From positions 1-32,496 of the forward strand of contig JAUSLL010000005.1 of NCBI GenBank assembly GCA_030649335.1: a stretch of DNA of 32,496 nt, given 5' to 3'. Position 1 is the stretch's first letter. Every line of letters begins with the position of its first letter. This document shows, in pieces, positions 1 through 32,496 of the stretch. The position numbers and the translations under genes were made by a program. Source of the DNA: Parvibaculum sp. (GTDB lineage Bacteria; Pseudomonadota; Alphaproteobacteria; Parvibaculales; Parvibaculaceae). The notes under the pieces are model-generated. The model had not been told where the DNA came from. It worked only from the letters and a program-made list of their open reading frames with translations, and did not search any database.

Positions 1-58
1 TTGCGTAACGCGCGCAACGCCGCTCATACTGCCGGCGAGTGATTTCAGTCCAGGCCAT
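1..58 (-). CDS. IS5-family-like transposase, N-terminal start only (runs off the window)
   Basis: On the minus strand an ATG at 58 opens a frame that runs off the left edge and reads MAWTEITRRQYERRCARYA. A strong ribosome binding site (GGAGG, about six bases upstream) precedes it. This N-terminus matches my memory of IS5-family transposases, which begin MAWTEITR and continue into a region like YASDLTDAEWALI. Only 19 residues are visible, so the DDE domain cannot be checked. The element end must lie between the start codon and roughly position 120, next to the gene that begins at 123. Family assignment rests on the N-terminal pattern only. Confidence 0.6.
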   Translation of the reverse strand, partial: MAWTEITRRQYERRCARYA

Positions 59-114
59 CTGATCCTCCGTGGTCTTCGCAAATCACAGAGAATCATAAGT
101 CGCTGAAATCACTC
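37..114. repeat. 12-bp inverted repeat at the IS5-like element end
   Basis: GAGTGATTTCAG at 37-48 is the exact reverse complement of CTGAAATCACTC at 103-114. The inner copy lies within the transposase start and the outer copy near the presumed element terminus. The outer copy may belong to the terminal inverted repeat, but the other end of the element is outside the window and cannot be compared. Confidence 0.4.
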
Positions 115-122
115 ACTCCTTT

Positions 123-1679
123 TTGGAGCAGGCTCTTAGACATCCAGCCCTACGGGCAAGAATTTCGGATATAGCTTGGATCAACAATCGTAAATTGGGA
201 AAGACTGCAACACTCGCAGTCAATGCATATTGTGAATGCGTTGAACAGTTTTGCATGAGCGAATCCGCAAACTCCAAGGGTAGCGAATCTAAAATCTTCT
301 ATGCAGTTGACTGCATGCAACGCGCGCTACAAATAGCATATGCAACAAACAAACGAGGAGTGACGCCTGAACGAGTCTCTAAAACGCTTCTCTTGCTATA
401 TGACACAACACGCACAGAAAATATTTGTGCGGCGTATCGTAAGATGGCGCAGCTCGCCCTCTACTATTCACAAATCTCGGAATCGGATATCGCCAATCAC
501 GCGGAACAATTGGCAGAAAGAGCCGCTGACCAGTACCCAATTGCGGTCCAATCAATTTTGGAAATGGCCGCTCACTTGCATGACAAACTGGGCAACCACG
601 ACGCCAAAAGACGATGCCAACTGGGGGCGGTAAATCAAACTCTCCGGATGAGAGAACAAGTAAGTGGCGCAGGTGCAGAAGCTCATTGGATCATGAAAGC
701 GCTACAAGCCTTGCGTCACATCGCCGACGTAACTGAAATGGAAGAAGCTTTAGAGAATGATCTAAGGCGTTTGCAAAAAGCATCCATTAAAGAAATGGGC
801 TCTTTTCCAATTGAATTGGACGTCTCCGACGAACGCGAAGAAACAGTGAATCAGTTCTCTAACCTCACTTTACCGGAAGCCTTGCTAAATTTCGCTAGGA
901 TTTCATCTTCACCAGGCTTGGATTATCTAAAAAAACAGGCATTAGACGCTGTCAATACTACACCGCTAACGGCGATGATTGGCATTTCTCATGTAGACGA
1001 AGAAGGGAAAGTCATCAGGAAATCGGAGAGCGCGGATACCTCCAAAGAACCAAGCGAAAGTTGGTTTACAAATCAAATTGCCCACAACGAAGATATTAGA
1101 CGCTTATATGTCGATGCATCCCTCATTGATCCCGCCCGACAAACCATACTCTCAACACATAGCATCACAGAAAGACACTTGGACCCGATCATCGCTTGCT
1201 CACCTTTTATACCTGACTCTCAAAAGAAAATTTGGAGCATGGGTCTATTGCGATACTTTCAAAACGACTACATATCTGCCGCGCATTTGCTGCTGCCTCA
1301 ATTGGAATCAAGCCTACGACATATCTTAAAACTAAATGGAATCTCGCCAGTTAAACGTTTTGACGACGGCACTGAAGAAGACCTCGACCTAGGTGGTATG
1401 CTTTCGCGAAACAGAAATGAACTTGATAAAATACTCTCCGCTAATCTAGCCGCCGAAATTGAACGGATATTCCATTTAAGGCCAGGCCCAGCGCTTCGTC
1501 ATGACCTAGCTCATGGACTACTCAGCTCGGGACAATGTTCCGGACATAATGTTCACTACGCAAATTGGTTAATGTATAAATTATGCGTGTCCTTTGCATA
1601 TGAGTACTGGGACAAGATTATTGCGCCACATTTGTCTTCACTCGTCGAAACCACTCAAAGCAACGACGTCATAGAATGA
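123..1679 (+). CDS. DUF4209/HEPN-like protein of unknown function, possibly 5' truncated
   Basis: This frame encodes 518 residues, mostly helical and without signal peptide or membrane segments. The C-terminal 130 residues resemble DUF4209: a segment starting LRHILKLNGI, then a GGML segment, then RHDLAH at residues 459-464. RHDLAH fits the Rx4-6H motif of HEPN domains, which are often RNases in defence or toxin systems. Base composition is AT-richer than the genes downstream, suggesting transfer. The start is doubtful. TTG at 123 has no visible ribosome binding site, the frame stays open back to a stop at 96-98, and the first internal ATG is at residue 45. The IS5-type end directly upstream may have removed the true 5' end. 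Family match is from memory; function is unknown. Confidence 0.6.
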   Translation: MEQALRHPALRARISDIAWINNRKLGKTATLAVNAYCECVEQFCMSESANSKGSESKIFYAVDCMQRALQIAYATNKRGVTPERVSKTLLLLYDTTRTENICAAYRKMAQLALYYSQISESDIANHAEQLAERAADQYPIAVQSILEMAAHLHDKLGNHDAKRRCQLGAVNQTLRMREQVSGAGAEAHWIMKALQALRHIADVTEMEEALENDLRRLQKASIKEMGSFPIELDVSDEREETVNQFSNLTLPEALLNFARISSSPGLDYLKKQALDAVNTTPLTAMIGISHVDEEGKVIRKSESADTSKEPSESWFTNQIAHNEDIRRLYVDASLIDPARQTILSTHSITERHLDPIIACSPFIPDSQKKIWSMGLLRYFQNDYISAAHLLLPQLESSLRHILKLNGISPVKRFDDGTEEDLDLGGMLSRNRNELDKILSANLAAEIERIFHLRPGPALRHDLAHGLLSSGQCSGHNVHYANWLMYKLCVSFAYEYWDKIIAPHLSSLVETTQSNDVIE

Positions 1680-1688
1680 ACAAATGAC

Positions 1689-1827
1689 GCTGGATGGCCG
1701 GATCAAGTCCAGCCATGACAGATGGAGATGTTGCATCTTCCCCATTTCGTCATTGCGAGCGGAGCGAAGCAATCCACCTTACAGAGTCAGAGTGGATTGC
1801 CGCGTCGCTGCGCTCCTCGCAATGACG
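1689..1827. repeat. Dispersed palindromic intergenic repeat
   Basis: CGTCATTGCGAG at 1748-1759 pairs with CTCGCAATGACG at 1816-1827. Further inward AATCCAC (1771-1777) pairs with GTGGATT (1792-1798), giving a large imperfect hairpin. This is the type of mobile intergenic palindrome found in many copies in proteobacterial genomes. Just before it, GCTGGA (1689-1694) and TCCAGC (1708-1713) form a smaller inverted repeat resembling another common intergenic repeat. An 80-residue frame across this region is only a translation of the repeat. Confidence 0.65.
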
Positions 1828-1853
1828 GTCGCGATGAGGTGCGTGTGACACGA

Positions 1854-1883
1854 AAATGGCCCGGTCATACGACCGGGCCATTT
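1854..1883 (-). terminator. Hairpin terminator after the glutathione transferase gene
   Basis: A perfect 13-bp stem (1854-1866 with 1871-1883) closes a four-base loop. On the minus strand it is followed by a short T run. It lies just past the stop of the gene at 1907 and may also stop plus-strand transcription. Confidence 0.7.
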
Positions 1884-1906
1884 GTATTTCGAGAGGCGAG
1901 TAACGC

Positions 1907-2785
1907 TTACTCCGCCACCTTCACCTTATCCTGCGTCTTCGTGTCGAAGTCGCCCGCATCGTGACGTTCCAGAAGCTGCGACGAGGGTTCGCCAAAAACG
2001 CGGTTGACCATGCGGCCGCGTTTGACGGCGGGGCGTTCGCCGATTTCTTTGGTCCAGCGGATGACGTTTTTATAGGACGCCACTTCGAGGAATTCGCCGC
2101 CTTCATAAAGCAGGCCCAAAGCGAGCGAGCCGTACCACGGCCAGATGGCGATGTCGGCGATGGAATATTCATCGCCCGCCATATACTTGTTCTTGGCCAA
2201 ATGCTGGTCGAGCACGTCGAGTTGACGCTTCACCTCCATCGCGAAACGGTCGATGGCATATTCGATCTTCATCGGCGCATAGGCATAAAAATGCCCGAAG
2301 CCGCCGCCGAGATAAGGCGCGCTCGCCATCTGCCAGAAGACCCAGTTCATGCATTCGGTTTTGGCGTGATGATCCTTGGGGATCAGCTCGCCGAATTTTT
2401 CAGCGAGATACACAAGCATGGAACCGGACTCAAACAGCCGCGTCGGCGGCGTGGTCGAATGATCCATGAGGGCGGGAATTTTGGAATTGGGGTTGATGGC
2501 CACAAAGTCGGAGCCGAACTGGTGGCCCTCGCCGATGTTGATGAGCCAGGCGTCGTATTCGGCACCCTTGTGGCCCAGCGCGAGAAGCTCCTCCAGCATC
2601 ACCGTGACCTTGACGCCATTGGGCGTCGCCAGCGAATAAAGCTGGAAGGGATGCTTGCCGATCTGCAGCTCTTTGTCATGCGTGGGACCGGCGACGGGGC
2701 GATTGATATTGGCAAAGCGCCCGCCACTGCCCTTGTTCCAGGTCCAGACTTTCGGGGGCACGTATTCTGCTGGTGTGTCGGACAT
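1907..2785 (-). CDS. yghU: YghU-type glutathione S-transferase / disulfide-bond oxidoreductase
   Basis: The 292-residue product matches the YghU/YfcG branch of glutathione transferases, cytosolic enzymes that use glutathione to reduce disulfides and organic peroxides. It has the long YghU-type N-terminal extension. The thioredoxin-like domain follows, with LATPNGVKV where the family places its active-site Thr/Asn, NPNSKIPAL and FESGSMLVYLAEKF. The C-terminal helical domain contains YSIADIAIWPWYG. The frame opens 16 codons earlier, but the ATG at 2785 is preceded by an AGGGA site and gives the usual MSDTPAEYVPP start. It is a single-gene unit with its own terminator. Confidence 0.9.
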   Translation of the reverse strand: MSDTPAEYVPPKVWTWNKGSGGRFANINRPVAGPTHDKELQIGKHPFQLYSLATPNGVKVTVMLEELLALGHKGAEYDAWLINIGEGHQFGSDFVAINPNSKIPALMDHSTTPPTRLFESGSMLVYLAEKFGELIPKDHHAKTECMNWVFWQMASAPYLGGGFGHFYAYAPMKIEYAIDRFAMEVKRQLDVLDQHLAKNKYMAGDEYSIADIAIWPWYGSLALGLLYEGGEFLEVASYKNVIRWTKEIGERPAVKRGRMVNRVFGEPSSQLLERHDAGDFDTKTQDKVKVAE

Positions 2786-2925
2786 GTTTCTGATCCCTGT
2801 TCGCGCCTTCGGCGTCTGATAAATTAATGACATTCATTGTTTCACGAAATGAAATGTCAGGAAATGCCATTCAATGGCTACAGGGATATTTGGGCCCTAA
2901 GGCACGCGGATCAACCCATGAAATA

Positions 2926-2951
2926 AGCCCCGGAGCGCAGGCTCCGGGGCT
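2926..2951 (-). terminator. Hairpin terminator after the DUF2834-like gene
   Basis: A perfect 11-bp GC-rich stem (2926-2936 with 2941-2951) closes a GCAG loop. On the minus strand the stem is followed by TTATTT. It lies 22 bases past the stop codon at 2974. Confidence 0.7.
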
Positions 2952-2973
2952 GGGCAACGGCCGAATTCAGCTA

Positions 2974-3288
2974 TCAGGCGGAAACGGCGCGACCGGCGGG
3001 GGCCTTCAACTCGCGCGCGACGAGATAAAAGAGAGGGCCGAAAGAACCGGAGACCAATGTCAGAATAACAAAGGGCCAAGCAGGCACACCGCTGGTGCGC
3101 GAATCCGACACCATCCAGATCATGGCAAGGCCACAGACAATCACGAGGTCAGTGATGACCTGCATGCCAGCCCAGCTGGCCAGATGCAGTTCGAAAATGC
3201 CGATAAAGCCGACATCCAACAAGGCTTCAACGGAGAGGACGCCGAAGGCAAGGATGACAGCGGCAAGGGCGATGAGACGAAAGGACAT
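2974..3288 (-). CDS. Small DUF2834-like integral membrane protein
   Basis: This encodes 104 residues with three hydrophobic segments (roughly residues 4-22, 36-56 and 67-88) and an ending that reads FGPLFYLVAREL. The layout, with DLVIVCGLAMIWMV in the middle and a Pro-Leu...Arg-Glu end, resembles DUF2834 membrane proteins of unknown function. The frame extends 24 codons upstream, but the ATG at 3288 is preceded by a perfect AGGAGG and begins the first membrane helix. It is transcribed divergently from the XRE regulator at 3410. Confidence 0.65.
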   Translation of the reverse strand: MSFRLIALAAVILAFGVLSVEALLDVGFIGIFELHLASWAGMQVITDLVIVCGLAMIWMVSDSRTSGVPAWPFVILTLVSGSFGPLFYLVARELKAPAGRAVSA

Positions 3289-3409
3289 GGGAACCTCCTG
3301 TTTTTGTTCCCACCAAAGATGATCGCGCGGCTGCGGCCTCGCAATTACCTCCAAAGTCATTGAATGGTCTGTACCCCGGCGGGATACTCAAGCACAAAAG
3401 GAGATGCTC

Positions 3410-4246
3410 GTGGCCCTCACATCACCCGCAAGCGCGCGCGCCGACACACGCGGCTTTCCCTATCTGCTGAAAAGCTGGCGGCAAAAACGCAGGCTGTCGC
3501 AACTTGATCTTGCGATGAACGCCAATGTCTCGCAGCGCCACGTGAGCTTTCTTGAATCAGGCCGCGCCAGCCCCAGCCGCAATATGATCCTGCAACTCAG
3601 CGAAGCACTGGAGGTGCCCTTGCGCGAACGCAATGACTGGCTGGTGGCGGCGGGCTTTGCGCCGATCTTCAAAGCGAGGCCACTGGACGATCCGCAAATG
3701 AACCAGGTGATGAACGCCGTTCAGATGATGCTCTCCAATCACGCGCCCTTTCCCGCCATTGCCATCGACCGGGCTTGGAACATTCGCTTGTCAAACGCAC
3801 CCTTCGACATGCTGACGACGATGATCGGCGCTGATATGTGGGAGAAGATTGCAGACCCCAAGCGCCCCGGACAGCACAATTTGATGCGGTTGTTTTTTCA
3901 CCCCGCTGGCATCCGCTCTTATGTGACCAACTGGCAAGCCGTCGCGCCATTGCTCTGGCACAGGGCACAGCGCGAGGCCGAAGCACTGGGCGGGCAAGAA
4001 ATGAAATCCGTGTTGCTGGAACTTGCCCAATATCAAGATTCCAACACGCTGTGGTCAGCGGAGGACGCAAACCTTGTGCCGGTGCTGCCGCTGGAAATGG
4101 AGAAAGACGGCGCGCGCATTTCACTGTTCACAGTGATCGCCACTTTCGGCACGGCGCAAGACGTGACGGCGGACGAGCTGCGCATCGAGAGCTTGTTTCC
4201 GGCAGACGAGGCGACCGAACAATTATTTCGTGCGATGGCAGGATAA
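3410..4246 (+). CDS. XRE-family regulator with MmyB-like ligand-binding domain
   Basis: The 278-residue product has an N-terminal helix-turn-helix (about residues 16-72, including SQLDLAMNANVSQRHVSFLE). The C-terminal region resembles the MmyB-like domain seen in many actinobacterial and proteobacterial regulators, where it is thought to bind a small lipid-like ligand; it includes AIAIDRAWNIRLSN and NLMRLFFHP. Start choice: an ATG at 3404 abuts the AAGGAG site, while GTG at 3410 lies six bases beyond it, so GTG is preferred. It is divergent from the DUF2834-like gene, which it may control (inference), and convergent with the CoA hydrolase gene, five bases apart. Confidence 0.85.
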   Translation: MALTSPASARADTRGFPYLLKSWRQKRRLSQLDLAMNANVSQRHVSFLESGRASPSRNMILQLSEALEVPLRERNDWLVAAGFAPIFKARPLDDPQMNQVMNAVQMMLSNHAPFPAIAIDRAWNIRLSNAPFDMLTTMIGADMWEKIADPKRPGQHNLMRLFFHPAGIRSYVTNWQAVAPLLWHRAQREAEALGGQEMKSVLLELAQYQDSNTLWSAEDANLVPVLPLEMEKDGARISLFTVIATFGTAQDVTADELRIESLFPADEATEQLFRAMAG

Positions 4247-4251
4247 TGGCG

Positions 4252-6090
4252 TCAGCTCAGGAGCGCTCCGGTGACGAGCCAGCGGAAGGCACGCTCTTTC
4301 ACCGTGCGCGGCGCGGCAAGGTCGAGGCGCGCAAGACAATCGGCAATCTTCACGTTCAACTGACCCGCCCTGACGCCGCGCATGAGGAAAACCGCAAGCT
4401 GCAATGGCGTTGCTGATTTCAACTTTTGCAAGGCAGGCAACAGCCGCTGTTCAACAGGCGTGAAATCACTGCCGAAGGGAAACAACGGCAGATCGCCCTG
4501 CGCGGCGAGGGGTCCCAAGGCCGACCGGAGGTGAGCGGGTGTATTGTTACGCTGCGCTTCGGGAATTTCGTAACCCGCGGCAATTTTGCCTGCGGCCTTT
4601 GCCTGTTTGAGCAATGCGGGTTGGAAACGTGAATCCGTGATGGCGAGCATGGCGGCGACCACATCGGCATCGGACTTGCCCCGCAAATCCGCCACGCCAT
4701 ATTCGGTGACGATAATGTCGCGCAGGTGACGCGGGATCGTCTGGTGCCCGTAGGACCAGAGAATATTCGAAACCGTTTTACCCTTGGCTTCGCGCGTTGC
4801 CGCTAACGTGATGACCGAGCGCGCATCCTCAAGATCGAAAGCCTGCGCCACAAAATTATACTGACCGCCGACACCGCTGACCACACGGCCATCTTCCAGC
4901 GCGTCGGACACGACAGCGCCGAGCGCCGTCACCATCATTGCGTTATTGATGAAACGGGCTTTGGCGCGGTGCCGGCGTTTCAGCGCCGCATCGCCCGACA
5001 GATCATTGGTGAAGGAAACCGCCACCATCTGCAATTTGGCAAGAAGCCCCGCATCCATCTCGCGCAACCGTTTGTAGAAATTTTTTGTGCCGAGAAAGAA
5101 GGCAGCGTGAAGGAGAACGCCATCAACCTCGCGCTTCAAAATGCCTGCGTCGATGAGTGACAGAAACCCCTCGACAAACATTTCGCTAACGCCGTAAAGC
5201 CCTTGCGTGAAGGGCGCGTCTTCAGGAGAGGCCGCGTCGGGCGCGAGACGCGCGGCGGCAGACCGGAAGTCAGCATTTTTGTTTTGACGCAAGGTGAGCG
5301 CATGAACAAGCGCGTCCGCCTGCTTGCCGATACCGATTTGCAATGTGCCGCCATCGGGAATGAGGCGTGCGACATGAATGCCGGTCGCATATTCGGTGAG
5401 ACTGACCGGCTCCTTGGGGGCCGAGAACAGGGGAAAGTCTGTCGCGGAATTATCAAGCACATGAGCGAATGTGGACGCGGGCACATCGCCCTCTCCCGGC
5501 ATAAACGGCAATTCGGAATTCACTTCGCCGACCAGCATGAACGATGCTTTGCCGCTGGCACGCGCGGCAAGCAGGTCAAGTGTCGTATCCGTATTGCAGC
5601 TCAGGCTGTAGCGCGTTTCTCCATCGACTGTTTTCTGCGCGACCAACTGCGTGATGACATTGACACCACGCCCGACCATGTAACGTGCGGCATGGGTGTA
5701 ATTGGCAGAAATGTAATTCTGCTGGGCATGAGGCACCGAGAGCCAACGGCCTGCGAGAAAGAAGAATTCCGTGACGTCAATATTGGCAGGCAATGTGCCT
5801 GCCCGCTGCGCCTTGGTGTAGGCAAGTTCGGGATAGCCGCCAAAGACGCGCTCGGCAAAGGGGGCGAGAAAGCGACGCTCAATATCGCCCGACGCGCGCG
5901 GCACTTCAGGTGTCAGCGCTGTAAAGATGCTCAAGCGAATTGTGGGATCGGCCACGGCGCGGGCATAGAGCGCGTTGACGATCGTATTGGCCTTGCCAAG
6001 CCCGAGCGGCAGACCGAGCACGATCACTTTGCCGACTTCGCGGATGATGGCATCGACAGCGGCGTCAGCGGCATTGTGAACAACAGGCAT
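4252..6090 (-). CDS. Acetyl-CoA hydrolase/transferase family protein
   Basis: The 612-residue protein belongs to the acetyl-CoA hydrolase / 4-hydroxybutyrate CoA-transferase family, which cleaves CoA thioesters or moves CoA between acids. The N-terminal half has GLPLGLGKANTIVNAL. The C-terminal domain carries GVGGQYNFV and a TEYGVADLRG segment typical of the family. It is somewhat longer than the roughly 430-500 residues of common members, and substrate cannot be assigned. Its ATG overlaps the stop of the upstream thioesterase by one base (TAATG), implying translational coupling; together they suggest turnover of CoA thioesters. Confidence 0.85.
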   Translation of the reverse strand: MPVVHNAADAAVDAIIREVGKVIVLGLPLGLGKANTIVNALYARAVADPTIRLSIFTALTPEVPRASGDIERRFLAPFAERVFGGYPELAYTKAQRAGTLPANIDVTEFFFLAGRWLSVPHAQQNYISANYTHAARYMVGRGVNVITQLVAQKTVDGETRYSLSCNTDTTLDLLAARASGKASFMLVGEVNSELPFMPGEGDVPASTFAHVLDNSATDFPLFSAPKEPVSLTEYATGIHVARLIPDGGTLQIGIGKQADALVHALTLRQNKNADFRSAAARLAPDAASPEDAPFTQGLYGVSEMFVEGFLSLIDAGILKREVDGVLLHAAFFLGTKNFYKRLREMDAGLLAKLQMVAVSFTNDLSGDAALKRRHRAKARFINNAMMVTALGAVVSDALEDGRVVSGVGGQYNFVAQAFDLEDARSVITLAATREAKGKTVSNILWSYGHQTIPRHLRDIIVTEYGVADLRGKSDADVVAAMLAITDSRFQPALLKQAKAAGKIAAGYEIPEAQRNNTPAHLRSALGPLAAQGDLPLFPFGSDFTPVEQRLLPALQKLKSATPLQLAVFLMRGVRAGQLNVKIADCLARLDLAAPRTVKERAFRWLVTGALLS

Positions 6091-6503
6091 TATGCGGCAC
6101 CCGCGCGTGGAGTGATGCGCTTGGGATCGCCCGCATCATCAATGGCGACATAAGTGAATTTGCCCTGCGTGACAAGAATGGGCGCGGTCTCATTGCGCCG
6201 CACGACCCATGCCTCGATGCTGACTGAGGCAGACGTATTGCCGACATGAATGACATCGACATGGATGGCCACCACATCGCCGACAAAGACGGGCTTCCTG
6301 AAACTCATCGCATCGACCGCGACCGTGACACAACGGCTCTTGCTCACTTTGGAAACAGTAATTTCACCCGCCATATCCATTTGGCCAAGCAACCAGCCAC
6401 CAAAAATATCGCCATTGCGATTGGTATTAGCAGGCATGGCCAGAACACGGATGGCGAGTTCGCCTTTGGGGGAAGCGTTCACGCTATCGATCGCTTGTGT
6501 CAT
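6090..6503 (-). CDS. yciA: YciA-like acyl-CoA thioesterase (hotdog fold)
   Basis: This 137-residue protein is a single hotdog domain. The family signature NRNGDIFGGWLLGQMDMAG is at residues 28-46, followed by AVDAMSFRKPVFVGD and a C-terminal GKFTYVAID strand. YciA-type enzymes hydrolyse a broad range of acyl-CoAs in the cytosol. The ATG has an AAGGA site six bases upstream. It is the first gene of a two-gene operon with the CoA hydrolase/transferase, sharing one base with it. Confidence 0.88.
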   Translation of the reverse strand: MTQAIDSVNASPKGELAIRVLAMPANTNRNGDIFGGWLLGQMDMAGEITVSKVSKSRCVTVAVDAMSFRKPVFVGDVVAIHVDVIHVGNTSASVSIEAWVVRRNETAPILVTQGKFTYVAIDDAGDPKRITPRAGAA

Positions 6504-6573
6504 GGGAAATCCTTATGTCGCAAGTATCACCACAAACTATAGGTCAAACCGTTAGCATTCGCGAAGTGACAAA

Positions 6574-6603
6574 AAAGCCGGTGCGATTGCTCGCACCGGC
6601 TTT
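6574..6603 (-). terminator. Strong rho-independent terminator after the aldehyde dehydrogenase
   Basis: A perfect 13-bp stem (6574-6586 with 6591-6603) with a four-base loop is followed on the minus strand by a run of about six T. It lies 25 bases past the stop at 6628. Confidence 0.85.
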
Positions 6604-6627
6604 CTGGTATCGTATTGCCTGAAAGGC

Positions 6628-8055
6628 TTAGGCGGCGTTGTAGCCGAGCACTGCCTTCACTTCGAGGAATTCTTCGAAGCCGAATTCGCCCCATTCGCGG
6701 CCGTTGCCGGACTGCTTGTAGCCACCGAACGGTGCGTTGAGATCAGGACCGGCGAGGTTCAGATGCACGTTGCCGGTGCGCAGACGCGAAGCCACCTTGC
6801 GCGCATGAGCTGGTTCGCCCTGCACATAGCCCGAAAGGCCATAGACCGTGTCATTGGCGATGGAGACGGCGTCTTCTTCGTCTTTGTAGGGCAAGATCGT
6901 CATGACCGGGCCGAAGATTTCTTCGCGCGCAATCGTCATGTCATTGGTGACATTGGCGAACACGGTCGGGCGAACGTAGAAGCCCTTGTTGAGACCATCG
7001 GGACGACCGACGCCACCTGTGACGAGCGTCGCGCCTTCGTCGATGCCCTTCTGGATGAGGCCCTGGATCTTGTTGTACTGAACTTCAGACACAACCGGAC
7101 CCATGACAGTGCCTTCGGCTGTCGGATCGCCGACTTTGATCGATTCCGCAGCGGCCTTGGCGATGGCGATGACTTCGTCCTGACGCTTGGCAGGCACGAG
7201 CATGCGCGAGGGCGCATTGCAGGACTGACCGGAGTTGGACATCATGCCATAGACGCTGCCGGCAACGGCTTTGTTGAAATCGGCATCATCGAGAACGATG
7301 TTGGCCGACTTGCCACCAAGTTCAAGCGCGACGCGCTTCACGGTGTCAGCGGCAGCCTTGGACACGAGAATGCCAGCGCGCGTTGAACCCGTGAAGGACA
7401 TCATGTCCACATCGGGGTGCGACGAGAGCGGCGCACCGACGTCAGGGCCGTCACCGTTGATGAGGTTGAACACACCGGCGGGAACGCCCGCTTCGTGCAT
7501 CACTTCGGCAAAGAGATAGGCGTTGATCGGTGCGACTTCCGACGGCTTCAGAACCATCGTGCAGCCAACGGCGAGCGCCGGTGCCACTTTGCAGGCGATC
7601 TGGTTGATCGGCCAGTTCCAAGGCGTGATGAAACCACAAACGCCGACAGGCTCGCGCACGATGCGCGAGGTGCCCTTGTCGCTTTCAAATTCGTAATTCT
7701 TGAGGAGTTCAAGATTGGTCGCGAAATGCGCGACGCCCATGGCGGCCTGAGCCTGCATGGAGAGCTTGGAGGGCGCACCCATTTCCGATGTGATGGCGGC
7801 AGCGATTTCCGGATAGCGCTTCTTGTAGGCTTCGATGATGGCTTCCAGAAGCTCAACGCGCTCCTTCTTGCTCGTCGTCGAGAATTTCGGGAAGGCGGCC
7901 TTGGCAGCGGCAACGGCCTTGTTCACGTCGGCAGCCGAACCCATGCTGATACGTGCAACAGCTTCTTCGGTCGCCGGGTTGATGACGTCGAGCGTCTTGG
8001 GTGTGGTCGGATCGACCCATTTGCCGTCGATGTAAAACTTCAGATAATCTTTCAT
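6628..8055 (-). CDS. NAD(P)-dependent aldehyde dehydrogenase
   Basis: The 475-residue protein is a full-length aldehyde dehydrogenase. Visible elements are TPWNWP with oxyanion Asn147, the cofactor-binding Lys170 in MVLKPSE, FTGSTRAG, general base Glu245 in LELGGKS, and nucleophile Cys279 in GQSCNAPSR. It ends with the usual PFGGYKQSGNGRE region. A GGAGAG site precedes the ATG. It is the only gene between its promoter region and its terminator. Substrate is unknown; the family oxidises aldehydes to acids. Confidence 0.93.
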   Translation of the reverse strand: MKDYLKFYIDGKWVDPTTPKTLDVINPATEEAVARISMGSAADVNKAVAAAKAAFPKFSTTSKKERVELLEAIIEAYKKRYPEIAAAITSEMGAPSKLSMQAQAAMGVAHFATNLELLKNYEFESDKGTSRIVREPVGVCGFITPWNWPINQIACKVAPALAVGCTMVLKPSEVAPINAYLFAEVMHEAGVPAGVFNLINGDGPDVGAPLSSHPDVDMMSFTGSTRAGILVSKAAADTVKRVALELGGKSANIVLDDADFNKAVAGSVYGMMSNSGQSCNAPSRMLVPAKRQDEVIAIAKAAAESIKVGDPTAEGTVMGPVVSEVQYNKIQGLIQKGIDEGATLVTGGVGRPDGLNKGFYVRPTVFANVTNDMTIAREEIFGPVMTILPYKDEEDAVSIANDTVYGLSGYVQGEPAHARKVASRLRTGNVHLNLAGPDLNAPFGGYKQSGNGREWGEFGFEEFLEVKAVLGYNAA

Positions 8056-8397
8056 GCTTTTCTCTCCGTTTGAGGCAATTCCCTGAACCCCGCAAAGCCG
8101 CCATGCCTAAGGTCAGGCGGGGGAGCGGCTAAACCGACCATTTTGGTCTGCCCGTTTCACCGAGGGCGTTCTTGTTTGGCAGAGAACCTGACACATAGGT
8201 CACTTTTGCTCAAGTGCGGCGGCGGGACGAGCACACCCTAATCAGGCAAAGTACCGCCCCCACAAAATCCCTGTTGCGCCGCAAAATTGACACGCTATTG
8301 AAACACACCAGAGTGTGAGGCCAAATGTCTGCAAATAGCCCTCCCTAACCTAGGGACAAGGGGCAGAGCAGCGGGGATTGCGGAGAGCGACGCGAGA
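8056..8397. other. 342-bp divergent intergenic region
   Basis: This lies between the aldehyde dehydrogenase (minus) and the GMC dehydrogenase (plus), so it should hold both promoters. I see no convincing small gene or RNA. A short inverted repeat, CCCTA-ACC-TAGGG, lies near 8343-8355, upstream of the GMC gene. Confidence 0.5.
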
Positions 8398-9936
8398 ATG
8401 TTCATCGACGGGCGGCAGGTGCCGGACGGCACCATTATCGACACCGATATTGCCATTATCGGCGCAGGCGCGGCGGGCATCACCATTGCCCGCGAGCTGA
8501 CCGGCAAGGACATCCGCGTGACGCTGATCGAAAGCGGTGGCTTGCAGTTCGAACCGGAGTCCCAATCCCTTTATGAAGGCGAGAGCGTCGGCGTGCCCTA
8601 TGCGCTGGACTCATCACGCCTACGCTATTTCGGTGGCTCCACAAACCATTGGGGCGGCTGGTGTCGCCCGATGCAGCCGATCGACTTTGAACAGCGCGAC
8701 TGGGTGCCCCATTCGGGCTGGCCTATCACCTATGATGATCTCGCGCCCTATTACGAACGCGCCAACGACATCGCTCAGGTCGGGCCGGTGCGCTACAACG
8801 ACACCGACTGGTGGTCGGACGATGGCAAGAACAAGATATTGCCGCTGCCCGGCGGCGAGGTAACGACGCGCTGGTTTGAATACAGCCCCCCCACCCGCTT
8901 TGGACAATTTTACCGCAAGGCCATCGAGAAGGCCCCGAACGTCCAGACGTACCTCCATTCCAACGTGCTCGAGATTGTGCCGACGGCAAATGCCGCAATG
9001 GTCGATCACTTGCGGATCGGCACACTCAGCGGCGTGCGCTTTGAAGTGCGCCCCAAGCTCGTGATCCTCGCGACAGGCGGCATCGAGAATGCGCGCGTGC
9101 TGCTCATGTCCAACAGCGTCGCTAAGGCCGGTCTCGGCAACGACAATGACGTGGTGGGGCGCTATTTCATGGAGCATCCCCATGTCGACAAGCCGGTCGA
9201 AATCCTGCTGACCAATCCCGAAATCGTCGCGCCTTATTACAAGACCTATACCAAACTCAACGGCGCACAGATCCGCGCAGTCTTCATGTTCACCGACGAA
9301 TATCTGCGCGCCCAGCGCCGCCTCGGCACGGTGATGACTTTTTATGAATCAAAAGATGTGCGCGCCGACGACACATACGACGAGCGCGGAATCAGCGAAA
9401 ACCGTTCGCTCGAACCCGATATTTTGCAGATGATCCGCTCGACCAATGCGACACCGGCAGAAGACGGCGCACTCGGCAAACGCTATGGCACGGGCTGCGC
9501 CACCGAACAGGCACCAAACCCGATAAGCCGCATCATGCTGTCGCACAGCAAAGATGCACTCGGCCTGCAACGCACGAAGATGGACTGGCGTCTCACCACC
9601 GACGACCGCACAAACTTGCGTAAAAACCTCGAAGCCCTGTCGCGCGCCTTCGGCCAATGGGGCGGTGGCGCTGTAAAAATCCTCTTCAAGGATAAAGACC
9701 GCTGGGACGAGGCGGAAGGCTGGGGCAACCACCACATGGGCACAACGCGCATGTCGGCAGACCCGCGCAAGGGCGTGGTGGACGCCAATTGCAAAGTGCA
9801 TGGCATGGATAATCTTTATGTGGCGGGGAGTTCGGTGTTCACCACATCGGCAACCGTCAACCCGACGCTGACATTGCTGGCGCTGGCACACCGCCTCGCC
9901 GATCACGTCGCCGAAAAATTCACGCGCGGGGCCTGA
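8398..9936 (+). CDS. GMC-family FAD dehydrogenase, large catalytic subunit
   Basis: The 512-residue protein has the dinucleotide-binding GAGAAG at residues 22-27, STNHWGGWCRPM near residues 80-91, and the C-terminal GMC signature NHHMGTTRM (about 444-452). NPTLT follows near 488-492, supplying the catalytic His and Asn. It resembles membrane-bound sugar or alcohol dehydrogenase large subunits more than soluble oxidases. It has no export signal. The next gene, five bases on, encodes a Tat-signal small subunit that could carry it across the membrane. GGAGAG lies upstream of the ATG. Substrate is unknown. Confidence 0.88.
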   Translation: MFIDGRQVPDGTIIDTDIAIIGAGAAGITIARELTGKDIRVTLIESGGLQFEPESQSLYEGESVGVPYALDSSRLRYFGGSTNHWGGWCRPMQPIDFEQRDWVPHSGWPITYDDLAPYYERANDIAQVGPVRYNDTDWWSDDGKNKILPLPGGEVTTRWFEYSPPTRFGQFYRKAIEKAPNVQTYLHSNVLEIVPTANAAMVDHLRIGTLSGVRFEVRPKLVILATGGIENARVLLMSNSVAKAGLGNDNDVVGRYFMEHPHVDKPVEILLTNPEIVAPYYKTYTKLNGAQIRAVFMFTDEYLRAQRRLGTVMTFYESKDVRADDTYDERGISENRSLEPDILQMIRSTNATPAEDGALGKRYGTGCATEQAPNPISRIMLSHSKDALGLQRTKMDWRLTTDDRTNLRKNLEALSRAFGQWGGGAVKILFKDKDRWDEAEGWGNHHMGTTRMSADPRKGVVDANCKVHGMDNLYVAGSSVFTTSATVNPTLTLLALAHRLADHVAEKFTRGA

Positions 9937-9941
9937 CGCAG

Positions 9942-10424
9942 ATGAGCAATAATCAAGAACATGCACATGAGGGCCACCCGGCGATCTCACGGCGCAATCT
10001 GCTGATCCTCGGCGGCGTGGCGATTGTGGCGGGCGCTCTGCCCGTGACCTTTCTCGCGCTCGAACCCGATAATTCGCATTTCGCCAATGATCTGATGAGC
10101 CTGCTCGCCGAACCCGATGCGGCCGCACGCCTCGGCACCGAATGGCGCAAAGTGGCGACGATAGCGCGCGAGCCCGCTGTCATCGCTTCTTCAATCGGCA
10201 AGCGCCTCAACCCGCACGGCTGGCACAATCAGGGCACACCGGAAGAACTCCGTGAGGCGCTCAAGGCAGCCATCGTGCGCGACTATGCCAACAACGACAT
10301 GGTAAGCATCAGCGGTTGGCAGATAGCGCGCACCAGCGCCGAGCTTTGTGCATTGGCCGCGAGCCTCAGCGGCGACAGCACCGGCGACGAAGCCGCCCCT
10401 GCTGCGCACGCCGAACACGGCTAG
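9942..10424 (+). CDS. Tat-signal small subunit of the GMC dehydrogenase (FAD-SLDH-like)
   Basis: The 160-residue protein has an N-terminal ISRRNLLILGG twin-arginine-type signal followed by a hydrophobic stretch (residues 16-35). A helical domain with DMVSISGWQIARTSAELCALAA follows. That segment is typical of small subunits of membrane-bound FAD sugar or alcohol dehydrogenases. Such subunits mediate Tat export and stability of the catalytic subunit. It starts five bases after the GMC stop. No cytochrome c subunit gene follows, so the electron acceptor is unclear. Confidence 0.75.
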   Translation: MSNNQEHAHEGHPAISRRNLLILGGVAIVAGALPVTFLALEPDNSHFANDLMSLLAEPDAAARLGTEWRKVATIAREPAVIASSIGKRLNPHGWHNQGTPEELREALKAAIVRDYANNDMVSISGWQIARTSAELCALAASLSGDSTGDEAAPAAHAEHG

Positions 10425-11174
10425 TCACGTCGCCGCCGGTGCTTTCCGGCGGCTGACGATGATGATCGAGACAATGAGCACGGCCAGCAGCACGGCAGAC
10501 GAGCCGATGGTGCCAAAGCCGAGCCCGCCCTTTTCGAGCGGCTTCGTCAGCAGATCGCCGACCGTCGCGCCCAAAGGCCGCGTCAGCACGAAGGCAATCC
10601 AGAAGAGCGCCGTGCGCGACACTGACGTGAAGAAATATGCCAGAACGATAAGCGCGATGAGCGATGCGATGAGCAATGCGCCACCTGCAAAGCCAAGCCC
10701 CGAACTGTCGGCAAGAAAATCACCGAGCGCCGTGCCCAGCGTGTTCGACACGAGGATCGCGGCCCAATAAAAGCTCTCAACCTTCAGGCTTTTGACATTA
10801 GCCACCGAGAGCGTGCCGACATTGGCGCGCCAGACCGCCAAAATGATCAACAGCAAAGTGAGCAACATGGCCGAGCCCGCGACGTAACCCATGCCGAGCG
10901 AACGGTCGATGTAATCCGACATGGTGGTGCCGGCGGTACTGGTTGAAAGGATCACGCTCCAATAGAGCAACGGGTGATAAGACTTCGCCGTGAGCTGACC
11001 GACGAGTGTCGCCAAAAATATCGCAATCAGAATGAGCGAGCTTGCCGCATAACCCACGTTGAGTGTCATCGAGAGAAGATCGCCTGCGGTTTCGCCAAGC
11101 GTCGTCGCGCAAATCTTCATCACCCAAAAGGCAAAGGTGATGGCAGCAACTTTGTTCAGTTGATTTTCGGCCAT
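10425..11174 (-). CDS. Four-repeat integral membrane protein (COG4705-like)
   Basis: The 249-residue hydrophobic protein has about eight membrane segments. They form four internal repeats, each built around a G-x-x-x-x-D core and a following glycine-rich helix: ATTLGETAGDLLSM, TAGTTMSDYID, NTLGTALGDFLAD and RPLGATVGDLLTK. This matches uncharacterised COG4705-type membrane-anchored proteins. Its stop codon abuts the stop of the convergent Tat subunit gene with no gap. Function is unknown; the repeated acidic residue in each half-unit could line a transport path (inference). Confidence 0.75.
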   Translation of the reverse strand: MAENQLNKVAAITFAFWVMKICATTLGETAGDLLSMTLNVGYAASSLILIAIFLATLVGQLTAKSYHPLLYWSVILSTSTAGTTMSDYIDRSLGMGYVAGSAMLLTLLLIILAVWRANVGTLSVANVKSLKVESFYWAAILVSNTLGTALGDFLADSSGLGFAGGALLIASLIALIVLAYFFTSVSRTALFWIAFVLTRPLGATVGDLLTKPLEKGGLGFGTIGSSAVLLAVLIVSIIIVSRRKAPAAT

Positions 11175-11237
11175 GGGAAAAAGGCTGCTTTCAGATCATT
11201 CGCAAGCGCCGCCATGGGGCTTGATCGCGAATGATAC

Positions 11238-12002
11238 TTAAGAGCATGGCCCCGATTTGCCTAATGAAATCGAGTTCATTCGGGCCTGTATGGTGGAAGC
11301 GCGATTTTCCATCCAGGGGCCTGGCGCGTTGGGTCGCCAGTTGAGCGGATTGGGAAGCGCCGTCGCCATGAGAGCCGCCTGGCGCGAAGTGAGGCGCGCG
11401 GCGCTCACACCGAAATAATGCCGTGCCGCCGCTTCTGCCCCGTAAATGCCCGGCCCCCATTCGATCTCGTTGAGATAGAGCTCCAGAATGCGCCGCTTGG
11501 GCAACAACGCTTCGAGCCAAACGGTGAGATAGGCCTCTGCTGCCTTACGCACAAAATTGCGCGCAGGCCAGAGCAAGAGGTTCTTCGACGTTTGCATGCT
11601 GATGGTGCTCGCACCGCGCATAGAAAGACCTGCCGCATTACGCTCGAGCGCATTGTCCACCGCCTCCCAGTCAAAACCGCTGTGCTGGCAGAACTTCGCG
11701 TCCTCGGACGCGATGACCGCGCGCTGCAAATGGGGTGAGATGCGCGCGAGAGGTACCCAGTCCTTGGAAAGGCCATAGCCCTCAACGACACGTATCAGCA
11801 TGAGCGGCGTGACGGGTGGCGGCACCACGCGGTAGAGCACAAAAATAAGCGCAGGGGCGACAAAGAGGACCAGCAGAAGATCGCCGACAAAACGCACAAA
11901 GCCGGTGCGCTTACGTGGCGGAGACACTTTCCCGCCCCGCGCGGGCGGGCGCATGGCAGGTTTACGTTTACGGGAAAGGAGAGCGCCGCGTTTCTTGGTC
12001 AC
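11238..12002 (-). CDS. mtgA: Monofunctional biosynthetic peptidoglycan transglycosylase
   Basis: The 254-residue protein has a basic cytoplasmic N-terminus and one membrane anchor (LLLVLFVAPALIFVLYRVV). A glycosyltransferase family 51 domain follows, with AVIASEDAKFCQHSGFDW (catalytic Glu in SEDAKF), GASTISMQTSKNLLLW, KRRILELYLNEIEWGPGIYG and QAALMATALPNP. It polymerises lipid II glycan strands at the periplasmic face. The start is uncertain: GTG at 12002 is chosen, ATG at 11954 and GTG at 12071 are alternatives, and none has a strong ribosome binding site. Confidence 0.9.
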   Translation of the reverse strand: MTKKRGALLSRKRKPAMRPPARGGKVSPPRKRTGFVRFVGDLLLVLFVAPALIFVLYRVVPPPVTPLMLIRVVEGYGLSKDWVPLARISPHLQRAVIASEDAKFCQHSGFDWEAVDNALERNAAGLSMRGASTISMQTSKNLLLWPARNFVRKAAEAYLTVWLEALLPKRRILELYLNEIEWGPGIYGAEAAARHYFGVSAARLTSRQAALMATALPNPLNWRPNAPGPWMENRASTIQARMNSISLGKSGPCS

Positions 12003-12078
12003 GGCGGCGATTGTCTGCGAAGCGCATGAAAGTCTCAAGGCCCACCCGTCGCTCAATGACACAACAGGCACAAAAAGA

Positions 12079-12109
12079 AAGGGTGCTGCGTTTCACACGC
12101 AACACCCTT
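12079..12109 (-). terminator. Terminator after the porin gene
   Basis: A 12-bp stem with one G-T pair (12079-12090 with 12098-12109) is followed on the minus strand by a T-rich tract. It lies 28 bases past the porin stop. Confidence 0.75.
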
Positions 12110-12136
12110 CTTGAAAACGTCAGATCAACACTGAAA

Positions 12137-13291
12137 TTACATCGCAAAAGCGACGCGCAGGCCATAGACCCAGCTGTCCTTATCGACAACGGCGCCCGTG
12201 TCATCAAAGCCCGGGTTGCGGACCCACTGCACTGAAGGTGTCAGGTTGAGGTAAGGCAGCACGTCGTATTTGACATAGATTTCAGCTTCGGTGGTGTCGG
12301 AGAAACCGGCACCCAGATCTTCGTTGACGCCTGTTTCCGTGACGCCGAGACCGATGAGCACTTCATCAGTGATTTGGCGCTGCACGGCGGCACCGAGATA
12401 CCATTCAGCCGTCGAGGCATCCTCATCAGCAGCGCCCGCACGCAACGACCAGCCGTTACCGGCCGCCGTGCCTTCGAGAACGCCATAGACGCCATGATTG
12501 CTGGTCGTGCCCGGACGCAGATCGACATAGGCGTGATCGGCGGTATTGGTCCAGACGCCAAGACGCAACGCACCTTCTTCGCCGAGACCTGCAAGGCCCC
12601 AACCGGCTTCAACGGCACCAAAGAGGCCTTTGCCCGTGCTGCGAACGTCAAAGAGGTCCGGATAAGAATGGCTGGGGTTATCGCCGAGGCCACTGGTGCT
12701 GGCGGCAAGGAAGGTAAAGCCCGGGAGCGCGCCTTCGCCTTGCGTCGTCAGCACAAGGCCGAGCGTGTAATCAGGAAATTCAATTGTCGTGTTGTGCACG
12801 AGGGACCCATTCATGAACTGCGTGCGTTCGTCATTGGCGAAGGCGCTGGTGTCGATGAAGGCCGACGTGTCAATAAGACCAGCGCTGAGCCCGACGCTAC
12901 CCAGTTCAAACTCATAGAACAGTTCAGAGATCTGCAGACGACCGTGGCCCGCGCCATTGGTGGCGGTCCCGACGTTGGCGTTCGAATTGCCAAGGAACGA
13001 TGTGACGCCGTCCACGCGCGGCGTTGTTGTGCCTTCAATATGGACGTGCAACTCGCCACCGACACCCGGCACCGGCAGGGTCACGAAAAGCTCAGGCCGC
13101 AGCGAGGCTTCATCGTTGATACGGCTGTCGCTGGCACCCTGATAGGTGCCGATGATGGAGCCTTCGAACACGGGCTCTTCCGCGCCCGTTTTGGCTTCAA
13201 TGCGTTCCGACTGCGTGGCGTCGGCGTAAGCGGCCGGCGCGGCCAGCAGAAGGGCCGCAAGGGCCGGAACGAGGGTCTTGGAGATCAGCAT
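12137..13291 (-). CDS. OprB-type outer membrane porin
   Basis: The 384-residue protein has a clear signal peptide (MLISKTLVPALAALLLAAPAAYA, cleaved before DATQ). The rest is an alternating-polarity beta-strand protein with many Gly and aromatic residues. Segments such as LFYEFELGSVGLSAGLID, the FANDE region and the C-terminal YLNLTPSVQWVRNPG fit the carbohydrate-selective OprB porin family. The protein ends in an aromatic-rich strand (WVYGLRVAFAM) for outer membrane assembly. A GGAG site precedes the ATG. It stands alone, so its substrate cannot be inferred. Confidence 0.85.
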   Translation of the reverse strand: MLISKTLVPALAALLLAAPAAYADATQSERIEAKTGAEEPVFEGSIIGTYQGASDSRINDEASLRPELFVTLPVPGVGGELHVHIEGTTTPRVDGVTSFLGNSNANVGTATNGAGHGRLQISELFYEFELGSVGLSAGLIDTSAFIDTSAFANDERTQFMNGSLVHNTTIEFPDYTLGLVLTTQGEGALPGFTFLAASTSGLGDNPSHSYPDLFDVRSTGKGLFGAVEAGWGLAGLGEEGALRLGVWTNTADHAYVDLRPGTTSNHGVYGVLEGTAAGNGWSLRAGAADEDASTAEWYLGAAVQRQITDEVLIGLGVTETGVNEDLGAGFSDTTEAEIYVKYDVLPYLNLTPSVQWVRNPGFDDTGAVVDKDSWVYGLRVAFAM

Positions 13292-13324
13292 TTTCAGCTC
13301 CGTCGGGTTGCCAATTTTTGGAAT

Positions 13325-13339
13325 TGATATTGAATATCA
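13325..13339. promoter_or_regulatory. 15-bp perfect palindrome upstream of the porin
   Basis: TGATATT-G-AATATCA lies 34-48 bases upstream of the porin ATG, in an AT-rich stretch. The position suits an operator or promoter-proximal binding site. No regulator is adjacent. Confidence 0.35.
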
Positions 13340-13583
13340 GAGTAAATAGCAAATACCACAAAAAGAAATGTTATAACATATTAATTCTAGACTGATGGGC
13401 CTTAGATGCGCAATGCCCGACAGGTAAGAAGCTGTCGCCAAACCGACACGAAGGTTTCTTATGAAGTATTGCCGGTGATCGGGAACCGACAGGAGCGGGA
13501 ACCGATCTTCAGCGACTTCCGATCAAGCGGTTTTATCCCTCAGCACCTAAAACCCACTAAGCTGCGGGTCTGACCGACGTTAA

Positions 13584-13660
13584 CTTCTGATACAAACAGT
13601 GGGCGAACCGGTGCGGCCTGCCTGCCCTTCTGTCGCAAACACAACCTCTGACACAAACAG
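13584..13660 (+). promoter_or_regulatory. Three spaced copies of a CTTCTG-N3-CAAACA motif upstream of the efflux operon
   Basis: CTTCTGATACAAACAG (13584-13599), CTTCTGTCGCAAACAC (13627-13642) and CCTCTGACACAAACAG (13645-13660) form a direct repeat array ending three bases before the RND adaptor start. The first and third copies agree at 16 of 18 bases when extended two bases to the left. The rest of the 371-base region 13292-13662 holds no gene that I can support, only further short direct repeats (GGGAACCGA near 13481 and 13497). Confidence 0.4.
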
Positions 13661-13662
13661 GG

Positions 13663-14835
13663 ATGCCAAGTTTTATGACGAGACTTCCCGGAGGTCGCCT
13701 CTCTGTTCTTGCAGCCGGACTCGCGCTGATTTTGCTCTTTGCTTTTCGCGGACCCCTGGGTCTGACGGGATCAGACAAAGGCGACGCCAGCGCACGCGCC
13801 GTGCCTGTCGTGGTCGCGACGGCCTATGCCCGCAACGTACCGGTCTATACCCAAACCATCGGCACCGTGATGGCGAATGCCACCGTGCAGGTACGCTCGC
13901 GCATCGACGGCCAGATCATTGCCGCCAAATTCCGCGAGGGTCAGACCGTGAAAGCGGGTGATGCGCTTTTCGAAATCGACCGCGCGCCCTATGAAGCTGC
14001 GCTGCGCGCCGCCAAGGCCAATCTGCAACGCAATGAAGCCCAATCCGGCAATGTCGCGCGCGATCTTTCCCGCGCCAATGCATTGGCAAAAAAGGGCTAT
14101 GCCTCGACACAGACGCTTGATGCCGCCAATGCCGCGATGAAGGAACTGACAGCGAGCATCGCCGCCTCGCAAGCCGCCGTTGATCAGGCACAATTGCAAC
14201 TCGACTACACCGAAATCCGCTCACCCATCGACGGCAAGACCGGCCCCATACTTGTTGACGCAGGCAACCTCATCAAAGCCAATGACGCCAATGCGCTCGT
14301 CGTTGTGACACAGATCCAGCCGGTAAAAATTTCATTCTCGGTCGCCCAGCAAAACCTGCCGCAACTGCAATCGCAAATGAAGGACGGCACATTGCAGGTC
14401 GCCTTGCGCTTGCATGACGCCAGCGAAGGAGAACCCCAAGATCGCCCGACCGCAACGGTTGACTTCATCGCCAACAGCGTCAACACCGCGAACGGCACTA
14501 TTGAACTACGCGCCACTTACGACAATCCCGACCTGCGTTTCGTGCCCGGCGAATTCGTCGATGTTGAAGTGCGCCTTGCCGAGTTGAAGGACGCCGTCAC
14601 CGTGCCCGCACGCGCGATCAACACCGGGCAGGACGGGCTCTATGCCTTTGTGATCGGCGCAGACGACAAAGTCGAAATGCGTGCCGTCGCCCTCCTACAT
14701 CAGGACGGCGAGATTGCCGCCGTCAAATCCGGCATCAGTGCCGGCGACCGCGTGGTGATTGACGGACAGTTGCAACTCCTGCCGGGGGCGACTGTGAAGA
14801 TCATTGACGAAACCAAAGGACCCGCTGCCTCATGA
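13663..14835 (+). CDS. RND efflux periplasmic adaptor (membrane fusion protein)
   Basis: The 390-residue protein has an N-terminal membrane anchor (residues 13-28), then biotinyl-lipoyl-like halves around VRSRIDGQIIAAKFREGQ and LDYTEIRSPIDGKTGP. A coiled-coil hairpin lies between them. Beta-barrel and membrane-proximal domains follow, with PARAINTGQDGLYAFVIGADDKVE. It links an inner-membrane RND pump to an outer-membrane channel. ATG at 13663 directly follows a GGG; ATG at 13675 is an alternative start. Its stop overlaps the pump start (ATGA, four bases). No outer membrane factor or TetR gene is adjacent. Confidence 0.9.
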   Translation: MPSFMTRLPGGRLSVLAAGLALILLFAFRGPLGLTGSDKGDASARAVPVVVATAYARNVPVYTQTIGTVMANATVQVRSRIDGQIIAAKFREGQTVKAGDALFEIDRAPYEAALRAAKANLQRNEAQSGNVARDLSRANALAKKGYASTQTLDAANAAMKELTASIAASQAAVDQAQLQLDYTEIRSPIDGKTGPILVDAGNLIKANDANALVVVTQIQPVKISFSVAQQNLPQLQSQMKDGTLQVALRLHDASEGEPQDRPTATVDFIANSVNTANGTIELRATYDNPDLRFVPGEFVDVEVRLAELKDAVTVPARAINTGQDGLYAFVIGADDKVEMRAVALLHQDGEIAAVKSGISAGDRVVIDGQLQLLPGATVKIIDETKGPAAS

Positions 14836-17800
14836 ACCTGTCGCAAATATTCATAATGCGACCTGTGATGACAACGCTGGTGATGACAGCGCTCGTGCTG
14901 TTCGGCGCCTTCGGCTACACACAATTGCCCGTCAGCGAATTGCCCGACGTCGATTTCCCGACAATCTCCGTCAGCGCCTCGCTGCCCGGCGCCTCACCCG
15001 AGACCATGGCTTCTTCCGTCGCCACGCCGCTTGAGAGCCAGTTCTCAACGATTGCGGGCATCGACGAAATGACGTCTACATCGAGCCTCGGCTCGACGCG
15101 GATCACGCTGCAATTCAAACTCGACCGAAATATCGACGCTGCCGCACAGGATGTGCAATCCGCCATCTCGTCCGCTCAACGACAGTTGCCCGACGGCATG
15201 ACAACGCCTCCCACCTTGCGCAAGGTGAACCCCGCCGACAGCCCCGTGTTGTTTCTCACGCTGAGTTCGCCGACGCTCGAACTGTCCGAAGTGAACCGCT
15301 ACGCCGAAACATTGCTGGCCCGCCGCCTCTCAACCATCGACGGCGTGGCGCAGGTCAATGTCTATGGCTCACAAAAATATGCAGTCCGCATCCAGCTCAA
15401 TCCCGACGCGCTGGCCGCCCGCGGCCTTGGCATCAATGAAGTAACGGCGGCGGCGCGCGCCACCAACGTCAACAACCCGACAGGCACGCTCAACGGCACG
15501 ACCCGCTCGACCGTCATCCGCGCCGAAGGACAACTCACCGACGCCGACGCCTTCCGCCGCCAGATCATCACCTGGCGCGACGGCGCGCCTGTGCGCTTCG
15601 GCGACATCGGCACGGTGACCGACAGTGTCGAGAACAACAAGGTCGCAAGCTGGGTCCATGGCGCGCGCGGCGTCATGCTGTCGATCCAGCGCCAGCCGGG
15701 TGCGAACACCATCGAAGTGGTCGATGCAGTGATGAAAATCCTGCCCGCCTTTAGCGCGCAACTGCCCGCCGCCGTGACGCTCGCCGTGCACTACGACCGC
15801 AGCCAGTCGATCCGTGCCTCTGTACATGACGTACAGCTGACGCTCGGCATTGCCGCCGCCCTTGTCGTCATGGTGATCTTTCTCTTTTTACGCAGCCTGT
15901 CGGCGACCATCATCCCCTCGCTCGCGCTGCCTATTTCGATCATCGGCACGTTCGGCGGCATGGCCTTTCTCGGCTACAGCCTCGACAATCTTTCGCTGAT
16001 GGCATTGACGCTCTCCGTCGGCTTCGTCGTCGACGACGCCATTGTCATGCTCGAAAACATCATGCGTCACATCGAGAAGGGCGAGAAGCCTTTCGAAGCG
16101 GCGCTCAACGGTGCACGCGAAATCAGCTTCACGATCCTATCGATGACAGTGTCACTCGCCGCCGTGTTCATTCCGATCCTGTTTCTCGGCGGCATCCTCG
16201 GTCGCTTGCTGCACGAGTTTGCCGTCACCATCGTGCTCGCCATTGTCGTCTCCGGCATCGTCTCTGTGACGCTGACGCCGATGCTCGCCAGCCGCATGAT
16301 CCGCAAGGCCCCGTCGGGTCATGAAAAGAAGCCGCAGATGGCGATCTTGCGCTGGAGCGAGAGAAGCTTTGACCAGCTGGAACGCGCTTACGAACGCACG
16401 CTGAAGACAAGCATGGCGCATCACCGCACGGTCTTCGGCGTGTTCGTGCTGAGCCTCGTTGCCACCGTCGCGCTCTTTATGTTCATTCCGAAAGATTTTA
16501 TGCCGAGCGGCGATACCGGACAAATTCGCGGCAACACCGAAGGCCCGAACGGCATTTCATACGAAGACATGGCGCGCCACCAGAAAGAGGCCGCAGCCAT
16601 CATTGAAGCTGACCCCAATGTGGCCGCTGTCATGTCGATCATCGGTTCGGGCGGGTCGCGCCCCAGCACCAATAACGGCACGCTCATCATCCGCCTGAAG
16701 CCCCGCAGCGAACGCTCGCTGAGTGCCGACGAAATCATTCAAAAGCTGCGGCCGAAACTCGCCACCATCGCCGGTCTCAAAGTCTATCTGCAAAACCCGC
16801 CTTCCTTGCGCATCGGCGGGCGCTCATCAAAAGCGGCCTATCAATACACGTTGCAGGATGTCGATCTTGCGACCCTTTATGAAAGTGCCGAACGTCTGCG
16901 CGTGGCACTGAGCAGCGCACCTGGCTTTCAGGACGTGACGAGCGATCTTGACCTTTCGACACCGACACTGAGCGTAGACATCAACCGTGACCGAGCGGCA
17001 ATGCTCGGCGTGACGCCGGCTCAGATTCAAGACGCCCTGTCGTCAGCCTTCGGCGGCGTACAAATTTCGACGATCTACACCTCCTCTGATCAATATCAGG
17101 TGGTGATGGAGCTACAGGACAAATATGCGCAAGACGCATCGGCGCTCGAACGGCTCTACCTGCGATCATCGAACAGCGCGCTGGTGCCGCTGACAGCTGT
17201 CACCACGACCAAGAACACTTCGACCTCACTCACTGAAAATCATCAGGGACAATTGCCCGCCGTCACACTTTCTTTCAACCTCGCTCCCGGCGTTGCCCTG
17301 TCCGATGCAATGGCGACCATCAAACGGGTGCAAAACGACATCCGCCTGCCCGATACCGTCACCTATGCCTTCGGCGGCACAGCGCAGGCCTTTGAACAAT
17401 CGATGAGCGGGCTTGGCCTGCTGCTGACGCTGGCGATCCTCACGGTCTATATCGTGCTCGGCATTCTCTATGAGAGTTTCATCCATCCGCTGACGATCCT
17501 GTCCGGCCTGCCCTCTGCCGCCGTCGGCGCGCTGCTGACACTCCTGCTCTTTGGTATGCCGCTGACGCTTTACGCTTTTGTCGGCATGATCATGCTCATC
17601 GGCATTGTCAAAAAGAACGCCATTATGATGATCGACTTTGCGCTGGAGCGTGAACGCGGCGAGGGCATGGCACCGGCGGACGCCATCTTGCGCGCCGCCG
17701 TCATCCGCTTCCGTCCGATCATGATGACGACCATGGCCGCCCTCATGGGCACGCTGCCCATCGCCATCGGCTTTGGCGAGGGCGGCGAAGTGCGCCAGCC

Positions 17801-17945
17801 CCTGGGCCTTGCCGTTGTTGGCGGCTTGATCCTCTCGCAGATCCTGACGCTCTACATCACGCCGGTGCTTTACATCTATCTCGACGGTCTCGGCAAACGC
17901 CTGAGCCGCCGCGCGATCGGCACCCGCCTCGCCCCCGGCGAATAA
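14832..17945 (+). CDS. RND-family efflux pump, HAE1/MdtB-MdtC-like
   Basis: The 1037-residue inner-membrane protein has the RND layout: TM1 at residues 10-30, a large periplasmic loop, TM2-6, a second large loop and TM8-12. The start [18 protein letters not shown] and [26 protein letters not shown] are typical of MdtB/MdtC-type multidrug pumps. The proton-relay pair in TM4 is visible as [10 protein letters not shown] (Asp401-Asp402). [16 protein letters not shown] and [19 protein letters not shown] lie near the C-terminus. It is translationally coupled to the adaptor gene. Substrates cannot be told from sequence. Confidence 0.93.
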   Translation: [1037 protein letters not shown]

Positions 17946-17986
17946 TCGCGCCTGGACAGGTGACAGCAAAGGCCGGTCAAACTAAA

Positions 17987-18015
17987 GTCCCCCAAATGAA
18001 AACGTCCGGGGGGAC
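17987..18015 (+). promoter_or_regulatory. Hairpin that can pair with the ribosome binding site of the DUF3311 gene
   Basis: GTCCCCC (17987-17993) is complementary to GGGGGAC (18009-18015). The second arm is the purine-rich ribosome binding site just before ATG at 18019. Pairing, with a 15-base loop, would block translation initiation of the transporter pair. Confidence 0.4.
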
Positions 18016-18018
18016 AAA

Positions 18019-18249
18019 ATGGCCGATCAAAAAAGCAAACAAGAACTGGCGAAGGCAGGAAAGGGCAAGCGCCGCTGGCTCGTCCCGTTGATTTTTATTC
18101 CGTTTTTCGGCGTCCTCTGGGTGCCCTCCTACAATACGCTTGAGCCGACGCTCGCCGGTGTGCCGTTTTTCTATTGGTACCAGATGGCCTGGATCCTCAT
18201 CAGCGCCGCCCTGACGTTCACTGTCTATCTCCTGACCGAGAAGGAATAG
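18019..18249 (+). CDS. DUF3311 small membrane protein, symporter partner
   Basis: The 76-residue protein has a charged N-terminus and two membrane helices (residues 20-37 and 51-71), with FIPFFGVLWVPSYN and GVPFFYWYQMAWI. This matches DUF3311 proteins, which are found just upstream of sodium:solute symporters and are presumed accessory subunits. The symporter starts four bases after its stop. A G-rich ribosome binding site lies three bases upstream of the ATG. Confidence 0.85.
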   Translation: MADQKSKQELAKAGKGKRRWLVPLIFIPFFGVLWVPSYNTLEPTLAGVPFFYWYQMAWILISAALTFTVYLLTEKE

Positions 18250-18253
18250 ACCC

Positions 18254-19789
18254 ATGCAGTGGACAGCAACTTACGTCTTCGTCAGCCTCTTTGTGTTCGT
18301 AACCGTGCTGGGCTTTGCCGCCGCGCGCTGGCGCGCGGGCGATCTCAACCACATCAATGAATGGGGCCTCGGCGGCCAGCGCTTCGGCACCATCGTCACC
18401 TGGTTCCTACTTGGCGGCGATCTTTACACGGCCTATACGTTCATCGCCGTACCTGCTCTTGTCTTCACCGCCGGGGCGCTCGGCTTTTTCGCCGTGCCCT
18501 ACACCGTCCTCGTCTATCCGCTGGTCTTCTTGATTTTCCCACGCATGTGGTCAGTTGCCCGCAAGCACGGGTTTGTCACTGCATCTGATTTTGTCAAAGG
18601 CCGCTACGGCCATCACGGGCTGGCGCTCGCCGTTGCTTTGACCGGCATCGTCGCCACCATGCCCTATATCGCCTTGCAGCTTGTCGGCCTTGAAACAGTG
18701 ATCGGCGCACTCGGCTTCGACACACACGGCACGATGGGCCATATGCCGCTCATCATCGCCTTCGTGATCCTTGCCGCCTTCACCTATTCAAGCGGCTTGC
18801 GCGCACCTGCCCTCATCGCCATCGTCAAAGATCTACTCATCTACATCACTGTCATCGCCGCTGTTGTCATCATTCCAAAGCAGCTCGGCGGCTTCGGTGC
18901 AATCTTTGCCGCTGTACCGACCGAACGTCTGACGCTTACGACGCCACCTGAAGGCAGTCTCGGCTTGTGGAGCGCCTATGCGACGCTTGCCTTCGGCTCC
19001 GCCCTCGCCCTCTTCCTCTATCCCCACTCGATGACCGGCGTACTCAGCGCCAGCTCTGCCAAAGTTATCAAGCGCAATGCAGCGATCCTACCCGCCTATT
19101 CGCTCGTGCTGGCGCTGCTGTCTCTGCTTGGCTACATGGCCTATGCGGCAGGCGTTGCCGACAAGCCGGAATTTGCCGAAGGCTTTGCCAAATACGGCGC
19201 GAACTTTGCGGTGCCCGCGCTTTTCCTTGATCAGTTTCAGGGTTGGTTTGCAGGTGTTGCATTCGCCGCCATCGGCATCGGCGCGCTGGTACCTGCAGCT
19301 ATCATGTCAATTGCCATTGCCAATCTTTTCACACGCAATATCTACAAGGAATATATCCGTCCCGATTGCAGCAGCCGTGATGAAGCGCGCGTCGCCAAAA
19401 TCGTCTCGCTGGTAGCAAAGGCCGGGGCACTGTTCTTTGTGCTGGCGCTCGACACCAAGCTCGCGATCCAGCTGCAGCTTCTGGGTGGCATCTGGATCAT
19501 CCAGACACTGCCGGCGGTCTTCTTCGGCCTCTACACACGCTGGCTCGATCCGCGCGCACTGCTTATCGGTTGGGCGGTAGGCATCGGCACCGGCACATGG
19601 ATGGCATGGATGCTCGCGTTCAAAGGCTCAATCTGGCCGTTGACGATCGCAGGCTACATCGTGCCGGGCTACGCCGCCTTCTACACGGTGATCCTGAATA
19701 TCGTGATTGCTGTGGTGTTGACGATTGTCTTCAAAATCGCTTCGAAGACGCGCCACGCCGACGTGACGGTCGCCAGCGACTACGCCTGA
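18254..19789 (+). CDS. mctP: Sodium:solute symporter, MctP-like monocarboxylate transporter
   Basis: The 511-residue protein has about 13 membrane segments typical of the SSS family. It shows INEWGLGGQRFGTIVTWFLLGGDLYTAYTF near the N-terminus and SGLRAPALIAIVKDLLIYI and SAALFTRN-type motifs further on (seen as SIAIANLFTRNIYKEYI). The pairing with DUF3311 and the overall pattern fit the rhizobial MctP group that imports lactate, pyruvate and related acids; the precise substrate is inferred. A GGAA site precedes the ATG. Its 3' end overlaps the convergent mtnC gene by ten bases. Confidence 0.82.
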   Translation: MQWTATYVFVSLFVFVTVLGFAAARWRAGDLNHINEWGLGGQRFGTIVTWFLLGGDLYTAYTFIAVPALVFTAGALGFFAVPYTVLVYPLVFLIFPRMWSVARKHGFVTASDFVKGRYGHHGLALAVALTGIVATMPYIALQLVGLETVIGALGFDTHGTMGHMPLIIAFVILAAFTYSSGLRAPALIAIVKDLLIYITVIAAVVIIPKQLGGFGAIFAAVPTERLTLTTPPEGSLGLWSAYATLAFGSALALFLYPHSMTGVLSASSAKVIKRNAAILPAYSLVLALLSLLGYMAYAAGVADKPEFAEGFAKYGANFAVPALFLDQFQGWFAGVAFAAIGIGALVPAAIMSIAIANLFTRNIYKEYIRPDCSSRDEARVAKIVSLVAKAGALFFVLALDTKLAIQLQLLGGIWIIQTLPAVFFGLYTRWLDPRALLIGWAVGIGTGTWMAWMLAFKGSIWPLTIAGYIVPGYAAFYTVILNIVIAVVLTIVFKIASKTRHADVTVASDYA

Positions 19790-20478
19790 ACAATTTTAAG
19801 GTCGGCGGGCCCGAAAGAGCCCGCCACCAAAACACCATTGTCGTCGTGCGAAAATTCGGCGTCGAGCGCACGGTCGATTTGCGCGACGAGCAACCCAGCA
19901 GCTCGCGCCGCAGCGACTTCGGCAGGCATATCAGTCAAAAACAAAATCTCGCCGGGGGCAATGCCGATGGCCTTAGCAATCGCCGCGTAAGACCCCGCAT
20001 CGACTTTCGCGCCGACCGCCGTGTCGAAATAACCACTGAACAACGGCGTCAGATCGCCCTTGTCGGAGAAACCGAAAATCAGCTTCTGCGCCGCCACCGA
20101 ACCCGACGAATAAACATAGAGTTTCAGTCCCTGACTTTGCCAGCAAAGAAGCAACGCCGCCGCATCGTCATAGACCTGACCTTTGAGAACGCCCGCCTCA
20201 TAACCCGTCTGCCAGATCAATCCCTGGAGTGTTTTGAGCGCGCCCGCCTTGCGATCTTCGTCCATCCACCGGAGCAAGACGGCAACCGTCTCGTCGAGCG
20301 ATTGCGCACCGCTCTCGGCCCGCACTGCGCTGAGCGCCTCGGCAACCACGGGATCTGCCTGATGAGTGCTGCAAAATTCGGCAAGCCGCGCACGCGCATA
20401 GGGAAACAACACCTCATGCACAAAAGCAATCGGTGTGGTCGTACCTTCAATATCTGTGACGATGGCGCGGATGGTCAT
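19780..20478 (-). CDS. mtnC: Enolase-phosphatase E1 of methionine salvage
   Basis: The 232-residue HAD-superfamily enzyme starts MTIRAIVTDIEGTTTPI; Asp9 and Glu11 are the nucleophile/metal residues of the family motif DIEGT. It also shows YVYSSGSVAAQKLIFG and FLTDMPAEVAAARAAG. It converts diketo-methylthiopentyl-phosphate to acireductone. The frame extends 51 codons upstream into mtnD, but ATG at 20478 gives the normal length and lies seven bases after the mtnD stop. It is the last gene of mtnBDC. Confidence 0.93.
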   Translation of the reverse strand: MTIRAIVTDIEGTTTPIAFVHEVLFPYARARLAEFCSTHQADPVVAEALSAVRAESGAQSLDETVAVLLRWMDEDRKAGALKTLQGLIWQTGYEAGVLKGQVYDDAAALLLCWQSQGLKLYVYSSGSVAAQKLIFGFSDKGDLTPLFSGYFDTAVGAKVDAGSYAAIAKAIGIAPGEILFLTDMPAEVAAARAAGLLVAQIDRALDAEFSHDDNGVLVAGSFGPADLKIVQA

Positions 20479-20485
20479 GAGCGGA

Positions 20486-21031
20486 TCAATTGACGAAGGC
20501 AGGAAAACGCGTGGCGATGTCGTCGCCGGTGAAATTTCCGACCCAACCATCTGCCGAGGTAAAAATGCGGATCGCACAAAAATGCGGGCGCTCGCCCGTA
20601 TCGAACCAATGGGTGATACCGGCAGGCACACTCAGCAAATCATTGCGTTCGCAGACAATGCGGTAGACCCGACCGCCCTTACGCAAATAAAACGCTCCTG
20701 CCCCTTCGACAAAAAATCGCACTTCGTCTTCGGCATGCGTGTGTTCCGCGAGGAACTTGGCTCGCATGGCAACACGGTCAGGATGATCAGGTTTCACGCG
20801 CACGACATCAACCGTCTGATACCCACCTTCGCGCATCAGCTTTTTCACCTGCGCGTCATAAGCCGCCAGCACTGAGGCCTGATCCGCATCATCGCCAAGC
20901 GCGACCGAGGCTTCCCAGCGTTCAAAATCAACATCAATCTCACGCAACACGCGGGCGATCTCGTCGCCGTCGCGCGTATCGGTAAGAACCGTCGCGGGGT
21001 CTGTATCGGGATAGACGGTGAGATGGGTCAT
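20486..21031 (-). CDS. mtnD: Acireductone dioxygenase
   Basis: The 181-residue cupin carries the metal ligands His97, His99 and Glu103 in EHTHAEDEVRFFVEG, and His141 in PAGITHWFDTGE. It oxidises acireductone to the 2-keto precursor of methionine plus formate (iron form). The ATG overlaps the mtnB stop by four bases (ATGA), and mtnC follows after seven bases, so the three genes should be co-translated. Confidence 0.94.
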   Translation of the reverse strand: MTHLTVYPDTDPATVLTDTRDGDEIARVLREIDVDFERWEASVALGDDADQASVLAAYDAQVKKLMREGGYQTVDVVRVKPDHPDRVAMRAKFLAEHTHAEDEVRFFVEGAGAFYLRKGGRVYRIVCERNDLLSVPAGITHWFDTGERPHFCAIRIFTSADGWVGNFTGDDIATRFPAFVN

Positions 21032-21657
21032 CGCGCGTTTTCCTCCGAAAGAATGGCGGTCAAAAGAAAATCAAAAGCATCCATGTGGCGGATCGTGTCG
21101 CGCGCCGTCGCGCCCCAGATGTAAAGCCCGTGTCCGGCAATGAGATAGCCCGGCGCATTGAGCCCGACACGCATCCGTTCCTCGACAAGAGCGCCGAGCC
21201 GATCTGTGTCCTGATCGTTCGGCACGATGGGTAGATCAAGTGCCGCCTCATGCGTTGTGACACCCGAGAAGGCTTTGAGCAATTCCCAGCCTTCCAGACG
21301 CAACACACCCGCCTTCTCGTGGCGGCGAGACAGCAACGTCGCGGGCAGCGAATGAATATGCGCAATGGCACCGATCTGCGGGCTTGTCGCATAACGCATC
21401 AGATGGAGCGGTGCTTCTGCTGAGGCTCGGGGGTGTTTGGGGCCGGTGATCGCGGCAGCGATGACTTCGGCTTCGCTCAGGCGCGCCTTGTCGGCACCGG
21501 TCGCCGTGACGGCAGCTTCGCTCGCGCTCATCCGAACTGAAAAATTGCCGCTGGTTGCAGGCACCCATTGGCGGGCGCCGGAAAAATGCGCCATGGCCAT
21601 CACACCTGAGGCGGCATCGCTGAGCGAAAGGGTCTGTATCTCGGTCATATCAGGCAT
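21028..21657 (-). CDS. mtnB: Methylthioribulose-1-phosphate dehydratase
   Basis: The 209-residue class II aldolase-fold enzyme shows WVPATSGNFSVR, SAEAPLHL (catalytic Glu81) and zinc ligands His100 and His102 in AHIHSLPATLLSR. A third His lies in LIAGHGLYIWG. It dehydrates methylthioribulose-1-phosphate. The frame could start at 21681 or 21648; ATG at 21657 has a GGAA site close upstream. It is the first gene of mtnBDC. The other salvage genes (mtnA, mtnK or mtnP, mtnE) are not in the window. Confidence 0.92.
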   Translation of the reverse strand: MPDMTEIQTLSLSDAASGVMAMAHFSGARQWVPATSGNFSVRMSASEAAVTATGADKARLSEAEVIAAAITGPKHPRASAEAPLHLMRYATSPQIGAIAHIHSLPATLLSRRHEKAGVLRLEGWELLKAFSGVTTHEAALDLPIVPNDQDTDRLGALVEERMRVGLNAPGYLIAGHGLYIWGATARDTIRHMDAFDFLLTAILSEENAR

Positions 21658-21836
21658 GAGGTTCCGTTGGTCTGGCCGCATCGCACCGGCGGCAAGGCAA
21701 TTTCACGGGCCCTATTTAAGCCCTTCTGCGCAAACATCAATTTAAGGATTTTTGTCAGTCCGCTGTCACCCATGAATCATGCACGTCGGCGGCTGAATGC
21801 ACGTAAAACGAGAAACTCCATTTTTCAATAACCCGT

Positions 21837-21847
21837 TATGGTTGTAT
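21837..21847 (+). repeat. Left copy of the 11-bp direct repeat flanking the IS1595-type element
   Basis: TATGGTTGTAT occurs here and again at 24604-24614, directly next to the right inverted repeat. It is probably the target duplication, although 23 bases (21848-21870) separate this copy from the left inverted repeat and the family usually duplicates 8 bp. Confidence 0.55.
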
Positions 21848-21939
21848 TAAACATTTTATATGTAACTATGGTGGTCATTGTATACTTTGCAAACCCACAC
21901 TGAATTGTGTAGCATCTTGCTAATCAACAGGGGGCACAC

Positions 21940-22182
21940 ATGACGCAGATTGTGATTGAGGCCATCTCTAACGCGGAAGAGCCGGACCGGCGAACTTATC
22001 ATCTTCTGATTGAATATAGCCGTGGGCAAGCGCGGCTAGAACTTCCGGTAAAAGCCGCTCGATCTCCTGAAGAGCAGGGCACTGAAGCCTGCCGTCGTGA
22101 GTTGTTGACGCTTCTGGAAGAACTCCAGACCGCAACACTTCACCCTCAAGGAATACAGTGGCCCTATCAGGGGAAAAGCTGA
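21940..22182 (+). CDS. Small unknown cargo protein, 80 residues
   Basis: The ATG follows a good AGGGGG site eight bases upstream. The product is acidic, with a beta-rich first half (TQIVIEAISN, RTYHLLIEYSRGQARLELPV) and a helical second half (EACRRELLTLLEELQTATL). No signal peptide, membrane segment or recognised domain is visible. It is the first gene inside the left end of the IS1595-type element. I do not recognise it. Confidence 0.6.
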   Translation: MTQIVIEAISNAEEPDRRTYHLLIEYSRGQARLELPVKAARSPEEQGTEACRRELLTLLEELQTATLHPQGIQWPYQGKS

Positions 22183-22280
22183 TCTTGGCTTTCATGCCGA
22201 TACCTCTTAGCGCCCCATACCCACGGGACTCGTAGGGCCATAATCGGGTACGCTGACAGTCCGACTCAGGAGGATTAGAA

Positions 22281-22487
22281 ATGGATACCAAAGAACGAGA
22301 CGCCGTGTTGAACGAACGCCGTATCGCAAGGATGGACGCGGATTTTGATCCCAATCTGCGGCCTGAAGCGATGCCCGCGCCTGAAATGCGTTTGGCTAAT
22401 GCTGCCGAGTACTCGGCTTATCAAATGGGGAAAATTCGCAAGGCTCTTGAGCGAATTGCGGATGTTCTGGAACAGAAGAATTCATAG
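22281..22487 (+). CDS. Small unknown cargo protein, 68 residues
   Basis: A near-perfect AGGAGG lies six bases before the ATG. The product is charged, with a Pro-rich middle (DPNLRPEAMPAPEMR) and a C-terminal amphipathic helix (MGKIRKALERIADVLEQKNS) that could mediate binding to a partner. No known domain is visible. It is the second plus-strand gene in the element, 98 bases after the 80-residue gene. Confidence 0.6.
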   Translation: MDTKERDAVLNERRIARMDADFDPNLRPEAMPAPEMRLANAAEYSAYQMGKIRKALERIADVLEQKNS

Positions 22488-22571
22488 ACACCCACACCTC
22501 CAAAGCACGCCATAGCGGCATTCCCGACTCCATCAATTCGTCTAAATCAGGTCCGTTGTTTTTCATGGCGT

Positions 22572-22598
22572 TAAAAAGCCCGCTCATTCGGCGGGCTT
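22572..22598 (-). terminator. Terminator overlapping the stop codon of the 55-residue gene
   Basis: An 8-bp stem (22576-22583 with 22591-22598) is followed on the minus strand by five T. The TGA stop of the 55-residue gene (22584-22586) lies in the loop and its last codons form one arm, so translation and termination are interleaved. Confidence 0.65.
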
Positions 22599-22751
22599 CT
22601 CCTTCTTGGGTTTGGCTTTTGCTAGTCGCCGCAGCTTCTCTTCAAATGCGGCTTCAGATTCATCCGCGCCAACATCCTTCGCCGCTTGTTTGAAGCGGTC
22701 CGATTGCTCTTGGTCTTGCAAGCTAGGGTCTTTTCCAGATGACTGAGCCAA
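22584..22751 (-). CDS. Small cargo protein, 55 residues, TTG start
   Basis: The product contains DPSLQDQEQSDRFKQAAKDV, then GADESEAAFEEKLRRLAKAK and a lysine/proline tail. This layout (EQS-RF, A-ALG-DES-AF, K-lysine tail) is one I recognise from many short hypothetical proteins of alphaproteobacteria. The frame extends further upstream, but TTG at 22751 begins the conserved part and has AAAGGG eight bases before it. Its first 13 bases overlap the start of the divergent DUF3800 gene. It ends in its own terminator. Function is unknown. Confidence 0.65.
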   Translation of the reverse strand: MAQSSGKDPSLQDQEQSDRFKQAAKDVGADESEAAFEEKLRRLAKAKPKKEKPAE

Positions 22752-23467
22752 ATCAAATACCCTTTGTTGATGCCTACATCGACGAAAGCAGTCAAACCGC
22801 ACATCGCTATCTTGTGCTTGGTGCGATTGTTTTGCCCGCTCAGAATACCGCTGAATTTTCAGAACTCTTTATAAAAACTAGATACCCAGAACTAAACGCC
22901 AATAGCGAAATGAAATGGGTAAAGGTCTCAAAAGGCAAAATCAGTTCTTATCTACGCGCTGTTGACCTATTTTTTGAAAAGCAATATTCCACCGCGCCCC
23001 ATTTTCATTCGCTGGTTGTAGATACAAGCAAAATTAACAATAGACGCTACAATCAGGGCGATAGAGAGATCGGCTTCAGTAAGGAAATATATCATCTCTC
23101 CATGAAAATTGGGCGGCTCTATAGGGGGCCATTTCATATTTACCCAGATCACCGTTTGACAAAACAAACACCTGATAAAGTTCGCAATATTCTAAATTTC
23201 GGAGCAAAAAAAAGAGGCGACAAAAGAGATTGGCCATTTAGAAGAATGCAATTCCGACACTCCGACCAAACACCAATGATTCAACTCGCTGATATCTTTA
23301 TCGGCGCCATCGCTTACCGAGTGAATGGTCATCATCTAGCTAAAGATGCTTCACCTGCAAAAATCGAACTGTCGCGATATGTTTTGGAAAAAGCTGGCAT
23401 ACCCGACCCAACGATAGACACCTCTATTCGAGGAAAGTTCACCATTTGGCATCGCAAGCTAAATTAA
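22739..23467 (+). CDS. DUF3800-family protein (RNase H-like fold candidate)
   Basis: The 242-residue protein opens with VDAYIDESSQTAHRYLVLGAIVL, where YIDES is the DUF3800 signature with an acidic pair. It ends with MIQLADIFIGAIAYRVNG, the QLAD motif that supplies another conserved Asp. Between them are GEMKW-like (SEMKWVKVS) and HFHSLVVDT. Members are often found in mobile elements and defence islands and are suspected nucleases; no activity is established to my knowledge. Codon use is AT-richer than the chromosomal genes. It overlaps the minus-strand 55-residue gene head to head by 13 bases. Confidence 0.8.
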   Translation: MTEPNQIPFVDAYIDESSQTAHRYLVLGAIVLPAQNTAEFSELFIKTRYPELNANSEMKWVKVSKGKISSYLRAVDLFFEKQYSTAPHFHSLVVDTSKINNRRYNQGDREIGFSKEIYHLSMKIGRLYRGPFHIYPDHRLTKQTPDKVRNILNFGAKKRGDKRDWPFRRMQFRHSDQTPMIQLADIFIGAIAYRVNGHHLAKDASPAKIELSRYVLEKAGIPDPTIDTSIRGKFTIWHRKLN

Positions 23468-23511
23468 CGTCCCATACTCCTAGACCATACTGGCCACCGT
23501 CTTGGACGGGT

Positions 23512-23529
23512 CTCCTACCTAGGTAGGAG
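23512..23529. repeat. 18-bp perfect palindrome between DUF3800 and the transposase
   Basis: CTCCTACCTAGGTAGGAG reads identically on both strands. It lies between the convergent 3' ends of the DUF3800 and transposase genes. It could be a terminator core, although there is no loop and no T run, or a protein binding site in the element. Confidence 0.4.
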
Positions 23530-23591
23530 CTTCGGAGCATAGGAGTTCTTCGCAGTTGAATCGGTATTTTCCACACCGTCAACTGATCTTT

Positions 23592-24515
23592 TTAGGACGC
23601 GTGAGACCCCCTATAAGTCAACCGCTTACCGCTGATGCCACGTAACGCGCGAATCGAGCGCTGATCGTCATTAACACCAAGCGATTCGCGCGCGTTATAA
23701 CGGAAATCAAACTCCGCCAAATAACGGTGCAAATGCTGCTCACCGCAATGCTGATAGACACCCTTCATGCCTTTTTTAAAGAGGCTGAAGTAACCTTCCA
23801 GCGTGTTCGTGTATGCCGCGCCGCGCACGTATTCGCCGCTGCTATGGTCAACCGTGTCATGCGCTGCAAAGCCGTAATCCTTGCGAACATACAGACCAGC
23901 CATGTCCGTCATCAGGTGGCTTTTCTTGCTCACGTTCGCGTCGATCACTTCGCGGACAATCTTCTTGGTCGCGCGCTCAATGTGGAAAGAGCGAACTTCG
24001 CCACCACGTTCAACCAGAGACAGAACCGCCAGCTTGTGACCAGCACCGCCAGTCTTTTTGACAGAACCCTTCTTGCGGCCAATGTAGGTCTCGTCAGACT
24101 CAACAATCTTGCCTTCGCCGCCAAGCGGACCCATGCCCACAGTGGTCATAGCTTCACGCAGACGGTGGGCCATGAACCAAGCCGTTTTGTAGGTCACGCC
24201 CAAGGTGCGATGTAGCTGGTGGGCGCTAATGCCCTTCTTGGAAGAGGCCAGCAGATAAGCTGCCTGAAACCAGAAGTGCAGTTTCACATGGCTGGACTCA
24301 AAAACCGTGCCGACCTTGACGGTAAACTGTTTGCGGCAATCACCGCACTTGTGGAGGCCGATGCGGATACGCTTCTCAGGGTTTGCCGTCATCTTGTAAA
24401 CGCGTCCCATGCAGCCACAGTGAGGGCAGACCGGACCTTCCGGCCAGATGATTGCCTCAAGCTTCGCATATGCGGCTTCTTCATTGTGAAAGTAGGGTTT
24501 GGACAGGACAGACAT
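23592..24515 (-). CDS. IS1595-family (ISXO2-like) transposase
   Basis: The 307-residue protein begins with a zinc ribbon (Cys30, Cys33 in CPHCG; Cys57, Cys60 in CGDC), then a helix-turn-helix region (SSKKGISAHQLHRTLGVTYK). The DDE-type catalytic domain has Asp141 in VESDETYIG, Asp204 in MTDMAGLY, and Asn237/Glu240 in NTLEGYFSLFKKG. The family signature HRYLAEFDFRYNAR follows. Length and domain order are normal, and the gene looks intact. It reads inward from the right end of the element. Confidence 0.93.
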   Translation of the reverse strand: MSVLSKPYFHNEEAAYAKLEAIIWPEGPVCPHCGCMGRVYKMTANPEKRIRIGLHKCGDCRKQFTVKVGTVFESSHVKLHFWFQAAYLLASSKKGISAHQLHRTLGVTYKTAWFMAHRLREAMTTVGMGPLGGEGKIVESDETYIGRKKGSVKKTGGAGHKLAVLSLVERGGEVRSFHIERATKKIVREVIDANVSKKSHLMTDMAGLYVRKDYGFAAHDTVDHSSGEYVRGAAYTNTLEGYFSLFKKGMKGVYQHCGEQHLHRYLAEFDFRYNARESLGVNDDQRSIRALRGISGKRLTYRGSHAS

Positions 24516-24603
24516 TGTAAGAACCTCAGAGAATCAGCCGTATTTCTGGCTATTCCTAAAGGTAGCACATTTCAAGTGGGTTTGTAAAGTATACAATCAC
24601 CAC

Positions 24604-24614
24604 TATGGTTGTAT
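24604..24614 (+). repeat. Right copy of the 11-bp direct repeat flanking the IS1595-type element
   Basis: TATGGTTGTAT directly abuts the right inverted repeat and runs into the ATG of the MarR-like gene. It is identical to 21837-21847. Confidence 0.55.
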
Positions 24615-25191
24615 GACCCAGCGATTCGAAATGCTCGAAAGAGCCGCCTCCGCCTCCGCTCCCGCCGCAACGCAGGATCGGAATGACCCATTGTTCAGCG
24701 AACTTGCAGCCGATCAGCGCGCGAGACACTTGCGACCCGGTTGGGGCGCAAGACAGGGGGGACCCCGACCGCCACTTCCGGCGGCAATCATCCCCAACCT
24801 CACGCAGGACCTCACCCCCGAACAAATGGCGCAGACCCGCCATTGGACCAAGCTTCTGCTCGATACCTATTCAGCCCGCACCGGATTCTTTCCAGATGGT
24901 CTATTCGCCGATCCCGCCTGGGACATGCTGCTCGACCTGATGCATGCCCGGCTCAACAACAAACAAATCTCGGTCTCAAGTCTCTGCATCGCGGCCCGCG
25001 TACCGGCCACAACAGCGCTGCGCCGCATCGGCGATCTTGTCGCCGCCGGATTGGCCGCACGCGTGAAAGATGTGACAGACGGGCGCCGCGTCTTCATCGA
25101 ACTCACACCCGACGGCATTACGCGCATGGAGCGCTATCTGGAGCTTTTTCGGACCGCCATCAACAAGCCAATGTGCGAACCCCGCCGCTGA
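24613..25191 (+). CDS. MarR-like winged-helix regulator
   Basis: The 192-residue protein has a low-complexity N-terminus. A winged-helix domain follows at about residues 98-180: DPAWDMLLDLMHARL, then SVSSLCIAARVPATTALRRI as the helix-turn-helix and DGRRVFIELTPDG as the wing. This pattern is common in alphaproteobacterial MarR-like regulators. The frame stays open into the IS element, but ATG at 24613 is the natural start. No good ribosome binding site remains upstream, because the element inserted nine bases away. It is convergent with the DUF1772-like gene, with a four-base gap. Confidence 0.75.
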   Translation: MTQRFEMLERAASASAPAATQDRNDPLFSELAADQRARHLRPGWGARQGGPRPPLPAAIIPNLTQDLTPEQMAQTRHWTKLLLDTYSARTGFFPDGLFADPAWDMLLDLMHARLNNKQISVSSLCIAARVPATTALRRIGDLVAAGLAARVKDVTDGRRVFIELTPDGITRMERYLELFRTAINKPMCEPRR

Positions 25192-25195
25192 AGGA

Positions 25196-25663
25196 TCAAG
25201 CGACGGGCTTACGATCCGCGAAACTGGCCCGCAATAGCGCGAGCCAGCCGACGAGCGAAAGACCGGCGGCGATGGCATGGCCGACTTCCCAGCGCCAGCG
25301 AAACTCCGGCCAGTTGGCAGGCATACTATCCACAGTCCAACTATTAAAAGCGGCATTCACCGGCGCATTGAAAATGAAAAACACGCCGAGCATGGCGGCA
25401 TAAGCAAGAGCCGCAACGAGGCTCGCACGAAACGCCACCCCGTTAGCGCGTCGCAACCAAACGAGCAAAAGCGCCGTCAACAGAGCAATAATTTCGACGG
25501 GGCCAAACAACGCCCCCCAACCGCGATAAAGGTGTTGCTGCACCGCAAGCCACAAAGGCCCTTCCAAAACGAATTTGTTCGGCAGCTCCAGCACATGCGC
25601 CATGGGCGCTGTAACGGCAAAGGAAATGATCGCGAAGTTCGCAATCTTCATGCCTTTGAGCAT
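25196..25663 (-). CDS. DUF1772-like integral membrane protein
   Basis: The 155-residue protein has four membrane segments. It shows HVLELPNKFVL near residues 23-33 and RWRWEVGHAIAAGLSLVGW in the last helix, the Trp/Glu/His arrangement typical of DUF1772-like membrane proteins. The start has a strong GAGGAGG eight bases upstream, and this site overlaps the stop of the preceding acetyltransferase gene (13-base gap). The two genes should be one operon. Function is unknown. Confidence 0.7.
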   Translation of the reverse strand: MLKGMKIANFAIISFAVTAPMAHVLELPNKFVLEGPLWLAVQQHLYRGWGALFGPVEIIALLTALLLVWLRRANGVAFRASLVAALAYAAMLGVFFIFNAPVNAAFNSWTVDSMPANWPEFRWRWEVGHAIAAGLSLVGWLALLRASFADRKPVA

Positions 25664-25676
25664 TGCGGCTACCTCC

Positions 25677-25955
25677 TCACCCGATCACGACATCCTGATA
25701 CTCCGGATGCTTACCGAGGAACGCCTTGAAGAACGGGCAGGTCGGTTTGATTTTCGTCCCCCGCGCCCGCATCTGATCGAGCACGGATTTGACAAGGCGT
25801 GAACCAACCCCCTTACCGCCCAAAGCCTCCGGTACAACCGTGTGATAAAATTCCGTGCCGCCGTTAGTCAGTCGGTATTCCGCAAATGCCGTGGCACCAT
25901 CAATCACAAGCTCAAAACGATGTAGCGCCTTATTGTCAGTGGCAGCTTCGTTCAT
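25677..25955 (-). CDS. Small GNAT-family N-acetyltransferase (YjdJ-like)
   Basis: The 92-residue single-domain protein shows FYHTVVPEALGGKGVGSRLV, whose GGKGVGSRL is the acetyl-CoA binding loop. KIKPTCPFFKAFLGKHPEY follows. This is the short GCN5-like family (YjdJ/GTLF3B type), a minimal acetyl-CoA binding fold. A GGAG site precedes the ATG. It is the first gene of a two-gene operon with the DUF1772-like membrane protein. Confidence 0.85.
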   Translation of the reverse strand: MNEAATDNKALHRFELVIDGATAFAEYRLTNGGTEFYHTVVPEALGGKGVGSRLVKSVLDQMRARGTKIKPTCPFFKAFLGKHPEYQDVVIG

Positions 25956-26106
25956 AGCAATTTCTCCACAAATACAGATTTACTCCGGAAACGAACAATC
26001 TTTGGCGCCAAATGAGGTGGACAAATTTATCTCTAATAGTCACCGTAAGCATGGACAAGACTGAATAGTGCTCAGATAAGAAAATCACTTCGGGGGAACG
26101 ACATCA

Positions 26107-26766
26107 ATGAAAATGAAGCTAGTTATGGCGCTAACGGCGCTGGTGATGGTGACCGGCTGCGCGACTTCGCGCAGCGTCGTCAGCGTGGGGGCACAGGGAA
26201 GTTACAATAACGCCAATCCAGCAGAAGGCGTTGCTGTCAAAATCGAGACGGTCGACGCACGCACATTTGAAATGAAGCCGCCGACACCGGATATCCCGTC
26301 GCTGAAAGACGGCGCTATTACCAACCAAGCCACAACGTCGCGCGCCATCGGCCGCAAACGCAACGGCTATGGTAGAGCGCTAGGAGACATTTTGCTCCCA
26401 GAAGGACAAACTGTTGCGCAGGTTGCTGGCGATGCCATAGAACACGGTTTCCGGCAATCGGGATACCGTGTTTTGAAGACGGGCGATGCCGGTTACGAGC
26501 GAGCAATCTCCGTCAGCGCGAAAATCAAACAATACTGGGCATGGGTGGACATCGGCTTTTGGGCATTGACGCTGCACAGCCGCGCCGAAGTGGTGCTTAC
26601 ATCCAGTCTTGCTGGCCTTGAATCAGGCCTCGTCGTTGAGAGTGAGGCACAAAAGCAATCGGGTGCGGCCTTTGAAACGGATTGGCAAGACATCGCTACT
26701 AAAGGCTTAACCGAACTCACCAGCGAGATTGCAAAAAAACTCCCGCGCCAGACCGTCGCGCACTAA
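26107..26766 (+). CDS. Lipoprotein, YajG-like
   Basis: The 219-residue protein has a lipoprotein signal ending in MVTGC (lipid-modified Cys18). The mature part is a mixed alpha/beta domain (VAVKIETVDARTFEMKPPTPD, AGDAIEHGFRQSGYRVL, ALTLHSRAEVVLT, then ELTSEIAKKL). It resembles YajG-type putative lipoproteins, but the match is general. GGGGGA lies about nine bases before the ATG. It is convergent with the FMN enzyme gene, one base apart. Confidence 0.65.
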   Translation: MKMKLVMALTALVMVTGCATSRSVVSVGAQGSYNNANPAEGVAVKIETVDARTFEMKPPTPDIPSLKDGAITNQATTSRAIGRKRNGYGRALGDILLPEGQTVAQVAGDAIEHGFRQSGYRVLKTGDAGYERAISVSAKIKQYWAWVDIGFWALTLHSRAEVVLTSSLAGLESGLVVESEAQKQSGAAFETDWQDIATKGLTELTSEIAKKLPRQTVAH

Positions 26767-26767
26767 C

Positions 26768-27919
26768 TCACAAATCACGCACCAGCAAATGCTCACCGGC
26801 CTGCCGTACGTCCGTGCAGCCGGTGAGCATCATAGCCACTTCAAGCTCGCGCCGCATGGTGGCAAGCATGGCAGCAACGCCCGCCTCGCCGCCGCCGCCA
26901 AGCGCATAGGCCCAGGCACGGCCGATCAATACGCCCTTGGCCCCGAGCGCCAAGCCCTTCAGCACATCAAGTCCCGACCGCACGCCACCGTCTACGAGCA
27001 CCGTGAGCTCGTCGCCAACTGCCGCCACGATAGGAGGTAAGGCCTCGATGCCCGCAGGCACACCGTCGAGCTGCCGACCGCCGTGATTGGACACGACAAT
27101 CCCGTCGGCACCGACCGACGCCGCGCGGCGCGCATCCTCCGCATCAAGAATACCCTTGATGATAATGGGACCATCCCACCGTTCACGCACCCAGGCAAAA
27201 TCATCCCAATTGACGCTCGGATCAAAATTCTTGCCGATCCAGCGCGAAAAATCATTCGTGCCTTTCGCGCCGGGCATCGCCTCAACAAGATTGCCGAAGC
27301 TCGGTGGTCCTCCCTGCAGCATGACGTCCCACAGCCAATGAGGATGACAGGCGGCATTAAAAGCGCGCCGGGCCTGATCGGTGAGCGACAATGTGCCCGA
27401 CAGGCCTGAACGCACATCGCGATAGCGCGCGCCGGGGACCGGCAGATCAACCGTAAACACAAGAACGCGCGAGCCCGCCGCCTTGGCACGCGCCAGCAGC
27501 TTTTCCATATAGCCACGGTCCTTAATCATATAGAGCTGAAACCAGATCGGGTCTGGCACAGCGGAACGCACTTCTTCAATCGAGCAAATGCTCACGGTGG
27601 ACAGACAAAAGGGTAATCCGGCCTGCTGCGCCGCGCGCGCCGCCTGCACCTCGCCGCGACGTGCATAGAGCCCCGCCATACCGACCGGCGCAAGCAACAT
27701 GGGCATGGCGAGTTTCTCGCCGAACAATTCAGTTTCAAGTGAAATTTTCGACACATCGGTCAGAACACGTTGCCGCAAGGCAATACGTTCGATGGCCTCA
27801 ACATTGCGCCGCAATGTGGTCTCGGCGTAAGCGCCGCCATCTATATAATCAAACATCATACGGGGCAGGCGCTTTTGCGCCTTGAGCCGCCAATCTGATA
27901 CCGATGCCGGTTGTGTCAC
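26768..27919 (-). CDS. lldD: FMN-dependent alpha-hydroxy acid dehydrogenase (LldD-like)
   Basis: The 383-residue TIM-barrel enzyme carries family residues: Tyr25 in FDYIDGGA, Tyr130 in WFQLY, Lys255 in IIIKGILDAEDA, and His279 and Arg282 in SNHGGRQLDG. LVDGGVRSGLDVLKGLALGAKGVLIGRA provides the FMN phosphate site. Such enzymes oxidise L-lactate or related 2-hydroxy acids. The GTG start has GGAGA six bases upstream. The MctP-like transporter at 18254 could supply such acids, but linkage is only loose. Confidence 0.88.
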   Translation of the reverse strand: MTQPASVSDWRLKAQKRLPRMMFDYIDGGAYAETTLRRNVEAIERIALRQRVLTDVSKISLETELFGEKLAMPMLLAPVGMAGLYARRGEVQAARAAQQAGLPFCLSTVSICSIEEVRSAVPDPIWFQLYMIKDRGYMEKLLARAKAAGSRVLVFTVDLPVPGARYRDVRSGLSGTLSLTDQARRAFNAACHPHWLWDVMLQGGPPSFGNLVEAMPGAKGTNDFSRWIGKNFDPSVNWDDFAWVRERWDGPIIIKGILDAEDARRAASVGADGIVVSNHGGRQLDGVPAGIEALPPIVAAVGDELTVLVDGGVRSGLDVLKGLALGAKGVLIGRAWAYALGGGGEAGVAAMLATMRRELEVAMMLTGCTDVRQAGEHLLVRDL

Positions 27920-27983
27920 GTTGATCTCCCGCCCTGTTTGTCTTGTTGGCAGGCAATATAGGCCAGAAGATGACCCACAAAAA

Positions 27984-28006
27984 GCCCGCCACAGAATGTG
28001 GCAGGC
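27984..28006 (-). terminator. Terminator after the metallo-beta-lactamase-fold gene
   Basis: A 10-bp stem with one wobble pair (27984-27993 with 27997-28006) and a three-base loop is followed by five T on the minus strand. It lies between this gene's stop and the LldD-like start. Confidence 0.75.
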
Positions 28007-28014
28007 GGCCGATC

Positions 28015-28788
28015 TTAGGTTCTCTTGGCGAGATATGCGTCGACAAGTTCAACAAGGCGCGCGCGCCCGAAGCTCGAATCATGTCCGGCATGCACAACAT
28101 TAACCGGCAAGTCCCGCAATCGTTTCATGGTGCGGATATAGGTCGGAATATGTGCACCGTCGATCTCGTCGAGCAGCGGCCCGTCATAAATTGCATCACC
28201 CGAAAACAATGTGCCGCTCGCCGCCTCCCAAAGCCCGATACTCCCGGGTGAATGGCCGGGCAGATGCAACACTTCAAATTGCCGGTCGCCGAGATCGACG
28301 ATATCGCCCTCAGTTACGATCTCGCTCACCACCGCATCGTTCAGGCGATAGCCGTCCATATCGTACCCCGCATGGGGCAATGCTGTGATAAAATCACGAT
28401 CAACGACATATCCCGCATCATTGAGCGCCTTGACGTAAGACCGCGGCAATTGCGCCAGCTGCAATGTGCCGCGACCCTCAGGGTGCCGCAAATTGTCAGC
28501 TTCGAGTTCATGGACCAGTGTGTGTTCAAACTCGTGATGCCCGCCGATGTGATCGGCATGCGTATGCGTCGCGACCGCCGTAATTTTGTGCCCGAAGAGA
28601 TCACGGCCTGCATCACGCAAACTGACGATGCCCATACCTGTATCGACCACAAGATCCCGATCCCGCCCGCGCACATGCCAGATATTGCAACGCATGAGGG
28701 GAATAACATGCGGCTCCCAGATGATTGTGATGCCGTCGCTAATGCGGCGGCTCTCGAACCATCTGTCCGCAACGGGAAGAAGGGTCAT
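28015..28788 (-). CDS. Metallo-beta-lactamase-fold hydrolase
   Basis: The 257-residue protein has the metal motif THTHADHIGG (His75, His77, Asp79, His80). Further ligands are visible: His179 in LPGHSPGSIG, Asp198 in FSGDAIYDG and a His in VVHAGHDSSF (233 or 236). This is a two-metal hydrolase of the glyoxalase II-like branch; its substrate is unknown. AGGAG lies nine bases before the ATG. It has its own terminator and no obvious partner. Confidence 0.85.
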   Translation of the reverse strand: MTLLPVADRWFESRRISDGITIIWEPHVIPLMRCNIWHVRGRDRDLVVDTGMGIVSLRDAGRDLFGHKITAVATHTHADHIGGHHEFEHTLVHELEADNLRHPEGRGTLQLAQLPRSYVKALNDAGYVVDRDFITALPHAGYDMDGYRLNDAVVSEIVTEGDIVDLGDRQFEVLHLPGHSPGSIGLWEAASGTLFSGDAIYDGPLLDEIDGAHIPTYIRTMKRLRDLPVNVVHAGHDSSFGRARLVELVDAYLAKRT

Positions 28789-28898
28789 TTGGGATTACTC
28801 CTGCGTGTGTAGCGTCTCGCCATGATGTTCGTTGACGCAGAACACTGCAATAGAACGGGTCGCGTCTTCATGGCCACAAGACCAAGTTCAAACAAAAA

Positions 28899-28926
28899 AA
28901 CGCCGCGACATTTCTGTCGCGGCGTT
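28899..28926 (-). terminator. Terminator left behind the tautomerase pseudogene
   Basis: A perfect 12-bp stem (28899-28910 with 28915-28926) with a four-base loop is followed on the minus strand by seven T. It ends the transcript of the decayed tautomerase gene at 28959. Confidence 0.85.
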
Positions 28927-28958
28927 GGAGGGTGCCTTCGTCGGGGAGGATATGGCGA

Positions 28959-29179
28959 TCAGGCTGGCACGCCCTGAATGGCCTTAATGTCTTCTGCCTT
29001 CAGGCAGTGTCCGCCAACACCCTATTCTCCGCTGGCAATCTCAATGATGCGGACCCACGTCTTGTCACGGAGAGCTTCGCCCTCAATCGCAACCATGGTG
29101 TCGGTCACTTTGGTGATCATCTCCCTTTTTTGCTTGGGCGAGAAGACCCCGAAATCAGATGAGTATCAACCATCGGCAT
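28959..29179 (-). pseudogene. 4-oxalocrotonate tautomerase-like pseudogene (frameshift plus nonsense)
   Basis: The minus strand at 29179 reads MPMVDTHLISG, with an AAAGGA site upstream. A one-base loss then shifts the frame; the other frame continues VFSPKQKREMITKVTDTMVA and IEGEALRDKTWVRIIEIASGE. A TAG follows where the family has Trp, then GVGGHCLKAEDIKAIQGVPA and the final stop. Together these give a full-length tautomerase of about 73 codons (start MP, where Pro1 would be catalytic). Two lesions make it inactive as written. The ribosome binding site and terminator are intact, so the decay looks recent. Sequencing error is possible for one lesion, less so for both. Confidence 0.75.
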
Positions 29180-29205
29180 AGTCTGTTCCTTTGCTTTACT
29201 CAATC

Positions 29206-29271
29206 AACGGAGGAATTCCGTTAAGACACAAATCGCACTGCAAAGACCGATGTATCCAGTTCAGGAACTGG
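29206..29271. promoter_or_regulatory. Two palindromes in the tautomerase/HxlR divergent promoter region
   Basis: AACGGA-N5-TCCGTT (29206-29222) and CCAGTTC-AG-GAACTGG (29256-29271) lie between the divergent pseudogene starts. HxlR regulators bind such dyads near their own start and their target's promoter, so these are candidate operators. Confidence 0.35.
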
Positions 29272-29331
29272 TTGAGAATACAGCAAGGGAATAGCGTATG
29301 CGGCATTGGCTGACTGATGGAGAAAAACGCC

Positions 29332-29855
29332 ATGGCCGAAAGCGGATACAAACAATTTTGCCCTGTCGCAATGGCAGCCGAGATCCTCTGCTCACGCTGG
29401 ACGATCATCCTGCTACGCGAGATGACGGCAGGCTCATCACGCTTCAATGACTTGCGGCGCGGCCTTCCCCGCATGTCGCCGGCGCTATTGTCCAAGCGAC
29501 TGCGGGAACTGGAAGTGGCAGGCCTTGTGCAACGCGTTGCACGCGGCGGTAAGAACGACATTCAGGAATATCTGCTCACCCAGGCGGGACGCGATCTCGA
29601 GTCATTGATCGAGGCATTTGGCAACTGGGGTCAAAAATGGGTCGAAACCGACGCCACGAACCGGGCTTTGACGTGGACCTATACGTCAATACAGACCTCG
29701 AAACTATGACAAGTATCTGGCTCGGCTATCAAACCGTCGCAAAGGCAAAGAAGGACGGCCGCATCAAAATGACAGGAAGCCGCGAACTTGAATCCGCTAT
29801 GCATCAATGGCTGTGCCTGAGCCCCTTTGCCAAGGTCAGCAAGATCGTCGCGTGA
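29332..29855 (+). pseudogene. HxlR-type regulator, inactivated by an out-of-frame internal deletion
   Basis: From ATG at 29332 (GGAG site nine bases upstream) the frame encodes an HxlR winged-helix domain: CPVAMAAEILCSRWTIILLR, RFNDLRRGLPRMSPALLSKR, LRELEVAGLVQRVARGG. It then runs into unrelated residues and stops at 29709. From about 29650 the next frame encodes EPGFDVDLYVNTDLETMTSI and KMTGSRELESAMHQWLCLSP, the C-terminal domain I know from HxlR proteins of about 220 residues. Roughly 50-60 codons between the two parts are missing. The shortened 125-residue frame could still give a DNA-binding domain. Confidence 0.7.
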
Positions 29856-29891
29856 CGCAACATATCATCCGACTGAAATCGATATCACCTA

Positions 29892-30602
29892 TCACGCTTC
29901 CCATTTCCGCAACAACGGGATACGCGCCGCGATGATCGCCGCAAGCTCGTCGCTTGTCGTCATGACAGCACAACCTCGGCGCTGACCCGTTTCAAATTTT
30001 GCGGGCACATTAGGGAAGAAAATAGCGGGGAATTTGTCAAAAGCGGGCTGCATATATTCGAGCGTCAGCGCCATGTCAGGACCATAATCGTCATAAGTAT
30101 AGACATCGTCATGCGGGACTTTGAAATCATCAATGACAATGACCGCCTTGGGAAACTTCTCACGGATGAGCAGATATTCTTCGCGCAACGGCAGATAGTC
30201 ATACCAATGCGCGTCAAGATAGAAGAGCGTGACCTTCGAAAAATCCTCGGTGATTTGTTTCAACCCATCGACGGAATTGCAGATTTCGATCCGCACTTTG
30301 GGGGAATCCGCAAGCCTCTTCCGCGAGAATACAGCAAACCTAGGCATGACCTCAAAGGACAGCACGGGCAGATCAAAGCCCGCGAACCACTCCGTCGTCG
30401 TGCCTCTGAAAGTACCGGTTTCAATGATCCGTTCGACACCACAATATTCGATGAGTTCGCGCACGATTTCCGCACGAGCGGTTTGCCCATTCATAGGCCC
30501 GCCGTAAGGAAAGAAGTTCCTGATATGGCGCGTCCGGTGGTCCAGTTTTCCGACCCAAGAGGCCGGCAAATAGGGGGCTATCGCATTAACAAGCTTCCGC
30601 AC
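29892..30602 (-). CDS. Class I SAM-dependent methyltransferase-like protein
   Basis: The 236-residue protein has a Rossmann-type motif I, ETGTFRGTTT (residues 61-70), then LSFEVMPRFAVFSRKRL (motif II acidic residue), KVTLFYLDAHWYDYLPLREE and AVIVIDDFKVP. This arrangement occurs in methyltransferases of surface polysaccharide and natural product clusters; the substrate is unknown. The GTG start has GGAGA six bases upstream. It is divergent from the fucosyltransferase-like gene at 30827, which also points to glycan work (inference). Confidence 0.75.
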   Translation of the reverse strand: MRKLVNAIAPYLPASWVGKLDHRTRHIRNFFPYGGPMNGQTARAEIVRELIEYCGVERIIETGTFRGTTTEWFAGFDLPVLSFEVMPRFAVFSRKRLADSPKVRIEICNSVDGLKQITEDFSKVTLFYLDAHWYDYLPLREEYLLIREKFPKAVIVIDDFKVPHDDVYTYDDYGPDMALTLEYMQPAFDKFPAIFFPNVPAKFETGQRRGCAVMTTSDELAAIIAARIPLLRKWEA

Positions 30603-30826
30603 TGAATTCTCCGTGACACACGCGATTGAAGGTGTTCAATGTCATAGCTCAATTCTTCCCTCCAGAGAAACCCCACGGATAAGAACAAGCCGGAGTTTTC
30701 AGGTCGATCCTTATTGGACGTTGAGACCTTCTGCCGTTGCCACGTTCCCGAGGCCATGACAATTTCTGGTCTGACCTTGGGCAACAGCTGCTAAACGACG
30801 ACATCTGAACGACGCCTGGAGACCCC
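30603..30826. other. Divergent intergenic region, no gene seen
   Basis: These 224 bases separate the methyltransferase-like and fucosyltransferase-like genes and should contain both promoters. I see no small gene, RNA or clear repeat in it. Confidence 0.4.
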
Positions 30827-31789
30827 ATGCCAAGCCTGACCCGCATTTTTAAGAAGGCCCTGAAAATTCCCAATGCGGTCCAGCTTGCCGATGCTATTCG
30901 GTCAGGCCGTGTGTCGCCGTCACTCAGGATTACTGCGCGTGGTAAGACAGATGGCGCAGGCGCACAGGCCCATGCCTGCATGTCAGCACTGGCCTTCGCC
31001 AATGCCACCGGCGTGAGATATGTCCATTCTCCGTTTCAGAGCGTCGCACACGCAGAAGGCGATCCGCTTGAGTGGACCCGTCGATGGGAAGATTTCTTCG
31101 GTCTTGGACGCGGCGAGGTTGAAGCCGGCTCCGACGCGACCGCGGAGATGGTTGATCTCAAAACATTTCTGAACCAGACGAAGCTTTGGAAACGTCACGA
31201 CATCATCGTTCATGCCGAGCATTTCCACGATTTTTGTAACATACAGCCTGATGTCTATCTCCCCGTCCTGCCCGCCATTCGATCAAAGTTTCATACGTCC
31301 GGCGGACTAAACCGTCCGACGCACGCACCGTCGGGGCTCGTGATGGCGGTGCATATCCGCCGGGGGGATGTGAGCCAGACAGATACCGAAACAGCATCCC
31401 GGTTTACCGATGACGAGGCCATTCTCGCAACCATCAAACAATCCCGATCCCTTGTCACGGCATCGGGGGCGGCCTGCCACATCGACATTTATTCAGAAGG
31501 CCGACCGGAAGACTTCAGCGCCTTTGCCGACGTCGGCGCGCATCTCAAAATCGGTCTCGATCCGTTCGAAACCGTCCTCGGCCTTGCACACGCGAACATA
31601 TTGATTACGGCAAAAAGTGCCTTCAGCTTCGTTGCCGGATTGCTTTCCGATAGCATTAAAATCTACGAGCCCTTCTGGTCCAAACCTCCGTCGGACTGGC
31701 TCACCCTTGATGCGGCCGGTCAGGTCGACACGGATAAATTGCGCCAGCGCATTGCGGATTTGCCGAACGTTTCAACACCCGGGATTTAG
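30827..31789 (+). CDS. Fucosyltransferase-like protein (GT11/GT23-type HxRRGD motif)
   Basis: The 320-residue protein has a glycine-rich nucleotide-sugar region (GAGAQAHACMSALAFANATG, residues 43-62). It carries the VHIRRGDV motif (residues 175-182), which in family 11 and 23 fucosyltransferases contacts GDP-fucose. DPFETVLGLAHANILITAKSAFSF resembles the family's third conserved region. No signal peptide or membrane anchor is seen. GGAGA lies close before the ATG. Acceptor and donor cannot be confirmed; another GT-B enzyme remains possible. A terminator follows. Confidence 0.7.
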   Translation: MPSLTRIFKKALKIPNAVQLADAIRSGRVSPSLRITARGKTDGAGAQAHACMSALAFANATGVRYVHSPFQSVAHAEGDPLEWTRRWEDFFGLGRGEVEAGSDATAEMVDLKTFLNQTKLWKRHDIIVHAEHFHDFCNIQPDVYLPVLPAIRSKFHTSGGLNRPTHAPSGLVMAVHIRRGDVSQTDTETASRFTDDEAILATIKQSRSLVTASGAACHIDIYSEGRPEDFSAFADVGAHLKIGLDPFETVLGLAHANILITAKSAFSFVAGLLSDSIKIYEPFWSKPPSDWLTLDAAGQVDTDKLRQRIADLPNVSTPGI

Positions 31790-31810
31790 TCTTCAGGCAA
31801 ACAACAAAAT

Positions 31811-31834
31811 ACCCGCCTCACGAATGAGGCGGGT
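31811..31834 (+). terminator. Terminator after the fucosyltransferase-like gene
   Basis: A perfect 10-bp stem (31811-31820 with 31825-31834) with a CGAA loop is followed by TTTT on the plus strand. On the minus strand it is followed by ATTTTGTT, so it may also end the rRNA operon transcript 10 bases past the tRNA. Confidence 0.88.
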
Positions 31835-31843
31835 TTTTCGTAT

Positions 31844-31921
<78 letters not shown>

Positions 31922-32076
31922 TCAATTTCGTTACCGGACGCAATCCGGCGTTTACATTTCTCAAACGCAAAAAGCTTCGCGTCCGGCGCGCGCCGAACAC
32001 AAAGATCACGAACTGTGTGAGGCTTTTGCGCAAAAAAATTCGTGAAGAAGGGATCTCTAAAAAATGTGCATTTGGC

Positions 32077-32196
32077 AGGCCTGGCGACGTCCTACTCTTC
32101 CATGCCTTAAGACATAGTACCATTGGCGCTGAGGGATTTAACGGCCGAGTTCGAGATGGGATCGGGTGCAGGCCCCTCGCAATAACCACCAGGCCA
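32077..32196 (-). rRNA. rrf: 5S ribosomal RNA
   Basis: The minus strand contains the conserved 5S core CCCGATCCCATCTCGAACTC followed by GGCCGTTAAA. Terminal GGCCTGG and CCAGGCC form helix I. The ends are estimated from that helix and may be off by one or two bases. Confidence 0.92.
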
Positions 32197-32293
32197 GCAA
32201 AATGCACATATTCAGGATACGAATGATTATCTTAGTCGTCGTTGTTCGTCATTCACTCTCTCATCTTAAGAATGAGCAGAGATAAATGAGAGT

Positions 32294-32496
<203 letters not shown>

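Follow-up and report, generated by a model that had tools for sequence, protein, structure and literature searches.

The window analysed here, a stretch of 32,496 nucleotides from Parvibaculum sp. (contig JAUSLL010000005.1), contains a mobile element of 2,729 bp at positions 21873-24601, delimited by its terminal repeats and a target duplication. The following features were assigned to it and to its immediate borders.

21865..21872, no strand: target-site duplication ACTATGGT, 8 bp, left copy; identical to 24602-24609, single copy in empty sites
21873..21898, plus strand: left terminal inverted repeat, 26 nt; 24/26 against the right repeat, with similar ends in related elements
21940..22182, plus strand: 80-residue ORF, putatively coding; ORF only, no relatives found
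22281..22487, plus strand: 68-residue ORF with AGGAGG ahead of its ATG, putatively coding; ORF, no convincing relatives
22576..22598, minus strand (listed on the plus strand): terminator-like hairpin enclosing the final codons and the stop codon of the 55-residue gene
22584..22751, minus strand: 55-residue protein (C55, class S1), inferred TTG start at 22751; HMM census, pN/pS and tree
22739..23467, plus strand: DUF3800 protein, 242 residues, predicted RNase HII-like fold; Pfam, structure model and alignment
23592..24515, minus strand: IS1595-family transposase, 307 residues, intact; Pfam and NF033547 matches
24576..24601, minus strand: right terminal inverted repeat, 26 nt; matches the left repeat at 24/26
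24602..24609, no strand: target-site duplication ACTATGGT, right copy, ending 3 bp ahead of the ATG (24613) of a MarR-like gene

The transposase matches NF033547 (1.4e-55, 188.5 bits vs a cut-off of 75) and possesses an N-terminal zinc ribbon (PF12760, 2.1e-14, 53.6 bits vs a cut-off of 25.4) and an ISXO2-like DDE domain (PF12762, 2.9e-28). A target duplication of 8 bp is typical of the IS1595 family. With the DDE domain, the zinc ribbon, the 26-nt ends and the 8-bp duplication all present, the element is a member of this family. The preliminary description of the locus, which had recorded an intact zinc-ribbon DDE transposase, terminal repeats matching at 24/26 positions, small ORFs of 80, 68 and 55 residues and a DUF3800 gene, was borne out on all of these points. 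The limits it had given, 21837-24614, are corrected here to 21873-24601. Those outer positions lie on an 11-bp direct repeat, TATGGTTGTAT, and much the same repeats (TATRGTTGTG and TATGGTTGTA) stand at the same spot in four relatives that lack the element; the outer repeats are therefore older than the insertion, and were ruled out as target duplications. The empty site, with ACTATGGT present once, was found in four genomes of the same genus. No further copy of the element was detected in its own genome (92.8% complete), and a repeat search of 21500-24900 revealed no repeat array. Letters resembling TTGACA are visible in the terminal repeats of relatives; a promoter scan of 21800-24700 gave 0 sigma-70-like sites vs a mean of 2.8 in shuffles, and promoters in the terminal repeats are therefore not claimed. 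The lack of a sigma-70-like site was counted against the chassis interpretation given below.

The DUF3800 protein scores 46.4 bits against PF12686 (cut-off 21), with residues 12-194 aligned to positions 2-149 of the 149-position profile. Its AlphaFold model has a pLDDT of 92, and the best fold match is RNase HII (1eke, E 1e-5); all 13 PDB matches at E<=0.001 are type 2 RNase H or RNase H3 chains, with TM scores of 0.40-0.55. A sequence-profile search of the PDB returned nothing significant, one match having E 0.34. Among the alignment rows reaching them, the acids D15/E16 are conserved in 18/18, D137 in 19/19 and D185 in 16/16. A type 2 RNase H fold with conserved acids is predicted for this protein. 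It resembles RNase HII and the catalytic subunit of RNase H2 in its fold, and its DE pair on the first strand and two further aspartates would be the counterparts of their catalytic acids, whereas its identity to 1eke is only 14-16% and the TM score about 0.5, a value that was also counted against the chassis interpretation. Known structured RNA beside the gene was rejected as a candidate: Rfam gave seven matches around the hairpin and the 55-residue gene, all below gathering scores, and the hairpin underlies them. According to the available text of PMC10910872 and PMC12669027, DUF3800 proteins with the nuclease fold of RNase H are found next to Cas12a2 as well as in CRISPR types VI-F and V-A2; that of PMC10910872 also mentions a link to putative ncRNAs. 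The window protein is of the same family; unlike those CRISPR-linked proteins, it stands alone in a transposon that has no repeat array, and the five element proteins gave no match to Cas families. No toxin-antitoxin family was matched in the window.

Neither the 80- nor the 68-residue ORF matched anything in the plasmid collection (E<=0.1) or has a relative among the other compared element loci, and in 190 genomes of the class the former matched only itself and the latter itself and one weak hit (E 0.008). The full set has therefore been seen once. The preliminary description had viewed the cargo as a small set serving defence or otherwise benefiting the element or host. An IS1595 element whose cargo includes a predicted nuclease is indeed present, and the genes that could be recognised in relatives agree with such a benefit. 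The four genes do not form a conserved set, and two of them are seen with confidence only here. The corresponding rival explanation, that the four non-transposase genes form a defence set selected together, draws on their lying inside one element, on the largely nuclease, antitoxin and restriction-modification cargo of relatives, and on the match of DUF3800 to a PADLOC candidate family (PDC-M04A, 1.2e-32, with similarity also to PDC-S51). Set against the two ORFs without confident relatives, we regard it as very unlikely.

Relatives were compared in two sets, whose loci are numbered with the prefix L. The first set, on which the HMMs were trained, took 41 of the 52 transposase matches outside the window; among its members are the window itself and three elements found through DUF3800. 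The ends of L007 were placed manually, and those chosen for L100 may be incorrect. The viral-contig set took 80 of 82 loci, with L207 and L241 as duplicates, and 42 intact, bounded, non-redundant elements were counted. Plasmids provided 386 records with a match, six of which were examined. A K/P-rich small protein of ~50 residues, of the same class as the 55-residue protein or of another, was detected by HMM (E<=0.01) in 43/45 first-set elements bounded by terminal repeats and in 35/42 viral-contig elements, or 32/42 when HMMs from the first set alone were used. The remaining 2/45 and 7/42 elements, with no HMM-detected small protein, were counted against the chassis interpretation. Two small proteins never occur in one element of either set, and only 1 of 1,116 ORFs in the DNA flanking the viral-contig elements encodes one. 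Class S1 lies on the transposase strand in 26/26 cases, and the other S classes on the opposite strand in 48/52. The 55-residue protein is modelled as two helices (pLDDT 72), for which the PDB gave no match at E<=10. The census suggests that the constant partner in these elements would be a little-known protein of this size.

The cargo, on the other hand, varies from element to element around this partner. Most cargo recognised in the relatives of both sets is nuclease, antitoxin or restriction-modification. In the first set, 39 of 60 selected cargo proteins reach no Pfam cut-off, and the group can thus be mined for candidate defence genes. DUF3800 was found in 4/47 elements recruited by the transposase alone (among the 60 selected proteins) and in 1/56 cargo proteins of the viral-contig set; in the class genomes, 1/30 DUF3800 loci adjoins such a transposase within 1.5-kb flanks, and this is the window itself. 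The DUF3800 background was the sole control for cargo content; this, the many first-set cargo proteins below the Pfam cut-offs and the rarity of DUF3800 as cargo were likewise counted against the chassis interpretation.

The two components were mapped on a quick transposase tree (SH-aLRT only, with open forks), from which L026 and L077 were excluded for internal stops and in which L009 and L010 are represented by their first 207-208 residues; L062 and L069 were excluded from A2. The division of S1 from the rest takes 3 changes (shuffled mean 16.4, 0/500 as low, 49 rows, the small-protein labels of L070, L085, L089 and L092 being set by eye), and cargo class, also set by eye, takes 16 (shuffled mean 21.0, 0/500 as low, 32 rows). 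When only the 32 rows whose cargo is named are used, the S classes take 6 changes vs a mean of 12.5, with 1/500 as low, which was counted against the chassis interpretation. In the main, the small protein appears to track the transposase tree more than the cargo does. S1 is found within the S2 region of the tree in L073 and in L069 with L080, which was counted against the chassis interpretation; L073 and L080 carry DUF3800, so the small protein there may have come with the cargo. In 16 DNA pairs, the most similar ones with a small gene in both and compared on the plus strand only, the transposase and small-gene DNA are common (47-175 bp, 79-90%) and the rest of the cargo region is not; four of these pairs are repetitions of others, L207 being a duplicate. 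In L240 (transposase 67%) the small protein is retained (30/41 residues) beside different cargo, and the 55-residue protein itself is seen in relatives with unrelated cargo. These comparisons show that, as far as sequences can tell, the 55-residue protein behaves as a part of the transposon, kept with the transposase across cargo changes. Cargo that differs from copy to copy, which the preliminary description had named as speaking against its cargo set, is what is seen with DUF3800, but the 55-residue protein does not vary in this way.

We consider it probable that in this cargo-bearing IS1595-family transposon the transposase, the small protein and the terminal repeats form a chassis around which cargo genes have been exchanged. 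DUF3800 would actively cleave RNA or RNA/DNA hybrids, presumably to the benefit of the element or its host; the likeliest roles would be action against phages or competing mobile elements, or stabilisation in the manner of a toxin gene. More tentatively, the 55-residue protein might be a chassis factor that assists or modulates transposition, or governs how the adjoining cargo is expressed, because its gene outlasts cargo changes and, in many relatives, lies head-to-head with the cargo gene so that their start codons meet.

The arrangement in the window raises another possibility, namely that the 55-residue protein and DUF3800 are a mutually specific toxin-antitoxin or regulator-effector pair captured together by the insertion sequence. 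The two genes are head-to-head, with starts overlapping by 13 nt provided that the small gene begins at the TTG (22751), and starts are similarly tight in L014, L026 and L027. The order of transposase, DUF3800 and S1 gene is repeated in L014, L027, L073 and L077, and S1 and DUF3800 are also together in L080. The pair gains weight from this recurrence in four other elements and from L073 and L080, where S1, sitting among S2 transposases, may be cargo-borne. The same order elsewhere had been proposed as a check in the preliminary description; it is present in those four elements but not in L021, L026, L080 or L084. Moreover, S1 accompanies PIN, HEPN-like, DUF1829-like and other cargo, DUF3800 accompanies S2 (L084) and S4 (L021, L026), and no small protein was detected at 45 other DUF3800 loci, one of which (L013) encodes a distantly related transposase (30%). 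Given also that the small protein mainly follows the transposase, a specific pair seems unlikely to us.

A further question is whether the small protein matters at all. In 38/56 divergent pairs, although not in the window, the small gene and the cargo are head-to-head with start codons sharing CATG, read in both frames. The upstream region of the cargo therefore lies inside the small gene, and the small ORF might be a by-product of DNA that serves as promoter and leader of the opposite-strand cargo. However, the pN/pS of the small gene is 0.20-0.47 in 29/30 listed pairs (0.89 in one), mostly with a third-position excess, the pairs having been chosen by protein similarity, which lowers pN. In addition, S1 is arranged in tandem on the strand of the PIN cargo in L007, L008, L062 and L063. 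A mere by-product is accordingly quite improbable.

Returning to the chassis interpretation, nearly all bounded elements examined share one plan, that of a transposase, one small protein and variable cargo with recurrent nucleases, antitoxins and restriction genes; passenger genes of insertion sequences are otherwise easily mistaken for accidental captures. A broader proposal, possible but held with some reserve, is that a whole IS1595 clade acts as a platform on which nuclease, toxin and restriction-type cargo is exchanged, each element having one undescribed K/P-rich helical small protein that the chassis needs, either as transposase partner or for control of cargo expression, with cargo swapped beside the small gene, often at the shared CATG. 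If this were true, the small gene would be a natural docking and expression module for cargo. The shared start codons suggest, as a concrete hypothesis, how cargo could be swapped with its expression preserved, and the possible role of the small protein in transposition or cargo control is accessible in an element of 2-3 kb.

Passenger genes are already known in the IS1595 family. In the available text of PMC5704250, such elements (tIS), e.g. MTnSag1 and tISCpe8, have a DDE transposase and 25-bp terminal inverted repeats; both are described as mobilisable, and tISCpe8 is titled a lincomycin resistance element. The IS1595-family paper of Siguier, Gagnevin and Chandler (2009) is cited there and in the corresponding part of PMC7986276. 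The present elements share with tIS the IS1595 DDE transposase, short terminal inverted repeats and passenger genes; unlike tISCpe8 and MTnSag1, they have a near-universal small protein and, where recognised, mainly nuclease, antitoxin or restriction cargo. Full-text searches of the open literature turned up no account of the small protein or the cargo group, and a description in subscription papers is possible. Type II toxin-antitoxin loci occur on mobile elements, with PIN/VapC, SocA and DUF433 with PIN_10 among the pairings. Cargo of this type is found in the relatives L007, L008, L061, L063 and L083; unlike in such loci, the small protein is shared among several types of cargo.

In the transposon of the window, a transposase, a small protein and two ends probably form a chassis for exchangeable cargo, and the predicted DUF3800 nuclease is the cargo of this copy. 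The features of the transposon are as follows.

21873-24601: transposon of 2,729 bp, with 26-nt terminal repeats and a target duplication
22584-22751, minus strand: 55-residue ORF with a putative TTG start and AAAGGG eight bases upstream of the TTG
22739-23467, plus strand: DUF3800 protein, above the Pfam cut-off
23592-24515, minus strand: intact transposase, IS1595 family by score

The agreement of the terminal repeats at 24 of 26 positions and the intact transposase, both put forward in the preliminary description, were confirmed by repeat comparison and by the IS1595-family score, respectively. The limits proposed there, 21837-24614, had to be abandoned, since the 11-bp repeats at those positions match repeats pre-existing in the empty sites of relatives. 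Identical 8-bp copies of ACTATGGT border the transposon at both sides. When the flanks are rejoined with one target copy, they align over the junction to four genomes of the same genus, all with a single ACTATGGT; the alignment is 585 columns for L257, while those for L258, L259 and L265 are short, running 4-7 bases past the junction, with more matches downstream. The host genome holds the transposon in one copy. At 24602-24613, the right target copy stops 3 bp upstream of the ATG of a MarR-like regulator (by Pfam, HTH_27 at and MarR_2 below the cut-off). The transposon parts this gene from conserved upstream repeats TATRGTTGTG, which may be part of its control region. The neighbouring minus-strand genes at 19780-21681 encode a HAD hydrolase, an ARD dioxygenase and a class II aldolase by Pfam, presumably of the methionine salvage pathway.

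The DUF3800 protein matches the PADLOC candidate family PDC-M04A (1.2e-32). A structure model built from an alignment of 19 proteins has a mean pLDDT of 92, and its PDB search gave 13 matches at E<=0.001, topped by RNase HII (E 1e-5, TM ~0.5) and made up entirely of type 2 RNase H and RNase H3. Among the rows reaching each position, the first-strand DE pair is kept in 18/18, D137 in 19/19 and D185 in 16/16. The model agrees with published accounts in which DUF3800, encountered near Cas12a2 and in types VI-F and V-A2, is a nuclease with an RNase H fold (PMC10910872, PMC12669027), and we infer that the window protein is active as a nuclease.

Transposase relatives were collected from plasmids (six of 386 matching records sampled), from 385 class genomes (match at E<=1e-60 in 39; 41 of the 52 non-window matches fetched) and from viral contigs (80 of 82 loci kept). 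DUF3800 relatives, drawn from genome and viral contigs, added four loci with a transposase as well, at 44-60% identity (L014, L021, L026 and L027). The window element, six plasmid, 41 class-genome and four DUF3800-recruited elements form a first set of 52. Terminal repeats of like kind are present in most transposase loci with enough flank, and the layout runs from the transposase through ~0.7-3.6 kb of other genes to the far repeat. Bounded elements from viral contigs are 1,735 bp or longer, so that none of them is a bare transposase. Four further DUF3800 relatives at ~48-50% (L015, L017, L006 and L028, from Rhizobium and viral contigs) showed no transposase of this group in the fetched flanks. 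IS1595 elements with passenger genes are already known (PMC5704250, where Siguier 2009 is cited), which makes the present group a variant of that known kind.

Among 60 selected first-set proteins, 21 reached the curated Pfam cut-off, mainly as nuclease, antitoxin or restriction-modification families: PIN, PIN_10, NYN, HEPN, HEPN_MAE, SocA, DUF3800, GmrSD with or without HNH, and DNA methylase with Mrr. The exceptions are DUF433, DUF1828, an aspartyl-protease-like protein and, in an element whose ends were not located (L065), a HEAT protein. For L007, the record itself annotates a PIN protein. The 56 viral-contig cargo proteins, at most 19 with any family match, include DNA methylases, a Mrr-like protein, type I restriction parts, SocA, DUF1828, one PIN, one DUF3800 and one weak AraC-type domain; our own DUF3800 model, narrower than Pfam's, found none there. 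PADLOC assigned mad2 to at least three (best 25 of 191 families). Judging by the company it keeps, the window DUF3800 protein probably serves in defence or stabilisation. The sole control of cargo content is the DUF3800 background, with 31 places in 25 of 142 class genomes searched; among 30 loci with 1.5-kb flanks, only the window has DUF3800 adjoining such a transposase. DUF3800 occurs in 4 of 47 transposase-recruited elements, L073, L077 (DUF3800 partial, transposase with stops), L080 and L084. In one locus, L066, two related elements with different cargo lie back to back, one possibly inserted beside the other.

The earlier proposal of a cargo-bearing IS1595 element with a nuclease-like DUF3800 protein thus stands, but that of a conserved four-gene set does not, because the 80- and 68-residue ORFs turned up nowhere else with confidence: the plasmid collection gave no match, 190 genomes nothing convincing, and L014, L021, L026, L027, L073, L077, L080 and L084 contain none.

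The 55-residue protein (class S1) matches ORFs in 22 elements, on the transposase strand in all. Clustering of element ORFs gave a second class, S2, in 20 elements (motif RRMLxTPPKPH), and two small classes, S3 and S4. S2 and S3 merge upon iteration, and S1 aligns with S2 through its C-terminal half (hhalign probability 61%, P 8e-5); S1, S2 and S3 may therefore be a single superfamily, whereas S4 showed no convincing link. When only first-set elements served for training, the models found a small protein in 32/42 bounded non-redundant viral-contig elements and in 1/1,116 ORFs of flanking DNA. Training on both sets gave 35/42 viral-contig and 43/45 first-set elements, none with two small proteins; where an element gave no model match, inspection by eye still shows small K/P-rich ORFs, which is a judgement and not a count. 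Searched against 385 genomes, the S1 profile matched 21 places (E<=1e-9), eight of them not part of the profile; five of those eight adjoin transposases of this group, either whole or broken. Among the 30 pairs listed, pN/pS of the small ORF is 0.20-0.47 in 29 and 0.89 in one, values to be taken with caution since the pairs were picked by protein similarity.

On a quick 50-row transposase tree, S1 versus the other classes requires 3 changes (shuffled mean 16.4; 0/500 as low; 49 rows), and all four classes 6 (mean 20.0; 0/500). Cargo class, set by hand, requires 16 (mean 21.0; 0/500; 32 rows), against 6 for small-protein classes in the same rows (mean 12.5; 1/500). Cargo is therefore non-random on the tree, yet far more changeable than the small protein. 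In 16 pairs shown, DNA similarity covers the transposase with its end and the small gene (47-175 bp at 79-90%), in four also the far end; the remaining cargo region is not covered. The closest viral-contig transposase (L240, 67%) keeps the small protein at 30/41 residues beside an unrelated 146-residue ORF as cargo.

The small protein might instead be more closely tied to DUF3800 in particular elements. The window order of transposase, DUF3800 and S1 gene recurs in L014, L027, L073 and L077. S1 amid S2 transposases occurs in L073 and in the L069/L080 pair, with DUF3800 in two of the three, and this weakens the reading as a pure chassis. The S1 gene of L080 adjoins the transposase; L021, L026 and L084 have small proteins of other classes. 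The small gene went undetected at 45 further DUF3800 loci; among these, L013 has a distant relative of the transposase. The leading options for the small protein as part of the chassis are a transposition factor or a cargo regulator.

The 3′ end of the 55-residue ORF falls within a terminator-like hairpin. Provided the TTG is used, this ORF and the DUF3800 gene overlap at their starts by 13 nt; this overlap is all the window has, with no CATG shared as follows. In 56 non-redundant cases the small gene is divergent to a cargo frame 100 or more residues long; there, 51/69 CATG tetramers are in frame with both genes, and 38/56 pairs have at least one. A stricter count gave 44/71, versus 5/29 where an element has no divergent frame of this kind. 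The start-codon definition of the small gene biases one of the two frames; among the 55 CATG in the favoured frame, 51 fit the cargo frame as well, against one third expected.

Two loci depart from the usual layout. At ~4369-5411 of L136, ~1 kb between terminal-repeat-like ends holds a small protein by S1 profile search and the first 126 transposase residues only, possibly a non-autonomous derivative. At 3330-3767 (minus strand) of L063, the small-protein domain is seemingly extended to a 146-residue ORF beside a PIN gene.
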